Source of the DNA: Streptomyces sp. NBC_01267
Lineage (GTDB): Bacteria; Actinomycetota; Actinomycetes; Streptomycetales; Streptomycetaceae
Length of the DNA stretch: 64,000 bases
Assembly: GCF_036241575.1 (NCBI RefSeq)
Contig: NZ_CP108455.1
Span: 6,617,001-6,681,000 of the forward strand
Direction: 5' to 3'
The number at the start of each line of letters is the position of its first letter. Position 1 is the stretch's first letter. The notes under the pieces are model-generated. The model was not told where the DNA came from. It did not search any database and saw only the letters and a list, made by a program, of their open reading frames with translations. Of this stretch, positions 1 through 64,000 are shown one piece after another. A program made the translations under genes and the position numbers.

Positions 1-1284
1 GTACGGGACCACGGCATCTCCGGACTCACCGGCAAGTTCTACTTCAAGGACAACGGCCGCATCGCCAACGGCTGGCTCGTCGGGCTCTACGCCAAGCCGG
101 GCGTCGCGGGCCACCAGTGGTACGCACCGGTCAGCGCCGTCGTCATGGTGGGCCTGCTGTGGGTGGTGATCGCCCTCGTGGTGCGCAGGTCCGGCCGTAC
201 GGCGCCCCGCGGAGTGCCGCTGCTGGTGGCGTCCATGGTGTCGGTGGTCTTCTTCCTCGCCTCCACCAACACGTACAAGACCTTCTACTGGCCCGCCGCC
301 TCCGTGTCGCACACCCTGGCGCCGGTGCTCGCCTGCGCGGCGCTCATCCCGGTCCTGCTGGTGCGCGGGCCGCGCGGCCGGATCGCCGCCCTCGCGTTCG
401 CGGTGATCGCCGGGACCTTCCTGGGGACGCTGTCCGAGGAGACCTCGGTCGTCCTGCTGGTGGTCCTCTCCGCCGTCGTGCTCTTCGCCGGCCAGGTCTT
501 CACCGAGCAGGTACGGGGCTACGCCCGCCGCTGGTCCCTGGCCACCATGGCCGGGGTCGCCATCGGGATCGTCCTGCTGGTGACCTCCCCCGGCTCACGC
601 AACCGCCGCCAGCGGTACGGCGCGGGCACCTCGATGCTCGACCCCCACTCGCTGTCCGCCTCCATGGCGCACTACCTGGACATCCTGGGGACGGTCTTCT
701 CGACCTGGCAGTACCTGGGCGCGGTCGCCGCGGGACTGCTGCTCGGGCTGCTCGTACGGGAGAGGTCGTCCGGACCGCTGCTGCCCGTCCGGCCGTTCCT
801 GCTGGCCGGGGTGGGCGTGCTGGCATTCCTCGTCTCCGGGTACCTCTGCACGGTCATCACGTACCCGGTGTTCGGCGCGAAGGTGGAGCTCACCGAGCGG
901 ACGTGGAACGACTACCTGCTGCTCTACGTGCTGCTGCTCGCCGGGATCGGCGCCCTGCTGGGGCGGGCGATGCGGCGGCGACCGCTCGGGACGGTGACGG
1001 TGGCGGCCGCCGCGGCCGTGCTCTGCGCCGGTGTCTGCTTCTCACTGGCCGGTCCGCTGCACACCCTCGGGCACCAGATGCACGTGAGGGCGAAGCAGTG
1101 GGACCGTCAGGACGAGTGGCTGCGGCAGCAGGCGGCGGGCGGGGCCAAGGTCCTCCCGTACAAGCCGACGCACGTGGGGAAGATGCTGGAGCCGTTCAGC
1201 CACAAACCGAACGGCTGGCCCGCCAGTTGCGTCGCCCAGTACTACCACCTCGACCGTGTCACCCACGGGAAGCGGTTGCCCTGA
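1..1284 (+). CDS. DUF6056-like integral membrane protein (5' end outside window)
   Basis: The frame is open from base 1, so the start lies to the left. The visible 427 residues are strongly hydrophobic with about ten membrane segments and a conserved-looking loop GTFLGTLSEETS. That loop resembles the acidic first-loop signature of DUF6056 and GT-C type membrane proteins, which are often found beside GtrA/GT2 genes. A role in surface polysaccharide or glycolipid assembly is inferred from the convergent GtrA and GT2 genes. The last 26 bases overlap the 3' end of gtrA on the other strand. The product name is a family-level guess; the membrane nature is seen directly. Confidence 0.6.
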   Translation, partial: VRDHGISGLTGKFYFKDNGRIANGWLVGLYAKPGVAGHQWYAPVSAVVMVGLLWVVIALVVRRSGRTAPRGVPLLVASMVSVVFFLASTNTYKTFYWPAASVSHTLAPVLACAALIPVLLVRGPRGRIAALAFAVIAGTFLGTLSEETSVVLLVVLSAVVLFAGQVFTEQVRGYARRWSLATMAGVAIGIVLLVTSPGSRNRRQRYGAGTSMLDPHSLSASMAHYLDILGTVFSTWQYLGAVAAGLLLGLLVRERSSGPLLPVRPFLLAGVGVLAFLVSGYLCTVITYPVFGAKVELTERTWNDYLLLYVLLLAGIGALLGRAMRRRPLGTVTVAAAAAVLCAGVCFSLAGPLHTLGHQMHVRAKQWDRQDEWLRQQAAGGAKVLPYKPTHVGKMLEPFSHKPNGWPASCVAQYYHLDRVTHGKRLP

Positions 1285-1732
1285 CCGGTTCCTTCGGGCC
1301 GGACGTCCCGGAGTCGATGGCCCACCTGGCCAGCAGGAACGAGAACGGAGTGACAAGGACACCCGCGGCGAGAGCGGCGATGTCCTTGTTCATCCCGAGC
1401 AGGCTCACGGCCAGATAGAGCAGGATTCCGCTGCCCACGACGTTCACCGCGCCGGACAGCGGATACCGCGCGAAGGCGCGCCAGGTGGGCCGGGTGCGGC
1501 AGGTGATGTACGAGTTCAGCAGGAACGAGAACGTGATGCTCACCGCCCACCCCAGTACATGGGCCTCCAGGTAGGGGATCCAGCGGTTCAGCGTGGCGTA
1601 GACGGCGTAGTAGACCGCGGTGTTGGCGACCCCGATGGCCGCGAAGGTGAGGAACTGCCCGAGCGTACGGGTCTTCGTGGGCGGGGCCTGCGGGGCCTGC
1701 GCCCGGGTGTCCTGCGACTGCTGCGGGTTCAT
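1259..1732 (-). CDS. GtrA family membrane protein
   Basis: 157 residues. After a polar N-terminus of about 25 residues there are four hydrophobic segments, with the GtrA-type signature [16 protein letters not shown] in the first and a later [11 protein letters not shown]. GtrA-like proteins are thought to flip polyprenyl-linked sugars or to support cell-surface glycosylation. The start ATG overlaps the stop of the upstream GT2 gene by ATGA, so the two are translationally coupled. The GT2 enzyme probably makes the lipid-linked sugar that this protein handles. Confidence 0.85.
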
Positions 1733-2718
1733 GAAGCCGGCCGCGCCGGGACCGCGGACTCCAGGGCGGAGCGGGGCGAGAACTCCTTCGGGGCGGTGTC
1801 CGTCTCGCGGACCACGTAGTGCGGCCGGCGCTTCGACTCGTGGTAGATCCGTCCCACGTACTCACCGATGACACCGAGGGTGGCGAGCTGGATGCCGCTG
1901 AGCGCGACGATCGCGGTGAGCAGGGTCGTGTAGCCGGGGGTGTCGACGCCGTCGAACGCGACGTTCCCGATGATCCACAGGGCGTAGGCGAGAGCGGAGA
2001 GGAAGAGGCAGAGCCCGGTGTGGATGGCCAGCCGCAAGGGCTTGCTGTTGAAGGAGAGCAGCCCGTCGATGCCGTAGTTGAGCAGTCGGCGGCCACCCCA
2101 CTTCGACTCGCCCGCCGCCCGCTCGACATTGCGGTAGGTGAAGCTGACCGTGTCGAAACCGATCCAGGAGAAGATCCCCTTCGAGAACCGGTTGCTCTCG
2201 GGGAGCGAGAGCACGCTGTCCACCGCCCGGCGCGAGAGCAGCCTGAAGTCCCCGGCCCCGTCGATGACCTCGACGTCCATGCAGCGCCGGACGATCCGGT
2301 AATACGTACGGCTGAGCGCGGTCCGCAGCTTTCCCTCGCCCGCACGGTCGCGCTGGGCGACGACCTGGTCGTAGCCGTGGCGGTGCAGATCCAGCATGCG
2401 CGGAAGCAACTCCGGCGGGTGCTGGAGGTCGGCGTCCATCAGAACGGCCGCGTCGCCGCCCGCCATCCGCAGGCCGGCGAGCATGGCCGACTCCTTGCCG
2501 AAGTTGCGGCTGAAGGAGGTGAAGCGCACCCGGGGGTCGTCGGCCGCGAGTCGACGCAGCTGACGCAGGGTCTGGTCACTGCTGCCGTCGTCGACGTAGC
2601 AGATCTCGAAGGTCTCCCGGGTCGGTTCGAGAGCGGCGACCAACGCGGTGTGGAACGCGTCGATCACCTCCGCTTCGTTGAAGCACGGTACGACAACCGA
2701 AAGGTGCACCATCGTCAT
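1729..2718 (-). CDS. Family 2 glycosyltransferase, polyprenyl-phosphate sugar synthase type
   Basis: 329 residues. The N-terminal GT-A domain shows [19 protein letters not shown] and the DxD region [11 protein letters not shown]. The C-terminus carries two membrane segments (about 230-290) followed by [15 protein letters not shown]. This is the architecture of GtrB/DPM1-like enzymes that load a sugar onto undecaprenyl phosphate at the inner membrane face. A GGAG lies just upstream of the ATG at 2718; ATG at 2712 is an alternative start. It is co-transcribed with gtrA through a 4-base overlap. Confidence 0.88.
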
Positions 2719-2938
2719 TCACTCCGTGTCTGTGTGCGAACGGCGATCCCTCTTCGGGAATCGCTACTCATGAAGAACGGTGAGACGACGGAGTGGTTGC
2801 CTGTCGTGACCAAACCGATTCAGACTTTGCACCAATGGGCCATGCCACTCGAAAAGGCTCCGAACGGCGTGAGCCGGACTTCGTGGCCGAAAACCTACCT
2901 GTGGCAGTACGGTCCGGTGCCGGGTGCGGGCACCGCGA

Positions 2939-3118
2939 TCAGCCCGCGCGGACCTCCTCGGGGACGCGGTGGCGCATCGGCGTGCGACCCCAGAACTGTG
3001 CCGGGTCCGCCTCCAGCAGCGCCTGGTCGGCCAGTTTCCGGGCCTCGGCGAGCACGTCGCCGTGTTCCCGGACCAACTGGTCGTATATCGGCGAACCGGG
3101 GGTGGGGAGAGAGTCCAC
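2939..3118 (-). CDS. Small hypothetical protein, 59 aa
   Basis: GTG start at 3118 preceded by AAGGA at about 10 bases. The product is acidic and helical-looking, with IYDQLVREHGDVLAEARKLAD in the middle and a C-terminus QFWGRTPMRHRVPEE. No known domain is recognised. It lies about 95 bases after the MarR gene on the same strand and could belong to that transcript. Codons show the strong G/C third-position bias of real genes here. Function unknown. Confidence 0.5.
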   Translation of the reverse strand: MDSLPTPGSPIYDQLVREHGDVLAEARKLADQALLEADPAQFWGRTPMRHRVPEEVRAG

Positions 3119-3213
3119 AGTCGTACGTTCCTTCGCTCTTGGGCGGTCCCTTCCAGCCGCTGGTGCCCGGAAAGCGACGGACCATGCGCGAGCGGGCCCG
3201 GCCGATGGCGGGG

Positions 3214-3720
3214 TCAGCCCAGCAGGCTGCCCAGCCGCCCTTCGAGCAGCACGAGCAGTTCGCCCAGCGACTCGGACAGCTCCTCCCGGCGCTGCTCGTC
3301 GATTCCGTCCAGCAGGGCCGCCTCGTACCGCAGTTGTTCGGGGAGCAGCCGGTCCAGGAGGGTGCGTCCCTCCTCGGTGAGCGACAGGTGCGAGACCCGG
3401 CGGTCGCGGTCGTCGGGCCGCCGGGCGACGAGCCCCCGCTCCTCCAGCTGCCGTACGCGCTTGGTCACCGCGGCGCCGGAGGCGAAGGTCTCGCGGGCGA
3501 TCCGGCCGGGCGTCAACTCGTGGTCGACGCGGCGCAGGGTGCCCAGGACGTCGAACTCCGGGCGGGAGAGCCCCTCCCGCCGGAGCGGGGCGTCGGCGGC
3601 CTGCTGCAGCAGTGCGGAGCAGCGGTTGAGCCGTCCGATCACGGCCATCGGGCCGGTGTCGAGACCGGGCAGCACCTGTCCCCACTGCCGGATCACCCCC
3701 GCGACGATGTCCTCGGCCAT
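3214..3720 (-). CDS. MarR family transcriptional regulator
   Basis: 168 residues, the usual MarR length. The winged helix-turn-helix reads LSRPEFDVLGTLRRV, then ASGAAVTKRVRQLEERGLVARR and the wing DRDRRVSHLSLTEEG. Dimerisation helices flank it. It starts 55 bases after the FUSC exporter stop on the same strand. This is the classic arrangement of a MarR repressor co-transcribed with the exporter it controls, and a TTTTAC/GTAAAA palindrome sits just upstream of the exporter. The inducer is probably an aromatic or phenolic compound (inference). Confidence 0.88.
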   Translation of the reverse strand: MAEDIVAGVIRQWGQVLPGLDTGPMAVIGRLNRCSALLQQAADAPLRREGLSRPEFDVLGTLRRVDHELTPGRIARETFASGAAVTKRVRQLEERGLVARRPDDRDRRVSHLSLTEEGRTLLDRLLPEQLRYEAALLDGIDEQRREELSESLGELLVLLEGRLGSLLG

Positions 3721-3775
3721 GTACCCCTCCTCGCTCTCGGTCCGGGACGATTCTGCCTCCCGTTCGCCGGGCGGC

Positions 3776-5491
3776 CTAAGCCAGTACCGGCGGGGCGGTG
3801 TGGCGGACCAGGAGCGACAGCGTGTGGTGACCGTGCAGCTCGGCCGAGGCGACGTGCTCCGAGGGCAGGGCCCGCTGCCACCACTCGCCCGACGCCACGT
3901 CGACGGCCTCGCGCAGCTCCACGAGCGCCAGCGCCAGGCGGTCGCGGGCCCATCCCGCGGTGTGGTCGGGAGCCGCGTCCGGGGCGAGTACGCCGCGGGC
4001 CGTGGTCTCCGCTGCGGTGACCCGGTCCAGGGCCTGGTGGATACGGTCGGTGGCCCGGCGGTTGGTGACCAGCAGGCAGCAGGCCAGCCCCACCAGCGTC
4101 CCCGCCAGGGTGTCCAGGGCGCGGTCGGAGATCAGGGTGCGGGCCGGCACGGTGGTGCCGAACTCGGTGAGCAGCAGCGCCATCGGGGTGACACAGATCG
4201 ACCCCAGCCAGTAGTTGCGCGTGATCAGCGCCTCCGCGCCGATCTGGAAGGTCAGGGCGAGCAGCACCATCGCCAGGTGACCGGTGTGGATCAGCGGCAG
4301 CAGGGCGAAGAAGAGGGCGAGCCCGAGCAGGTTGCCGATGAGCCGTTGGACGGCCCGCTGCCAGGTGAGCGTGGTGTTCGCCTGGAAGACCGAGGCCGCC
4401 GTGACGACGGCCCAGTACGGGTGCCCGACGCCGACCGCCAGCGAGGCCCATCCCGCGAGCGTGCAGCCGACGGCCACCCGGGCTCCGATCGGCAGCAGCG
4501 GAGATCCGGGCCGCAGCCGCGCCAGGATGGCCCGCACGCCACCGGCCCGGTCCGGCACCGGAAGCCTGGGCAGGTGGCTGACCCCGTTGCTCCCGGCCGC
4601 GGTCCGGGAAATCGCAGGCAGGGACCGGTCGCGTCGCAGGGAGCGGGCCAGCTCCGCGCACCGCTGGGCCTCCGCGGCCGGATCTGCGGCCGGACGGCCG
4701 GCGGCCGGTTCCGCCGCGGGCGCGGCCAGCGCGGATTCCGCGTGGACGAGCAGCCGTTCCAGACCGGCCCGGTCCGTGCTGCCGGAGGGAACGAGGAAGA
4801 GTGTGTGCCAGGCGGCGTTGACCGCGGTGGCGGTGGCCCGCCGGCCGGGGAGCGCGCCCGTCCGTTCCGCCCGCCACAGTCCGGCCGCCGCTTCCAGGGC
4901 GCGGGCGACCGCGATCCGCTCCGGCCCCTGCGGCCGGACCAGCGCGGGCGCCATGCAGACGAGCCAGGCCACCGCCCCGCCGCCGACGGCGAGGGCCAGA
5001 TGCAGGGGCAGCTGGCTCAGGTGCTGGGGTACGAAGAAGGCGGAGGCCGCGATGAAGGTGAGGATGAGGCTGCCCGGCGGACCGATACGCGTCGCGTCGC
5101 AGACCATCTTGTGAACGGCGGCGAGCAGCGAGGCCAGCAGGACCAGCAGCGCGGGCGAGCTGATCAGCGAGCCGGCCAGCAGGGCGGCACCGAGGCTCGC
5201 CACCATGCACAGCACCACCCGCACCAGGGTGCGGGCCCGCGCGGCGTAGGGCAGGCCGTGTGCGTACAGCGCGCACATCGCACCGGCCGAGGTGTACAGG
5301 ACGAGGTCCATCCGGCCCAGCGCCAGGAGCGTCACATCGGGCACGGCGAGCGCCGCCGCCGCGCTCAGGGCGGGCTTGTGCCAGCCGTCGACGGGCCGTC
5401 GCAGCTGCACGGTGGTCCGCAGGGGCAGCGGACGGACCCGCTGGGGGCGGGGCGGCGCGCCCGCGTGCGGGCTGCTGGCGTGTTTCGGCAT
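3776..5491 (-). CDS. FUSC family exporter
   Basis: 571 residues with two blocks of hydrophobic helices (about 30-180 and 330-480) separated and followed by soluble regions. This is the FUSC/YccS/ArAE layout. The second block holds SLAVGVGHPYWAVVTAASVFQ, typical of FUSC domains. Members export aromatic acids or similar weak acids. The gene ends 55 bases before the MarR gene. It could relieve toxicity of phenolic products from the adjacent srs operon, but that link is only positional. Confidence 0.85.
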   Translation of the reverse strand: MPKHASSPHAGAPPRPQRVRPLPLRTTVQLRRPVDGWHKPALSAAAALAVPDVTLLALGRMDLVLYTSAGAMCALYAHGLPYAARARTLVRVVLCMVASLGAALLAGSLISSPALLVLLASLLAAVHKMVCDATRIGPPGSLILTFIAASAFFVPQHLSQLPLHLALAVGGGAVAWLVCMAPALVRPQGPERIAVARALEAAAGLWRAERTGALPGRRATATAVNAAWHTLFLVPSGSTDRAGLERLLVHAESALAAPAAEPAAGRPAADPAAEAQRCAELARSLRRDRSLPAISRTAAGSNGVSHLPRLPVPDRAGGVRAILARLRPGSPLLPIGARVAVGCTLAGWASLAVGVGHPYWAVVTAASVFQANTTLTWQRAVQRLIGNLLGLALFFALLPLIHTGHLAMVLLALTFQIGAEALITRNYWLGSICVTPMALLLTEFGTTVPARTLISDRALDTLAGTLVGLACCLLVTNRRATDRIHQALDRVTAAETTARGVLAPDAAPDHTAGWARDRLALALVELREAVDVASGEWWQRALPSEHVASAELHGHHTLSLLVRHTAPPVLA

Positions 5492-5540
5492 GCAAAAAGC
5501 TTAACAGGTGTTTTACTCGTAAAAGAATGTCGGGGGCGGG
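5492..5540 (-). promoter_or_regulatory. Promoter/operator region of FUSC-marR
   Basis: This AT-rich 49-base gap lies between the srsC-like stop and the FUSC start. It contains a perfect 6-bp inverted repeat TTTTAC-TC-GTAAAA at 5511-5524, next to CTTAACAGGTG. Size, AT content and position fit a MarR-type operator (inference). Confidence 0.5.
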
Positions 5541-6554
5541 CTACTGGAGTGCCCGGACGGCAGCCGCGAAGACGGCCGGTACGCGGGCTGCCGCGGGCAC
5601 GACGAGGCGCGCGGTCCGGGGGCGGCTGCTCGCGGCCAGGAGGGCTCCGGTCAGCAGCCGGTGGCGCCGGGTCAGCCGGGCCCAGGCGCTCTCGTACGCC
5701 TCCGGGCGGCCCGCGGCCAGGCACCGGACGGCCGCTTCCGCGGTGGCCAGCGCCAGGGCGATGCCCTCGCCGGTGAGGGCATCGACGTACCCCGCGGCGT
5801 CACCGACGAGCAGCACCCGCCCGGCTGACCGGCGCTTCGCCCGCTGCCGCAGCGGGCCCGCGCCGCGGACCGTGCTCGCGTGCGGACCGCTCAAGGCGGC
5901 GGCCAGGGCGGGGAATCGGGTCAGATGGTCGTCGTACCCCCGGCGGATCCGGCTCAGTACGGCGACCCCCACCAGGTCCTCACCGACCGGAGTCACATAG
6001 GCCTCGCCGTACGGGGACCAGTGGACCTCGACGAAGTCGGTCCACGGCGCGCAGTGGTAGTGACGGCGCAGCCCGTACCTGGCCGGGGAGCGGTCGGGCA
6101 GCTCCAGGCCGAGGCCGCGGCGCACCGGCGAGTGCAGCCCGTCGGCGGCGACCAGCCAACGCGCGGTGAGACCGGCCGCGCCGACGGAGTCCCCGGTCTG
6201 GGTGACCGCGCCGATCCGGCCCGTGACCATCCGTACGCCCAGTTCGCGGGCGCGCCGGTGGAGCGCGGTGTGCAGCACGGTCCGGCGGATGCCCAGCCCG
6301 GCGGCGCCCCGGAACGGTGCCTCGGCGCGGGAGGCCCCGTCCAGATAGCGGATGCCGCGCAGCTCACGCCCCGTCACCTCGACGCCCAGGTCGCGCAGTG
6401 CGGCGACCCCGCCGGGCATGACGCCTTCCCCGCAGGCCTTGTCCACGGGAGTGGTCCGCGGCTCCACGACGACCGCCTCCATACCGGCCAGCGCGGCCCG
6501 CACCGCGGTGGCCAGACCGGCCGGACCGCCGCCCGCCACCAGCACATCGATCAC
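5541..6554 (-). CDS. srsC: FAD-dependent phenolic lipid hydroxylase (SrsC-like)
   Basis: 337 residues from GTG at 6554. The N-terminus has the Rossmann FAD motif VAGGGPAGLATA. A CGEGVMP element follows near residue 55, and the second FAD motif VLLVGDAAGYVDALTGEG is near 270. This is the geranylgeranyl-reductase/aromatic hydroxylase flavoprotein fold. The start overlaps the methyltransferase stop by GTGA. The order type III PKS, methyltransferase, flavoprotein matches srsABC of S. griseus, where SrsC hydroxylates alkylresorcinol methyl ethers to quinone-type phenolic lipids. The role here is inferred from that synteny. Confidence 0.82.
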   Translation of the reverse strand: MIDVLVAGGGPAGLATAVRAALAGMEAVVVEPRTTPVDKACGEGVMPGGVAALRDLGVEVTGRELRGIRYLDGASRAEAPFRGAAGLGIRRTVLHTALHRRARELGVRMVTGRIGAVTQTGDSVGAAGLTARWLVAADGLHSPVRRGLGLELPDRSPARYGLRRHYHCAPWTDFVEVHWSPYGEAYVTPVGEDLVGVAVLSRIRRGYDDHLTRFPALAAALSGPHASTVRGAGPLRQRAKRRSAGRVLLVGDAAGYVDALTGEGIALALATAEAAVRCLAAGRPEAYESAWARLTRRHRLLTGALLAASSRPRTARLVVPAAARVPAVFAAAVRALQ

Positions 6555-7096
6555 GCCGTGACGTCCTGTCCCGTACCGGGCCGTGGTGCCTCCGCGGCGG
6601 TCAGCGCCCCGTTCTCGCAGCGGATGCGGACGGACAGCAGTACGGCGTCGAGCGCGGTGAAGGCCAGCGCGGTCACCCACGCGGTGTGTACCAGCGGCAG
6701 CGCGATGCCCTCGGCGACGACGGCCACGTAGTTCGGGTGCCGCATCCACCGGTAGGGCCCGCCCCGTACCAGTGGCAGTCCCGGAACGACGATCACCTTG
6801 GTGTTCCAGCGCGGCCCCAGCGTCCCGATGCACCACCAGCGCAGGCCCTGCGCGGCCACCAGCACGGCCAGCATCGGCAGGCCCAGCGCGGGCAGGAACG
6901 GCCGGGCGCCGAGCCAGGTCTCGGCCACGCAGCCCGCCAGCAGGCCGGTGTGCAGGGCGACCATCGCCGGATAGTGGCCGCGCCCCGCGACGGTCGCACC
7001 GCGCGCCGTGCTCCAGCGCTCGTTGCGTCGGGCGACGGCGAGTTCGGCGACGCGTTCGGCGGCGACCGCGGCCACCAGCAGCACGTACCAGATCAT
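6551..7096 (-). CDS. srsB: Isoprenylcysteine carboxyl methyltransferase-like, SrsB-like O-methyltransferase
   Basis: 181 residues with four to five membrane helices. The C-terminal ICMT signature GGPYRWMRHPNYVAVV binds S-adenosylmethionine. This membrane methyltransferase family includes SrsB, which methylates alkylresorcinols in S. griseus. The ATG at 7096 is preceded by a GGAGG-like run inside the 13-base gap after the PKS stop. The gene is coupled to the downstream hydroxylase by a GTGA overlap. Confidence 0.82.
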   Translation of the reverse strand: MIWYVLLVAAVAAERVAELAVARRNERWSTARGATVAGRGHYPAMVALHTGLLAGCVAETWLGARPFLPALGLPMLAVLVAAQGLRWWCIGTLGPRWNTKVIVVPGLPLVRGGPYRWMRHPNYVAVVAEGIALPLVHTAWVTALAFTALDAVLLSVRIRCENGALTAAEAPRPGTGQDVTA

Positions 7097-7109
7097 GGGG
7101 TCCTCCGGA

Positions 7110-8177
7110 CTACCAGCGCAGCAGAACCATTTCGCACGAGAACCCGGGGCCCATCGCCAGCAGCAGCCCGGGGGTGCCCGGTGCCGGACGGTCCCCGGCG
7201 AGGGTGTCGCGCAGCACGTGGAGCACCGAGGACGAGGACAGGTTGCCCACGTCGGCGAGGTGGCGCCAGGTGATGTCGAGCGCCCCGTCCCGCAGTTCGA
7301 GCGCGTCACTGACGGCTTCCAGGACCTTGGGGCCGCCGGGATGGCAGACCCAGGCGGCCACGTCCTTCGGCTTCAGCCCGTGATCGCCGAGGAAACTCCG
7401 TACGTCCGGGGCGAGATGACGGCGGATCATGTCCGGTACGGAAGGGTCGAGCACGACCTGGAAGCCCGAGCTCTTGATGTCCCATCCCATGATGTGCTCG
7501 GTGTCGGGATAGAGCGTGCTGCGGGTGTCCACGACGGTCGCCCCCGGACCGCCGGTCGCCACGTCGGAGCGGTCCGCACCGCAGGCGACGACCGCAGCCG
7601 CGCCGTCCCCGAAGAGGGCGGAGGCGATCAGGTTGGTCATCGAGCTGTCACCGCGCTGAAGCGTGAGCGAGCACAGCTCGACGGAGAGCAGCACCGCCAC
7701 CTGGTCCGGTCTGCCGACCAGGAAGTCGTGCATCCGGGCCAGCCCCGCGGCGCCCCCGGCGCAGCCGAGACCGAACAGCGGCAGCCGCTTGATGTCGCGG
7801 CGCATACCGAGACGCACGGCCAGCCGCGCGTCGATGGAGGGCGTCGCGATGCCGGTGACCGAGGTGAAGATCAGCAGGTCCACGTCGTCGGCGGCCAGCC
7901 CGGCCGCGTGCAGGGCGCCCCGGACGGTCTTCGCGCCCAGCTCGGTGGCGCCGGTGATGAACGCGTCGTTCGCGGCGCCGAACCCGTCGAGTTTCCCGTA
8001 CTCCTCCAGCGGCAGCGTCATGTGCCGTGAGTGGACCTTCGCACTCCGGTGCAGCCGGTCGAGCGCCCGCCGGTCGGCGCCCGCGGGCAGGCAGGCGCGG
8101 GCCACCATGTCGGTGATCTCGTGCTGGGGATGGCGGTGCGGTGCCAAGGTGCCGTGAACGGCTGCGATCCGGGTCAT
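7110..8177 (-). CDS. srsA: Type III polyketide synthase, alkylresorcinol synthase type
   Basis: 355 residues, normal for chalcone/stilbene synthase-like enzymes. The catalytic triad is visible: Cys in LFGLGCAGGAAGL, His in WVCHPGGPK and Asn in DVGNLSSSSVL. It probably extends long fatty acyl starters with malonyl/methylmalonyl units to form alkylresorcinols that insert in membranes. The start ATG at 8177 has GGGAG six bases upstream and suits the family length better than the ATG about 70 bases further upstream. First gene of the srsABC-like operon. Confidence 0.9.
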   Translation of the reverse strand: MTRIAAVHGTLAPHRHPQHEITDMVARACLPAGADRRALDRLHRSAKVHSRHMTLPLEEYGKLDGFGAANDAFITGATELGAKTVRGALHAAGLAADDVDLLIFTSVTGIATPSIDARLAVRLGMRRDIKRLPLFGLGCAGGAAGLARMHDFLVGRPDQVAVLLSVELCSLTLQRGDSSMTNLIASALFGDGAAAVVACGADRSDVATGGPGATVVDTRSTLYPDTEHIMGWDIKSSGFQVVLDPSVPDMIRRHLAPDVRSFLGDHGLKPKDVAAWVCHPGGPKVLEAVSDALELRDGALDITWRHLADVGNLSSSSVLHVLRDTLAGDRPAPGTPGLLLAMGPGFSCEMVLLRW

Positions 8178-8206
8178 GTGCTCTCCCGCCTCGGGGATGG
8201 CTTGCC

Positions 8207-8217
8207 CTGCATTGCAG
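8207..8217. promoter_or_regulatory. Palindrome upstream of srsA
   Basis: CTGCATTGCAG is a perfect 11-base inverted repeat (5+1+5), 30 bases before the srsA ATG. It lies between the divergent srsA and ubiA-like genes and could be an operator. No dedicated regulator gene is adjacent. Confidence 0.3.
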
Positions 8218-8334
8218 CATCCCCGCCCCCTCGGCGGAGGTCCCGACACACCCGGTGCCCCGACGGTCGGTTCGCCCGTACGCGCGGGAGCGGCGCAGCG
8301 CCACCGGGCAGGGGGCCGACCCTACGATCGCCGG

Positions 8335-9204
8335 GTGGGAACTCCCGAACAGCCGCTGGCCGGTCTCCCGGCCGGTCGACGCGGCGGTGTGACGGCCGCT
8401 CTGGCGGGTTCGTGTCACCCCGGCCCCGTGCTGGCGGTCACCGCCCTGATGGCCGCGCTCGCCGTCACCGCCGGGCAGAGCGCGCCGCGTTGTGCGCTGA
8501 CCGTGGCCGCCGTGCTCACCGGCCAGTTGTCGGTCGGCTGGTGCAACGACGCGTTCGACGCGCCCAGGGACATCGCCGCCCGGCAGCGCGGCAAGCCGCT
8601 GGTCGCCGGCGCGGTCGGCGTACGCACCGTCTGGACTGCCGCGTTCCTCGCGCTGGCGCTGTGCGTGCCCCTGTCGTTCGGCTGCGGGCCGCGGGCGGGC
8701 GCCGTGCATCTGACCGGGGTCGCGTGGGCCTGGGCGTACGACCTCAAGCTCAAGGCGACCGCCTGGTCCTGGCTGCCGTACGCGATCGGGTTCGCGGGCC
8801 TTCCGGCCTTCGTCGCGCTGGGGCTGCCGGGGCAGCCGTGGCCCGCGTGGTGGATCGTCGTCGCGGGCGCGCTGCTGGGGATCGGCGCCCATCTCGGGGA
8901 TGTGCTGCCCGACATCCGCAGCGATCTGGAGCTGGGGGTACGGGGCTGGCCGCACCGGCTGGGCCCCGACGGCGCGCGGCTGCTGCTGCCGGTCCCGCTG
9001 GTGGCCGCGTCGGCCGTACTGGTGCTGGGACCCGCCGGACCGCCGGACAGCTGGGCGCCGGCGGCTCTCGGAGTGGCTGCCGCTGTCGCGGTGGCCGGGA
9101 CGGTCGTGGGGCGCCGCCGGGAGCGGGCGGCGTTCGCCGCGGCGGTCACCGTCGCGGTGGTGGATGTGGCGCTGCTGCTGTGGAGCGGCGCCACCATCGC
9201 CTGA
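8335..9204 (+). CDS. UbiA family prenyltransferase
   Basis: 289 residues with about eight membrane helices. The two Asp-rich motifs of UbiA enzymes are present: NDAFDAPRD near residue 65 and DVLPDIRSD near 185. These coordinate Mg-pyrophosphate of the prenyl donor. GTG at 8335 follows a TACGAT box by seven bases, consistent with a leaderless transcript. It is divergent from the srsABC-like operon. Prenylation of a phenolic or quinone product is possible but unproven; chlorophyll-synthase-like or lipid roles are alternatives. Confidence 0.85.
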   Translation: MGTPEQPLAGLPAGRRGGVTAALAGSCHPGPVLAVTALMAALAVTAGQSAPRCALTVAAVLTGQLSVGWCNDAFDAPRDIAARQRGKPLVAGAVGVRTVWTAAFLALALCVPLSFGCGPRAGAVHLTGVAWAWAYDLKLKATAWSWLPYAIGFAGLPAFVALGLPGQPWPAWWIVVAGALLGIGAHLGDVLPDIRSDLELGVRGWPHRLGPDGARLLLPVPLVAASAVLVLGPAGPPDSWAPAALGVAAAVAVAGTVVGRRRERAAFAAAVTVAVVDVALLLWSGATIA

Positions 9205-9293
9205 ACGGACCGCCGTACGACGCGAGTCGGCGGTCGAGACCGGGGTCCGCGGAATCCGGTGCCGTGACGGGGCACGGCTCGCCGTGACAGGTC

Positions 9294-10439
9294 CTAGCGG
9301 CGCATCCGGCGCCGCAGCAGCCACAGCGAGCAGGCCAGCGAGGCGAGGAGGGCGCCGACCGCGGCCACCCCCGCCAGCACCGAGAACTTCTTCGTCGTGG
9401 TGTGGTGACCGGCCGCAGCCGCCGCTGCCGCCGGGGGTGCCTGCGCGCCCTTGGCGTCGGAGGTGGTCTTCGCCGCGGCGGGCTGGAGGGTGCCGACCGG
9501 CCTGACCGCGCCGTCGGCGGCGAAGCCCCAGTCGAGCAGGGCACGGGCGTCCTCGTACACCGAGCCTTCCTGCGGGTTCATCACCGTCACGATCAGGGTG
9601 CGGTCCCCGTGGCGGGCGGCGGCGACCAGGGTGTTGCCCGCGTCCGTGGTGTAGCCGTTCTTGACCCCGATGAGGCCGGGGTAGGGGCTGACGTCCTGGG
9701 TGCCCGCCAGGAGACGGTTGGTGTTCTGGATCTCGAAGGACGGGCCGCTCCGGCCGTCCTTGTCCAGGCCGCCGGGGAACTGGGCGACGCTGGTCGAGCA
9801 GTACCGGGCGAACGCCGGGTCGGACAGGCCCGCCCGGCCGAAGACCGCCAGGTCGTAGGCCGAGGAGTACTGGCCCGGGGTGTCGTAGCCGTCCGGGGAC
9901 ATGACCTGCGTGTCGTGGGCCCCCAGCTCGACGGCCCGCTTCCGCATCTCGTCGGTGGTCTTCTGCCAGCCGCCGTTCATGGCGGCCAGCACGTGTACCG
10001 CGTCGCCCCCGGAACTCAGGAACACCCCGCGCCACAGGTCCGGTACCCGGTACGCGCGCCCCTCGACGAGGCCGACCCGGCTGCTGCCCTCGCCCATCCC
10101 CGCGAGGTCCTCGTGCGACACGGTGTGCAGCCCCTGCCCGGACAGCTTGGGGAGCACCGTGAGCGCGAAGAGCGTCTTGAGCGTGGAGGCCGGGGGCAGA
10201 TGGCGGTGCGCGTCCTTGGAGGCCAGTACATCGCCCGTAGCGGCGTCCGCGACCACCCAGGACAGGGCCGACACCTGACTGGGCAGGGCGGGGGCCCGGG
10301 TCTTGTGCCCGGTCTGTCCGGCCGGTGCGTGCGGGCCCGGAAGCGGGGCTTCGGCGGCGCAGGGAGCGATCATGGCGGTGCTCGCCGCCAGCACCACAGC
10401 TCCCGCGCAGAGACTACGTACGGCTGGTCTGAAGATCAT
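9294..10439 (-). CDS. D-alanyl-D-alanine carboxypeptidase (penicillin-binding protein)
   Basis: 381 residues. Signal peptide at 1-30, peptidase S11 domain, Ala-rich linker, then a C-terminal membrane anchor ending in LLRRRMRR. Active-site motifs: SxxK as STLK, a second motif SSGGD where SxN is usual, and KNG (in GVKNGYTT) in place of KTG. The enzyme trims the terminal D-Ala of peptidoglycan pentapeptides outside the membrane. The Gly and Asn variants are common in actinobacterial homologues as I recall them, so activity is probably kept. Confidence 0.9.
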   Translation of the reverse strand: MIFRPAVRSLCAGAVVLAASTAMIAPCAAEAPLPGPHAPAGQTGHKTRAPALPSQVSALSWVVADAATGDVLASKDAHRHLPPASTLKTLFALTVLPKLSGQGLHTVSHEDLAGMGEGSSRVGLVEGRAYRVPDLWRGVFLSSGGDAVHVLAAMNGGWQKTTDEMRKRAVELGAHDTQVMSPDGYDTPGQYSSAYDLAVFGRAGLSDPAFARYCSTSVAQFPGGLDKDGRSGPSFEIQNTNRLLAGTQDVSPYPGLIGVKNGYTTDAGNTLVAAARHGDRTLIVTVMNPQEGSVYEDARALLDWGFAADGAVRPVGTLQPAAAKTTSDAKGAQAPPAAAAAAAGHHTTTKKFSVLAGVAAVGALLASLACSLWLLRRRMRR

Positions 10440-10709
10440 TCCGTCACGTTAAGAAGGGGCGGCGCCGCTCGCATCCCAGGAGTCGCCGCAGGGTTGACCG
10501 CGGAGTCCGAACGGAGCAAGGGCGCTGCGGAGGAGCCCTGTTGCCGTGCGGCGGACGGCTGGACCGTCCAGCGCAACCGGCTTACCCGTTCGGGTGGCCG
10601 GGCTCGCACGGTGATCACTCCCGGCCTAGCGTTGCTCGCCAATGGGGTGCATTTCCTGCTGAGCGTCGGCAATTGCCGCACATGCATTCCTGTGCCCGGA
10701 GGTACACCC

Positions 10710-11192
10710 ATGCGTTTGACGAGTGTCGGGTCCGCCGCCCTGCTGAGCGCCGTCGTCATATCTCTGACCGCCCCGGCAGCCATGGCGGGCGACAACGGAA
10801 ACATCACGTCCTTCGGATTCAGCGTCTCGCCCGCATCCGTCGCCCCGGGCGGCACGGTCACCCTCAGCGCCAACGGCTGCGAAGTGCCCAGCGTCACCGC
10901 TTCGTCGGGGGTCTTCGACACCGTCACGCTCGAAGAAGGCCACTCCGCCACCGCCAGGGTCGATCCGGACGCCAGGGTCGGCGCCCAGTACGACGTGACG
11001 TTCGAGTGCAAAGGCGAGACGGGCACCACCCCCCTCACGATCTCCAGCCCCTCCAAGGGTGTCAGGGCCGGTCTCGGCGGATCGATCACCGGGATGAACA
11101 CCATGGAACTGGCAGCGGGCGGCGTACTGATCGCCGCGGCCCTCGGCGGCGTGATCCACCTGCGCCGTCGCGCCTCCCGCGCCAACTCCTGA
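10710..11192 (+). CDS. Secreted, membrane-anchored surface protein
   Basis: 160 residues. Signal peptide ending near AMAGDNGN (about 26), a beta-rich domain with two Cys (ANGCEVP and FECKGE) that could pair, then a C-terminal hydrophobic helix and RRRASRANS tail. The overall shape is that of a sortase substrate. A sortase gene follows 43 bases later, yet no LPxTG or LAxTG motif precedes the helix (it reads SITGMNTMELAAGG). GGAGG lies seven bases before the ATG. Likely paired with the sortase; exact function unknown. Confidence 0.75.
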   Translation: MRLTSVGSAALLSAVVISLTAPAAMAGDNGNITSFGFSVSPASVAPGGTVTLSANGCEVPSVTASSGVFDTVTLEEGHSATARVDPDARVGAQYDVTFECKGETGTTPLTISSPSKGVRAGLGGSITGMNTMELAAGGVLIAAALGGVIHLRRRASRANS

Positions 11193-11235
11193 CCGGGAGC
11201 GGGAAGCTGTTCACCGCGGTGCCAGGCGGTACGCG

Positions 11236-11877
11236 ATGAGCGTGACCGGCGACTGTGCCCGGTCCGGCCGCTCCTGGTGGGGAGCCGTGGCGCTCGCCCT
11301 GGTCACCGGTCTCGCGCTGGTACGCCACGGTGCGCAGACCGGCGGTCCACCGCAACCCTCCTCCGCTTCGGCCGCCGCCGGGCTCACCGGCAACCCGACG
11401 TTCCCCCCGGTACGGGCGCTGCCGGCCGCCCGGGTCCAGCGCATCCGTGTCCCGGCCATCCAGGTCGACGCCCCGGTCGCCGACGTGGGGAGGGACCCGC
11501 AGGGCTGGATAGACGCGCCGCCTCCGGCGAGCAGGAACCTGGCGGGCTGGTACACCGGTTCGGTCTCGCCGGGGCAGAGCGGTACCGCGGTCGTCGTCGG
11601 GCACGTGGACAACCGGACGGGGCCGGGGGTGTTCTTCAACCTGGGCGCCCTCAGGCCGGGGCTGCGCATCGAGGTGTTGCGGACGGACGGCCGTACCGCC
11701 GTGTTCGACATCTACCGCATCAGCGTGTTCACGAAGGACGGCTTCCCCGCCGGACGGGTCCACGCCGACACCGGCAGGCCCGAACTCCGGGTCATCACCT
11801 GTGGCGGCGCGTACGCGGAGAAGACCGGGTACGCCGGGAACGTCGTCGTCTTCGCCCGTATGACAGCGGCGCGCTGA
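11236..11877 (+). CDS. Class F sortase
   Basis: 213 residues: a short N-terminus, one membrane helix (about 15-32), a Pro/Ala-rich linker and a sortase beta-barrel. The catalytic His is in VVVGHVD and the Cys in RVITCGGAY (TxTC-like), with an Arg near the C-terminus. It is a membrane-bound transpeptidase acting outside the cell. It forms an operon with the preceding secreted protein, a pair frequently seen in Streptomyces. Confidence 0.88.
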   Translation: MSVTGDCARSGRSWWGAVALALVTGLALVRHGAQTGGPPQPSSASAAAGLTGNPTFPPVRALPAARVQRIRVPAIQVDAPVADVGRDPQGWIDAPPPASRNLAGWYTGSVSPGQSGTAVVVGHVDNRTGPGVFFNLGALRPGLRIEVLRTDGRTAVFDIYRISVFTKDGFPAGRVHADTGRPELRVITCGGAYAEKTGYAGNVVVFARMTAAR

Positions 11878-11983
11878 CGCCCGGCACACGGCTCGTTCCG
11901 CTCCTGCCGTACGTCCCGTGCGGTGGCCCACGGCCCGGCCTCGCGCCCGGCCTCCCGCCCCGTCCTCCCGAGAGGAAGCACCC

Positions 11984-12640
11984 ATGGCCACCCGAGGAGA
12001 GATCACCCGGGTACTGCTCGACGAACACGGCCGTACGTTCGCCGCGGAGGCGGGCATCCGGCTGCGTGACACCCCTCAGCCGCTGTACCAACTCCTGGTC
12101 CTCGCGTGCCTGCTGAGCGCCCGGATCCGCAGCGGCGTCGCCGTCGCGACGGCCCGGTCCCTGAGCGAGGCGGGGCTGCGTGACGCCCGCAGGATGCGCG
12201 CGGCGTCGTGGCAGGAGCGGGTGGACGCCCTCGGCCGCGGCGGCTACCGCCGCTACGACGAGCGCACCGCCACACAGCTCGGCGACGGCGCGCAGTTGCT
12301 GACGGACACGTACGGCGGGGACGTGCGGGGTATGCGGGAGCGGGCGGACGGGGACCTCGGCCGGCTGCGCACGCTGCTGCGGGACGTGCCCGGCCTCGGT
12401 CCCACCGGCGTGAACATCTTCCTGCGGGAGGTGCAGGGGGTGTGGCCCGAAGTCGCGCCCCTGCTGGACGTGAAGGCCCTTCAGGGAGCGGCGGCCGTGG
12501 GCCTGCCGGACGAGCCGCGGGGGCTGGCCCGGCTGGTCGGGGCCGAGGAACTGCCCCGGTTCGCAGCGGCGCTGGTGCGGGTCGCCCTCGACCGGAAGGC
12601 CGCGGCTGCGGTCGTCGAACGGGCGAACGCGCATGGGTGA
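11984..12640 (+). CDS. HhH-GPD superfamily protein, endonuclease III-like
   Basis: 218 residues. The helix-hairpin-helix reads VPGLGPTGVNIFLRE near residues 132-147 and is followed by a candidate catalytic Asp in APLLDVKAL. The C-terminal FeS-cluster cysteines of Nth/MutY are absent. The hairpin Lys of bifunctional EndoIII (GRKTAN) is replaced by PTGVN, so any base-excision activity would be monofunctional. AGAGGAAG precedes the ATG at 11984. Substrate unknown. Confidence 0.75.
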   Translation: MATRGEITRVLLDEHGRTFAAEAGIRLRDTPQPLYQLLVLACLLSARIRSGVAVATARSLSEAGLRDARRMRAASWQERVDALGRGGYRRYDERTATQLGDGAQLLTDTYGGDVRGMRERADGDLGRLRTLLRDVPGLGPTGVNIFLREVQGVWPEVAPLLDVKALQGAAAVGLPDEPRGLARLVGAEELPRFAAALVRVALDRKAAAAVVERANAHG

Positions 12641-12659
12641 GCGGGCCCCCGCAGGAACC

Positions 12660-12712
12660 CGTGGCGGGAGCGGCGGGAGCGGCCGGGGCGGCCGGGGCGG
12701 CCGGGGTAGCCG
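12660..12712 (+). repeat. Short GC-rich tandem repeat
   Basis: Imperfect tandem copies of a nine-base unit resembling GGCCGGGGC between the HhH-GPD gene and the exporter. Probably a slippage-prone spacer; no function is seen. Confidence 0.4.
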
Positions 12713-12780
12713 TGCCGGTCGACGTGATCGGCGCGACCGCCGCCGGAGTGCCGGGCCTCCGGACCGGGAAGGGCTGTGAA

Positions 12781-14010
12781 ATGCCCGATGTATCCGCACC
12801 CGTGGTCAAACTGGTCCGGCGTACCACCGAACCCGTCGCGGCACAGACCCTCCGGTCCACCGCCGCCGCGGTCATCGCGTACGTGGTCGCGCTCCTGCTG
12901 CTGCCGCAACAGGCACCGCTCACCGCGCCGCTGACCGCCCTGCTGGTCGTCCAGGTCACGCTCTACGCGACGCTCACCACCGGGATGAAGCGGGTGAACT
13001 CCGTGGTGGTGGGGGTGCTCATCGCTATCGGCTTCAGCACCCTGGTGGGGCTGACCTGGTGGAGCCTCGGGCTGACGATCTTCACCGCGCTGATCGTGGG
13101 ACGGCTGGTCCGGGTGGACGAGTTCGTCCCCGAGGTCGCGATCAGCGCCATGCTGGTGCTGGGCGTCTCCCAGGTGGCCGACACGGCCTGGGACCGGATC
13201 CTGGAGACGCTGATCGGCGCGGGCGTGGGGCTGCTGTTCAACCTGCTGTTCGCACCGCCCGTCTGGGTCCAGTCCGCAGGTACGTCGATCCAGGGCCTGG
13301 CGGGCGACATGGGCCGGATGCTGCGGGCCGTCGGTGCCGAGATCGACGCCCCGGTCCCCGTCGCGCGGGCCGCCCGGCGACTGCACGAGGCCCGCCGCCT
13401 CGACCACGACATCGCCGAGGTGGACGCGTCCTTGCGGCAGGCCGAGGAGAGTCTGCTGCTCAACCCCCGGGTACGCCAGGGGTTGTTGTCCCGGGTCGTA
13501 CTGCGCACCGGCCTGGACACCCTGGAGATCTGCGCCGTGGTGCTGCGGGTGCTGACCCGGACCATGACGGACCTGTCGAAGGCGCGCACCGACGAACTGC
13601 TCTTCCCCGCGGATGTCACGTCCGGCCTCGAAGTACTGATGGGGGACCTGGCCGACGCCATCGAGAGCTTCGCCGTCCTGGTCACCACGCCGGTCGCGGC
13701 CAGCGCCGAGGAGGCCGAGACGCGGCTGTTCGCGGCGCTGGCCGAGGGCCGGGCCACCCGGGACCGGGTCGCTGATCTTCTTCTGGAGAACGTGCAGAGG
13801 CACCCCCGGCAGTGGCAGCTGCACGGCGCGCTGCTGGCCGAAGTGGACCGGATCCTGGACGAACTCGATGTCGACAAACGCACCGAGCGTCTCATCGAGG
13901 AACTGAACAGCCGGACCGATGCCGTGCGCGAGCGGCATCCCCGACTTGTCGCCGTGACCCGCCGGCTGCGGGGGAGCGCGGCGGCCGTCAGACCAGGACC
14001 CGATTCCTGA
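12781..14010 (+). CDS. Aromatic acid exporter (FUSC family)
   Basis: 409 residues. Six hydrophobic helices in the first 170 residues with GMKRVNSVVVGVLIAIG, a typical ArAE/FUSC pattern. A long helical cytoplasmic domain follows (ARRLHEARRLDHDIAEVDAS). ATG at 12781 has GGGAAGGG upstream. This is the second FUSC-type gene in the window. It is only half the length of the 3776-5491 protein, so it presumably works as an oligomer. Confidence 0.82.
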   Translation: MPDVSAPVVKLVRRTTEPVAAQTLRSTAAAVIAYVVALLLLPQQAPLTAPLTALLVVQVTLYATLTTGMKRVNSVVVGVLIAIGFSTLVGLTWWSLGLTIFTALIVGRLVRVDEFVPEVAISAMLVLGVSQVADTAWDRILETLIGAGVGLLFNLLFAPPVWVQSAGTSIQGLAGDMGRMLRAVGAEIDAPVPVARAARRLHEARRLDHDIAEVDASLRQAEESLLLNPRVRQGLLSRVVLRTGLDTLEICAVVLRVLTRTMTDLSKARTDELLFPADVTSGLEVLMGDLADAIESFAVLVTTPVAASAEEAETRLFAALAEGRATRDRVADLLLENVQRHPRQWQLHGALLAEVDRILDELDVDKRTERLIEELNSRTDAVRERHPRLVAVTRRLRGSAAAVRPGPDS

Positions 14011-14138
14011 CCGGCGCTCGGCTGTCCGCGCTCGGCTCTCCGCGCTCGGACGTCGGGAGGTCACGTTCTGTCTGCTCTGTTAATTTGCCCCTTATGCGTG
14101 AATTATCGGTCTCTGATCAGTTGGGCGGGTGAGGCCGG

Positions 14139-15815
14139 ATGGGCACGATCCGCGACCATCCCGAACTCGCCCTGTTCCTCTGCGTCGCCGCCGGATATCT
14201 GGTGGGGAAGCTACGCATCGGCCCGATCACCCTCGGCGGCATCTGCGGCGTACTGATCGTCTCGCTGCTGCTCGGCACCCGTCATGTCACCGTCGACGAC
14301 GACGTGAAGACGGTGTTCTTCTCGCTCTTCATCTTCTCGCTGGGATACATGGCGGGGCCGCAGTTCTTCTCCAACCTGAACCGCAAGAGCCTGCGGTTCT
14401 TCGCCCTGTGCGTGATCGAACTGGTCTGTGTCCTCGGCATCGCCTACGGCCTGGCGAAGGGCTTCGACCTCGACGTCGGTACGGCCTCCGGCATCCTGGC
14501 GGGCGCCGCCACCGAGTCGGCCGTCGTCGGTACCGCCACCGAGTCCATCGCCAAGCTGAGCGGGCTGACCGCCGACCAGGTCTCCCGGTACCAGGGCCAC
14601 GTCGCCACCGCGTACACGGTCTGCTACCTCTTCGGCCTGATCACCATCGTGCTCTTCACCAGCCAGATCATGCCGATGCTGCTGCGCATCAACCTGGCCG
14701 ACGCCTCCCGCGAGCTGTGGGAGAAGTTGCGGGGTGGTACCTCCGGTCTGCAGTCCGACGAACGGGAGGCGCTGCCCGGCACCGTCGGCCGTACCTACCT
14801 CGTCACCGTGGCGGACGGCAGTACCGTCGGCGAACTGCGAGCCGCCCGCGGCGGGCAGATCACGGTGGAAGGCATCAAACGCGGCAGCAGACTGCTCACC
14901 CCCACCCCAGGCCTGAAGCTGGTGCTCAGCGACCTCGTACAGATCGTCGGCCGCCGCTCCGCCGTCATCGCTGCGGGCCGCGAGATCGGCCCGGAGACCC
15001 CCGCCGTTCCCGGACTCGACACCCCGCTTGCCATGCAGCAGGTGGCGGTCACCGAGAAGGCCACCCACGGCATGACCATCGACCGGGTGGAGCAGACGCA
15101 CCCGGAGTTCCGCGAGGACGGGGTGTACATCACCGACGTGCTGCGCAACGACCAGCATCTGCCGGCCTCCGCCGACACCGTCGTACAACGCGGTGACGTC
15201 CTCACCCTCGTCGGTGCGCGTGGCGGGCTGAACAAGCTGGTCGCCAGGGTCGGCGCGGTCGTCAAGAACGACACCACCGACTACATCTACCTCGGCCTGG
15301 GCATCGTGGTGGGCTCGCTCCTCGGCCAGATCGTCATCCGCGCCGGTGACATCCCGATGTCTCTCGGCACCGGTGGCGGCTGTCTCATCTCCGGGCTGGT
15401 CTTCGGCTGGTTCCGCTCCCGCAGGCCGACGTTCGGCGCCTTCCCACCACAGGCCGCGACCCTGCTCAAGGACCTCGGCCTCGCCGTCTTCATCGCCTGC
15501 ACGGGACTCTCCGCCGGTCCGCAGGCCTGGCCCTTGCTCAAGCAGTACGGGGCGCTGCTGCCCTTCGCGGGCATCGCCATGGTGCTGGTCCCCGCGACGA
15601 TCTCACTGATCGTCGGCCGCAAGCTGCTGCACATCGAGAAGCCGCTGCTGATCGGCGCCATCGCCGGGCAGCAGTGCTCCACCCCGGCCATCACCTCGAT
15701 CACCCAGGTGGCGCAGAGTTCCGTACCGCTCCTCGGCTACACGATCACGTACACCCTCTCGAACTTCCTGCTGCCCCTCACCGGCCCGATTCTCGTCGGC
15801 GTCCTGGGCAGCTGA
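14139..15815 (+). CDS. aspT: Aspartate:alanine exchanger, AspT/YidE family
   Basis: 558 residues: an N-terminal block of five membrane helices (1-180), two RCK/TrkA-C-type cytoplasmic domains (about 210-385), then a second block of five helices (390-558). GAATESAVVGTATES and its counterpart GAIAGQQCSTPAITS match the internally repeated AspT signature. Exchange of aspartate for alanine is electrogenic in the known AspT of Tetragenococcus. The aspartate 4-decarboxylase gene starts 60 bases downstream, which strongly supports the substrate assignment. Confidence 0.88.
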   Translation: MGTIRDHPELALFLCVAAGYLVGKLRIGPITLGGICGVLIVSLLLGTRHVTVDDDVKTVFFSLFIFSLGYMAGPQFFSNLNRKSLRFFALCVIELVCVLGIAYGLAKGFDLDVGTASGILAGAATESAVVGTATESIAKLSGLTADQVSRYQGHVATAYTVCYLFGLITIVLFTSQIMPMLLRINLADASRELWEKLRGGTSGLQSDEREALPGTVGRTYLVTVADGSTVGELRAARGGQITVEGIKRGSRLLTPTPGLKLVLSDLVQIVGRRSAVIAAGREIGPETPAVPGLDTPLAMQQVAVTEKATHGMTIDRVEQTHPEFREDGVYITDVLRNDQHLPASADTVVQRGDVLTLVGARGGLNKLVARVGAVVKNDTTDYIYLGLGIVVGSLLGQIVIRAGDIPMSLGTGGGCLISGLVFGWFRSRRPTFGAFPPQAATLLKDLGLAVFIACTGLSAGPQAWPLLKQYGALLPFAGIAMVLVPATISLIVGRKLLHIEKPLLIGAIAGQQCSTPAITSITQVAQSSVPLLGYTITYTLSNFLLPLTGPILVGVLGS

Positions 15816-15875
15816 CCCGGCTGCCCGTCATCCCCGACCACCGGTACCCCACGAATTTCAGGAGCGGACCAACCG

Positions 15876-17534
15876 ATGACCCAGAGCAGCTTCAGCCGTG
15901 CGGAGATCAAGTCGTTCGCCCGGCTCAGCCCGTTCGAGCTGAAGGACAAGTTCATCGAGATCGCCCGGTCCGCGCAGAGCGACAAGCCCGGCCAGAAGGG
16001 CAAGACCACCCGGGCCATGCTCAACGCGGGACGCGGCAACCCCAACTGGGTGGCCACCGGCCCCCGCGAGGCCTTCCACGCCCTCGGCTACTTCTCGCTC
16101 GCCGAGTCCCGCCGGGTGTGGACCGCCGACAACCTCGGCGGGATGCCGGAGGAGAGCGGATGCGCGCGCCGCTTCGCATCCTTCGTGCGTACGCACCCCG
16201 AACTGCCCGGCATCGAGCTGCTCAAGGCGAGCTTCGACCTGGCGGTCGAGCGCTTCGGCTTCGAACCCGACGCCTTCGTCCATGAGATGACGGACTCGTC
16301 GATCGGCGACAACTACCCGGTGCCGGACCGCATCCTGCACCACACCGAGGAGATCGTGCGCGGCTACCTCGCAGACGAGATCTTCGACGGGCGCCCGCCG
16401 GCGGGGCAGCGGCTCAGCCTGTTCGCCACCGAAGGCGGGACCGCGGCGATGTGCTACATCTTCGACTCGCTGATGAAGAACGGCATCCTGAAGAAGGGGG
16501 ACCGGATCGCCCTGATGGTGCCGGTCTTCACGCCGTACGTGGAGATCCCCGAGCTGGACACGTACGGATTCGACGTGGTGCGGATCGAGGCGAGTCTCTT
16601 CGCGGAGACGGGGGTCCGCCAGTGGCGCTACCCGCCCGAGGAGATCGCGAAGCTCGCCGACCCGGCGGTCAGGCTGGTCTGCTGCGTCAACCCGAGCAAT
16701 CCACCCTCGCTGGCGCTCTCCCCGAAGGTCACCGAACAGATCGTCTCCATCGTCGACGGGCCGAACCCGGAGCTGATCGTCGTCACGGACGATGTGTACG
16801 GCACGTTCGTGGAAGGCTTCCGCTCACTGGCCGCCGATCTGCCACGCAACACGCTGCTCGTGTACTCGTACTCCAAGCACTACGGGGCCACCGGGTGGCG
16901 GCTCGGCGTCATCGGGCTGCACGACGACAACGTCATCGACACGATGCTGGCGGAACTCGGCCCGCAGGAGAAGGCCGCGCTGAACAGGCGGTACGGGACG
17001 CTGTCCCTGGAACCGGAGAAGATCAGGTTCATCGACCGGCTGGTCGCCGACTCCCGCCAGGTGGCGCTGAACCACACCGCCGGACTCTCCCTGCCGCAGC
17101 AGGTGATGATGGCGCTCTTCTCGCTCTTCGACATGCTCGACGAGGGGCAGGCCTACAAGGAACGGATCCGCGCGATCGTCCAGCAGCGGCTGCAACTCCT
17201 GCTGGAGGGCGCGCACATGAAGATCTCCGAGGATCCGAAACGAGCCGGCTACTACATCGAACTCGATCTGCTCGCGGAGGCGGAGCGCATCCACGGCAAA
17301 CCGTTCGCCGAGTACCTCGAAGCCGCCTACGAACCGGTCGACCCGCTGTTCCGGCTGGCCGCGCAGACCTCCGTGGTCCTGCTCAACGGCGGCGGCTTCG
17401 ACGGACCGGAGTGGTCGGTCCGGGTGTCGCTGGCCAACCTGGACGACCTGGACTACCTGAAGATCGGCCACCACCTGAGGTCGATCTTCAACGAGTACGC
17501 ACAGGAGTGGCAGGAGTCGAGCGGGCGGCTCTGA
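15876..17534 (+). CDS. aspD: Aspartate 4-decarboxylase, PLP-dependent
   Basis: 552 residues, the length of bifunctional aspartate aminotransferase/4-decarboxylases and longer than simple aminotransferases. The PLP Lys is in YSYSKHYGATGWRLG near residue 336. Substrate and cofactor elements include CCVNPSNPPS and VTDDVYGTF. It converts L-aspartate to L-alanine and CO2. With AspT it would consume a proton inside while exporting alanine, generating proton motive force and buffering acid. CAGGAGCG precedes the ATG. Confidence 0.9.
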   Translation: MTQSSFSRAEIKSFARLSPFELKDKFIEIARSAQSDKPGQKGKTTRAMLNAGRGNPNWVATGPREAFHALGYFSLAESRRVWTADNLGGMPEESGCARRFASFVRTHPELPGIELLKASFDLAVERFGFEPDAFVHEMTDSSIGDNYPVPDRILHHTEEIVRGYLADEIFDGRPPAGQRLSLFATEGGTAAMCYIFDSLMKNGILKKGDRIALMVPVFTPYVEIPELDTYGFDVVRIEASLFAETGVRQWRYPPEEIAKLADPAVRLVCCVNPSNPPSLALSPKVTEQIVSIVDGPNPELIVVTDDVYGTFVEGFRSLAADLPRNTLLVYSYSKHYGATGWRLGVIGLHDDNVIDTMLAELGPQEKAALNRRYGTLSLEPEKIRFIDRLVADSRQVALNHTAGLSLPQQVMMALFSLFDMLDEGQAYKERIRAIVQQRLQLLLEGAHMKISEDPKRAGYYIELDLLAEAERIHGKPFAEYLEAAYEPVDPLFRLAAQTSVVLLNGGGFDGPEWSVRVSLANLDDLDYLKIGHHLRSIFNEYAQEWQESSGRL

Positions 17535-17701
17535 AGGCGGGGCGCCGGGGACGCATGGACGCGGACGGTTCGACCGTGGTGACCGCATGGGCGGCGCCTT
17601 CGTAGGATCCGGTTCCCGCGCCGACGTGGAGAACGCCGTGCGGCAGAGGGCAGTTCGACGGCAGGGCAGAGCTTGCCGGGAACGGCACTAGAGTGCGCTG
17701 T

Positions 17702-18100
17702 GTGCCGTCGTACAGCATTGGGCAGGCAGCGAGGCTGCTGGGCGTGAGTTCGGAGACCGTCCGGAGGTGGGCCGACTCCGGACGCCTGCGCATGGACAGG
17801 GAAGGGCCGGGAAACCGTGCGATCGACGGGGTGAGCCTGGCGGCCTTCGCGAAGGAGCGGGCGCAGGGCATGCACGCGCTGCCGGAGAGCGCCGTGGCCA
17901 CTTCGGTACGGAACGCCTTCCCGGGGATCGTGACGCGGGTGGCGCTCGACGACGTCGCCGCGCAGGTCGAGATCCAGTCCGGACCGCACCGGATCGTCTC
18001 GCTCGTGACGCGGGAGTCCGTCGAGGAACTCGGCATCGAGGTCGGTGTCACCGTCACCGCGCGGGTGAAGTCGACCAACGTGCACATCGACACTCCTTGA
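17702..18100 (+). CDS. MerR-type HTH protein with C-terminal TOBE (molybdopterin-binding) domain
   Basis: 132 residues. HTH at the N-terminus (SIGQAARLLGVSSETVRRWADSGRL) and a Mop/TOBE fold at the C-terminus with SARNxF-like ATSVRNAFPGIV and VTARVKSTNVHI. Proteins of this shape bind molybdate or Mo-cofactor and often regulate molybdenum genes. The molybdenum hydroxylase genes 2 kb away fit that context. GTG at 17702 is chosen; GTG at 17693 is possible. Confidence 0.8.
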   Translation: MPSYSIGQAARLLGVSSETVRRWADSGRLRMDREGPGNRAIDGVSLAAFAKERAQGMHALPESAVATSVRNAFPGIVTRVALDDVAAQVEIQSGPHRIVSLVTRESVEELGIEVGVTVTARVKSTNVHIDTP

Positions 18101-18134
18101 ACCTGCGCTGTCCCAGTGGCATCTCGGTGCCGTC

Positions 18135-19652
18135 TCAGCGGCACAGCAGCGCGGCGCGCAGGTCCAGCTTGTGGTCGAGGCGGGCGAGATCCCGTCCCGT
18201 GAGGGCCTGGACGCGTTCGATGCGGTAGTGGACGGTGTTGACGTGCAGATGCAGGGCTTCGGCGGTGCGGGCCCAGGAGCAGTTGTGCGCGAGGAAGACC
18301 TCCAGGGTGTGCAGCAGCATGTGGTGCGAGGCCGTGTCGCTCCGCGCGAGCGGCCCGAGGGTCGTGCCGCTGAAGATCGCCCGGACGTCGGCGGGGATGC
18401 CGGCCAGGAGTGACTCCAGCGAGGAGAGTTCCTCGACGCTGGTCACGCGCCCGGTCGTCGGGGAGCTCTGCCGTGCCGCCGCCAGCGCGTAACGGGCCTG
18501 GGTGAGGGCGGCGTGGAGTCCGGTGGGCTCCGTGGTGACGGCGCTGACGCCGGCGTACAGGGGAGTCTCGGGCCGACAGCCGTGCAGCAGGGACCAGGGC
18601 TCGCCCAGCGAGAGGGCGCTCTCGACGTCACTCCGTACGACGGCGACGGCTTCCGCGTCCGGCGTGGTGCCGACCGCGAAGACCGGGGAAGGGAGGTGCT
18701 GAAGTGCCTCTCCGAGCGCCTCCTCGGCGCCACTGCCCGCGAGCCGCCCGCCGGTGGTCGTGACCACCACCCGCCAGGGTCCCCGGGCCAGCGGCCCGCA
18801 GGATTCAAGGGCGTTCGCCAGAGCTCCGGTACCGGCGTCCCCCCTGCTGACGAGGGCGACCAGGTCCTGCCCGGTCCGGCGCCGGCCCGAGTGCCTGCGA
18901 TGGTGATGGTGGCGGTACTGGCCGATGACCTCGGCTGTCTCGTGCAGGGCCCGGGGAGGCGCCCCGCCGGCCTCCGGCACATGGAGGTACCAGGCGTCGT
19001 ACGGGGTGGTCTCGGCCTGGACCCGCAGCGTTTCGCCGGTGAGGCTGCGCAGGTTCTCCACGGCCCGCGCCGCCGTCAGCTCGGGGGCCGACGCGGTGCG
19101 GGCGATCGTGCGCCCGGTGCTGGTGAGCACGTAGCACGGCGGCGTACCGAACGGGGCGAGCGCCCGCCCGAGGATCTCACCGGCGTCGGTGCCGAGATCG
19201 ACGAGGCGGCCGAGATCGCTGCGTACGTTCTCCGGCAGGGCGAAGTGGTCCGCCGGGCGGCGGCTGAGGTCGCCCCACTGGCGCCGGTACACGACGTCGG
19301 TGACGGCCCGGAAGCTGGTGCGCGCCGGCACGGCCAGCAGCGCGATGCCGTGCTCACGGCAGGAGTTGACGATGTCGACGGGAACGGCGCCGTGGGTCTC
19401 CTCCCCGGCGAGCAGCGCGGTGGCTCCGGCCTCCGCCAGTGCGGAGACGAAGCGCTCGGTCCTCACCCGGCCGTGCGCTTCGTTCCACCACACCAGACCG
19501 CTGAGCACGATCTCTCCGGGCTGGAGAAAACGGGCGGGATCCTCCAGGTCGGTCGCGGTCACGCCGCTGATCACCTGGCTGAGCAGATTCTCGCCACCCC
19601 AGACGAGGGTGAGATCGAGCCCCTCGATCTGGAGGAGGTCTCCGACGTGCAT
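18135..19652 (-). CDS. PucR family transcriptional regulator
   Basis: 505 residues. N-terminal PucR domain (about 1-120, beginning MHVGDLLQIEGLDLTLVWGG), a middle region, and a C-terminal PucR helix-turn-helix (NCSWARTAEALHLHVNTVHYR near 460-485). PucR proteins sense purine catabolites and control xanthine dehydrogenase and uricase genes. This gene is divergent from the molybdenum hydroxylase operon at 19882, so direct control through the shared 229-base gap is likely. Confidence 0.88.
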   Translation of the reverse strand: MHVGDLLQIEGLDLTLVWGGENLLSQVISGVTATDLEDPARFLQPGEIVLSGLVWWNEAHGRVRTERFVSALAEAGATALLAGEETHGAVPVDIVNSCREHGIALLAVPARTSFRAVTDVVYRRQWGDLSRRPADHFALPENVRSDLGRLVDLGTDAGEILGRALAPFGTPPCYVLTSTGRTIARTASAPELTAARAVENLRSLTGETLRVQAETTPYDAWYLHVPEAGGAPPRALHETAEVIGQYRHHHHRRHSGRRRTGQDLVALVSRGDAGTGALANALESCGPLARGPWRVVVTTTGGRLAGSGAEEALGEALQHLPSPVFAVGTTPDAEAVAVVRSDVESALSLGEPWSLLHGCRPETPLYAGVSAVTTEPTGLHAALTQARYALAAARQSSPTTGRVTSVEELSSLESLLAGIPADVRAIFSGTTLGPLARSDTASHHMLLHTLEVFLAHNCSWARTAEALHLHVNTVHYRIERVQALTGRDLARLDHKLDLRAALLCR

Positions 19653-19881
19653 GCGCTGACTCCTTGTACGGCCACCGGACAGTGCTCCGGCTTCTCACAT
19701 CCACGAGGTGGACGCGAGTCGGGCCATCGTAAATGCAAGGGACAAGAAGGAGAATCCTCTTGGTTGATCCACCAGGACGGGGTCGGCCGGGCTGGAGATT
19801 TTCCGTGTTGCGCACCAGTCGTTTTCGGCCTCCGGTCCCGCTTCACTGAGCAGGCAAGCAGCAGCCGACGGCGGTGGAGAC
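19653..19881. promoter_or_regulatory. Divergent control region pucR / molybdenum hydroxylase
   Basis: This gap is richer in AT than its neighbours (for example AAATGCAAGGGACAAG around 19731) and must hold both promoters. No clear symmetrical operator could be picked out by eye. Confidence 0.4.
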
Positions 19882-20706
19882 ATGGATCTGAACACGGTTC
19901 TCGACATCCGGGACGCACGCGGTCACGAGCCCTGGCGTCCGGGCGACGCCTGGCTCGGTGGCGGAACGTACCTCTTCTCCGAACCCCAGCCGCATCTGCG
20001 GCGGTTGGTGGACCTGAGCCGGACGGGCTGGGAGCCGCTCCGGACGCTGCCCGACCACTCGGTGGAGATCGCAGCCACGTGCACGATCGCGCAGCTGTCC
20101 CGGTTCGGGCGGACGCTCGATGCGACGGCCGCCCCCCTCATCGAGCAGTGCTGCCGGGCCTTCCTCGCCTCGTTCAAGATCTGGAACATGGCGACCGTCG
20201 GCGGGAACCTCTGCAACGCCCTGCCCGCCGGCCCGATGATCTCCCTCACCGCGGCCCTCGACGGCGAGTGCCTGCTCCAGGCCCAGGACGGATCGGTCCG
20301 GCAGGTGAGGACCACCGGCTTCGTCACCGGAGCCGGCCGCAAGGACCTGGCGGAGGGCGAGTTGCTGCGCTCGGTGACGATCCCCGCCCGCTCGCTGCGG
20401 TGCCGTACGGCTTTCCGGCAGGCGTCGCTCTACGGTCTCGGGCGTTCCGGCGCCCTCGTCATCGGGACGCTGGATCCGGTGGACGGTTCGCTGGCCGTGA
20501 CCCTCACGGCCGCGACCCGACGGCCGTTCCGCCTCTGGTTCGCCCTGCCGCCGGACCGGGCCGAGTTGCGTGCGGCGATCACGTCGGCCGTGGGCGACGC
20601 CGACTGGTTCGACGACATCCACGGGCTGCCCGAGTGGCGGCGGCACATGGCCTTCCACCTCGCCGAGCAGGTCCGTCACGAACTCACCCGGGACGGTGCG
20701 CGATGA
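19882..20706 (+). CDS. Molybdenum hydroxylase FAD subunit (xanthine dehydrogenase family)
   Basis: 274 residues of the CoxM/XdhB fold. The FAD-binding elements are visible as LGGGTYL near 25 and the second loop ATVGGNLCNALPAG near 110. It transfers electrons from the Fe-S centres to NAD or another acceptor. Its stop overlaps the next start (ATGA), so stoichiometric expression with the fused Fe-S/Mo subunit is expected. Purine oxidation is inferred from the adjacent PucR regulator. Confidence 0.87.
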   Translation: MDLNTVLDIRDARGHEPWRPGDAWLGGGTYLFSEPQPHLRRLVDLSRTGWEPLRTLPDHSVEIAATCTIAQLSRFGRTLDATAAPLIEQCCRAFLASFKIWNMATVGGNLCNALPAGPMISLTAALDGECLLQAQDGSVRQVRTTGFVTGAGRKDLAEGELLRSVTIPARSLRCRTAFRQASLYGLGRSGALVIGTLDPVDGSLAVTLTAATRRPFRLWFALPPDRAELRAAITSAVGDADWFDDIHGLPEWRRHMAFHLAEQVRHELTRDGAR

Positions 20707-23504
20707 GCTTCCACATCCAGGTCAACGACCAGCCCTTCGCAGCCGAGCCCCGTCCCGGCCAGTGTCTGCGTACGTATCTGCGCGAGCGCGGCTGGTTCGG
20801 CGTGAAGAAGGGCTGCGACGCCGGAGACTGCGGCGCCTGCACGGTCCATGTGGACGGCGAGCCGGTCCACAGCTGTCTCTATCCGGCCGTACGGGCACAG
20901 GGCCGGTCGGTCACCACCGTGGAGGGCCTGGCCGGGAAGGACGGCGAACTCCACCCCGTTCAGCAGAAGTTCCTGGACGCCCAGGGCTTCCAGTGCGGGT
21001 TCTGCACCGCGGGGTTCCTGATGACCACGGCCGCCCTCGAACAGGAGAAGGGGTGCGCCCACGACGACGGCAAACTGGACGACCTCCCTCGGGCCTTCAA
21101 GGGCAACATCTGCCGCTGCACCGGATATCGCGCCATCGAGGACGCCGTCCGCGGGGTGAAACACACCGAACGCCCCTGCGCCGGGCAGGCGGTGGGCAAG
21201 AGCCTCGGCGCCCCGGCCGGACCCCAGGTCGTGACGGGCACCGCCCGGTACACCTTCGACGTCGAGGTCCCCGGCCTCCTCCACATGAAGCTGCTGCGCT
21301 CCCCGCACCCGCACGCCCGCATCCTGGCCATCGACACCTCCGCCGCCCTCCGCGTCCCCGGCGTCCACGCCGTCCTCACCCACGAGGACGCCCCCGCCAC
21401 GCTGTACTCCAGTGCCCGGCACGAGCACCCCACCGCGGACCCCGACGACACCCGGGTCCTGGACGACACCGTCCGCTACATCGGCCAGCGCGTCGCCGCC
21501 GTCGTCGCGACGAGCGAGCAGGCGGCCGAAGAGGGCTGCCGACGGATCGAAGTGACCTACCAGGAGCTGCCGTTCGTCACCGATCCCGAGGAGGCCATGC
21601 GCACCGGCGCGCCCGTCATCCACGCCGGCAAGGGGCCGGAGGCGCGGATCGCCCGCGTCGAGAACAACGTGGCCGGTGAGGTGCACGGCGAGATCGGCTG
21701 CGTCGACGACGGATTCGCGGAAGCCGCGGTCGTCCACGAGGAGACCTTCCGTACACAGCGCGTCCAGCACGCCAGCCTCGAAACCCACGGCTGCGTCGCC
21801 TACTTCGAGCCGAAGGACGACAGCGCCGACGGCGCCGGCGAGCGGCTCACCGTGCGCTCCAGCACGCAGACCCCGTTCCTGACCCGGCGCGCGCTGTGCG
21901 CGCTCTACGGCCTTCCGGAGGACGAGGTCCGGGTGGTCGCGGGCCGGGTGGGCGGCGGCTTCGGCGGCAAACAGGAGATGCTGACCGAGGACATCGTCGT
22001 GCTCGCCGCGCTCAAGCTGCGCCGTCCGGTCAAGCTCGAATACACGCGTGCCGAGCAGTTCTACGGTGCCACCACCCGCCATCCGTTCACGATCCGCATC
22101 AAACTGGGCGCCCGTGCGGACGGCACGCTGACCGCGATCCAGATGCGCGTGGTCTCCAACACCGGCGCGTACGGCAACCACGGCCCTGCCGTGATGTTCC
22201 ACAGCGTCGGCGAGTCCTTCGCCGTCTACCGGGCCCCGCACAAGAAGGTCGACGCGTACTCCGTCTACACCAACGGCGTTCCCGCGGGCGCCTTCCGTGG
22301 CTACGGCCTGGGCCAGGTCACCTTCGCCGTCGAGTCCGCCATGGACGAGCTGGCCCGCCGCCTGGACATGGACCCGCTCGCCTTCCGGGAGAAGAACATC
22401 ATCGGCCCCGGCGATCACATGGCCAGTCCGATCGGCGAGGAGGAGGACCTGCACATCGCCTCGTACGGCCTCGCCCAGTGTCTGTCGATCGTCCGCCAGG
22501 CCATCGCGGACGACCGGAGCGCCGACGACGTACCGGAGGGGTGGCTCACCGGCCAGGGCACGGCCATGGCGATGATCGCGACCGGCCCGCCCGGCGGCCA
22601 CTACGCCGACGCGACGGTCAGCCTCCTCGCCGACGGGACGTACGACATCGCCGTCGGCACGGCGGAGTTCGGCAACGGCACCACCACCGTCCACAAGCAG
22701 ATCACCGCGGGCGCCCTCGACACCACGGTGGACCGGATCGCCATCCGCCAGTCCGACACCGACGTCGTCCGCCACGACACCGGGGCCTTCGGCTCGGCCG
22801 GTACGGTCGTGGCCGGCAAGGCGGTCCTGCTGGCCGCGGAGGCCCTGGCCGGGCGCCTGAAGACCTTCGCGGCCCGGTACACCGGAGTGGCCCGCCACCT
22901 GTGCACGCTCGGCGCGGAGGCGTTCGACTGCGCCGGCCGCACCGTCACGCTGAAGGAACTCCACGAGGCGGCCCGCGCCCAGGGGGCGCAGCACGAGACC
23001 ACGGCGGAGGGCCACTGGGGCGGCAGCCCGCGTTCCGTGGCTTTCAACGCCCAGTGGTTCCGGATCGCCGTCGACCCGGACACGGGCGAGATGAAGATCC
23101 TGCGCAGCGTCCACGCGGCCGACGCCGGCAAGGTCATGAACCCTCTGCAGTGCCGGGGGCAGATCGAGGGCGGTGTCGCCCAGGCGTTGGGCGCCACGCT
23201 CTTCGAGACCGTACGGCTCGACGAGCGCGGTGAAGTAACCACGGCGGCGTTCCGGCGCTATCGCCTCCCGCAGTACGCCGATGTACCACGGACCGAGGTC
23301 CACTTCATGGAGACGACCGACGCGATCGGCCCGCTCGGAGCCAAGTCGATGAGCGAGAGCCCCTTCAACCCGGTGGCCCCCGCCTTCGCCAACGCGCTGC
23401 ACGACGCCACCGGCATCCGTTTCACCGAGATGCCCGTGACCCGGGACCGCGTCTGGCTGGCGATGGACCGGCGGGCAGGGCGGCGGGCCGGTCCGGTGGC
23501 GTAG
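20703..23504 (+). CDS. Fused [2Fe-2S] and molybdopterin subunit of a xanthine dehydrogenase-type enzyme
   Basis: 933 residues. Residues 1-165 form the two-cluster Fe-S subunit with GCDAGDCGACTV, QCGFCTAGF and ICRCTGY. After a linker near 165-185 the molybdenum domain starts (GTARYTFDVEVPGLLHMKLL) and runs to the end with GRVGGGFGGKQ and PAGAFRGYGLGQ. The catalytic Glu region is expected near PLGAKSMSESP. These subunits are normally separate genes in bacteria; here they are one polypeptide, with the FAD subunit kept separate. No XdhC maturation gene is visible. Confidence 0.88.
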   Translation: MSFHIQVNDQPFAAEPRPGQCLRTYLRERGWFGVKKGCDAGDCGACTVHVDGEPVHSCLYPAVRAQGRSVTTVEGLAGKDGELHPVQQKFLDAQGFQCGFCTAGFLMTTAALEQEKGCAHDDGKLDDLPRAFKGNICRCTGYRAIEDAVRGVKHTERPCAGQAVGKSLGAPAGPQVVTGTARYTFDVEVPGLLHMKLLRSPHPHARILAIDTSAALRVPGVHAVLTHEDAPATLYSSARHEHPTADPDDTRVLDDTVRYIGQRVAAVVATSEQAAEEGCRRIEVTYQELPFVTDPEEAMRTGAPVIHAGKGPEARIARVENNVAGEVHGEIGCVDDGFAEAAVVHEETFRTQRVQHASLETHGCVAYFEPKDDSADGAGERLTVRSSTQTPFLTRRALCALYGLPEDEVRVVAGRVGGGFGGKQEMLTEDIVVLAALKLRRPVKLEYTRAEQFYGATTRHPFTIRIKLGARADGTLTAIQMRVVSNTGAYGNHGPAVMFHSVGESFAVYRAPHKKVDAYSVYTNGVPAGAFRGYGLGQVTFAVESAMDELARRLDMDPLAFREKNIIGPGDHMASPIGEEEDLHIASYGLAQCLSIVRQAIADDRSADDVPEGWLTGQGTAMAMIATGPPGGHYADATVSLLADGTYDIAVGTAEFGNGTTTVHKQITAGALDTTVDRIAIRQSDTDVVRHDTGAFGSAGTVVAGKAVLLAAEALAGRLKTFAARYTGVARHLCTLGAEAFDCAGRTVTLKELHEAARAQGAQHETTAEGHWGGSPRSVAFNAQWFRIAVDPDTGEMKILRSVHAADAGKVMNPLQCRGQIEGGVAQALGATLFETVRLDERGEVTTAAFRRYRLPQYADVPRTEVHFMETTDAIGPLGAKSMSESPFNPVAPAFANALHDATGIRFTEMPVTRDRVWLAMDRRAGRRAGPVA

Positions 23505-23585
23505 CCGAGCGCCGGGTCCGGGCGAGCGGCTCGGCCCGTGCGGTGACAACCGCCGCTCGGTGTTCGCCGCGTGCGGTGAACGTGA

Positions 23586-23621
23586 CAGTGCCCCGGAGCC
23601 CACGGGGGCGCCGGGGCACTG
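23586..23621. terminator. Hairpin between convergent genes
   Basis: CAGTGCCCCGG at 23586-23596 and its exact complement CCGGGGCACTG at 23611-23621 form an 11-bp stem with a 14-base loop. It lies between the hydroxylase operon and the convergent secreted protein. There is no U tract, as usual in Streptomyces. Confidence 0.75.
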
Positions 23622-23641
23622 CCGGACGGGAGGCCCGCCGG

Positions 23642-24058
23642 TCAGCGCACGGTCACGTAGAAGACCGGGGAGGCCGTGCTCCCGCTGACGATGCGCAGCT
23701 GGTTCTTGCCCTTGATGCCGAGCTCGACGCGCAGCGAGTAGCTGCCGTTGCGGTTGACGGGCGCAGAGGCGGGCAGGGTGACCCACTTGGCGCCCTGCTT
23801 CTGCTGCAGGGTCACCTTGGAGCCCGCCTTGAGGCCGGTCGTGGTGCCCGTCACGCGGAAGAGCTGCCAGGCCTTCACGGAGCTCACCGACGGCTTCGCG
23901 GTGATGGTGGCCTTCGCGGCGACGGTCTGCTGCGCGACGGTCGCGCTGGGCGCGGGCGAGGAGTCGGCCATCGCGGCGGTACCTGCCAGGGCGACGGTTG
24001 CGGCGGCGAGCGTGCTGACGGCAGCGATGCGCAGGGAGTGCCGCTTGGTGATGATCAT
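23642..24058 (-). CDS. Small secreted protein with Ig-like/beta domain
   Basis: 138 residues. Signal peptide at about 1-31 (LAAATVALAGTAAMA), then a single beta-rich domain (TGTTTGLKAGSKVTLQQKQ, NGSYSLRVELGIKGKNQLRIVSG). No Cys and no enzymatic motif. It resembles small extracellular domain proteins common in Streptomyces. GAAAGGAACACTC precedes the ATG at 24058. Function unknown. Confidence 0.75.
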   Translation of the reverse strand: MIITKRHSLRIAAVSTLAAATVALAGTAAMADSSPAPSATVAQQTVAAKATITAKPSVSSVKAWQLFRVTGTTTGLKAGSKVTLQQKQGAKWVTLPASAPVNRNGSYSLRVELGIKGKNQLRIVSGSTASPVFYVTVR

Positions 24059-24386
24059 GAGTGTTCCTTTCGAGGAGCTCTGATTTCACGCAATGGTGAG
24101 ACAAATACCGTTGGTGTGGGTCTCACATCAAAAGACGACGTGTGGCCCGCATGCGTTGTTGGCGTTGTGTCACCGTCATGTAACAGGCTGGCCCGGCCCT
24201 CAGTGCCCGGCTCCCGGCTTCCGGCCCCCGGTCGTGTGAACTTCTCGGAAGTCCCAGCCGCCGTCGGTGCCGTCGGTGTCTTCGGCGTACGGCGGGGCCT
24301 CGGCGTACTCGGCGTACTCGGTGGCCTTCCGGTGAGGCCGGGGCCGGGGCGCTCGTGAACGCCCCGGCCCTCCTCACGCCTCTCGG
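24059..24386. other. Intergenic region with promoter of the secreted protein and metE terminator
   Basis: The right part holds the metE terminator hairpin. The left part is AT-richer and should carry the promoter for the secreted protein. A short tandem CGGCGTACT occurs near 24301. No further gene is seen. Confidence 0.5.
24341..24370 (-). terminator. metE terminator hairpin
   Basis: GGGCCGGGGCG (24341-24351) and CGCCCCGGCCC (24360-24370) form a perfect 11-bp stem with an 8-base loop, just downstream of the metE stop on its strand. Confidence 0.75.
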
Positions 24387-26705
24387 TCAGGACGAGGGCA
24401 GCTCGCTGCGGACCGTGCGGGCCGCGGTGACCAGGTTCTCCAGAGACGCCCTGGTCTCGGGCCAACCACGGGTCTTCAGGCCGCAGTCGGGGTTGACCCA
24501 CAGCCGTTCGGCGGGAATGGCCCGCAGTCCCTTGCGGAGCAGCGCGGCAGCCTCGTCGGCGTCGGGCACGCGTGGGGAGTGGATGTCGTACACACCGGGG
24601 CCCGCCTCGCGCGGGTAGCCGTGGGCGGCGAGTTCACGGGCGACCTGCATGTGGGAACGGGCGGCCTCCAGGCTGATGACGTCGGCGTCGAGGTCGTCGA
24701 TGGCCTGGACGATGTCGCCGAACTCCGCGTAGCACATGTGGGTGTGGATCTGGGTGTCCGGACGCACCCCGCTGGTGGTGAGCCGGAACGACTCGGTGGC
24801 CCAGTCCAGGTACGCGGCACGGTCGGCGGTCCGCAGCGGCAGGGTCTCGCGCAGCGCGGGCTCATCGACCTGGATGACCGAACTGCCGCTCACTTCCAGG
24901 TCGTTCACCTCGTCGCGCAGGGCGAGAGCGACCTGCCGGGCGGTGTCGCCGAGTGGCTGGTCGTCGCGGACGAAGGACCAGGCGAGCATGGTGACGGGCC
25001 CGGTGAGCATGCCCTTGACCGGGCGGTCGGTGAGCGACTGGGCGTACGAGGTCCAGCGCACCGTCATCGGTTCGGGGCGGGAGATGTCGCCGGCCAGGAT
25101 CGGTGGGCGGACGTAGCGGGTGCCGTAGGACTGGACCCAGCCGTGCCGGGTGGCGAGGTAGCCGGTGAGCTGTTCGGCGAAGTACTGGACCATGTCGTTG
25201 CGTTCCGGCTCGCCGTGCACCAGGACGTCGATGCCGGTCATCTCCTGGAAGGAGATGACCTCACCGATCTCGGCCCTGATCCGCTCCTCGTAACCGGCCG
25301 TGTCGATCCGGCCCGCACGCAGGTCGGCGCGGGCCGTGCGCAGTTCATCGGTCTGCGGGAACGAGCCGATGGTGGTCGTCGGCAGCAACGGCAGCCCGAG
25401 GTGGGCCCGTTGGGCGGCGGCCCGCGCGGTGTACGGCTGGGAGCGGCGGCCGTCGGCGTCGGTGACGGCGGCGGCCCTGGCGCGTACGGCCGGGTCGTGG
25501 GTGAGGGGGGAGGCCGCCCGGGAGGCGAGAGCGGCCCGGTTGGCGGCGAGTTCCGCGGTGATGGCGCCGGTGCCCTGTGCCAGCCCCTTGGTCAGGGTGA
25601 CGATCTCGGCGGTCTTCTGCCGGGCGAAGGCGAGCCAGCGAAGGATCTGCGGTTCGATGTCCCTCTCGGGCGCCGTGTCGAGCGGGACGTGCAGCAGGGA
25701 GCAGGAGGCAGCCACGTCGACCCGGTCGGCGAGGCCGAGAAGAGTGGCGAGGGTGGCCAGCGACTTCTCGTGGTCGTTGATCCAGACATTGCGGCCGTCG
25801 ACGACCCCTGCGACGAGCCGCTTGCCGGGCAGCCCGCCGACGGCGGCGAGGTCTTCGAGGTTGGCGGCGGCAGCGTCCGTGAAGTCCAGCGCCAGACCGT
25901 CCACCGGGGCTTTCGCCAGTACGGGGAGCGCCTCGCCGAGCCGGTCGAAGTAGGAGGCGACGAGCAACTTGGGCCGGTCGCTCAGGCCGCCGAGCTCGCG
26001 GTAGGCGTGGGCGGCGGCGCCCAGCTCGGCCGGGGAACGGTCCTGGACCAGTGCGGGCTCGTCGAGCTGTACCCACTGCGCGCCGGCGGCCCGCAGATCG
26101 GCGAGTACCTCGGCGTAGACCGGCAACAGCCGGTCCAGCAGGGTGAGCGGCTCGAAATCGGCGGCCACCCCGGGGGCGGGTTTGGCGAGCAGGAGATAGG
26201 TGACGGGGCCGACCAGCACGGGCCGGGCGGTGTGTCCGAGCGCGAGGGCTTCCGTCAGCTCGGTGACCTGCTTGGTGGAGTCGGTGGTGAAGACGGTGTC
26301 CGGGCCGAGTTCGGGGACGAGGTAGTGGTAGTTGGTGTCGAACCACTTGGTCATCTCCAGCGGCGCCACGTCCTGGGTGCCGCGGGCCATCGCGAAGTAG
26401 CCGTCGAGTGCGTCGGCGGTGACGGCCTCGCGGTGCCTCCGGGGCACGGCGCCGACCATGACGCTGGTGTCCAGGACGTGGTCGTAGTACGAGAAGTCGC
26501 CTGTGGGCACCTCGTGGACACCGGCATCCGCCAGTTGACGCCAGTTGGACCGGCGCAGACCGGCCGCAGTCTCCCGGAGGGCGTCGGCGGTGACCCGGCC
26601 CTTCCAGTAACCCTCGATGGCCTTCTTCAGTTCCCGGTTCGGGCCCTGGCGGGGGTAGCCGTACACGGTGGCCCGTGCTGCCGCGGCTGCGGACTTCGCT
26701 GTCAC
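24387..26705 (-). CDS. metE: Cobalamin-independent methionine synthase
   Basis: 772 residues, full MetE length. Both TIM-barrel halves are present. The C-terminal half carries the zinc and homocysteine elements [16 protein letters not shown] and [11 protein letters not shown]. It transfers the methyl group of 5-methyl-tetrahydropteroyl-polyglutamate to homocysteine. The GTG start at 26705 has GAAGGAG at good spacing. A cobalamin riboswitch in the leader should shut the gene off when B12 is available, leaving methionine synthesis to MetH. Confidence 0.97.
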
Positions 26706-26880
26706 GGAAATCTCCTTCGCGAGATGACTCCTTGAGATCCCGGAGACGGGACACGGACGCGAAGGGTAGCGAACCGGACAGATCGGTCGCGCCGTTGAGG
26801 CGCCCGTCCGTCTGGTGTGTACGCCGACCCGCCCACGAGGTCACCGGGATATCCGTACGCGAGGGATCGCGTACGGGCAA

Positions 26881-27085
26881 CGGGCAGGTCTTCGGACTCG
26901 CGGGCGCGTCCGCCGAGGCGGACACCTACTGGCCGTCGCTTCCCAGGTCCCGTCTCGGGTCCCAGTGCGTATGACGGCGGTCGTTCCCACTCACCGCTGC
27001 GGGGCAGTCCCGGATTCCCACCGGGTTCCCTCTTGCGACGCGCCTGCCTGGCGGACAGGGCGAACCAGCTGCACGGGCCAGACTA
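26881..27085 (-). ncRNA. Cobalamin riboswitch in the metE leader
   Basis: Read on the minus strand, the conserved core is present: GAGGGAACCCGGTGGGAATC, then ACTGCCCCGCAGCGG, then GGCCAGTAGGTGTC. The 3' B12 box reads GAGTCCGAAGACCTGCCCG. The element ends about 175 bases before the metE start. The intervening leader is the likely expression platform. Confidence 0.92.
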
Positions 27086-27391
27086 GAGGGTCGTTCGCCG
27101 CGTGGGCACCGCGGTTCACATTCCGGTACGTGAATTGAGACACCGGGCCGGTCCGGCGACCGGCGGGACCTGTGCGAAGAGGTTCCTCGAACTCGGCGTA
27201 GAGCGGATCCGGGCTGTCCGGCGAGTCCGCCCGCTCCCCGGACCGCCGTGTGCGGTGAGGGCGACGCGTGGCGGTTCCGCCAGCACCCGCAGGCCAAGGG
27301 CGAGGTCCATGAGGGCTACAGCTGCCTGGCTCGGGAACTCGTCGGCGGTCTCATGCGCTCCGTGAGAATCGGGGTGAGACTTCACCAGCCC
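27086..27391. other. Intergenic region between metE leader and the Rhs module
   Basis: Holds the metE promoter. On the minus strand a GTG-started frame at 27116-27385 (89 codons) has coding-like base composition in its first half (DEFPSQAAVALMDLALG) but a weak ribosome site and no recognised domain. It may be a gene remnant. Confidence 0.3.
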
Positions 27392-27934
27392 TTAGAATCC
27401 CAGAATTCCGCCAATGATTGCGAATACCAAGGCGATGAAGAAGCATGCGTCAGCGACCGGAGAGATTGTGAACCTAGTCGAAAACGGAGGTGGTACCGCT
27501 CCCTTCCGTCGTTTTTTCATGTGCCACTCGATGCGTTCTGCGGCGCGATTTGCCGATCCTACGAAAGTGTCAATCACTGATCCGCCGAATGCGGTAGAGT
27601 AGATCTCTTTACCTTCCCGTGTGACCAGATTGAGTGTCCCCCCGTTTCCTCCGCGTACTTCGATGATGCTGTTGTAGGGCACGGTGTGCGTCATCAGTGG
27701 ATTAATGACCGTCACGGTTACGGAACTCAGCGCAATGCGCGACCTCATGATGCGTCGGATAAGCGCGATGACGAAGAGGGAAACGGCTACGCCGATCGCC
27801 ATTCCGCCCTCGGGGTGGGAAGCGAAGCCAATGAGCAATCCTACCGATACGAGTCCGAATCCGGTGGTGCTGACCCAGGAGATTATCTTGAAAGACAGCC
27901 TCCATAGGATTTCATCCTCGCGTTTTTTCGGCAC
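27392..27934 (-). CDS. Membrane protein, candidate immunity protein for the Rhs toxin
   Basis: 180 residues from GTG at 27934, which has GGGAAGG five bases upstream. Two membrane helices occupy about 20-65. A beta-rich PH-like middle follows (VTVINPLMTHTVPYNSIIEVRGG). A last hydrophobic helix ends LVFAIIGGILGF. GC is clearly lower than in flanking genes. It lies directly downstream of the rhs gene on the same strand, the standard place for an immunity gene. The upstream extension to 28036 would overlap rhs and cross a hairpin, so the GTG start is preferred. The family is not recognised. Confidence 0.6.
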   Translation of the reverse strand: MPKKREDEILWRLSFKIISWVSTTGFGLVSVGLLIGFASHPEGGMAIGVAVSLFVIALIRRIMRSRIALSSVTVTVINPLMTHTVPYNSIIEVRGGNGGTLNLVTREGKEIYSTAFGGSVIDTFVGSANRAAERIEWHMKKRRKGAVPPPFSTRFTISPVADACFFIALVFAIIGGILGF

Positions 27935-27977
27935 GGTCGCCTTCCCTTTCTGGTGGTTGCGCGACTGTCGCGCAACT

Positions 27978-28019
27978 GGTGCGGGTGGGTGAGTGATGTT
28001 CATCTCACCCACCCGCACC
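27978..28019. terminator. Strong hairpin between rhs and the downstream gene
   Basis: A perfect 15-bp stem: GGTGCGGGTGGGTGA at 27978-27992 pairs with TCACCCACCCGCACC at 28005-28019. The loop contains a further GATG/CATC pairing. It begins about ten bases after the rhs stop and lies in front of the GTG of the candidate immunity gene. It may terminate or attenuate rhs transcription. Confidence 0.7.
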
Positions 28020-28029
28020 ATGATTTTGA

Positions 28030-31000
28030 TTAGCAAACTCCGCCGTAGGAGCCTGCGCTGGCATTACCTGAGCCGCAGAATACCGTATTGGAAATCGCGT
28101 TGACGCTCATGTTGCCGTATGTGGTGCCCCAGTCGATTGCCCCACCTGGGCTATCAGTTGATGTCCAACTCCTGGAGCCCCCGCCGACGCCGCGGGTGCC
28201 CGGCACCTTCGTACGGTACGCACGTGGGAGGCGGGCGATCGCGTTTCCTCGATAAGCGGCACCCCAGCTTCTGGCGCCGCCGGCCAGTCTGCCGTAGACG
28301 GCTGCGCTGCCGCCGCCAACGGCTGTCCAGGCGAGGTCTTTCGACAACGCGGCAACGTCCCAGTTTCCGGTTCCGATACCGTCTCCGAGGAATTTAGCAG
28401 CGGCTATTCCGGCTCCCACAGCGATGCAGGTACCGGCGCTTGCGACGATGCACACTCCAAAGCCGACGATTGCGGAGTAGTTCTTTATGTCATCCCAGTG
28501 ATTGCCTACCCATTGGGCTGCTCCTGTATTTTTTGCGTTCGTCCAGGCGGCACCCCAGTTGCCCTTCATGATGCTTCCGAAGATGCCGTCCTTCTTCCGC
28601 TGTGCCGCCTGGGCAGCCTTTCTCTGGTTCTCTCGTTTGATGGCTTGTGCCTTCTGCCGTGCTGCCTCGGCCTTTCGGCTTTCAGCGGCGTACTTGCGCT
28701 GCTGGGCCTTGGCGTTGCCGTCGTCGATCATGTAGTGGGCGGGGTTGGCCCGGTACGCGGCGTACTTCTTCTGGGACGCCTTGTCCTTTTTCGGGGTCTG
28801 GTTCCAGACCCATTTTCCGTTCTTGTAGGTGTAGCCGGCGTTCATGCCGCGTTCGGCTGCCCAGCGGTCGTCGGACGACTGGCCGCCGTCGGTGGGGCCG
28901 AGGGGACGCAGGCCGGTGGGGTCGGACTGGGTGATGGGGTTGTTGTGGGCGTAGGAGTAGGCGTTCATCTGGGCTGGTTCGTCCGTGTCGATGACGGGGT
29001 CGACGGAGAGGAAGCGGCCGAGGGTGGGGTCGTACTCGCGTGCGCCGAGGTGGGTGAGGCCGGTGGGGTCGTTGGTGCCGCCCACGAAGCCTCGGGTACC
29101 GGGGAGGGTTTCGCTCTCCTCGGAGCGGAGCTGGCCGAAGGGGAGTTGCTTGCGGCGGGTGATGGCCAGGGTGCCGGCTGCGATGGCAGCTGTTGCCGTG
29201 CCCTGGTGGTCGTTGATGAGGTAGGAGAAGCCCTTGCTGGTGCGTACGGCCACGGTCTCGTCGCCGTGGCTGTAGTAGCGGGTGGCGTCCTTGACGCCCG
29301 CCGCGGTGACGGTGAGCTGGTTGTTCCCGGGCAGGTTCAGGGTCGTACTGCCGTCGGCTTCGTGGGTCAGGAGCCGGTCGCCGTCGGCGTCGTAGAGGTA
29401 GTCGGTGCTCTTGCCGTTCTCGGTGAGGGACTTGAGGTGTCCCTCGTCGTCCCAGGCGAGCTTCTGCTGTCTGTCGGCGAGGGTGCGGTCGGTGGTGTTG
29501 CCGGCCTTGTCGTAGCCGAAGGTGCTCTTCTTGCCGTCGTCGGCGCCGCCCTTGACGGCAGCGGTCTGCACCGCGTGCGGGAGCGGCTTGCCCGCGGCGG
29601 GCTGGGTGTAGGTGGTCGTGCTGTCGGCGCCCGCGAGGACCCCGGTGCCGTGGTCGGTCTGCTTGGTGCGGTTACCCAGGGCGTCGTAGGTGAAGCTCTG
29701 CCAGTAGGCGGAGGGTCCGCCGACGCCGGCCGCGGACGGCTTGGCCGTACAGTCCTTGGTCGCCGTCCAGGCTTCGGTCAGGCGGCCGAGGGCGTCCTGG
29801 GTGAAGCACTGGGTGTCCACGGTGCGGGCGGCGTCCTGCCCGGAGGCAGTGGTCAGCCCGGTGATGTTCCCGTCGTCGTCGTAGCTCCAGGTGGAGTCGT
29901 CGATGCGCTGGGGTGCCAGATCACGGTCCGTGGTCTGCCGGGTGAGTCGGCCGGTCTGCAGGTCGTAGGCGCGGCTGCGGTAGACCTTCTTGCCGAGGGC
30001 GCCGTACTCGGTGCGGGTGGGGCGCGACCACACGTCGTAGACGCTGTTCCCGACGAGGATCACCGCTCCCGCGGTGCTCTTGAGCGGCAGGTTGCCCGGT
30101 CCGTAGACCGTGGTGACACGTTCGCCGGGGAGGTTGCCGACAGCGGGCTGCTTCAGCCATTCCTGCTGGCCGGTGTACTTGTTGTAGCCGAAGGTCCAGT
30201 CGTAGGTCCCGGCGACGCTTCCGGCTCCGGACGGGATCGTGACGCTGCTCGCGGTGGGCTCGTAGGCGTCGTTGTAGGCGGTGACGGCGCTGGTGTACTC
30301 CGCTCCGTCCACGTAGCGGGTGCTGGTGGCGGGCTGCCCCTTGGCGACGGTGTCGTAGGTGTGGGCGGTGAGGGTGGTGCTCCCCTTCTTGACGGCCGTC
30401 TCGCGCCCGAGTTCGTCGTAGGTGGTGGTCAGCGTGGTCCCGCGGGCGTCGGTGACCGTCGCCGCACGGCCGAGCTTGTCGTACGTGGTGGTCGTGGGGC
30501 CCTTGTCGGGGTCATCGGTGCTGACCTGCTGGCCACGGGCGTCGAAGGTCCAGGTCCAGGTGTTGCCGGACGGGTCGGTGACCTTCACCGGCTCGCCGTA
30601 CTTGCCGTAGGTGTATGCCGTCTTCTGCGACGCGGTGCGTGCGGCGTCGGTGTACTCCAGGAGTTCGCTGGTGCGGCCCAGTGCGTCGGTGACCGTCGTG
30701 GTCGCCGTCCCGCCCGCCGGCGGGATGACGGTGGTGCGGTCACCGGCGTACTCGGTGCGGGTGCGCCGGGTCTCGTCCCCGTAGGTGCGGGCGACCGCGG
30801 CCGTCACACGGCTCATCCCGTCGTACACGTTCTCCGTCATGGACGGAATCTTGTTGTCCGGTGCGCTGGTGAGCACCGTCGACGGGGCGCCCTCCGCGTA
30901 GTAGGAGTCGTAGGTCTTCCAGGCGTTGCCCCGGGTGTCGTAGAGCGTCTCGGTGACCAGGCGGTCCTTCGTACCCAGCGCCGGGGCCTGGGTCTCGCGC

Positions 31001-34000
31001 GGGCGCAGCATGCCGTCGAGCAGTTCGTAGGTGCTCGCGTACGAGCCGTCGTACTGCAGGGATTTGGTGGCGACCGCGTTGGCGGCCGTTCTGGAGACCG
31101 TGTAGGTGTACGCGGTGGCGGGCTGGTCGGCGTGCGCGCTCTTCGGCCAGCTCGGTGTCCATGCCCTCACGGTGCGGCCGAGGCCGTCGTACTCGGCGTC
31201 GGAGCGCTTGCCGTTGGGATCCACGACAGCTGTCGCGAGGCCCCGGGCCGGGTCGTACGTCGTGGTCGCGGCGTGACCGAGCGCGTTGGTCACGGTGCTG
31301 GAGGTCGGTGCGGCGACGGTGGCCGGGGTGTAGGCGGTCCTGGTGGTCTTCGCGTCCGCGTCGGTGTCGGTCAGTTCACGGCCGTGCTGGTCGTAGGTGT
31401 GGGTGGCGGTGGTGAGGTACCCGGTGCCCTTGTCGTCCTGCTCGTCCAGCCGTGTCACGTCGCCCTTGACGGGAGCGGTGTCGAGGCCGGTGGCGTCGTC
31501 GTAGTAGTGGCGTTCGACGGAGACGAGGTCGGCGGGCAGGGACGCGGTCGCATCGCAGGCCACGGCGGTGGTCCTGATCTCCTTGACGAGAGTCAGGATG
31601 TTCTTGTCCGCGTTCTTCGCGTACGAGGTGGTGGTGCACTCCTCGTCGCCGCTCCCGGCGGTGTCGCCGAGGGCGGACTCGGTCAGGATCTGCCCGTTGT
31701 CGTCAAAGGTGCGATCGGTGCGCGTGGTACGCCACTTGTCGCCGCCCAGGGAGGTGCGGTTGGTCTCCGAGGCGTCCCCGGTGGCGTATGCGTACTGCGT
31801 GGGCAGCCCGGTGCGCGTGTGGGTCGCGGTGGCGGCCGAGCGCCAGGGGGTGTGGCTGAGGGTGGATTCCAGCGTTCCGCCGTCGCCGTTGTAGGTGGCC
31901 TCCTCGCGGGTCATCCCGGCGAAGGCGGGGTGGTCGGTGACCGCCTTGCCCTCGTGGTCGGTGACCTTGGCCCCTTCGATACCCCGGAAGTAGCGGTACT
32001 CGCTGAGGGTCTGCTTGCCCTCGGCCGGGGCCCCGGTGCGGACCTGGACACGGCCGTAGCCCTTGCGGTCGCCGTAGGTGAGGTACTTGGCCTTGGTGAA
32101 CTCGTCACCCTGCTCCTTGGCCCACGCGAGACCGTCGAGGTAGGCGTAGTCGGTCTCCTTGACGGGCGCGCCGCCCGTGTTGTCGCTCTCCAGGATCTGG
32201 TCGACGACGTAGGAGTGGAACCAGTCGAGGTACGGCTCGTATTCGGCCGCGGGCGCGTCCGGCGGGGACCACATCACCGGGTAGCAGCGCCGGGTGTTGG
32301 ACTCCGGCTTCGGTATGCTGCCCGGCTTGCAGTCCGGGGCCGAGTAGGTGACGCCAAGCGTGGAGCCGGACTCGGTGTTCACCGCGTGCACGCGGTAGCG
32401 CACGAGGGGCGGGACCGGGTCGGGCCGTCCGCCGGTCGTCGCGCCCTCGACGCGGTTGGCGAGCTGCTGACCCAGGAACGTGACGGCGGGCAGGCTCACG
32501 TCGCCCGTGCCGGTGTGCCCGGTCCGGGTGATCGAGTCCAGCCACAGGGCCGGTGAGGAACCGTCGCCGGTCGAGGGGAACTGCTGGGCCAGCGCCCAGG
32601 AGTCGACAGGCTTGTAGGCGCTGCCGACGAGAACCGAGGTGTCGATCTTCGTGAGGCGCTTGCGGGTCCAGAAGGACGGTGAGTAGCGGTCCTTGCACTG
32701 CTCGCCCTCCTTGCAGTACTGGTCGAACGGTACGTCCGGCCAGTTCTTCGCATGGGTCTTGTCGAAGGTCGCGCAGTCGCTCAGGCAGCGCTCGGACGTC
32801 GTGAACGTGACCTTGGCCGCGGCCTTCTTGGTGTACATCGCGTTCGAGCGCAGCCCGTAGTCGATGTGGTCCAGCCAGCCGCCCCGGTCGTAGGGCGTGG
32901 CGGTGGAGGCGCCGGTGTCCGGATTGACGTCGCGGCCGTAGGAGTTGGACTCCTTGTTCCAGTAGTAGGCCATCGCGTCGGAGTGCGGGTCCACGACGTA
33001 GTCGAGGTTCCAGCGCCACGCCTGCTTGCACCACGAGTCCTTGTACGCGTCCGCTTGGCAGGGCTCGCCCTTCTGGTTGCCGTACACCGGCACCGTCCAG
33101 GTGGAGTTGGTCTCCGGATCGCCCTCGACCCAGTTGGGGAGACGGTTGTAACCGAAGTAGTAGCGCGTGCCGTCGGGGGTCGTCACCCGCCAGTACTCGC
33201 CGTCGTTGTCGCCGTTGCCCCGGTTCGCGCTGGTGAGCTTGTCGACCTTCGTGCCGTCGTCGCTCTCCAGGTGCCAGTCCCCGGTCTTGTCGTCCTTGAT
33301 CAGGACGTTGGACTGGCCGCCGAGGTTGAGGATCGCGTTGTCGCTCTTCCAGCACAGGTCACCGCTCTTGGCGGTGCCGTTGCCGTCCTTCACGTCGTCG
33401 GCGCAGGAGATGTACCGGCGCTCGATGTAGCCGGGCTCCATGGACCAGCCGTCGCCGATCCAGTTCGCCTGGTTGTTCGTGGCCGCCGTACGCCCGTCGA
33501 CCGACTGGGAGCTGTAGCTCAGCGCCAGGTCCGGTTGCGTGCCGCCGGGAACGTCCGGGGTGTCCAGGGCGTAGTTCCAGGAGAAGCCGCCGTTGGAGCC
33601 GCCCGCCGACCAGGTGGACGAGGGGGCCAGCGAGGTGGCACCGAAGTCACCCGCGGAGCCGGAGGCGGAGGCCGTCGCGGCCAGCAGTACCGTGCCGCTG
33701 GTTGCCGAGAGCCCCGTTGCCGAACGTGCGGAACGCGGCGCCTCGGTCACCGGGTCCTGGCCTGTCGTGGCGGCCCCGTCCAGTGGAACGGTGGCGGTGA
33801 GAGTGCCTGCCTCCGTGTCGTTGACGACACCGGGCAGGTCCTCCCCGGTGCCGCAGCCCTTGGTCGCCCCGGTGAGCGCGCAGGCGGGCAGACGACGCAG
33901 TGTCAGGCGCGAGGCCCAGTCGCCCCCGTAGGCGCCGCGTACACCCGCGTAGTCCACCCGTACGTCGACCTTGCCCGGGGCTCCGGCTTCGGGTCGGACG

Positions 34001-34455
34001 GCCAGGAGCAGTCCGTCGATCCCCAGGTGCTCGGTCGCCTCCCGGTCCAGTACCTGGACGGTGGCCTTCGTCGGGGCGGAGCCGGTGGAGCGGGAACGCC
34101 GCATCTCGACCGGGAGTCCGCCCGCCTTCGCGCGGGAGCGGTCGGCCTCCGGCAGACGGACCGTGGCCACCCCGGCCTTCGGCCACGACACCTTCGGGGT
34201 CTTCCAGGCGTGCCCCCGGGTCTCGTCCTTCAGCCCGAGCTGGTGTGTCCTGGCCTGCGCCGTCGGCACAGGTTTCGGCTTCGTGCCCTCCATCAGGTCC
34301 AGCCCGGTCGCTGCGGCTACCGGACCACCGATCAGCCCGGCTCCCAGCAACCCGGCCAGTGTGCCGGCCACCCACCGGGCGCGACGTCCGACTCCTCGCG
34401 GAGACGCACCGACAAGGCGTGTACCGCCTCGCCTCCCTCTTCGCCATTCAGGCAC
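28030..34455 (-). CDS. Rhs/YD-repeat polymorphic toxin
   Basis: 2141 residues. N-terminal signal or membrane anchor (about 22-50), a beta-rich region around residues 290-900 (GFSWNYALDTPD, LALSYSSQS), then YD repeats (for example TYDKLGRAATVTDARG) up to about 1800. The RHS core closes with LGAREYDPTLGRFLSVDP and NAYSYAHNNPITQSDPTG. About 290 residues follow that boundary: a Lys/Ala-rich helical stretch, a hydrophobic segment (VGFGVCIVASAGTCIAVGAG) and a short C-terminal domain ending in two Cys. The terminal domain is not recognised and could be a new toxin or a truncated one. GTG at 34455 has AGGAG at five bases. The RHS shell normally encloses and delivers the toxin to competitors. Confidence 0.9.
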   Translation of the reverse strand: MPEWRRGRRGGTRLVGASPRGVGRRARWVAGTLAGLLGAGLIGGPVAAATGLDLMEGTKPKPVPTAQARTHQLGLKDETRGHAWKTPKVSWPKAGVATVRLPEADRSRAKAGGLPVEMRRSRSTGSAPTKATVQVLDREATEHLGIDGLLLAVRPEAGAPGKVDVRVDYAGVRGAYGGDWASRLTLRRLPACALTGATKGCGTGEDLPGVVNDTEAGTLTATVPLDGAATTGQDPVTEAPRSARSATGLSATSGTVLLAATASASGSAGDFGATSLAPSSTWSAGGSNGGFSWNYALDTPDVPGGTQPDLALSYSSQSVDGRTAATNNQANWIGDGWSMEPGYIERRYISCADDVKDGNGTAKSGDLCWKSDNAILNLGGQSNVLIKDDKTGDWHLESDDGTKVDKLTSANRGNGDNDGEYWRVTTPDGTRYYFGYNRLPNWVEGDPETNSTWTVPVYGNQKGEPCQADAYKDSWCKQAWRWNLDYVVDPHSDAMAYYWNKESNSYGRDVNPDTGASTATPYDRGGWLDHIDYGLRSNAMYTKKAAAKVTFTTSERCLSDCATFDKTHAKNWPDVPFDQYCKEGEQCKDRYSPSFWTRKRLTKIDTSVLVGSAYKPVDSWALAQQFPSTGDGSSPALWLDSITRTGHTGTGDVSLPAVTFLGQQLANRVEGATTGGRPDPVPPLVRYRVHAVNTESGSTLGVTYSAPDCKPGSIPKPESNTRRCYPVMWSPPDAPAAEYEPYLDWFHSYVVDQILESDNTGGAPVKETDYAYLDGLAWAKEQGDEFTKAKYLTYGDRKGYGRVQVRTGAPAEGKQTLSEYRYFRGIEGAKVTDHEGKAVTDHPAFAGMTREEATYNGDGGTLESTLSHTPWRSAATATHTRTGLPTQYAYATGDASETNRTSLGGDKWRTTRTDRTFDDNGQILTESALGDTAGSGDEECTTTSYAKNADKNILTLVKEIRTTAVACDATASLPADLVSVERHYYDDATGLDTAPVKGDVTRLDEQDDKGTGYLTTATHTYDQHGRELTDTDADAKTTRTAYTPATVAAPTSSTVTNALGHAATTTYDPARGLATAVVDPNGKRSDAEYDGLGRTVRAWTPSWPKSAHADQPATAYTYTVSRTAANAVATKSLQYDGSYASTYELLDGMLRPRETQAPALGTKDRLVTETLYDTRGNAWKTYDSYYAEGAPSTVLTSAPDNKIPSMTENVYDGMSRVTAAVARTYGDETRRTRTEYAGDRTTVIPPAGGTATTTVTDALGRTSELLEYTDAARTASQKTAYTYGKYGEPVKVTDPSGNTWTWTFDARGQQVSTDDPDKGPTTTTYDKLGRAATVTDARGTTLTTTYDELGRETAVKKGSTTLTAHTYDTVAKGQPATSTRYVDGAEYTSAVTAYNDAYEPTASSVTIPSGAGSVAGTYDWTFGYNKYTGQQEWLKQPAVGNLPGERVTTVYGPGNLPLKSTAGAVILVGNSVYDVWSRPTRTEYGALGKKVYRSRAYDLQTGRLTRQTTDRDLAPQRIDDSTWSYDDDGNITGLTTASGQDAARTVDTQCFTQDALGRLTEAWTATKDCTAKPSAAGVGGPSAYWQSFTYDALGNRTKQTDHGTGVLAGADSTTTYTQPAAGKPLPHAVQTAAVKGGADDGKKSTFGYDKAGNTTDRTLADRQQKLAWDDEGHLKSLTENGKSTDYLYDADGDRLLTHEADGSTTLNLPGNNQLTVTAAGVKDATRYYSHGDETVAVRTSKGFSYLINDHQGTATAAIAAGTLAITRRKQLPFGQLRSEESETLPGTRGFVGGTNDPTGLTHLGAREYDPTLGRFLSVDPVIDTDEPAQMNAYSYAHNNPITQSDPTGLRPLGPTDGGQSSDDRWAAERGMNAGYTYKNGKWVWNQTPKKDKASQKKYAAYRANPAHYMIDDGNAKAQQRKYAAESRKAEAARQKAQAIKRENQRKAAQAAQRKKDGIFGSIMKGNWGAAWTNAKNTGAAQWVGNHWDDIKNYSAIVGFGVCIVASAGTCIAVGAGIAAAKFLGDGIGTGNWDVAALSKDLAWTAVGGGSAAVYGRLAGGARSWGAAYRGNAIARLPRAYRTKVPGTRGVGGGSRSWTSTDSPGGAIDWGTTYGNMSVNAISNTVFCGSGNASAGSYGGVC

Positions 34456-34807
34456 AACAGCTCCTCAATCTTCACAACATGGAGAGCAAGGAATTTAGCA
34501 ACCATAAAGACTGGGTCAACAAGCGCCTGTCTATGTCGACATGGATTCGTTATCGGAACGACGGTTCGACGTACGGTAAATGGCACGGGAGGGCGAGTAA
34601 TCCGGCCCGAAAATACCGAGTTTGGCACGCTTGCGACCACTGTGGCCTGTGCGTTTCCCGTGCGATTCCACGGCGAAGCGATCAAAGTGTTCAATTCAGA
34701 CATGCAAGATAAAGTTCACTTAAGGGGGGTGATGAGTCGCCTGGAGCGAGCCAGGGAAGGGAGTTGTATGGTCTTCCAGCTCGTAAAGACAAAGAATAGG
34801 AACAGTA
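34456..34807. promoter_or_regulatory. AT-rich divergent promoter region of the Rhs module
   Basis: A 352-base gap between the divergent rhs and FG-GAP genes, clearly AT-richer than the coding DNA around it. It must carry both promoters. No credible gene is seen in it. The low GC fits an acquired module. Confidence 0.5.
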
Positions 34808-37800
34808 ATGAAGCGCACTGATGGGCGCAGAAGATGGGCAACTGGAGTGGCCGTAGCGGCTGTTCTCGCCTCGGCGCTGACCGGCCCGGCCGTGCTCGCC
34901 GGGCCGGCTGCCGCGGACGACACCGCCCCGGCCGTCGCCACGCCTGAAGCGCGTGCGGCGCAGAAAGCGGCAGACGGCGGCGAGCCGGTCGAGGTGCTGT
35001 CACGGCGTACGGAGACCTCGCAGGTCTTCGCGAACCCGGACGGGACCTTCACGGAGGACCGCTACGCCGTCGCTCAATGGACCCGCAAGGACGGAAAGCT
35101 CGTCGACATCGACACCCGTCTGAGCCGCGCAGCCGACGGCTCCGTCCGGCCCCGGGCGACCACCGTCGGGCTGGAGTTCGGCGGCGGAGGCGGTGACACC
35201 CTGGCCACCATCCGCCGCGACGGGCGCGCCATGACGTTCAAGTGGCCCGCCCCACTGCCACGACCTCTCATCGAGGACGACACCGCGACCTACCCGGAAG
35301 TCCTGCCCGGAGTCGACCTCAAGCTGCGTGCCGACGCCTCGGGCTTCGCCCAACTCCTCGTCGTCAAGACCCCCGAGGCCGCCACCGACCCGGCGCTGCG
35401 CACCCTCGCGTACCGTGTGCGGGGCGACGGGGTCTCGGTCGATGCCGACGAGCACGGAAACCTGTCAGCGGTCGACCCGGCCGGGCAGACCCTCTTCACG
35501 GCCCCCACCCCGCGCATGTGGGACAGCAGTTCCTCCGCGGGCGCCGCCATCACCGCCCGCAGCGCCGCCGAGCCGGCCGGTCCGCCTCCGCCGGCCTCGG
35601 AGTTCGAACCCGCCCACGGGGCACGGCAGTCGGCGATGCCCGTCAAGCTCGACGGCGAGTCGCTGGAACTGACCCCGGACCAGGACCTGTTGACCGGTGA
35701 GGGGACCCGGTACCCGGTCTTCATCGACCCGTATGTCGACGGCTCGCGCTACTCGTGGACCATCGCGTACAAGAAGTACCCCAACAGCTCCTTCTTCAAC
35801 GGGGCGGGCTGGGGCGGCTCCGGCAGCAAGACGACCGAGGCGCGGGCCGGGTACGAGAACGAGACCAACGGGCTCGCGCGCTCCTACTTCCGGATGAACA
35901 CCAAGAACCTGTGGAGCACGGACAAGCAGGTGGTCAAGTCCACCTTCCGGATCAAGAACACCTGGTCCTGGTCGTGCACCAAAAAACCCGTGAACCTCTG
36001 GCGCACGGCGGTGATCGGAGCCTCGACCACCTGGAACAACCGTCCCACCCGGCGGGAGAAGATGGACGCCGTCACGGACGCCAAGGGCTGGGGCTCGGGC
36101 TGCCCGGCGGGCAACCTCGCCTTCGACGTGACCAAGGGCGCCAAGGACGCCGCCTCCAGCAAGTGGAACACCATCACCCTGGAGCTGTCCGCCGGCAGTG
36201 AGACCGACGTCTACGGCTGGAAGAAGTTCGACGCCAAGTCCGCCGCCATGTCGACGCAGTACAACACCCCGCCCAGCGCTCCCACCGGCCTGGACACCAG
36301 CCCCTCCACCAAGAACGACACGGCCTGCAACGTCAGCCCCTTCGGCCGGATCGGCAACACCGACGTCTACCTGAACGCCAAGGTCACCGACAAGGACGGC
36401 GGCACGGTCAAGGCCAGGTTCAACCTCTGGGCCACCGGGCACCACCCCAACGACGACCCCAAGGGCAAGATCCTCGTCGACCAGACCGTCTCGGTGACCT
36501 CGGGCACGGTCGCCCGTCTCAAGGTCCCGAAGGCCACTCTCATCGCCGGTGTCGGTACGGCGAACGGCAACTTCTCCTGGAAGGCCCAGGCGCTCGACGC
36601 GACCGCCTCGTCGGACTGGACCCCCACCAAGGGCGCTGCCGGTTGCCGCTTCGTCTTCGATCCCGACCGTCCCAGCACACCGCCCACCGTGACGTCCAAG
36701 CAGTTCCCCGACGGCTCCGACGGCGTCCCCACGACCACGGGCCACGTGCGCACCGAGGGGACGTTCACCCTCGGCAGCGGTGGCGTCAAGGACGTCGCCC
36801 AGTACCGGTACTGGACCGACACCGACAAGACCAAACGCACCCTGACTCCGGCCACCACCAGCGCGAGCGTGACCGTCAAGCTGACCCCGACCCTCGCGGG
36901 CGGCCACCACTTCTACGCCGAGAGCATCGACCAGGCGGGCAACGTCTCCGACCCCGCCGACTACCTCTTCTACGTCTTCGGCCCCGAACGCCCCGACCAG
37001 CCGGGCGACATCAACGGTGACGGCAACCCCGACCTGTGGGCCGTGGACAAGGACGGCCTCCTGCACCGCTTCTACGGAGCCGGAGACGGCACCGCCAGCG
37101 ACGGCACCGCGACCGCGTCCAACTCCACCTGGAAGAACGTGCGGATCACCCACCGCGGTGACTGGACCAACGACGGCTACGAAGACCTCATCGCCCTGCG
37201 CCACGACGCCGACACGAACTCCGACCGCCTCTGGATCCACCCGAACAACGGATACGGCTTCGCCTGCACCGCCTGCACGGAAGAGGCCGGAGGCGTACGG
37301 CAGGAACTCACCCTCTACGACGAGGCCAACGACCACTGGCAGGGCGCCGATCAGATCCTCGCCATCGGCGACGTCGACGGCCCGCTGGACACCGACGGGG
37401 ACGGCGAACCCGACGCCCCCGGCCACCCGGACCTCCTCGTCAAACAGGGTGACCTGCTGTGGCTGTACTACGGAACCGACGACAACCGCCTCGACCTGGA
37501 CCGCGAACCCGTCCTCATCGGCGACGACAACTGGGCGAACATGGACCTCTTCGCACCCGGCGACACCGACGGCGACGGCCACGTCGACCTCGGCGCACGT
37601 GACCGGACCACCGGCGCTCTCTACATCTACCGCGGCACCGGCGAGGACGGCGACGGCCTGGCCGACCAGTCCCAGCGCCTTCAGGCCGGTTCCAGCTTCA
37701 CCACGGCCGCCAACCCCCTCATCACCTCACCGGGCGACGCCGACCACAGCGGCTTCTTCGACCTCTGGTACACCCGCGTCTCAGGCGGCGCCGCCACACT

Positions 37801-37885
37801 CATCGGCTACCGCGACCCGGCCACCGACCACAAGACCAAGGTCGAGATGAAGCAGGACTTCACCGGCTACACAACCATCAGCTGA
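34808..37885 (+). CDS. Large secreted DNRLRE/FG-GAP repeat protein
   Basis: 1025 residues. Signal peptide at 1-36 (LTGPAVLAGPAAA). The first half resembles the N-terminal region of Streptomyces YD-repeat proteins (TEDRYAVAQWTRKDGKLVDID), followed by a DNRLRE-like domain (ARSYFRMNTKNLW, WNNRPTRREKMD), an Ig-like region, and C-terminal FG-GAP/VCBS repeats with Ca-loop motifs DINGDGNPD, DTDGDGEPD and DTDGDGHVD. No protease or nuclease motif is seen. Divergent from rhs and likely part of the same module, perhaps an adhesin or accessory surface factor. GGAACAGTA precedes the ATG. Confidence 0.8.
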   Translation: MKRTDGRRRWATGVAVAAVLASALTGPAVLAGPAAADDTAPAVATPEARAAQKAADGGEPVEVLSRRTETSQVFANPDGTFTEDRYAVAQWTRKDGKLVDIDTRLSRAADGSVRPRATTVGLEFGGGGGDTLATIRRDGRAMTFKWPAPLPRPLIEDDTATYPEVLPGVDLKLRADASGFAQLLVVKTPEAATDPALRTLAYRVRGDGVSVDADEHGNLSAVDPAGQTLFTAPTPRMWDSSSSAGAAITARSAAEPAGPPPPASEFEPAHGARQSAMPVKLDGESLELTPDQDLLTGEGTRYPVFIDPYVDGSRYSWTIAYKKYPNSSFFNGAGWGGSGSKTTEARAGYENETNGLARSYFRMNTKNLWSTDKQVVKSTFRIKNTWSWSCTKKPVNLWRTAVIGASTTWNNRPTRREKMDAVTDAKGWGSGCPAGNLAFDVTKGAKDAASSKWNTITLELSAGSETDVYGWKKFDAKSAAMSTQYNTPPSAPTGLDTSPSTKNDTACNVSPFGRIGNTDVYLNAKVTDKDGGTVKARFNLWATGHHPNDDPKGKILVDQTVSVTSGTVARLKVPKATLIAGVGTANGNFSWKAQALDATASSDWTPTKGAAGCRFVFDPDRPSTPPTVTSKQFPDGSDGVPTTTGHVRTEGTFTLGSGGVKDVAQYRYWTDTDKTKRTLTPATTSASVTVKLTPTLAGGHHFYAESIDQAGNVSDPADYLFYVFGPERPDQPGDINGDGNPDLWAVDKDGLLHRFYGAGDGTASDGTATASNSTWKNVRITHRGDWTNDGYEDLIALRHDADTNSDRLWIHPNNGYGFACTACTEEAGGVRQELTLYDEANDHWQGADQILAIGDVDGPLDTDGDGEPDAPGHPDLLVKQGDLLWLYYGTDDNRLDLDREPVLIGDDNWANMDLFAPGDTDGDGHVDLGARDRTTGALYIYRGTGEDGDGLADQSQRLQAGSSFTTAANPLITSPGDADHSGFFDLWYTRVSGGAATLIGYRDPATDHKTKVEMKQDFTGYTTIS

Positions 37886-37943
37886 CCCACCACGAACACC
37901 CCGACCGGTAACTGCTGACGGTGTCCGTGGACGCCGGCACGGA

Positions 37944-37978
37944 GCGGGCTCGAATCCACCCCATGGGTTCGAGCCCGC
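37944..37978. terminator. Hairpin between convergent FG-GAP and corA genes
   Basis: GCGGGCTCGAA at 37944-37954 pairs exactly with TTCGAGCCCGC at 37968-37978. It sits in the 175-base gap between convergent genes and probably serves both. Confidence 0.7.
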
Positions 37979-38060
37979 AACGGAGTGCGGAACGCTTCAA
38001 CAACACTCGTATCAACAACACTCGTACACGCGGCGTTGACCGATGGGTCCGCGCTTGCCG

Positions 38061-39212
38061 CTACAGCCAGTCCCGCTTCTTGAAGATGAAGTACAGGCTC
38101 ACGCACACCACCGCCATCAGGCCGATCGCGAACGGGTAGCCGAACGACCAGTGCAGCTCCGGCATGTTGTCGAAGTTCATGCCGTAGATCGTTCCCACCA
38201 GCGTGGGTGCGAAGAGGATGGCCGCCCACGACGAGATCTTCTTGATTTCCTCGTTCTGTTCGAAACCCGCCTCGGCGAGTGCCCGCATCTCCGCGTTCTG
38301 CTGCTGGGACACCAGGGTCGCGTTGACCGTGAGGATCTCGGTGAGCGCCTGCCGGAAGCCGTCCACCCGTTCGCTCGTGTGCGTCACGTGGTCGGCCACG
38401 TCGCGCAGCGAGCGCTGCAGTTCCTCATGGGTGCCGTACTTCGCGAAGCCCGCCATCAGCGCGTGCAGCATGCCCACCAGGGGGCGGGTGGCGCGCTGGA
38501 ACTCGACCATTTCGCGGGAGAGCTCGTAGATGCGGCGGGACACCGCCGGGTCGCCGCTGAAGACCTCGGTCTCGATCTCGTCCATGTCGATCTGCACCCC
38601 GGCGACCACCGGTGCGTACCCGTCGACGACCGCGTCGAGGATCGCGTACAGCGCCGCTTCGGGGCCCAGTGCCAGCAGGTCCGGGGTCTCCTCCATGCGC
38701 CGGCGTACCGCGGAGAGGTCGGGGGCGGCGCCGTGCCTGACCGTGATCAGGAAGTCCCTGCCGACGAAGACATGCAGCTCACCGAAGTCGACCTCCTCCG
38801 GGGCGTCCAGATAGCGCGCCGCGCGCAGGACGACGAAGAGCGTGTCGCCGTACCGCTCCAGCTTCGGCCGCTGGTGCGCCTCCAGCGCGTCCTCGACCGC
38901 GAGCGGGTGGAGATCGAACTCGGCGGCCAGCGAGAGGATTTCCTCCTCCGTCGGGCGGTGCAGACCGATCCAGGCCATGCCGTCCGGGTACTCGCGCAGC
39001 TGCCGGAAGGTTTCGGCGAGCGAGTCGGGCGTGGAGACGCGGCGGCCCTCGCGGTACAGCGCGGCCTGGACGACGCTGGTGTTGTCCAGCTGTACGGGCG
39101 CGGGCGCCGCCGGTGCGGGCGGTGTCTCGGCGGGCGGTTTCGACGTGGCGGACGGGGTCGACCTGCGCCAGGAGTGCTTCCGGGAGTTCCGGTCCCTCGG
39201 GGACAGCGGCAC
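38061..39212 (-). CDS. corA: CorA family magnesium/divalent cation channel
   Basis: 383 residues. A Pro/Ala-rich N-terminal tail, the large cytoplasmic alpha/beta domain, a long stalk helix, then two C-terminal membrane helices. The signature YGMNFDNMPEL lies at the end of the first helix and a Lys/Arg-rich tail (FIFKKRDWL) follows the second. GMN is the ion filter of the CorA pentamer. GTG start at 39212 with GGAGG upstream. Confidence 0.93.
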   Translation of the reverse strand: MPLSPRDRNSRKHSWRRSTPSATSKPPAETPPAPAAPAPVQLDNTSVVQAALYREGRRVSTPDSLAETFRQLREYPDGMAWIGLHRPTEEEILSLAAEFDLHPLAVEDALEAHQRPKLERYGDTLFVVLRAARYLDAPEEVDFGELHVFVGRDFLITVRHGAAPDLSAVRRRMEETPDLLALGPEAALYAILDAVVDGYAPVVAGVQIDMDEIETEVFSGDPAVSRRIYELSREMVEFQRATRPLVGMLHALMAGFAKYGTHEELQRSLRDVADHVTHTSERVDGFRQALTEILTVNATLVSQQQNAEMRALAEAGFEQNEEIKKISSWAAILFAPTLVGTIYGMNFDNMPELHWSFGYPFAIGLMAVVCVSLYFIFKKRDWL

Positions 39213-39369
39213 GGTGCTCTCACCTCCCGCTTCTGCTCTGCTTCGGCCGGTGCGATCCGGCCCCGGTTGGCTTCAGTGCAGGATATACGGGCCAAATGGC
39301 ACGAGCGTGACCGGCCGGAAGCGCCCGTGCGGACAGTGGGTGTCCGCGACCGCGGGTAGCGTCCCGGGC

Positions 39370-40464
39370 ATGGCCCCGATGAGTACCCGCGCACTCAACC
39401 GCGCCACCCTGGACCGACAGCTTCTGCTGCGCCGTGCCCCCTGGTCCGCCGAGGAGGCCGTGACCCATCTGCTCGGTCTTCAGGCGCAGAACACCAGGCC
39501 CCCGTACTTCCAGCTCTGGTCCCGGCTCGACGGGTTCGATCCGCGGGAGCTGTCCGGTCTGCTGGCGGACCGTGCGGTCGTACGCATCGTGACCATGCGC
39601 TCCACCATCCATCTGCACACCGCCGACGACGCCCTCACCCTGCGCCCCCTCGTCCAGGCCGCCCGCGAGCGGGAGCTGAGGGCCTTCCGCGGCCGGCTCA
39701 CCGGGGTCGACCTGGACCGGCTCGCCGACCTGGCGCGCGACCTCGTCGAGGAGCGGCCCCGCACCATGAAGGAGCTTCGCGAGCGGCTGCTCACGGAGTG
39801 GCCGGACGCCGATCCGCTCGCCCTGTCCGTCGCCGCCCGCTGCCGCCTGCCGCTCGTACAGGTCACCCCGCGCGGGCTGTGGGGCAGGAGCGGCCAGGTC
39901 GCCCTCACCACCGTCGAGCAGTGGCTCGGCCGCGGGCCGGGGACCGTACCCGCGCCCGATGCGACCGTGCTGCGCTATCTGAGCGCCTTCGGTCCCGCCT
40001 CGGTCAAGGACATGCAGATGTGGGCGGGACTGACCCGGCTGGGTGAAGTGTTCGAACGACTGAGGCCGCAGCTCGTCACCTTCCGTGACAGCGCCGGAAC
40101 CGAACTCTTCGATCTGCCGGAGGCCCCGCGGCCGGACGAGGACACCCCGGCGCCGCCGCGTTTTCTCCCCGAGTTCGACAATCTGCTGCTGGCACACGCG
40201 GACCGTACGCGGGTGATCCCCGCCGAGTACCGGGGTCGCAACGGCAAGGGCAACCAGAACTTCGGCACCTTCCTCCTCGACGGATTCCTCGCCGGGATCT
40301 GGCGGCTGAAGGAGGACCGGGACACCGCGACCCTTCAGCTCGACCCCTTCGCCCGGCTCGGCCGCGCCGACCGCGACGCCCTGGCCGAAGAGGGGGAGCG
40401 GCTGCTCAGCGGCATGACGGGCGCCGGCGCGCACCACCTCCGGTTCGGTGCCTTCACCGGGTGA
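39370..40464 (+). CDS. HTH_42 (AlkZ/AlkX-like) winged-helix protein
   Basis: 364 residues, the size of the DUF1006/HTH_42 family that includes the DNA glycosylase AlkZ. Near the N-terminus LLGLQAQNTRPPY carries a Gln-x-Gln motif like the catalytic QxQ of AlkZ-type glycosylases. FLPEFDNLLLAHADR is a second family hallmark. Removal of alkylated bases or DNA crosslinks is plausible. Many genomic members are of the AlkX branch with weaker known roles. ATG at 39370; the upstream GGTAGCGT may be a -10 of a near-leaderless transcript. Confidence 0.82.
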   Translation: MAPMSTRALNRATLDRQLLLRRAPWSAEEAVTHLLGLQAQNTRPPYFQLWSRLDGFDPRELSGLLADRAVVRIVTMRSTIHLHTADDALTLRPLVQAARERELRAFRGRLTGVDLDRLADLARDLVEERPRTMKELRERLLTEWPDADPLALSVAARCRLPLVQVTPRGLWGRSGQVALTTVEQWLGRGPGTVPAPDATVLRYLSAFGPASVKDMQMWAGLTRLGEVFERLRPQLVTFRDSAGTELFDLPEAPRPDEDTPAPPRFLPEFDNLLLAHADRTRVIPAEYRGRNGKGNQNFGTFLLDGFLAGIWRLKEDRDTATLQLDPFARLGRADRDALAEEGERLLSGMTGAGAHHLRFGAFTG

Positions 40465-40524
40465 GACGTCCGGATCGCCGGGCGCCCGCTCTCCGCCGTG
40501 CACCAGGTCGTTACTGTCCAGGAC

Positions 40525-41415
40525 ATGGAGTTGCGCCAGCTCAGCTATTTCGTGACCGTCGCCGAGGAACTGCACTTCGGGCGGGCCGCCGAACGGCTGC
40601 ACATAGTCCAGTCCGCGGTGAGCCAGCAGATCCGGCGCCTGGAGCGGGAGCTGGGCGCGGAGCTCTTCGACCGCTCACCCCGGCACGTACGGCTCACCGG
40701 GGCGGGGGAGCGGCTGCTGCCCGAGGCGCGGGCCGTGCTCACAGCGGCGGACCGGGCGCGCGCGGCCGTCGCCCCGCGCACCGCCCTGCGCCTGGGGACG
40801 AGTACCGGTCTCGGTGCCCATCTGGACCGGGTACTGGCCGCCTTCGCCGCTCTCGCCCCCGACACCGCGGTCGAGTTGGTCTCCGCGCCCACCCGGGCCC
40901 GGCTGGAGCAGGTCGCGGACGGTCGGCTCGATGCGGCGTTCGTACGCTCCCCGGAGCCCGCTCTCGGCGTACGGATCATCCCGCTCTGGGAGGAACCCCT
41001 GGTCGCGGTCGTCCCGGCCGGGCATCCGCTCGCCGCGCGGCGGGACGTCGATCTGTCGGACCTGGCCCCGCTCCAGCTGAGGATCACCGCCCGCCGTACC
41101 AACCCGGCACTCGTCGACCTCGTCGTGAACGCCTGCCACGAGGCCGGATTCGAGCCGCTGCCGGGACCGGTCGGCGGCTCGCTCCAGGACACCCTCGCGA
41201 CCATCGGCGCGTCCGCGATCCCGCAGTGGACCGTCGTGTACGCCGCGCACGCCCGCCAACTGCACAGCCCACGCGTGGCGTTCCTGCCCTTCCGCGCGCG
41301 TCCCCTGGCTCTGTCCACCTCGCTCGCCGTGCGGCAGTCCGCCCCGCCGCGCTGCCTCGATCAGCTGCTGAAAGCCTGCGCTACGCCTTCCACCAGCGAC
41401 GATCACCAGAACTGA
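40525..41415 (+). CDS. LysR family transcriptional regulator
   Basis: 296 residues. N-terminal winged HTH (LSYFVTVAEELHFGRAAERLHIVQSAVS, cut here to its core AAERLHIVQSAVSQQIRRLE), linker helix, and two-lobed effector domain. It lies 60 bases after the HTH_42 gene and 117 bases before the tautomerase gene, all on one strand. Regulation of the tautomerase is possible. Effector unknown. Confidence 0.88.
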   Translation: MELRQLSYFVTVAEELHFGRAAERLHIVQSAVSQQIRRLERELGAELFDRSPRHVRLTGAGERLLPEARAVLTAADRARAAVAPRTALRLGTSTGLGAHLDRVLAAFAALAPDTAVELVSAPTRARLEQVADGRLDAAFVRSPEPALGVRIIPLWEEPLVAVVPAGHPLAARRDVDLSDLAPLQLRITARRTNPALVDLVVNACHEAGFEPLPGPVGGSLQDTLATIGASAIPQWTVVYAAHARQLHSPRVAFLPFRARPLALSTSLAVRQSAPPRCLDQLLKACATPSTSDDHQN

Positions 41416-41532
41416 TCGCTGCTGTCGCGCTCTGCCTGTTGGTCGGAGGCCGCCGGTCGGATGGACTGGGGTCATGCCGGTGAGACACCCCGGGAACAAC
41501 CGGGAAGCCGCCGCGGGAACGGGAGTTCAGCC

Positions 41533-41715
41533 ATGCCGATCGTCACTGTCCAGCAGGGTCCGCGCGACATCGAGCTCAAGCGCGAACTGGTCAAGCAGAT
41601 CACCGACGCCTTCGTCGACTCGCTCAAGATCCCGGCCGAGGCCGTACAGGTCTGGATCCAGGAGGTGCCGACCGACAGCTGGGCCATCGGGGGCAGGCTC
41701 ACCGCCGACAAGTAG
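41533..41715 (+). CDS. 4-oxalocrotonate tautomerase-like protein
   Basis: 60 residues, the exact size of 4-OT subunits. Pro follows the initiator Met, so Met removal would expose the catalytic Pro1. The C-terminal part VQVWIQEVPTDSWAIGG is typical. The family forms hexamers and converts dienols to enones. The biological substrate cannot be told from context. Confidence 0.9.
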   Translation: MPIVTVQQGPRDIELKRELVKQITDAFVDSLKIPAEAVQVWIQEVPTDSWAIGGRLTADK

Positions 41716-41733
41716 CACGTGTCCGGGCGCAGC

Positions 41734-41776
41734 CGCAGGCCCGCCGCCGCTACCGGGGTGCGGCGGCGGGCCTGCG
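41734..41776. terminator. Bidirectional terminator hairpin
   Basis: A perfect 17-bp stem: CGCAGGCCCGCCGCCGC (41734-41750) against GCGGCGGCGGGCCTGCG (41760-41776) with a 9-base loop. It sits between the tautomerase and the convergent peptidase gene. Confidence 0.85.
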
Positions 41777-41833
41777 AGGCCTGCCTCGGACCGGCACTTC
41801 TGCCGGATACCGGAACAGCGACGGGCCGGCGGC

Positions 41834-42499
41834 TCAGGCCGAGTACCCGCTGTATCCGAAGTTGATCCAGTTCAGCAGGTTGGCGGTGGTCATGTTGTAG
41901 CGACGGTGGTACCCGCTGCCCGAGGAGGGCGTCCTCGGGTAGGCGATGTCCTCGATGGTCACCCGGCTCGCGTCGTTGTAGTACCCCACGACATCGAGGT
42001 AGTGACCGCCCGAGTAGCGCCGGGTACGGCCCTGGGTGTCCTTGGCGCTCCCCTTGACGTTGGCCACGATGACGTAGCCGTGGGTGAAGTCGTAGCGCAG
42101 GTCCCGCTTGAGCGTCGTCAGGCTCTTGGACGTCTTGTTCTGGTAGAAGTTCCGGCCTATGTGCTTGTTGAGCGACGTGGTGACCAGCCCGATGGTGGCG
42201 GTACCGGCACCGCTCCTGGAACCGCCCGCCCTCTCCTCGGAGGCGAGCGTCGACACCGACGGGTACTTGCCCTGCGCGGTGATGGCGAGCCGTGTCGCCG
42301 CCGGTCCGCACCAGGCGCCGTTCATTCCGTACGGCTCCGTCTGGAACTGGTAGCCGTGCACGGCGGCCGACGAGGGGTAGGTCCCTGAGCCGGGCGCGTG
42401 CTGCTGCGGTGTCATGCCGCCGGCCGACGCCGGGGCCGCCAGGGCGAGTCCGGCCACCGCGGCCAGGGCCGTGACGGCAACTCCGATACGTGTACGCAT
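41834..42499 (-). CDS. Secreted C39-like peptidase family protein
   Basis: 221 residues. Signal peptide at 1-26, then a papain-like peptidase_C39_2 domain with Cys in GAWCGPAATRLA (about 63) and His in SGGHYLDVVGYY (about 164), followed by an Asp/Asn region VTIEDIAYP. Secreted cysteine peptidase, target unknown. GGAG six bases before the ATG at 42499. Confidence 0.85.
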   Translation of the reverse strand: MRTRIGVAVTALAAVAGLALAAPASAGGMTPQQHAPGSGTYPSSAAVHGYQFQTEPYGMNGAWCGPAATRLAITAQGKYPSVSTLASEERAGGSRSGAGTATIGLVTTSLNKHIGRNFYQNKTSKSLTTLKRDLRYDFTHGYVIVANVKGSAKDTQGRTRRYSGGHYLDVVGYYNDASRVTIEDIAYPRTPSSGSGYHRRYNMTTANLLNWINFGYSGYSA

Positions 42500-42746
42500 G
42501 GGGTGCTCCGTTCTGCGGAAGAATGGAAGAAGGACCGGGAGCGCCACTCGCTCCCGTGGACCGCGGCGAGCGTGGCCGGGGTGCGCACCCCGGGCCGGTG
42601 AAGCCGCGGACCGACCGTGGCAGGGCGCCTCATCACGCCGTCATCACCCGGTCCTCATGCCGTCATACGAATGCGCGGCCACGGCCGGATGATCCTCGGT
42701 ACGCTCGAAATCACTGAGGTTTCTGTCGGGGGAGAGGTACTCAGGG

Positions 42747-45650
42747 ATGGAATTCCGTGTGCTCGGAACACTGGAGGTCTGGTCGGAGGCCGCGAGGGTG
42801 CCGCTGCCGAGCCAGCGTCATCAGCGTGTACTCGCGGCTCTGCTGCTCGCGCCGAACGCGGTGGTCTCGTTACCGAAACTGGTCGAGGCGCTGTGGGACG
42901 AACGTCCTCCGGCCACCGCCACCAAGCAGGTTCAGAACTGCGTCTCGGCGCTTCGGGAGAGGCTGGGCCCGGCGGGGAACGACCTGATCGCCACCGACGG
43001 GCCCGGCTACCGGATGACGGTCACCTGCGATCAGCTCGACTCGCTCCGGTTCCACCGGGGGCTCACGGCGGCCCGGCTGTCCGCCGCCGAGGGGCGGCTC
43101 GCGGAGGGCGTGGCCGAGGCCCGCGCGGCGCTGCGACTGTGGCGGGGCGCCGCGCTGGACGGCCTCGACACCCCGCTGCTGACCAGTCGTGCGGCGCTGC
43201 TCGACGAGCAGCGGCTCAATGCCGTCGAGGAGTGCATCGACTGGCAACTGGCGCTGGGCGAACACCGCGAGGTCGCCGACGAACTGGCGGGGCTGGTCGT
43301 CGAACATCCGCTGCGCGAGCGCCTGAGCAGACAACTGATGTGCGCGCTGTTCCGCGGTGGCAGCCAGGTCGAGGCCCTCGCGGTGTACCGCCGGCTGTGC
43401 GGCGGGCTCGCCGACGAACTCGGCATCGACCCGGGGCCCGAACTCCAGGAGCTCTACACGCGCATACTCCGCGGCGAGTCCGGGCCCGCGGGCCCCGCAG
43501 CGCCGACGCCCGCCGAACGGCCCGCAGCGCCCGCCGAACGGCCCGCGGCGCCCGCCGAACGGCCCGCGGCGGGCACGACCGACCCCGGTCCCCGCACTGC
43601 TGAAACGGTTCGACTGGCCGGAGCGGTACGGGAGTTGGGTGCGGCCATCACCCGCCAGTGGACGGCGGAGGCGGAGATGCGGTCGCTGAACCGGCCCGAG
43701 CCGGTCCACCTCGGGTGGTCCAGCACCGGCCGCCCGGTCGCCGCGGTTGCCGGGGCCGTACTGGGTGTGCGGCCGGACGGGGACCGGCCCGAGCGGATGA
43801 CCCTGCGCGGGGACCTCACCGATGTGGCGGCGAAGTTCCGCAGGCTCCCGGCACGCCAGTTGGTGGTGCTCGGCGAGCCGGGCGCGGGCAAGACGGTACT
43901 GGCCATCCAGCTGACGCTCGGGCTGCTCCGCGACCGGGCGCCGGGGGAGCCGGTGCCGGTGCTCCTCCCGCTGGCGTCGTGGAACCCCCGCCGGGAGCAT
44001 CTGCGCCTCTGGCTGGAGCGCAGACTGGTCGAGGAGTACCCGGGTCTGGCGAACACCGCGGCCTACGGCTGGAACGCGGCGGAACGCCTGGTGGCCGAGG
44101 GGCTTCTGATTCCGGTGCTCGACGGTCTCGACGAAACACCGCCGGCCCTGCACGCGGCGGCCATCGACGCCCTGGACCAGGCCGTGGCCGACGGCCGCCC
44201 GCTCGTGGTCACCTGCCGGACCGCGGAGTACGAACAAGCGGTGCGTCACGAGGGCGGCATCCTGGCACGGGCGGCGGTCGTCGAGATCGAACCGGTCGGC
44301 CTGGAGGACGCCATCAGATTCCTCACCGCCCGCAAACGGCTCGGCGACCCCCGCTGGCAGCCGGTCGCCGACCATCTGAGGGGGCACCCGACCGGAGCGT
44401 TCGCGCGGGCACTGGGTACTCCGCTGATGGTCGACCTGGCGCGCACCGCCTACACGGACCCCGCCACGGACCCGGCCGAACTCTGCGACCCGGCCCGCTT
44501 CCCGGACCGGCACGAGGTCGAACAGCACCTGCTCGCCGCCTACTTGCCCGCCGTCTACCCGCGCCACCCGCGCCCGGCGGCACCGTACAACCCCACCGTG
44601 CCGGTCCGTCACTACTCGCAGGAGGAGGCCCAGCGGTGGCTGACCTTCCTCGCCCAGCACCTCCGCGCCACCGGTACGCACGAGATGGCCTGGTGGCAGC
44701 TGGAGGGGGCCGTTCCGCGGTGCGTCACCGGGCTCCTGCTGGGGCTGCCGCCGGGGCTGCTGTTCGCGGCCACCGGCGAACTCGCCGCCGGACCCGTGGT
44801 CGGGCTGATCTACGGGTTGTCGTTCACCCTCGCGGGCTGCGTCGCCCACGGGGTCGGGAACCGGCCGGGGCCGCTGCGGGTGGAACTCCACTTCAGGGGT
44901 ACCGCGGCCCGCTTCCTCGGCCGGTTCGGCATCGGTGTCGCGATCGGCGTCGGGCTCGGAATCAGCTGGTCGCTCACGGCCGTGACGGTCACCCTGCTCG
45001 CCGTGATCTTCGGGCTCGGCATCGGGGTGCACGTCTGGCTGGACGCGCCGGTCGACGCGAACCGGGTGTCCAGCCCGCCCAGCCTTCTCCGCCAGGACCG
45101 GCTCGCCGCCGTGCTGTTCACCCTGTCGCTCGCCCTGTCGCTCGGACTGTTCTACGCGATGGCGTTCGCCTTCACCCGGCAGGTCAGATTCGTGACCGTG
45201 GCGGACGGGCGGTTCGATCTCGTCCTCGCACTGGCCGGTGGCTCCGCGGCAGCCCTGCTGGGGCGCTATCTGCTCGGCGGGGTGGGGAGCGCGGCCTACG
45301 GGATCGCCGGAATGATGATCGGAGGCCTGGTGTTCCCGCGGTCGACCGGCATCACCGACGGGCTCCTCGTGGGCCTCACGTTCGGGCTCGCCGTGGGGCT
45401 CGCGGTCTGTCTCACCCGGGCCTGGGGCGCCTTCGCGCTGAACCGGCTCTGGCTCGCGGCCCGCGGGAGGACCCCGTGGCGGCTCATGCGGTTCCTCGAC
45501 GACGCCAGACGCCGCGGCGTGCTGCGGCAGATGGGCGCCGTCTACCAGTTCAGGCACGCCCGGCTCCGGGACTGCCTGGGGGTTCCGCCCGAGCCCGCGT
45601 CGACGGGCGGAGCCGACCGTCAGCCGAGTTCCAGCGTGGTGACCCCGTAG
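42747..45650 (+). CDS. SARP-type regulator fused to a NACHT NTPase and a polytopic membrane domain
   Basis: 967 residues. Order: OmpR-type winged helix (1-95), BTAD helical repeats (100-245), a linker with repeated PAERPAA units (250-275), a NACHT NTPase with Walker A GEPGAGKT (376-383) and Walker B LIPVLDGLDET (454-464), then about ten membrane helices (658-885) and a short cytoplasmic tail. AfsR-like SARPs normally carry NB-ARC and TPR domains and are soluble. The membrane part makes this an anchored regulator or a STAND-type sensor. The GGGGAGAGG run precedes the ATG. It overlaps the convergent GNAT gene by 31 bases. Confidence 0.85.
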   Translation: MEFRVLGTLEVWSEAARVPLPSQRHQRVLAALLLAPNAVVSLPKLVEALWDERPPATATKQVQNCVSALRERLGPAGNDLIATDGPGYRMTVTCDQLDSLRFHRGLTAARLSAAEGRLAEGVAEARAALRLWRGAALDGLDTPLLTSRAALLDEQRLNAVEECIDWQLALGEHREVADELAGLVVEHPLRERLSRQLMCALFRGGSQVEALAVYRRLCGGLADELGIDPGPELQELYTRILRGESGPAGPAAPTPAERPAAPAERPAAPAERPAAGTTDPGPRTAETVRLAGAVRELGAAITRQWTAEAEMRSLNRPEPVHLGWSSTGRPVAAVAGAVLGVRPDGDRPERMTLRGDLTDVAAKFRRLPARQLVVLGEPGAGKTVLAIQLTLGLLRDRAPGEPVPVLLPLASWNPRREHLRLWLERRLVEEYPGLANTAAYGWNAAERLVAEGLLIPVLDGLDETPPALHAAAIDALDQAVADGRPLVVTCRTAEYEQAVRHEGGILARAAVVEIEPVGLEDAIRFLTARKRLGDPRWQPVADHLRGHPTGAFARALGTPLMVDLARTAYTDPATDPAELCDPARFPDRHEVEQHLLAAYLPAVYPRHPRPAAPYNPTVPVRHYSQEEAQRWLTFLAQHLRATGTHEMAWWQLEGAVPRCVTGLLLGLPPGLLFAATGELAAGPVVGLIYGLSFTLAGCVAHGVGNRPGPLRVELHFRGTAARFLGRFGIGVAIGVGLGISWSLTAVTVTLLAVIFGLGIGVHVWLDAPVDANRVSSPPSLLRQDRLAAVLFTLSLALSLGLFYAMAFAFTRQVRFVTVADGRFDLVLALAGGSAAALLGRYLLGGVGSAAYGIAGMMIGGLVFPRSTGITDGLLVGLTFGLAVGLAVCLTRAWGAFALNRLWLAARGRTPWRLMRFLDDARRRGVLRQMGAVYQFRHARLRDCLGVPPEPASTGGADRQPSSSVVTP

Positions 45651-46471
45651 ACACACTGCTCCGCGACCTGTCGGATCGGCCCGGTGTACATCCGGGCCGT
45701 CTCGAAGGAAGGGGTGAGCCCGAGCGAACGCGCGAGCGCCGTGCCCGCGCGGTTGGACTCCGGTACGTCCACCGCGACCGGAGTCGCACCCGCCTCCTGC
45801 GCCAGCGCTCCGTACAGCGCTTCGGCATCGGAGGGGGAGTCGGCGAACAGCGGGCCGATACGGAGGGACGTGCGGGCCGGCCGGATCACCGCGAATCCGG
45901 TCAGCCGCCGGTCGACGACGCGGACGAACGCGCGATGGCCGTCCGTGGTCAGCCAGTTCTCCAGGAACCGGGGACGGTCGGCCGGGTAGCACGCGCTGTC
46001 GTACGCGGCGAGCACCTCGCGGTCCGACGCCACGGCGGGCCGGACCGCCTCGGCGCTGCGGACAGGCAGCGTGCCGGTGTGGCGGACGGTGCGGTGGGAC
46101 GCCGTGAATCCTGACCTGCGGTAGTTGTCCTGCTGGGCCACCACACCGTCGAGACCGACGGTCCGGTCGCCCGCGTGGGCCAGCGCGGCCCGCCAGGTGG
46201 CCAGGCCGTGGCCGCGCCCCCGCATATCCGGGCGGACCAGGTAGAAGCCCAGAAAGGCGTAGCGCGCACCGTAGTTGACGACGGAGATCGCGGAGACCGG
46301 CTCCCCGCCCAGCCGGCCGATGAAGAAGCCGTCGGGGTCCTGGGCGAAGAAGCTCCGCGCGTCGCGGACTCCGGGATTCCACCCTTCGTCGTGCGCCCAC
46401 TCGCTGATCGCGGACCAGTCCTCCTCGGCCGCCCGCGCGACGACGAGCCGGTCGGTGGGTGAGTGCGTCAT
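45620..46471 (-). CDS. GNAT N-acetyltransferase with tandem domains
   Basis: 283 residues. First GNAT domain with acetyl-CoA loop VRPDMRGRGHGLATW near residue 80, then a C-terminal acetyltransferase_18-like domain (VRVVDRRLTGFAVIRPARTSLRIGPLFAD). Substrate unknown. The 3' end overlaps the convergent SARP-NACHT gene. Confidence 0.87.
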   Translation of the reverse strand: MTHSPTDRLVVARAAEEDWSAISEWAHDEGWNPGVRDARSFFAQDPDGFFIGRLGGEPVSAISVVNYGARYAFLGFYLVRPDMRGRGHGLATWRAALAHAGDRTVGLDGVVAQQDNYRRSGFTASHRTVRHTGTLPVRSAEAVRPAVASDREVLAAYDSACYPADRPRFLENWLTTDGHRAFVRVVDRRLTGFAVIRPARTSLRIGPLFADSPSDAEALYGALAQEAGATPVAVDVPESNRAGTALARSLGLTPSFETARMYTGPIRQVAEQCVYGVTTLELG

Positions 46472-46577
46472 GCGTGCTCCCGGTATGCGGCTCGTGCTCC
46501 GGCTCGTGCTCCGGCTCGGTCTGTGGGCCGTGCTGCTGCTCGTGGCTGCTGCTCGTCGTGCGGTCCCGGCCGGGATG

Positions 46578-47399
46578 CTACGGCAGCAGACCGGCCCGCC
46601 GCGCCGCAACGACCGCCTCCAGCCGGGTGTGCGCCCCCAGTTTGCGCATCGCGGACCGCAGATAGCCCTTCACCGTCTCGGGTTTCAGGCCCAGCCGCGC
46701 CCCGGCCGCCGCGTTCGTCGCGCCCGTGGCCACCCAGGCCAGTACGTCCACCTCGCGGGGCGCCAGCACGATCTGCCGTTCCCGCTCCGGGCTTCCGCAG
46801 ACCAGCCGCCCGCACACCGCGAGGAGTTCGCCACGGAGTTCCGGATCCACGATGCGCGGGGCCAGCGCGCGCAGTTCGCTGTGCGCCTCCCGGACGTGCT
46901 CCCACGCGCCGGGTCCGGCCACCGGCTCCCGGGCCGCCGCGAGGAGACGCTGCACCTCGTCCCGTACGACCAGGGACTGCTCCACGTCGCGCGCCGCCTC
47001 GACCGCCGCGTTGTACGTACGGTCACCGAACGCCAGTGGTTCGCGCACCGCTCCGTACAGCACCCCGCGCACCTGGCGGCGCACCACCACGGGCACCGCG
47101 AGCACCGCGCGCAGCCCCTCCGCGCCCACCGCCGTGTCGTACTCGTGGCTGATGTGGAGCGACGAGTGGTAGTCGGTCACCGCGCAGGGGCGGGACAGCG
47201 CGATCGACTTGCCGCCCAGACCGTTGCCCGCGGACACCGCGAGCCCGCGCAGCGCCGGCGTCGCCGTACCGCTCAGCTCGGCGATGCGCAGCTGTCTGGT
47301 ACCGGTCAGCAGGCCGCCGAAGGCGACCGGCAGCCCGGTCGCGCGACGCATCCGCAGCAGCGCCGCCCGCATCTCCACTGCCTCGACCGGCTCCGGCAC
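46578..47399 (-). CDS. LuxR-type transcriptional regulator with GAF-like sensor domain
   Basis: 273 residues. N-terminal GAF-like region (about 10-150, GLAVSAGNGLGGKSIAL), C-terminal LuxR helix-turn-helix (LAPREVDVLAWVATGATN, AAGARLGLKPETVKGYLRSAMRKLGAHTRLEAV). GTG at 47399 has AAGGA eight bases upstream. It is divergent from the acyl-CoA ligase pair and probably regulates it. Confidence 0.87.
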   Translation of the reverse strand: MPEPVEAVEMRAALLRMRRATGLPVAFGGLLTGTRQLRIAELSGTATPALRGLAVSAGNGLGGKSIALSRPCAVTDYHSSLHISHEYDTAVGAEGLRAVLAVPVVVRRQVRGVLYGAVREPLAFGDRTYNAAVEAARDVEQSLVVRDEVQRLLAAAREPVAGPGAWEHVREAHSELRALAPRIVDPELRGELLAVCGRLVCGSPERERQIVLAPREVDVLAWVATGATNAAAGARLGLKPETVKGYLRSAMRKLGAHTRLEAVVAARRAGLLP

Positions 47400-47458
47400 G
47401 CGGAATTTCCTTTCTGGCGGGGCCCCGGGTGGCTGTATCCCCGGTGACACTCCCCTGG

Positions 47459-47474
47459 ACCCCCGTTCGGGGGT
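47459..47474. promoter_or_regulatory. Palindrome in the divergent regulator / acyl-CoA ligase promoter
   Basis: ACCCCCG-TT-CGGGGGT, 7-bp arms. A candidate operator for the LuxR-type regulator, about midway between the two starts. Confidence 0.4.
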
Positions 47475-47535
47475 AGTGAGACCTGAGGCACTGATTACAC
47501 GATGCTGGGCAGCAGTCCCGCAACGAGGAGGACAC

Positions 47536-49215
47536 ATGGCGTCGACCAATGCGACGGAGGAGTTCCGGTCCGCACGGGATTTCCTGCTCCGGAACCGCGA
47601 GGAGTACCGCACGGCCTACGAGGGCTTCAGCTGGCCGCGGCCCGAGCATTTCAACTGGGCGCTCGAATGGTTCGACGTCATCGCACGGGACAACGACCGG
47701 ACCGCGCTGCACATCGTCGAGGAGGACGGCACCGGGAGCAAGGTCTCGTTCGCCGAGATGTCCAGGCGGTCCGACCGCGCGGCGAACTGGCTGCGGGCCC
47801 GGGGCGTCCGGCCGGGCGACCGCATCCTCGTCATGCTCGGCAACCAGCAGGAACTGTGGGAGACGGCGCTGGCCGCGATGAAGCTGCGCGCCGTCGTCAT
47901 CCCGGCGACCCCGCTGCTCGGGCCCGTCGATCTGCGCGACCGGATCGACCGCGGCCGGGCCCGCCATGTGCTCGTACGGTCCGAGGACACCGCCAAGTTC
48001 GCCGGTGTGGAGGGCACTTACACCCGGATCGCGGTCGGTGACGACGTCCCGGCGGGCTGGCTGTCGTACGCGGACGCCGCCGACGCCTCCGCCGACTTCG
48101 AGCCCGACGGACCCACCGGCGCCGACGATCCGCTGATGCTGTACTTCACCTCCGGGACGACCGCCCGGCCCAAACTGGTCGAGCACACCCACACGTCCTA
48201 CCCGGTCGGCCACCTGGCGACGATGTACTGGATCGGTCTGCGGCCCGGCGACGTCCACCTCAACATCTCCTCGCCCGGCTGGGCCAAGCACGCCTGGTCG
48301 AACCTCTTCGCGCCGTGGAACGCCGAGGCGACGGTGTTCATCCACAACTACACCCGCTTCGACCCCACCCGGCTGATGGCCGAGATGGACCGGGTGGGGG
48401 TGACGTCCTTCTGCGCGCCGCCGACCGTCTGGCGGATGCTGATCCAGGCCGACCTCGGTCAGCTGCGGACCCCGCCGCGCGAGGTCGCAGCCGCGGGCGA
48501 GCCGCTCAACCCGGAGGTCATCGAGACGGTGCGGCGCGAGTGGGGGGTGACGATCCGCGACGGCTTCGGGCAGACCGAGACCGCCGTCCAGGTCGCCAAC
48601 TCCCCCGGGCAGCTGCTCAAAGCGGGCTCCATGGGCCGTCCGACACCCGGGTACAAGGTCGAACTGCTCGACCCGGTCACCGGGGAGCCCGGGGCGAGCG
48701 AAGGGGAGATCTCGCTCGATCTCGCCGCGCGTCCGGTCGGACTGATGACGGGCTACTGGGGCGAGCCGGAGCGGACCGCCGAGGCGATGGCCGGTGGTTA
48801 CTACCGCACCGGGGACATCGGCTCGCGCGACGCCGACGGCTACATCACCTACATCGGCCGGTCCGACGACGTCTTCAAGGCGTCCGACTACAAGATCTCG
48901 CCGTTCGAGCTGGAGAGCGCCCTCCTGGAGCACGAGGCCGTGGCGGAGGCCGCGGTCGTCCCGGCGCCCGATCCGCTGCGGCTCGCCGTGCCGAAGGCGT
49001 ACGTCGTACTCGCCGAGGGCTGGGAGCCCGGACCCGACGTGGCGAAGCTGCTCTTCGCGCACTCACGCGCGGTGCTCGCCCCGTACAAGCGGATCCGGCG
49101 GATCGAGTTCGGCGAACTGCCCAAGACGGTCTCCGGGAAGATCCGCAGGATCGAACTGCGCGAGGCGACAGCGGCGGGCTCCCCGGCGGAGTACCTGGAA
49201 GGGGACCTGAGGTGA
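47536..49215 (+). CDS. AMP-dependent acyl-CoA synthetase
   Basis: 559 residues. ATP-binding P-loop LYFTSGTTARPK near 197-208, the YRTGDI region near 422 and the C-terminal catalytic Lys in PKTVSGKIRR near 535. It activates a carboxylic acid through an acyl-adenylate to the CoA thioester. It is related to medium-chain and acetyl-CoA synthetase-like enzymes. GAGGAG lies five bases before the ATG. The stop overlaps the start of the next ligase gene by GTGA. Confidence 0.9.
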   Translation: MASTNATEEFRSARDFLLRNREEYRTAYEGFSWPRPEHFNWALEWFDVIARDNDRTALHIVEEDGTGSKVSFAEMSRRSDRAANWLRARGVRPGDRILVMLGNQQELWETALAAMKLRAVVIPATPLLGPVDLRDRIDRGRARHVLVRSEDTAKFAGVEGTYTRIAVGDDVPAGWLSYADAADASADFEPDGPTGADDPLMLYFTSGTTARPKLVEHTHTSYPVGHLATMYWIGLRPGDVHLNISSPGWAKHAWSNLFAPWNAEATVFIHNYTRFDPTRLMAEMDRVGVTSFCAPPTVWRMLIQADLGQLRTPPREVAAAGEPLNPEVIETVRREWGVTIRDGFGQTETAVQVANSPGQLLKAGSMGRPTPGYKVELLDPVTGEPGASEGEISLDLAARPVGLMTGYWGEPERTAEAMAGGYYRTGDIGSRDADGYITYIGRSDDVFKASDYKISPFELESALLEHEAVAEAAVVPAPDPLRLAVPKAYVVLAEGWEPGPDVAKLLFAHSRAVLAPYKRIRRIEFGELPKTVSGKIRRIELREATAAGSPAEYLEGDLR

Positions 49216-49922
49216 CGCTCGCCTACGAGCACGGGACCGGCTCGACCCCGCTCCTCGGCGACACGATCGGCGGCAACCTCGACCGCACGATCGCCGCCTT
49301 TCCCGGGCGCGAGGCACTGGTCGACGTGGTGTCCGGGCGGCGCTGGACCTACCGTCAGTTCGGCGCGGCGGTGGACGAACTGGCCCGGGGACTTCTCGGT
49401 ACCGGCGTCGGCAAGGGCGACCGGGTCGGCATCTGGGCGGTCAACTGCCCCGAGTGGGTGCTCGTCCAGTACGCCACCGCCCGCATCGGCGCGATCATGG
49501 TGAACATCAACCCGGCCTACCGCTCCCACGAGCTGGAGTTCGTCCTGAAGCAGGCCGGCATCACGCTGCTCGTCGCGTCGCAGCGGCACAAGGGGAGCGA
49601 CTACCGGGCCCTGGTCGACGAGGTGCGCGGCAACTGCCCCGAGCTGCGGTCCGTGCACTACATCGGCGACGCCTCCTGGGGCGAACTGACCGCCGCCGCC
49701 CGGCCGGAGCCGCTCGAAGCGCAGCTCTCCGGCGTCCGGCTCTCCTGCGACGAGCCGATCAACATCCAGTACACCTCGGGCACCACCGGATTCCCGAAGG
49801 GCGCCACCCTCTCCCACCACAACATCCTCAACAACGGTTACTTCGTCGGCGAGTTGGTGGGGTACTCGGAGAAGGACCGGATCTGTCTGCCGGTCCCCTT
49901 CTACCACTGCTTGGATACGTGA
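49212..49922 (+). pseudogene. Acyl-CoA ligase (FadD-like), 5' part only, disrupted by prophage integration
   Basis: 236 codons of a gene normally about 540 long. The P-loop YTSGTTGFPKG is present. The frame runs normally to VPFYHC, the start of the family motif FYHCFGM, then leaves the family and stops after three phage-derived codons (L-D-T). The C-terminal catalytic half must be at the other prophage end. If made, the fragment keeps the N-domain but lacks the C-terminal lysine and would be inactive. Confidence 0.92.
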
Positions 49923-49945
49923 ACACCTATGCAATCAAGGCTCGG
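49881..49945. other. attL junction of the prophage
   Basis: Host coding sequence ends and phage sequence begins around TACCACTGCTT (49902-49912). As I recall, the phage R4 attB and attP share a core GAAGCAGTGGTA, and the reverse complement here reads AAGCAGTGGTA. The host half (reverse GTAGAAGGGGACCGGCAGAC) closely resembles R4 attB, while the phage half (CACGTATCC) does not resemble R4 attP. Serine integrases leave a 2-bp crossover, so exact limits need the attR side. Confidence 0.75.
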
Positions 49946-49963
49946 GGCCGCATACTTGCCAGT

Positions 49964-51517
49964 GTGAGCAATGGGGAAGAGCTGCCGCCCGAGCAGCTGA
50001 TGGACATCTACGCCCGCAAGTCCGTCAAGATCGAGGGACGTCGTGGGGACCTGTCGCCGGCCATGCAGGAGGGTCGGGGACGCGACTGGGGGGAGTGGCA
50101 AGGGCTCACTGTACGCAGGGTGTGGGCCGACAAGCTGAGCGCGTCGAAGAACATCAAGCGCCCCGACTATGACCGGGCGCTTTTGGCGTTGGCGAATGGG
50201 GAGATCAAGACACTGTGGTGTTACAAGCTCGACCGGTTCAGTCGAAAAGGCGCTCTCGCGGTCCTGTCTGTCCTTGAGGGGCTGAACGGCGGGCGGATCA
50301 TTTTCGGAGAAGACGGCCTGGACTCGTCGGACCCGAACCATCGTCGAATGATCATGTGGAAGGCCGAGGACGCCCGAGAGGAATCGGAGCGGATCTCTAA
50401 GCGCGTAACGGACACTAAAACGTCGCAGCGCGACAGGGGCGAATGGGTGTCCGGCCGAGTCCCTTACGGGCTCGTGGCCGACGAGGACCGGAAGCTGATC
50501 CCAGATACATCCAGGGCTCATCCCGAGCACCCCAACAAGGGCAGCAAGGCGACCATCGCAAAGCGTATTTTCGAACGCGCTGCGGGCGGTAAAACCCTCC
50601 GGGAAATCGCGGCCGAACTGGACAACGAGGGCATCCCGGGGCCTATGGGCGGCTTCTGGAATCCCAACACTATCTACCGACTGCTACACAATCCCGCGCT
50701 GAGCGGGTGGCAGGTGGTGAAGCTGGGCAACGGCCCGGGAACCATCTATACGGACCCCAAGGGGAAGCGAGTTCGCGCAGGTGTGTGCCTGGTATCGGAT
50801 GCGGACAGGGAGCGGGCCACCCGGACAATTGCCGGGCACCAGAAGCCGGACAAGACCACGTCAGGCACGGCCCGGGGGCGGCGCCATCATCTGCTGACGG
50901 ACCTGACGGAGTGCGCCACGTGCGGACGCTCCGCGCCTATGTCCAGCCGCTCCTATGCCTGCATGTCGACGCAAGGGCACAGGTGCGCAGCTCCTGCGTC
51001 GGCGTACGCTCCGCCCCTGGAACGGTTCGTCAGGGACCAGTGGCTCAACCAGCTGACCAACTCCGACCCAGAGGACCCGCTACTAGTGGTGGTGGCTCAG
51101 CGCTGGGGGGTGCTCACACAGCCCGAGGAGACGGCGGAAATCGAAGAGGCTCGTGCGTCACTGGCAGCCGCTGAGAGCCAAATGGAGCGACTCTTGAGAG
51201 ACCGTCGCAAGGGGCTCTACGAAGGCCCCGCAGCACGGTTCTTCGAGCCGGCGTGGGACGACGTCAACCGGGACATGCAGGAAGCCAGGACGCTGCTCAA
51301 GGGCGTGGGAGGTGTCGCGGTAGATATCAGCTTCCTGCTTGACCACCACACCGCCATGGAGGCATGGGAGGCGGCTGACATCCCGCTACGGCGCGAGCTG
51401 CTGCGGCTGGCTATAGATCGCATCAAGATCAACAAGGTAACGACCGTCTCAAAGCGTGGCGAGTTCAACGGGTTTGATCGCGTGGACATCCGATGGGCCA
51501 CTGTGAGCGAGGTCTGA
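49964..51517 (+). CDS. Large serine recombinase (phage integrase)
   Basis: 517 residues. Catalytic domain with nucleophile Ser20 in IYARKS, then LWCYKLDRFSRKG and the helix E region. Recombinase domain with YRLLHNPALSG. Zinc ribbon CATCGRS ... YACMS ... RCAAP, coiled coil (about 410-450) and a C-terminal segment. It catalyses attP x attB integration without host factors. GTG at 49964 is preferred because it keeps the N-terminus short; GTG at 49919, almost on the att core, and ATG at 50000 are alternatives. No strong ribosome site is seen, so a leaderless message is possible. No excision factor was found nearby. Confidence 0.93.
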   Translation: MSNGEELPPEQLMDIYARKSVKIEGRRGDLSPAMQEGRGRDWGEWQGLTVRRVWADKLSASKNIKRPDYDRALLALANGEIKTLWCYKLDRFSRKGALAVLSVLEGLNGGRIIFGEDGLDSSDPNHRRMIMWKAEDAREESERISKRVTDTKTSQRDRGEWVSGRVPYGLVADEDRKLIPDTSRAHPEHPNKGSKATIAKRIFERAAGGKTLREIAAELDNEGIPGPMGGFWNPNTIYRLLHNPALSGWQVVKLGNGPGTIYTDPKGKRVRAGVCLVSDADRERATRTIAGHQKPDKTTSGTARGRRHHLLTDLTECATCGRSAPMSSRSYACMSTQGHRCAAPASAYAPPLERFVRDQWLNQLTNSDPEDPLLVVVAQRWGVLTQPEETAEIEEARASLAAAESQMERLLRDRRKGLYEGPAARFFEPAWDDVNRDMQEARTLLKGVGGVAVDISFLLDHHTAMEAWEAADIPLRRELLRLAIDRIKINKVTTVSKRGEFNGFDRVDIRWATVSEV

Positions 51518-51614
51518 CAGGTAACGATCCGGTAACCACAGGAAGGCGCCAGGAGCCCGTTCCACGTCGCCCCGAGCCTCCTCCGCCCATCTCGCGGGAG
51601 CCGCCCACCTGCTG

Positions 51615-51642
51615 AGTTATCCACAGGCGCCTGTGGATAACT
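51615..51642. repeat. 28-bp perfect palindrome with two DnaA boxes
   Basis: Left arm AGTTATCCACAGGC, right arm its exact complement GCCTGTGGATAACT, no spacer. Each arm contains TTATCCACA, the consensus DnaA box, in opposite orientations. It lies 98 bases after the integrase stop. Confidence 0.9.
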
Positions 51643-51702
51643 ACAGACCGTGTGTGAACGGTGAGTAGTTGTACCTCTGCGTAGCTGACTAGCAGCAGTA
51701 CC

Positions 51703-51795
51703 GTGCAGAAATGCAGAACTGGACCCTATTTTCTAAACCCCTTAGAGACTCTCTAGAGGGTTTAGAAAATAGGGTCCAGTTCTGCATTTCTGCAC
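51703..51795. repeat. 93-nt near-perfect inverted repeat
   Basis: The left arm 51703-51740 starts GTGCAGAAATGCAGAACTGG. The right arm 51758-51795 is its exact complement over 38 bases. The 17-base centre can continue the stem (TAGAGA with TCTCTA around a single C) with one mismatch and one wobble. No target duplication flanks it. Such length is unusual for a phage terminator. Confidence 0.92.
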
Positions 51796-51882
51796 ACGGC
51801 CCAGCGGAGGGCGGAGGCAGGCTGACGAGGAGCTGAAAAGTCGCATCTGACATTTACCCCCCTGCCGACCCATAACTGTAGT

Positions 51883-51916
51883 AGAGGGTTTTACGCGCAC
51901 GCGCGCGAGACCCTCT
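51883..51916. terminator. Small hairpin
   Basis: AGAGGGT at 51883-51889 pairs with ACCCTCT at 51910-51916 around an alternating CG-rich loop. Possible terminator. Confidence 0.4.
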
Positions 51917-51917
51917 C

Positions 51918-51983
51918 GCCGGCGTCGCTCCCTCGTGCTCCCCGTACTCTCCTCCGGGTCGAGCCAGGTTGAGCGACGCCGGC
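51918..51983. repeat. 13-bp inverted repeat, 40-base spacer
   Basis: GCCGGCGTCGCTC (51918-51930) and GAGCGACGCCGGC (51971-51983) are exact complements. The spacing suits two operator half-sites or a large hairpin. Confidence 0.75.
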
Positions 51984-52115
51984 CCCTTCAACCAGTAGGG
52001 CGGGTGGACGGATTCCGGCGACTAGCGCGGAGCCTGGCCTGCCCTACTTGCAGACTTGTAGCGGCACGATATGAGCTGGGCCGCGCAGCCGGGTAGTGGA
52101 TGAGCCCCGGCACAC

Positions 52116-52197
52116 GCGTTGGGCGCTGGGACGCAACGGGGGCTGTAAACCCCTGGTCGGGGCACCGACTTGACCGGTTCGATTCCGGGACGACGCA
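52116..52197 (+). tRNA. tRNA-Tyr(GTA)-like
   Basis: 82 nt. Anticodon arm GGGGG-CTGTAAA-CCCCT reads GTA. A perfect 5-bp long variable arm (GTCGG/CCGAC) is as expected for bacterial tRNA-Tyr. The T loop is TTCGATT with a 4-bp stem plus one mismatch. The acceptor pairs at six of seven positions. The D arm is short and U8 is missing, so it may be degenerate. Confidence 0.5.
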
Positions 52198-52239
52198 CGA
52201 CGTGCACCTACGGGGCTTCCTGGGGCTACGGTGCGCTCC

Positions 52240-52283
52240 CCCTTGGCTAGGCCGGTTTCACACCCGGCTGTTGATGCCAAGGG
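52240..52283. repeat. Two-part stem-loop between tRNA-like genes
   Basis: CCCTTGGC (52240-52247) pairs with GCCAAGGG (52276-52283). Inside, GCCGG and CCGGC pair around an 8-base loop. It may be a processing signal, terminator or decayed tRNA remnant. Confidence 0.55.
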
Positions 52284-52364
52284 TGTAAAGCCCTGGTGGA
52301 CCGCTCAGCGAGAGCGACGACGGACACAGTTCGTATGCCAGCTCGCTGATGTCGCCAGGGCCAT

Positions 52365-52436
52365 GGCTAGGTAGCTCAGCGGTAGAGCGCCGGTTTCATA
52401 CGCCGGAGGGCGGTGGTTCGAATCCATCCCTTGCCA
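52365..52436 (+). tRNA. tRNA-Met(CAT)
   Basis: 72 nt. D arm GCTC/GAGC, anticodon arm CCGGT-TTCATAC-GCCGG with CAT, T arm GGTGG-TTCGAAT-CCATC, acceptor GGCTAGG/CCTTGCC with one U-U mismatch. The G1-C72 pair suggests an elongator (or lysidine tRNA-Ile2) rather than the initiator. Confidence 0.88.
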
Positions 52437-52441
52437 CCCGC

Positions 52442-52525
52442 GCATCACGCGGTATGAGGCAGTACACGCGCGCCGAAGAACGCACCCGGCGGTGTAATCG
52501 CAGGTTCGAATCCTGCCGTGATGCA
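52442..52525 (+). other. tRNA-like element with an abnormal anticodon-position loop
   Basis: Perfect 8-bp acceptor-like stem GCATCACG/CGTGATGC, perfect T arm GCAGG-TTCGAAT-CCTGC and a 3-bp D-like arm (GTA/TAC) with GG in the loop. Where the anticodon arm should be, CGCCG/CGGCG encloses an 11-base loop AAGAACGCACC with no U at all, so no ordinary anticodon can be read. The 8-bp acceptor recalls tRNA-His. Confidence 0.6.
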
Positions 52526-52528
52526 CGA

Positions 52529-52603
52529 CGGGATATGGCGCAGCTTGGACAGCGCATCCGCTTTGGGAGCGGAGGGCCGCAGGTTCGAATCCTGCTATCC
52601 CGA
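52529..52603 (+). tRNA. tRNA-Pro(TGG)
   Basis: 75 nt with a complete cloverleaf: acceptor CGGGATA/TATCCCG, D stem GCGC/GCGC, anticodon arm TCCGC-TTTGGGA-GCGGA with TGG, T arm GCAGG-TTCGAAT-CCTGC. Confidence 0.95.
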
Positions 52604-52611
52604 CACAGACA

Positions 52612-52652
52612 AGCCCCGCCACGGTGACGACCACTCACCCGTGAGCGGGGCT
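52612..52652. terminator. Hairpin after the tRNA cluster
   Basis: AGCCCCGC (52612-52619) pairs with GCGGGGCT (52645-52652), with partial inner pairing ACGGTG/CACCCGT. It separates the tRNAs from the convergent lipoprotein gene. Confidence 0.7.
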
Positions 52653-52669
52653 GACTACGTCCTGGTGGA

Positions 52670-53287
52670 TCAGGCTGAAGGCAGCGCAACCGTGAACGCC
52701 GGCCCGTCCGCCGGGCTGTTGTTGTCGTTGTAGCTGACGACGCCGTCCTTGTGCCCGACGTCAAGCACCAGCTTGCCCGTGGCCGACTGTCCGGGCTTGT
52801 ACGTGGTGTCCAGGTCCGGCCCGTCTCCCACACCTTCCAGCGTGGTGCAGTCCTGAGCCGCTGTCTTGGCGTCCTCCCACTGCATCATGCCGTAGGCGGA
52901 GAACTCCGCCGGCGTTGTGCCGACGTTCGTCACGGTGAGGGTGAGGACGACGTATTGGCCCTTCTCGGGCTTGTTCGTCGTGTCGATTTCTGCGGGCGTC
53001 ACGTACTTCGCGCTGACAGCAGTCACGCGCATGTGGGTCGTCGTGACGATCCGGTCTCCGTCGTCGCTCATCTGCCCCGTGACGTACTCACCGCTCTCCC
53101 CGATTTTCAGAGCCAGTGCCTTGGGGGCGGACGGGGAAGGCGCCGGAGCTTCCTCCGCGGCCTTCTTCGCGGGCGCTGGTGCAGCCGTGTGCGGAGCCTT
53201 TGCCGGGCTGTCGGAGGAGCAGCCAGCGGCGAGCGCTGACGCTGCGACAAGCGGCACTGCGGACATGGCGATACGACTGAGACGCAT
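52670..53287 (-). CDS. Lipoprotein with DUF4352-like domain, probable lysogenic conversion gene
   Basis: 205 residues. Lipoprotein signal with lipobox LAAGC at about 19-23, an Ala/Pro-rich linker, then an immunoglobulin-like domain (YVVLTLTVTNVGTTPAEFSA, YKPGQSATGKLVLDV) typical of DUF4352. It is the only reverse-strand gene of ordinary size in this part of the prophage and has its own terminator, as in morons expressed from a lysogen. It might alter surface properties or exclude related phages; that is inference. Confidence 0.8.
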   Translation of the reverse strand: MRLSRIAMSAVPLVAASALAAGCSSDSPAKAPHTAAPAPAKKAAEEAPAPSPSAPKALALKIGESGEYVTGQMSDDGDRIVTTTHMRVTAVSAKYVTPAEIDTTNKPEKGQYVVLTLTVTNVGTTPAEFSAYGMMQWEDAKTAAQDCTTLEGVGDGPDLDTTYKPGQSATGKLVLDVGHKDGVVSYNDNNSPADGPAFTVALPSA

Positions 53288-53370
53288 GGTCCCCCCAATT
53301 GAGCTGAGCGGCCTCCCCAGACCGCGAACTGACCCTGACAGTACGGCAACTGACCCTCGGAGGATGTGCG

Positions 53371-53676
53371 ATGGCGTGGGAAGGAAGTACACGTCGAAGC
53401 CGTCTGCCGAAGGACTGGCCGCGGATCCGGCGCCGCATCATCCGCCGCGACGGTGGCCAGTGCACGGCGCTGCACAGCGACGGCCGGCGGTGCGATCTGC
53501 CGGGTACCGACGTGGACCACATCGCCCCTGGCGACGACCACAGGGATGAGAACCTGCGGCTCCTGTGCGCGTGGCATCACCGGCAGAAGAGCAGCAGTGA
53601 GGGCGGCACAGCAGCCAGCCTCACGCGCGTGAGCGTGCACCGCCCACGTCCTACGCATCCGGCACTGGAGGACTAG
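53371..53676 (+). CDS. HNH endonuclease
   Basis: 101 residues. HNH/beta-beta-alpha-metal fold: Cys pair in GGQCTAL and GRRCDLPG, VDHIAPGDDHRDENLRLLCAWHH with the catalytic His and Asn. Such small HNH proteins assist terminase-dependent packaging in many siphoviruses. It lies 1.5 kb before the terminase genes. GGAGG lies seven bases before the ATG. Confidence 0.87.
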   Translation: MAWEGSTRRSRLPKDWPRIRRRIIRRDGGQCTALHSDGRRCDLPGTDVDHIAPGDDHRDENLRLLCAWHHRQKSSSEGGTAASLTRVSVHRPRPTHPALED

Positions 53677-53679
53677 CCC

Positions 53680-53937
53680 ATGAGCGGTGCTCACGTGGTT
53701 CTGGAGGAGGCTGACGACACGGGCGAGGATGGACTGAGCGTTACGCGCGTGATCGTCAATGGTGTTGATGTTGGTCGACTCGCGAAGGCTCCAAAGATCA
53801 ACGTCGGAACTCAGTCTGACCGCGATCTGACGACGGTGACGATCACGCTCGTCCCGAGCCGTCTGGAGATCCGCGGCGAGCATGCTGACGGTGATCGTCG
53901 CGCACCTCGTGCCGGATTCACGGCGAAGATCGCCTGA
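53680..53937 (+). CDS. Hypothetical phage protein, 85 aa
   Basis: Starts three bases after the HNH stop, so probably co-transcribed. Acidic N-terminus, then a beta-rich stretch (TRVIVNGVDVG, TVTITLVPSRLEIRG). Not recognised; it looks like a compact single domain without membrane segments. Confidence 0.65.
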   Translation: MSGAHVVLEEADDTGEDGLSVTRVIVNGVDVGRLAKAPKINVGTQSDRDLTTVTITLVPSRLEIRGEHADGDRRAPRAGFTAKIA

Positions 53938-53941
53938 CCAT

Positions 53942-53983
53942 GATCACCCAGGGGGTGATCCCCGATCTTGGTCTTTGAAGACC
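53942..53983. promoter_or_regulatory. Two adjacent small palindromes
   Basis: GATCACCC-AGG-GGGTGATC (53942-53960) and GGTCTT-TG-AAGACC (53970-53983), directly after the preceding stop. The first may terminate the HNH transcript. Either could be an operator. Confidence 0.45.
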
Positions 53984-54116
53984 GTAAAGGTGCTGGGCGT
54001 CGCGGTCTGTACGGGTCTGGGGACCTGGAATCGGGCCGTGAAGCCGCCTGCCCTGGTAGGCCGTCAGGCGCCCGCCCGGGGCTTCCTGGGGGCACCTGGG
54101 GGTGGAGGCGGGGCCA

Positions 54117-54188
54117 TTTACCGTTACGCGCCCCACGCCTGACGCTGCATGAGATCGCAGGTCACACACCCTTTTACCGTTACACGCC
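54117..54188 (+). promoter_or_regulatory. Direct repeat pair before the prim-pol gene
   Basis: TTTACCGTTACGCGCC at 54117-54132 recurs as TTTACCGTTACACGCC at 54173-54188, one mismatch in 16, copies 56 bases apart. The second copy ends 18 bases before the GTG, next to a TAGGCT box. Likely regulator sites. Confidence 0.6.
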
Positions 54189-54206
54189 GCATGTTAGGCT
54201 GGACCC

Positions 54207-54806
54207 GTGAACACACGAACTTGCGAGTGGTGCCCGAAGCAGCTCGGAGCGCGACACTCGCACCGAGCCCGCTTCTGCTCCACCCGTTGCCGTGTGGCTT
54301 CACACCGCGCGGACAAGAAGCGCACGTTCCCCAACGAACTCGTCAACCGCGACAGGTGGGTACGACGAGCCGCGGACAAACGCCCGTTGACGGTGGCCGG
54401 CATGGCTGCGTCTTCGACGGACGCGCGGACGTGGGGGACCTACAGGGACGCTGCTGCCTCGTCGGCTGGCGTCGGGCTGGGCTTCGTGCTCTCCGACGTC
54501 GACGACGTGGTCTGTATCGACCTAGACCATTGCCTTGAACAGCTCACGGGACGTCTGACTCCGTGGGCCGCAGCCATCGTGCGAGACGCAGGCACCACCT
54601 ACGTAGAGGTGTCTCCGTCCGGTGATGGGCTGCACATCTGGGGCCGTGCTGACGTCCGACAGGGACGCCGCATTCGACGCCCCGACGGTACGGCCGTGGA
54701 GATTTACGGGACCGGCCGCTACATCACGATGACGGGGCGCCGACATGGTTCTTCGCCGTCGATCCTCGCTGACCTTTCGGCGGTAGTGGCCAAGCTGACG
54801 GCATAG
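54207..54806 (+). CDS. Prim-pol-like DNA primase/polymerase domain protein with N-terminal zinc finger
   Basis: 199 residues. An N-terminal treble-clef motif CEWCPKQLG ... FCSTRC (5-29), then a domain with GVGLGFVLSDVDDVVCIDLDH carrying the Asp-x-Asp of bifunctional primase-polymerases, YVEVSPSGDGLHIWG, and IYGTGRYITMTG. That order matches N-terminal prim-pol domains of phage and plasmid primases, but here no helicase domain follows. GTG start at 54207 seven bases after a TAGGCT box suggests a leaderless message. Confidence 0.78.
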   Translation: MNTRTCEWCPKQLGARHSHRARFCSTRCRVASHRADKKRTFPNELVNRDRWVRRAADKRPLTVAGMAASSTDARTWGTYRDAAASSAGVGLGFVLSDVDDVVCIDLDHCLEQLTGRLTPWAAAIVRDAGTTYVEVSPSGDGLHIWGRADVRQGRRIRRPDGTAVEIYGTGRYITMTGRRHGSSPSILADLSAVVAKLTA

Positions 54807-54826
54807 CTCCCGGTATGGGGCGCCGC

Positions 54827-54979
54827 CTATCGGCTCGTCCACCACGCGACGGCAGATCCGGTTGCAGTAGTCACTAGCGTGATCAGCCACGCCGGAATCC
54901 TTTGGATGGTCAGATGCAGGCCCCCGCAGCGAAGTTCGAGCTGAGGTGGCCGACGGCGCTCTTCTGCTGTTCGGCTCAT
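54827..54979 (-). CDS. Small membrane protein, 50 aa
   Basis: Begins MSRTAEERRRPP. LRCGGLHLTIQRIPAWL is followed by one membrane helix and an AWWTSR end. Very similar short proteins occur in Streptomyces plasmids and phages as far as I recall. It is divergent from the terminase operon; TAAAAT seven bases before the ATG suggests leaderless expression, perhaps in the lysogen. Function unknown. Confidence 0.6.
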   Translation of the reverse strand: MSRTAEERRRPPQLELRCGGLHLTIQRIPAWLITLVTTATGSAVAWWTSR

Positions 54980-55072
54980 GCGCCCAATTTTATTTGTTAC
55001 CTGTGGGTAGGCATTTGGCTCCGCGTACCCAGTGCCAATTCTTGGGGTGAAGGGTTGCGGATAACTCGTGAA

Positions 55073-55092
55073 TTGAGCGCATGATGGCTCAA
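55073..55092. promoter_or_regulatory. Inverted repeat before the late operon
   Basis: TTGAGC (55073-55078) and GCTCAA (55087-55092), 8-base spacer, 50 bases upstream of the small terminase start. Candidate operator for late or lysogenic control. Confidence 0.35.
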
Positions 55093-55141
55093 ATGAGCGC
55101 GACAATGGGGCGGACGCGGCCTCAAACTGAAGGGAGTTCAT

Positions 55142-55606
55142 ATGGCTGGACGAGGCCCCGCGCCGAAAGACCCGTCTACGCGCCGTCGGCGCAACGCCTC
55201 CGAGCCGGAGACCGTGATCGTCCCCGACGACGAACTCCGCGGTCCGGAGCTCCCGGAGGGTGTGCTCGGCGTAAACACCAAGACCGGTGAACTCACCGAG
55301 TGGCACCCCATGACGCTGCTGTGGTGGAAGACCTGGCGCGAGAGCGCGCAGGCGCAGACGTTCACTGACACCGACTGGGCGTTCTTGATCGACACTGCCC
55401 TCATGCACCACTCGATGTGGGACAAGGGGCAATGGACGCTGGCCGCCGAAGTGCGCCTGAGAGCAGCCAAGTTCGGCGCCACGCCGGAGGACAGGGCCCG
55501 GCTGAAGCTCAAGGTCGACGAGCCCGTTACACGCCCGCAGGCGCCCGTACAGCGCTCCGGAGAAGTCACCGACATCAACGCCCGCAGAGCGAGGCTGACC
55601 GGCTAA
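55142..55606 (+). CDS. Terminase small subunit
   Basis: 154 residues. Starts MAGRGPAPKDPSTRRRRN, the basic N-terminus characteristic of actinophage P27-type small terminases, followed by helical segments (WWKTWRESAQAQTFTDTDW). It recognises the packaging site and recruits the large subunit, encoded 19 bases downstream. GAAGGGAG precedes the ATG. Confidence 0.83.
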   Translation: MAGRGPAPKDPSTRRRRNASEPETVIVPDDELRGPELPEGVLGVNTKTGELTEWHPMTLLWWKTWRESAQAQTFTDTDWAFLIDTALMHHSMWDKGQWTLAAEVRLRAAKFGATPEDRARLKLKVDEPVTRPQAPVQRSGEVTDINARRARLTG

Positions 55607-55625
55607 CTACAGAGAGGGGGCGCCG

Positions 55626-57335
55626 ATGCCGCACGTAACGGTTCGCGCCCCCGGACACGACCGCTCCCGCTCGCTGGGGTGGATGGCGGTCGCGTGGATG
55701 GAGTACTTCGTGGTTCACGGCCCTGGCGATGTCCAGGGCGAACCGGTGCGCCACGGGGACGAGTACACAGGCTTCGTCGTGGACTGCTACGCGGTCGACG
55801 ACAGGGAGGGGCGCCTCCTCTACGACTCCGCCTTCTTCAGCCGCCCGAAGGGCTGCGACAAGTCCGGCTTGGGTGCGCGACTTGGCCTCTTCGAAGCCTT
55901 CGGCCCCTGCCGCTTCGACGGCTGGGCAGAGGGCGGAGAGGTCTACCACGACCCGTGGGGGCTTGGCTTCGAGTACGTCTACGAGGCCGGCGAGCCAATG
56001 GGTCGTCCGGTCACTGTGCCGTACCTCCGGATCATGGCCACCGAAGAGGGTCAGACCGGGAATGTGTACGACACCATTTACTTCAACCTGACCGACGAGG
56101 CGTCGCTACTCAGCCGCATTCCGAACGTGGATCCCGGGCTGACGAAAATCAACCTTCCCGACGGCGGAGAAATCACTCCGTCAACGGCCTCGTCCTCGTC
56201 GAAAGACGGCGGCAAGGAAACGTGGGTCTGCTTCGATGAAACCCACCTCTACAACACCCCTGAACTTCGCCGCATGTACGCGACGGTGACGCGAAATCTG
56301 CGTAAGCGTAAGAAGATCGCGCAGACGTGGTATCTCGAAACGACCACGATGTTTGCCCCGGGGCAAGACTCCGTTGCAGAGCGCACCTACGAAGAGGCAA
56401 CAGCCATTTCGGAGGGCCGCAAGAAACGCGGGCGCGCGAGGCTGATGTACGACCACCGGTACGGCATCGTCAAGGATCTGAGAGACGAAGTCGAGCTACG
56501 GGCCGCCCTCCGTGACGCCTATGGCGACGCGATGGAGTGGATCGATGAAGACACGCTAGTTGACGACTTCTACGACCTCCGTAACGACAGCGCCGACGGC
56601 AAAAGGTACTTCCTCAACTCCCGTACCTCATCCTCTGATGCATGGATGGACCCCGACGCGTGGGCCCTATGCCGGCGCGCGGAGGAGATAGCCGCTGGCG
56701 AACTGGTCACGATGGGCTTTGACGGTTCCATCAACGACGACGCAACCGCCCTCGTCGCCTGTCGAGTGTCTGACGGCCACCTTCAGTTACTCGGCTGCTG
56801 GGAGAAGCCGGAAGGCCCGGAGGGTGAAGGTTGGCAAGTTGATCGCGAATCTGTCGACAGCGCCGTTGCCCGTGCCTTCGAGAAGTACGAGGTTTGCGGC
56901 TTCTACTGTGACCCGCCGAAGTGGCAGGACTACGTAGACAAGTGGACCGCAGAGCACGGTGAGGGCCTCCAGGTGAGCGCCACACAGGCTCGCCCACTGG
57001 AATGGTGGACGACACGCCCCACCGTCATGGAACACGCGCTAGACCGATTCGTGGAAGCCGTGGCGGACAAGGCACTCAGCTTCGCCGGCACCGACAAGGC
57101 AGAAGACGCCGAGCCTTATTCCAAGTTGGGTGTCACGCTCACTCGACACGTGCTGAACGCCAAGCGACGCCCGATGGGCCGCAATCACATCGGCATTGGC
57201 AAGGAACACCCGAAGTCGCCCAAGAAGATTGACGCCGCCATGAGCGCGACCCTCGCCTATGAGTGTCGCGCCGATGCCGTTGCAGCAGGAATCACCAAGC
57301 GCAAGAAGCGCTCGGGTCGTCTCGTAGCTTTCTAA
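55626..57335 (+). CDS. Terminase large subunit
   Basis: 569 residues. N-terminal ATPase with a P-loop at FSRPKGCDKSG (about 76-86), where the usual Gly before Lys-Ser is Asp. Walker B/catalytic Glu in WVCFDETH (about 200). C-terminal RNase H-like nuclease with Asp in MGFDGSIND (about 364) and FYCDPPKW (about 425). It drives DNA into the capsid and cuts it. First large gene of the rightward late operon. Confidence 0.92.
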   Translation: MPHVTVRAPGHDRSRSLGWMAVAWMEYFVVHGPGDVQGEPVRHGDEYTGFVVDCYAVDDREGRLLYDSAFFSRPKGCDKSGLGARLGLFEAFGPCRFDGWAEGGEVYHDPWGLGFEYVYEAGEPMGRPVTVPYLRIMATEEGQTGNVYDTIYFNLTDEASLLSRIPNVDPGLTKINLPDGGEITPSTASSSSKDGGKETWVCFDETHLYNTPELRRMYATVTRNLRKRKKIAQTWYLETTTMFAPGQDSVAERTYEEATAISEGRKKRGRARLMYDHRYGIVKDLRDEVELRAALRDAYGDAMEWIDEDTLVDDFYDLRNDSADGKRYFLNSRTSSSDAWMDPDAWALCRRAEEIAAGELVTMGFDGSINDDATALVACRVSDGHLQLLGCWEKPEGPEGEGWQVDRESVDSAVARAFEKYEVCGFYCDPPKWQDYVDKWTAEHGEGLQVSATQARPLEWWTTRPTVMEHALDRFVEAVADKALSFAGTDKAEDAEPYSKLGVTLTRHVLNAKRRPMGRNHIGIGKEHPKSPKKIDAAMSATLAYECRADAVAAGITKRKKRSGRLVAF

Positions 57336-57347
57336 GGAGGTCCGCAA

Positions 57348-58844
57348 GTGCCTGTTGACGCAACAAAGGTCGAATCTCCCGGATGGTGGCTGCAACGGCT
57401 CGGTAAGAAGATGCTCGATGAGCGTCAAGACCACCAGGACGCCGACGGCGAGATTATCCCAGGGCTCGACACCCTGACGCGCTACGCCGAAGGTAAGCCG
57501 CCGCTTCCTCACGTGCCGGGCATCGACCCGACGGAGGTCGCAGCGTGGATGAAGGACGCTCGAACCAACTGGGCTTCTCTCGTGCTGGATTCGACGACTG
57601 AGCGACTCGGAGTCGACGGCTTCCGCTTCGGCGGAACTGACGGAGCTGGAGACAGCGTCAAGGCCGACGACGACGCCAACCGCATCTGGCGTGAGAACCA
57701 CATGCGCGCAGACTCCGGGCTTGTCCACTACGGCGCCATATCTCAGCGCAGAGCCTTCGTGCTCATCGAGCGTGGACCCGACGGCCGACCGGTACTGACG
57801 CACGAGACGCCCCGACAGGTAGCTGTCGAGCACGAACAGGGGAGCCGCCGAAATCTGGCCGCCGGCCTCAAGCTATGGCGCGACGACTGGACTGGCGACA
57901 CTCGGGCAACGCTCTGGACGCCCACGGATATCTACGAGTTCGCGACCAAGTCGCAGGCGCCGGTATTTGCTGGGGACGCTGCGACGCTCCGCAGTTGGGA
58001 TGCCATGGCGCTTCCCAACAACACCGACGGACGGGCGCCGAACTTGCTTGGTGACGTCCCGCTTGTGCCGTTCGTCAACCGTCGCAACCGGCGACCGGAG
58101 GGGTTCGCGGAGCATGAGGACGTTCTGTCGATTCAGAACCGTATCAATCTCTCGCTGATCAATCTCGTCGCCGCAATGCGCTACGGAGCATTCCGGCAAA
58201 GGTACGCCGCTGGCCTGGAGGTCGACGAGGACCCCATTACCGGGAAAGCGATCCAGCCGTTCCAGCTGGACATCCGGAAACTCTGGACGACCGATAACCC
58301 CGAAGTGCGTTTTGGGGAATTCGCGGCAACTGATTTGGCGCCGTATGTGCGCGCTGTGACTGCTGCCGTGCAGGATCTCGCCGCGATCTCCCGGACACCC
58401 CCGCACTATCTAATTGGCGCAGTGGTGAATGTGAGTGGCGACGCTCTAAAGGCCGCGGAGACTGGTTTGGTGGCGAAGGTCAAGGATCGTCAGACCGAGC
58501 TTGGTGAAGGTTGGGAAGGCGTAATGCGCCTGGCTTTCCGCGTGTTGGGTGATGAGGAAAAGGCCAACGCATACGACCTGGAAACCGTCTGGCGAGATCC
58601 TGAGTCTCGCACGGTCTCCGAACTGGCTGACGCTGCTGTGAAGAAGCAAGCGGCCGGCGTCCCGTGGCGGCAGCGCATGGAGGACATGGGATATACCCCG
58701 ACGCAGATTGCCCGCATGGAGATCGACCGTGCGGCGGACGCGCTGAACGCCGACGTCGCGACGGACGCGCAGCCTACGCCGATCCCGATTCAGCGTGATT
58801 CGCGGACTGTGATCGGACGTGCTGATGTCACTGACGCCGCTTGA
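57348..58844 (+). CDS. Portal protein
   Basis: 498 residues of the SPP1 gp6-like type: NRINLSLINLVAAMRYGAFRQRYA and a C-terminal helical region with AAISRTPPHYLIG and GWEGVMRLAFRVLG. Twelve copies form the DNA entry ring. GTG at 57348 has AAGGAGG. The 3' end overlaps the next gene. Confidence 0.92.
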   Translation: MPVDATKVESPGWWLQRLGKKMLDERQDHQDADGEIIPGLDTLTRYAEGKPPLPHVPGIDPTEVAAWMKDARTNWASLVLDSTTERLGVDGFRFGGTDGAGDSVKADDDANRIWRENHMRADSGLVHYGAISQRRAFVLIERGPDGRPVLTHETPRQVAVEHEQGSRRNLAAGLKLWRDDWTGDTRATLWTPTDIYEFATKSQAPVFAGDAATLRSWDAMALPNNTDGRAPNLLGDVPLVPFVNRRNRRPEGFAEHEDVLSIQNRINLSLINLVAAMRYGAFRQRYAAGLEVDEDPITGKAIQPFQLDIRKLWTTDNPEVRFGEFAATDLAPYVRAVTAAVQDLAAISRTPPHYLIGAVVNVSGDALKAAETGLVAKVKDRQTELGEGWEGVMRLAFRVLGDEEKANAYDLETVWRDPESRTVSELADAAVKKQAAGVPWRQRMEDMGYTPTQIARMEIDRAADALNADVATDAQPTPIPIQRDSRTVIGRADVTDAA

Positions 58845-59634
58845 TCGCAAGTACGGGCGGGTTATCAGCGGCATTTGGACGACTGTTCTTGGCCGCACTG
58901 CTCGCACGTGGACCGGGCTTGGCTCATACCGTGACGCCGACATCACGCGATTCCAGAAGACGGCGTTGCCGATTCTGCTTGCCGGTCAGCGAAACATCGC
59001 CTCTCTGACGGCTACGTACCTTGAGCAGCTGTACAAAGACATCTCAGACGAACGGTCTCGCGTAAATCTCGACTTCGACAAGGTGACCGGACGTGCGCTT
59101 CGCGACGTCGACCCCGAAGAGGTCTATGCGCGGCCGTTCCATGATGTCTGGTACGCGCTGTCCCAGGGTGAGCCGCTGGACGTCGCCACCGAGCGCGGAG
59201 GCAACCGCCTGGAGATCCTGGCGAAAACCGATCTGCAACTAACTCGCACGCACACGGTGCGGGAAGTGGCCGACGAACAGCCAGGCGTCGAGTACACGAT
59301 TCGTGAGCTACAGGGCGAATACAACTGTGCCTTGTGTTTGATCGCGTCGACACAGCGCTACCACAAGAAAGATCTTGCCCCGATCCACCCGGGCTGCGAT
59401 TGCCTGGTGAAGACCGTCAAGGCCGACTACGACCCCGGCCAGGTCATCGACGAGGAGAAGCTCGACGCGATCCATAACGCCGTGGAAGCGGCACTGGGAA
59501 CCTTCGACCGCGGAGGCCGAGCAGTCGACTACCGCAAGATCATCGTTTCGCACGACCACGGGGAAATTGGCCCTGTGCTCGGGTACCGGGGGCAGCGCTT
59601 CACTGGCCCTGACGACGTCAACCTTCCGACCTGA
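58825..59634 (+). CDS. Minor capsid / MuF-like head morphogenesis protein
   Basis: 269 residues. The C-terminal half holds YNCALCLIASTQRYHKKD and HPGCDCLV, the Cys/His pattern of phage MuF domains. The start overlaps the portal 3' end, the usual position for this protein, which is packaged into the head. Confidence 0.85.
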   Translation: MSLTPLDRKYGRVISGIWTTVLGRTARTWTGLGSYRDADITRFQKTALPILLAGQRNIASLTATYLEQLYKDISDERSRVNLDFDKVTGRALRDVDPEEVYARPFHDVWYALSQGEPLDVATERGGNRLEILAKTDLQLTRTHTVREVADEQPGVEYTIRELQGEYNCALCLIASTQRYHKKDLAPIHPGCDCLVKTVKADYDPGQVIDEEKLDAIHNAVEAALGTFDRGGRAVDYRKIIVSHDHGEIGPVLGYRGQRFTGPDDVNLPT

Positions 59635-59675
59635 CGCCCGCCATGGGCTGACGACTCCCGACAGGGGAACACTGC

Positions 59676-60221
59676 ATGCCTGACGAGATCACCACGCCTG
59701 CCGTCAACGAGCACGGCTACCCGGACGCCACTCCCGTAACCGAGATGGCCGCGGAGCATCAGGCGGCGTACTGGAAGTATCAGAGCCGGAAGCACGAGCA
59801 GCGCGCTTCACAGGCTCCGGATGCTGCGGAACTGGAGCAACTCCGCGCGGCTGCTGCTGAGCTGACGGCTCACAAGGCCGGACAGCTTTCCGACGCTGAG
59901 CGTCTCCAGGCTGAGAAGGCGGCAGAGACCGACAAGCGCACGGCCGCGGAACGTGAGCGGGACGAAGCGCGTGCCGAAGCTCTGCGACTGCGCGTAGCCG
60001 CTGAGAAGGCGCTGACTCCCGCGCAAGCTGACCGACTCAGGGGTAGCACTCGGGAGGAGCTGGAGGCCGACGCCGATGAGCTGCTGTCTCTGTTTCCCGC
60101 GTCGAGCATGAGCCCCGCCCCTGTCGCCCGAGCTGGCGGACCGCGTGGCGTCGACGTCGGAGCGTCTGCCAGCACTGCCAGCGGAGCCGAGAGGTACCGC
60201 GCCAAGCACGGCAAGAACTGA
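59676..60221 (+). CDS. Capsid scaffolding protein
   Basis: 181 residues, Ala/Glu/Lys/Arg-rich, with a long predicted coiled coil (about 45-125), no Cys, and a basic C-terminus ERYRAKHGKN. Position just before the decoration and capsid genes and composition are those of scaffolds that direct shell assembly. Confidence 0.85.
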   Translation: MPDEITTPAVNEHGYPDATPVTEMAAEHQAAYWKYQSRKHEQRASQAPDAAELEQLRAAAAELTAHKAGQLSDAERLQAEKAAETDKRTAAERERDEARAEALRLRVAAEKALTPAQADRLRGSTREELEADADELLSLFPASSMSPAPVARAGGPRGVDVGASASTASGAERYRAKHGKN

Positions 60222-60243
60222 TCACCAACTCTATGGAGGAACC

Positions 60244-60639
60244 ATGGACCTCAGCCTCAAGACTGAGTCGTTCACGCAGGACCGTCGAGACTGGCTGGGG
60301 TCCGCCCACGGCACCGACGCCCCCGTCTCGGCAACCCTGGACGTTTCGAAGTTCACCGCCGGCACCCACTACCCGGACGGCTACATCAAGAGCGGCGTCC
60401 CGCTGGGGAAGATCACCGCGACCGGGCTCTACGGCCCCTACGACGACGCCGCGAGTGATGGTCGTCAGACCCTCGTGGGCTTCCTCTTCACCGCGCAGGA
60501 CGTCAATGCGCGGCGCGTCGCTTCGACGAAGGTCGTCGGCTCGATGCTCGTCCACTGCTTCATCCGCGAGGCGAAGCTCCCCGTCGCCGTCGACGCTGCC
60601 GGGAAGATCGACGTCGCCGGCCGCATCATCTTCGTCTGA
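60244..60639 (+). CDS. Head decoration protein (lambda gpD-like)
   Basis: 131 residues, beta-rich, ending in VDAAGKIDVAGRIIFV. It has the DGYIKSGVPLGKIT pattern seen in head-stabilising proteins that cap capsid three-folds. GGAGGAACC precedes the ATG. It sits directly before the major capsid gene, as in lambda. Confidence 0.85.
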   Translation: MDLSLKTESFTQDRRDWLGSAHGTDAPVSATLDVSKFTAGTHYPDGYIKSGVPLGKITATGLYGPYDDAASDGRQTLVGFLFTAQDVNARRVASTKVVGSMLVHCFIREAKLPVAVDAAGKIDVAGRIIFV

Positions 60640-60652
60640 GAGGTAGTACAGA

Positions 60653-61675
60653 ATGCAGCTCATCACCGAGTACGCGACCCCCGCGGAACTCACGGGTTAC
60701 GCCCGTGAGGCACTCCGGGACAGGGAAGAGAACCAGTTCAGTCTGAACCGTTGGCTGCCGAACCACACGGTCAACGACCTTTCGTTCCGGTTCAACCGTG
60801 GTGGTGGTGGTCTCGTTGAGGCGGCTGTCTACCGCGCCTACGACGCTGAGTCGGACATCGGTAGCCGGTCTGGTGGCGCCCGCGTGAGCGGCGAACTGCC
60901 TGCCATCAGCCGGAAGATGCCGGTAGGCGAGTACGAGCAGATCCGCATGCGCAACGTCGACTCTCAGAACGCTGAGATCCGCGACGCCATGGAATCCGAC
61001 GCCGTCAAGCTTGTCAGTGCCATCGCGGCCCGAACCGAGCTGGCTCGTGGCGAGGCGCTGTTCACTGGCGCTGTTCACCTGAACGAGAACAACGTTCAGG
61101 CGTCGGTCGACTTCGGCCGCAACGCCTCGCACACCGTCACTGCTACGAAGGTGTGGAGCGATCCGACCGCCAAGGCGTTTGACGACCTTCAGGCATGGCT
61201 GGAGACCTACAACGCCACCAACGGCGTGATGCCCACCACGACGCTGATGTCCCGCAAGGTCTACAACGCCATGCGGACCAACCCCCAGATGATCGCGCTT
61301 GCGTTCGCTGGGCAGAACGGTGCACCCGGCATCCTGACACGGGACATGCTGAACACCACGCTCGGGCAGTACGACATTCCGCCCGTCGAGATCTACGACG
61401 CACAAGTGTCTGTTGCTGGCGTGGCGACCCGCATCACTCCCGCGAACGGTCTGGCATTCCTTCCCGCGCAGGGTCCCAGTGCCGGTCAGACCCTGTGGGG
61501 CGTCCCGGTCGAGGCGAACGACCCGCGGTACGGCCTGGCCGGTGACGGCGCTGGGGTGGCGGTTGGCGGCTACAAGAGCGAGGACCCACAGACCGTGTGG
61601 ACCCGTGCGACGGCCATCGTCCTCCCGGTCGTGGCGGCTCCTGACCTGACGTTCGCGGCCACTGTGCTCGCCTGA
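60653..61675 (+). CDS. Major capsid protein, lambda gpE family
   Basis: 340 residues. N-terminal NRWLPNHTVNDLSFRF, the spine-helix region EIRDAMESDAVKLVSAI and C-terminal LWGVPVEANDPRYG, typical of the Phage_cap_E branch of the HK97 fold. Most abundant virion protein; the gene follows the scaffold and decoration genes. Confidence 0.9.
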   Translation: MQLITEYATPAELTGYAREALRDREENQFSLNRWLPNHTVNDLSFRFNRGGGGLVEAAVYRAYDAESDIGSRSGGARVSGELPAISRKMPVGEYEQIRMRNVDSQNAEIRDAMESDAVKLVSAIAARTELARGEALFTGAVHLNENNVQASVDFGRNASHTVTATKVWSDPTAKAFDDLQAWLETYNATNGVMPTTTLMSRKVYNAMRTNPQMIALAFAGQNGAPGILTRDMLNTTLGQYDIPPVEIYDAQVSVAGVATRITPANGLAFLPAQGPSAGQTLWGVPVEANDPRYGLAGDGAGVAVGGYKSEDPQTVWTRATAIVLPVVAAPDLTFAATVLA

Positions 61676-61707
61676 TCACGTAAGACACTCACGGAAAGGG
61701 CCGAACT

Positions 61708-61950
61708 GTGGCCAAGCTACGAGCCCATGTCCATGTGAAGGACAGCGCGGGCCAGATCCACGTGTTCGGCCCTGACGACGAGGTGCCCGAGTGGGCACAG
61801 GGCGAGATCACACACCCGATGGCGTGGGAGGGTGGCGAGCTGCCTACCGTAAGGCGCCTTACGGACCCCGACCCCGCCAAGAAGGCTCCCGCGAAGCGCG
61901 CGGCTCCACGCCGGAAGGCGGTGGGCGATGGCGCTGCTGGTGCAGAGTGA
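61708..61950 (+). CDS. Hypothetical head protein, 80 aa
   Basis: GTG start. A short beta-type N-terminus (AHVHVKDSAGQIHVFGPDDEV) and a Lys/Ala-rich tail (PAKKAPAKRAAPRRK). Small proteins like this lie between capsid and connector genes in many actinophages. It overlaps the next gene by 23 bases. Role unknown. Confidence 0.7.
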   Translation: MAKLRAHVHVKDSAGQIHVFGPDDEVPEWAQGEITHPMAWEGGELPTVRRLTDPDPAKKAPAKRAAPRRKAVGDGAAGAE

Positions 61951-62314
61951 GTTGGAGGCGCTGACGGGCCGCGCCTACACCGTCGATCAGTTCGCGGTCA
62001 TCGACCTGATGACCACAGACACCATCGCGGGTGAAGTGGGGGGCCGACTGACAGACCCCCCGCAGCCCGGAGTGAAGACGATCGCGCTGTCGCTGGCCTC
62101 CCGAGTGCTCACCAACGCGGGGGGCGTCAGCTCCGAGCAAGCAGGCGGAATGCTGATCAGCTACTTCGCCGGACAGATCGGCAAGGCTCTGTCGGACGAC
62201 GAGCGTAGACGCCTGAGACGGGCCGTAGGGCTGGCTTCTGGCGCCTCTTCGCTGAACATCGCGCCGCAGGACACTTGCGATGGCCTGGAGCGCTGGGGGG
62301 CCGTATGGGGCTGA
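61928..62314 (+). CDS. Head-tail connector protein (HK97 gp6-like)
   Basis: 128 residues, mostly helical, with ELEALTGRAYTVDQFAVIDLM and a Gly/Ser-rich C-terminus. Size, helicity and position after the capsid gene suggest the adaptor that binds the portal. Confidence 0.72.
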   Translation: MALLVQSELEALTGRAYTVDQFAVIDLMTTDTIAGEVGGRLTDPPQPGVKTIALSLASRVLTNAGGVSSEQAGGMLISYFAGQIGKALSDDERRRLRRAVGLASGASSLNIAPQDTCDGLERWGAVWG

Positions 62315-62658
62315 TCTCCGACCTCATGTCACAGACGTGGCAGATCGAGCGGGCCGGCGAACCTACACGGGACTCCACCGGCACCTACGTGCCCGGTCCA
62401 CTGACGTACATCACGGTGACGCGCTGCGCAGTGATGAGCCCCTATGGCGTCACGGTCGGCTCGTCCTCCGAGGTGCACGACGCGTCGGACACCGTCACCA
62501 CTCGGCGGGTGTTCGCCGCTCCGCTCGGCACTGACGTTCGCTCGGGCGACCGCATCACGCGCGACGGTGAGAAGTGGGACGTGATTGGTACCCCGCTCAT
62601 CCTCCCGCTGACGTCACTGGCACGCGTGGAGGCGGCTCTGAAGGAGGTGACCGGCTGA
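62305..62658 (+). CDS. Head-tail joining / stopper protein
   Basis: 117 residues, beta-barrel-like: WQIERAGEPTRDSTGTYVPG, then SGDRITRDGEKWDVIGTPL, a pattern of phage head-tail joining proteins (Phage_H_T_join). Overlaps both neighbours by a few bases. Confidence 0.75.
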   Translation: MGLISDLMSQTWQIERAGEPTRDSTGTYVPGPLTYITVTRCAVMSPYGVTVGSSSEVHDASDTVTTRRVFAAPLGTDVRSGDRITRDGEKWDVIGTPLILPLTSLARVEAALKEVTG

Positions 62659-63017
62659 TGGCGTATCGATCCCGCTATACCGGTCGATACTCCGGCATCG
62701 GCAAGATGCTGACGAGGCCCTGGCTACAGGCTCCGTGCCTCGTAGCCGCCGGAAAGATCATGGCAGAGGCACAGACCGTATCCCCGACGGGAGACCCCGA
62801 AGAGGATCGGCACCCTGGGATGTACCGCGCGTCGTTCGAGGTACTGCCGATCTATAAGAACGTTCCGTTCAGGGGCAAGCCCCGGCAGCGTGGCAGCGCC
62901 AGAGTGATCAACCGTGCTCCCCATGCCTGGCGCGTGGAGCACGGAGATGGGCGTGTTCCGCGGTACGCCCCACTTCAGAAGGCGATCGACGCTGCGAAGG
63001 CGTCGCACAGTGGCTGA
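62658..63017 (+). CDS. Tail completion protein, HK97 gp10-like
   Basis: 119 residues. AARVINRAPHAWRVEHGDG-like segment (ARVINRAPHAWRVEHG) matches the region before the C-terminus of gp10-type proteins, followed by a helix (LQKAIDAAKAS). Start overlaps the previous stop by one base. Confidence 0.72.
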   Translation: MAYRSRYTGRYSGIGKMLTRPWLQAPCLVAAGKIMAEAQTVSPTGDPEEDRHPGMYRASFEVLPIYKNVPFRGKPRQRGSARVINRAPHAWRVEHGDGRVPRYAPLQKAIDAAKASHSG

Positions 63018-63375
63018 CATCGAAGCGGTTCTAGCCCCTTGGGCGGAAGCAACCTTCGGCGCGTTCGGCTGTGCTGAAACTCCCGCCGACCTGGAGCAGC
63101 GTCTACCCGTCATCCGCGTGGAGCGGCTCGGCGGCAGCGACGACAGATTCACGCGGCGCCCGACCGTGGCGGTCGACGTGTTCGCGGCCACGGCCGACGA
63201 GGCGCGATCACTGGCCGACTGCGTAAGGGATGCGCTCGTGTTCCTCACTGGTCCCGTGAACGGCGCGGTTATCCGCTCCGTCCGCTGTGATGCCGGACCG
63301 TCCCGCCAGCCGTGGGCCAACGAGGCCATCCACCGGCGTGGCGCCACGTACACCGTGAGCCTCCGGGACGCATAG
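63010..63375 (+). CDS. Tail terminator-like protein
   Basis: 121 residues from GTG at 63010. Alpha/beta layout with VAVDVFAATADEARSLADCVRDAL and a final beta strand AIHRRGATYTVSLRDA, similar to tail terminator proteins that cap the tail tube. Sits between gp10-like and major tail genes, the expected place. Confidence 0.7.
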   Translation: MADIEAVLAPWAEATFGAFGCAETPADLEQRLPVIRVERLGGSDDRFTRRPTVAVDVFAATADEARSLADCVRDALVFLTGPVNGAVIRSVRCDAGPSRQPWANEAIHRRGATYTVSLRDA

Positions 63376-63438
63376 CCACCTGACCACTCATCCGCGTGAA
63401 TCGAATTGCGCGGAACTTTCGCATGCCTTGGAGGCATC

Positions 63439-64000
63439 ATGGCGGACACCCGCAATGCGGATCTGACCTTTGGCGCTACTGACTACCTCGTCAGTATGGC
63501 GCCACTCAACACCATTTCCCCCACCGGTTTCGCTGACCTTGCTGACCCGTGGCAGTGCCTTGGGTGGGTGACCACCGACGGCGGGCTTTTCAAGATTACC
63601 GAAGAGACCAAGGACATCGAGGCGGCTGGCAGCCTGGAGCCCATTCGTACTCTTCTGACGAAGAGCACGAAGAGCCTTCAGGTCACCTTCCTGGAGGGTA
63701 TTAACCCTCTCGTCCGCAGCCTGTACGACAACGTTCCGGCGTCCCTGCTGAAGCCGACGACCGACATGGCGTCGTACGACCTCCCAGACCAGCCGAACGA
63801 CCTCCGCTATGCATTCTGCTTCGACACCATGGACGGTGACAAGCAGATGCGCCTCTACATGCCGAACGGAAAGGTCACCGAGAGGGGCGACGAACAGCCG
63901 CAGACCGGTGACGCTATGTCCGTGGAAATGACTTTCACGTTCTACAAGGGCGCCACCGGAAACGCTGTGAAGCGCATCCTCTCGTATGGCGGCGTCGACG
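63439..64000 (+). CDS. Major tail protein (3' end outside window)
   Basis: The first 187 residues are visible. DLTFGATDYLVSMAPLN, KITEETKDIEAAGSLEPIR and VTERGDEQPQTGDAMSVEMTFTFYKG are typical of phage tail tube proteins of the gpV type. TTGGAGG seven bases before the ATG. The frame is open at the right edge. Confidence 0.87.
   Translation, partial: MADTRNADLTFGATDYLVSMAPLNTISPTGFADLADPWQCLGWVTTDGGLFKITEETKDIEAAGSLEPIRTLLTKSTKSLQVTFLEGINPLVRSLYDNVPASLLKPTTDMASYDLPDQPNDLRYAFCFDTMDGDKQMRLYMPNGKVTERGDEQPQTGDAMSVEMTFTFYKGATGNAVKRILSYGGVD

Follow-up and report, generated by a model that had tools for sequence, protein, structure and literature searches.

What could a long, almost perfect inverted repeat do beside the integrase gene of a Streptomyces prophage? 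The repeat in question lies in a 64,000-nt stretch of the Streptomyces sp. NBC_01267 genome (hereafter, the window), and the first-pass annotation of this DNA described it as a 93-nt hairpin with 38-bp perfect arms and about 46 bp of total pairing. These dimensions are correct. The arms (positions 51703 to 51748 and 51750 to 51795) are 46 nt each, are 96% complementary, and are separated by a single base, and the stem consists, from the outside inward, of 38 perfect pairs, two mismatches that are part of the 46 bp, and six pairs. The RNA fold of positions 51690 to 51810 is predicted at -80.5 kcal/mol, compared with -30.1 +/- 3.5 kcal/mol for 200 shuffled sequences (z = -14.4), and 0 of the 200 folded as well. 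The element itself is richer in AT than its surroundings, at 49% G+C versus 65% in the 1-kb flanks. Across all of the element rows that we compared, G+C content is 0.41 to 0.62 versus 0.61 to 0.73 in the flanks, and the element is lower in each row. The two landmarks that had been named, the adjacent integrase gene, which is supported by a protein family match, and a nearby DnaA-box palindrome, are listed with the other features in Table 1.

Table 1. Features at and around hairpin copy A (window positions)
Feature	Position	Strand	Remarks
Serine integrase gene	49946..51517	+	PHROG 95; open frame continuous with upstream host gene
28-bp perfect palindrome of two inverted TTATCCACA boxes	51615..51642	.	
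Hairpin/inverted repeat, copy A	51703..51795	.	Copy B lies outside the window
Left arm, outer part	51703..51726	+	TGCAGAA twice, 8 apart; mirrored in right arm
Promoter-like motif CTGACAT-N13-GACCCATAAC	51847..51876	+	51 nt after hairpin; four more copies in prophage
Conserved stem after site-A promoter-like motif	51918..51983 (region 51899-51988)	+	CTCTCCTCCGGG in apical part
Phage tRNA gene cluster	52116-52604		ARAGORN: two clear (Met, Pro), two odd

A search of the same genome located a second copy of the hairpin, copy B, in the same prophage, 28.6 kb downstream and outside the window (G000:C1:6697273-6697365, which is L005:16273-16365). Copy A is flanked by the serine integrase gene and the tRNA cluster, while copy B is flanked by a gene related to the immunity repressor of Streptomyces phage Samy and by a phage exonuclease gene (PHROG 298), and in phage gene order the two copies bound the early region, one at each end. 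The repressor-related product is 44% identical to the putative Samy immunity repressor over 248 amino acids; Pfam and PHROG gave no match for it. The integrase frame runs on from the 5' part of a host gene (window positions 48315 to 49946), which we take to resemble an AMP-dependent acyl-CoA synthetase gene, and since the two frames are continuous, the prophage is probably inserted within that gene. As for the two odd tRNA calls, one is a tRNA-Tyr for which Rfam gave nothing above the gathering score, and the other is called with a four-base anticodon.

The paired arrangement is not peculiar to this prophage. In 23 of the 24 phage or prophage sequences from Streptomyces, Arthrobacter, and Microbacterium that were read for both sites, there are two elements, usually with A after the integrase gene and B before the exonuclease gene. 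They are present in all 11 members of a Samy-like set (the window prophage, Samy, and nine prophages in other genomes), and also in Attoomi, phiC31, phiBT1, Shaeky, and prophage G129, which lie outside the Samy-like clade, in the Arthrobacter phages Yang, Liebe, and KeAlii, and in the Microbacterium phages Honk, Mabodamaca, Eula, and Bachaco. In Eula and Bachaco no integrase is annotated, and the copies are found at other gene boundaries. The closest named phage, Samy (OR263580), resembles the window prophage in gene order around both elements, which are at the same two places, but its iterons differ; neither Samy element is annotated, and a hypothetical open reading frame, SAMYPH_33, is annotated across copy B. 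The single sequence without a pair is R4, in which seven intergenic stretches (within the first 50,000 of 51,071 bases) contain no recognizable element. We found no description of the paired elements in the open-access literature searched, and none came up in PMC12924846.

What is kept across these phages is a stem-loop of ~100 bp and not its sequence, since element sequences are almost wholly different between phage groups. In phiC31 and phiBT1, as in several distant loci, the inner part of the stem is weak, and our stem finder missed Attoomi B, both sites of phiC31, phiBT1, and Shaeky, and one site each in G360 (A), G129 (A), KeAlii (A), Mabodamaca (A), and Eula (B); these were recognized on sequence by eye or by self-comparison. 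In a scan of 42 loci, the finder called a family hairpin at 19. The misses comprised four loci (L023, L026, L031, and L033) that on reading proved to carry diverged elements and 19 more distant ones (L034 and L036 to L053). Among the 392 genomes of the genus, 46 matched in the exonuclease search, of which 11, including that of the window, were read for both sites. A wider survey of site B in IMG/VR detected a strong long hairpin in 33 of 80 loci (the best 80 of 272 found via the exonuclease). When 21 of the site-B loci that lack a strong hairpin were inspected, 9 contained an element by eye, namely, long hairpins that the finder had overlooked in L136 and L137 and inverted short repeats in the other seven. 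The remaining 12 of the 21 have no recognizable element.

Sequence comparisons indicate that pairing is maintained while the sequence changes. Copies A and B of the window prophage differ at two left-arm positions, both of which are compensated in the right arm (TATTTT/AAAATA versus CTTTTT/AAAAAG). In an alignment of 38 Samy-like elements, double changes that preserve pairing occur at 13 of the 22 consensus pairs, and 90.4% of cells pair, compared with 84.0% after shuffling and no more than 63% after sliding. The element alignment (A2) omits L115, in which we located no element, and any row that was over 97% identical to another row. The first-pass annotation had proposed that arms differing among related phages with no compensatory changes would indicate an absence of structural selection, and this is not the pattern observed. 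Compensation of this kind can arise either from selection or from self-correction of a palindrome.

The two copies also resemble each other more than they resemble their counterparts in other phages. Among the 11 Samy-like phages, A-B identity within a genome averages 0.88, versus 0.74 between genomes (permutation P = 5e-5), and between-genome identities are 0.73 for A-A and 0.74 for B-B comparisons. At the extremes, the G218 copies are identical over 118 bp, while the G360 copies are just 0.70 alike. Likeness of A and B within a phage would be expected because the same protein reads both, because of gene conversion between the copies, or for both reasons. The pair also provides a natural example of concerted evolution at two DNA sites that lie far apart.

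The arms contain short direct repeats (iterons). The best left-arm repeat has a period of 8 or 9 in 32 of 42 rows, and short-period direct repeats are significant against shuffled arms (P <= 0.05) in 31 of 42 rows versus 12 of 105 control windows, a count in which the G218 row was entered twice, the two arms of an element are not independent of each other, and the best repeat of a few rows is in the inner stem. The iteron itself differs by phage: GTGACGAA in KeAlii, GGGGACG in Honk, AGGGCGGTT in Eula, GCCAAAGTG in Samy, and TGCAGAA in the window prophage. Eula has a third iteron cluster just upstream of its primase/helicase gene (L222:27076-27098), and by eye a similar stretch precedes the primase gene of its relative Bachaco (L224, about 28105-28130). 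Such a position would be in keeping with an initiator that regulates its own gene. A scan of the other 20 phages gave no third cluster above chance near the primase gene.

The boxes upstream of copy A could reflect a role for a host initiator at this site. The 11 Samy-like sequences (52 to 76 kb each, some host DNA included) contain nine exact copies of TTATCCACA, which we take to be a DnaA box, in seven genomes, and all nine are at one fixed distance upstream of A, either 53 to 55 or 68 to 70 nt before the element frame. Samy has a box with one mismatch at the equivalent place, which brings the total to 8 of 11 Samy-like phages, and the box block is the best-conserved part of the 130 bp upstream of A in the 11 relatives. 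TTATCCACA is missing upstream of A in G346, G226, and G360, and it is missing at copy B and in all 10 phages of other clades that were scanned. The motif TTGTCCACA, presumably the Streptomyces DnaA-box consensus, occurs five times in 4 of the 11 Samy-like sequences, and none of these occurrences is within 300 nt of A.

The primase of the window prophage (L006:9384-11843) scores above the TIGR01613 cut-off ("phage/plasmid primase, P4 family"), and so do the primases of phiC31, Eula, and Honk (all 4 phages that were tested), and Toprim and D5_N domains were found in all three of Samy, Yang, and phiC31. R4, the lone phage of the 24 without an element pair, is annotated with a DnaB-like helicase plus separate primases instead, which we count in favor of a replication role. 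Among 11 phages compared, the primase of the window prophage is no outlier in overall divergence and only slightly one near the C terminus, and in this prophage its divergence does not clearly follow that of the hairpin, which counts against the replication reading.

Phage P4 requires two cis sites for its replication, ori1 and crr, and we know of no description of these sites as long hairpins. The P4 replicon and the phiC31-type phages have in common the C-terminal domain of the P4-family primase (TIGR01613) and short repeats, as well as two cis sites. This likeness is one of repeats and primase family, and initiator binding to the phage iterons is a prediction. According to PMC4234260, the P4 alpha protein binds origin repeats through a winged helix, the origin of pRN1 is a 100-bp stem-loop of low sequence conservation that is replicated by a primase-SF3 helicase, and a similar stem-loop is reported in phage BIP-1. 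The pRN1 family, as described there, is like the paired hairpins in having a stem-loop of ~100 bp whose structure outlasts its sequence in a replicon with a primase and an SF3 helicase. It is unlike them in that its stem-loop is single, lies downstream of the Rep gene, and lacks iterons, and in that its primase is archaeal-type (PMC4234260), whereas the phage elements have two copies, iterons, and a Toprim-type primase.

Based on the iterons, the DnaA boxes, the P4-family primase, and the precedent of stem-loop origins, we consider a bipartite iteron/stem-loop origin of phage replication the best explanation of the paired hairpins, ahead of a transcription barrier, a regulatory site, and a mobile palindrome, in that order, and we give it about an even chance of being correct. 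Of the roles suggested in the first-pass annotation, the one that now has the most support is the cruciform at a replication origin, and the replication role itself is what we infer from the DNA. In such an origin, the hairpin would be one half of a cis element for phage DNA replication present in two copies per genome, each an AT-richer inverted repeat of ~100 bp with short iterons, mostly of period 8 to 9, in its arms. The primase-helicase (Toprim plus D5_N) would bind the iterons of both arms, melt or extrude the symmetric core, and prime synthesis. Host DnaA, bound to the fixed-distance box pair, would aid opening at copy A in most Samy-like phages, and copy B would be the partner site, analogous to the P4 requirement for ori1 plus crr. 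Several observations count against this proposal: GC skew has no switch at the elements, promoter-like motifs lie just downstream of both elements and an origin needs none, and 12 inspected site-B loci have no element.

A broader proposal would extend this to the whole super-group of actinophages that carry the phiC31 replication module, in which a two-site, concertedly evolving cruciform/iteron origin (A used with host DnaA in some phages, B as its partner) would double as a boundary of transcription domains. We regard it as possible but doubtful. If it were true, replication start and transcription boundaries would be the same DNA. The phiC31-type phages are the source of widely used integrases. 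In the literature searched, we met no report of a replication origin for a phage of this type, and an element pair recognizable in 23 of 24 genomes is a direct, testable candidate for one. In phiC31 and phiBT1, a short palindrome, CTACTCACGTGAGTAG, is recurrent and is separate from the long A and B elements.

The position of the elements between operons fits a different function, namely, a transcription barrier, which is a rather unlikely explanation in our judgment. A long RNA hairpin, acting as a terminator without a U-tract or as an RNase III site, would keep transcription from running on from one operon into the next around the circular phage genome and would, for example, stop transcription of the repressor gene before the early genes at B. 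By a lenient rule, a separate terminator is present at only 1 of 27 Samy-like site-B loci versus 33 of 53 in other clades. Within the non-Samy clades, however, a terminator is present at 6 of the 10 loci with a strong hairpin and at 27 of the 43 with a weak one (P = 1), so the contrast is between clades only, and phiC31, phiBT1, Attoomi, and KeAlii have separate terminator-like hairpins beside the element. A count suggesting that the hairpin replaces a terminator (3/33 versus 28/47; P = 5e-6) was dropped, as it vanished inside the non-Samy group when the clades were split. Copy A does not look like an intrinsic terminator: no terminator-like site or U-tract was found in positions 51500 to 52100, and the long stem has the 49% G+C noted above. 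Terminators without poly-U tails are reported for the phiC31 early region in the title of Ingham et al. (1995), as cited in PMC8355165, and by that title they share with the hairpins the lack of a U-tract.

If the element functioned as RNA of the + strand, G-U mismatches should outnumber A-C mismatches. Counted per sequence, they do so in the Samy-like set (70 versus 42; P = 0.01, a value that ignores relatedness), which leans toward a barrier and against an origin. Counted as distinct events, the same set gives 30 versus 29, and 18 elements of other groups give 24 versus 26 per sequence. An early strand excess of 62 versus 37 was likewise abandoned, as it was gone once distinct events were counted. 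Strand-biased mutation is another possible cause of shifted mismatch counts. Overall, these counts lean toward a DNA site rather than an RNA role. They lend no positive support to the small RNA precursor suggested in the first-pass annotation, since distinct events have no strand preference, and Rfam returned only microRNA look-alikes, all under the gathering score. The two-way barrier suggested at the same time is still a live rival for the Samy-like phages, with its position between operons and scarcity of separate terminators there, but it fares poorly in the non-Samy clades and leaves the near-identical copies, the iterons, and the DnaA boxes unexplained. It is possible as a function of one clade that does not account for the whole family, and the Samy-like element may act as a transcription barrier besides its putative replication role.

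A regulatory site upstream of the two main phage promoters, such as an operator, an enhancer, or an Lsr2-type silencing site to which a phage or host regulator would bind, is a less likely explanation still. It would suit AT-richer DNA. In Samy-like loci, CTGACAT-N12/13-GACCCATAAC or a relative with up to five mismatches is 37 to 77 nt downstream of B, and by eye a motif of this type also follows A; in the Arthrobacter phages, a different motif (TGAGCA...) is common to the downstream sides of A and B. At the motif copies at L006 positions 4657 and 15304, a CCGTAAGGCGCCTTACGG palindrome is located upstream, where A and B have the hairpin. Against this explanation, the motif occurs three more times in the window prophage without a hairpin, the distance from hairpin to promoter is variable, and sigma-factor divergence in the window prophage is the largest of 11, by a slight margin (0.42 versus 0.48). 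No match to the sigma-70 consensus was found in positions 51500 to 52100. A scan of viral contigs for the promoter motif gave three matches, all unrelated, and a fixed-spacing pattern overlooked motif copies because the spacer length varies. Downstream of the site-A motif lies the conserved stem (Table 1), 10 of whose 16 pairs show compensated changes among 13 aligned phages, of which phiC31 aligns poorly, and this stem is possibly a late leader RNA, e.g., an antitermination site. The CCGTAAGGCGCCTTACGG palindrome recurs at eight places (L005:18795; L006:4607, 11763, 15198, 16305, 17317, and 18920; and window position about 61846), all of them outside the hairpin, and these palindromes are perhaps operators of the prophage repressor.

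The MITE-like element of the first-pass annotation, or a homologous joint for module exchange between phages, is very improbable: near-identical direct copies bound a 28-kb module and in G218 match perfectly, but there are two copies per phage, at equivalent positions even though the hosts differ and the sequences are unlike, no third full copy in the 21 phages scanned (short matches only), and no target-site duplication, as had been noted, of 3 to 11 bases at the window copy. In the proposed search for the repeat in other phages and chromosomes, made by DNA, the hairpin was found in no phage record, an exact 20-mer of it had no match in viral or genome contigs, and plasmids gave one match at chance level. 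It was matched in 3 of 392 genus genomes, as an element in this genome and, diverged, in G360, and as a CRISPR spacer in G397, while among 100 relative genomes the one match was the window's own. A pattern scan of genome contigs also gave nonactinobacterial matches (Tepidibacter, Moraxella, and others).

The CRISPR array of G397, a strain of the same species, has 22 repeats and 21 spacers. One spacer (L010:1501-1533) matches hairpin B at 30 of 30 bases and hairpin A at 23 of 23. Another spacer of that array matches the CCGTAAGGCGCCTTACGG palindrome over 18 to 21 bases.
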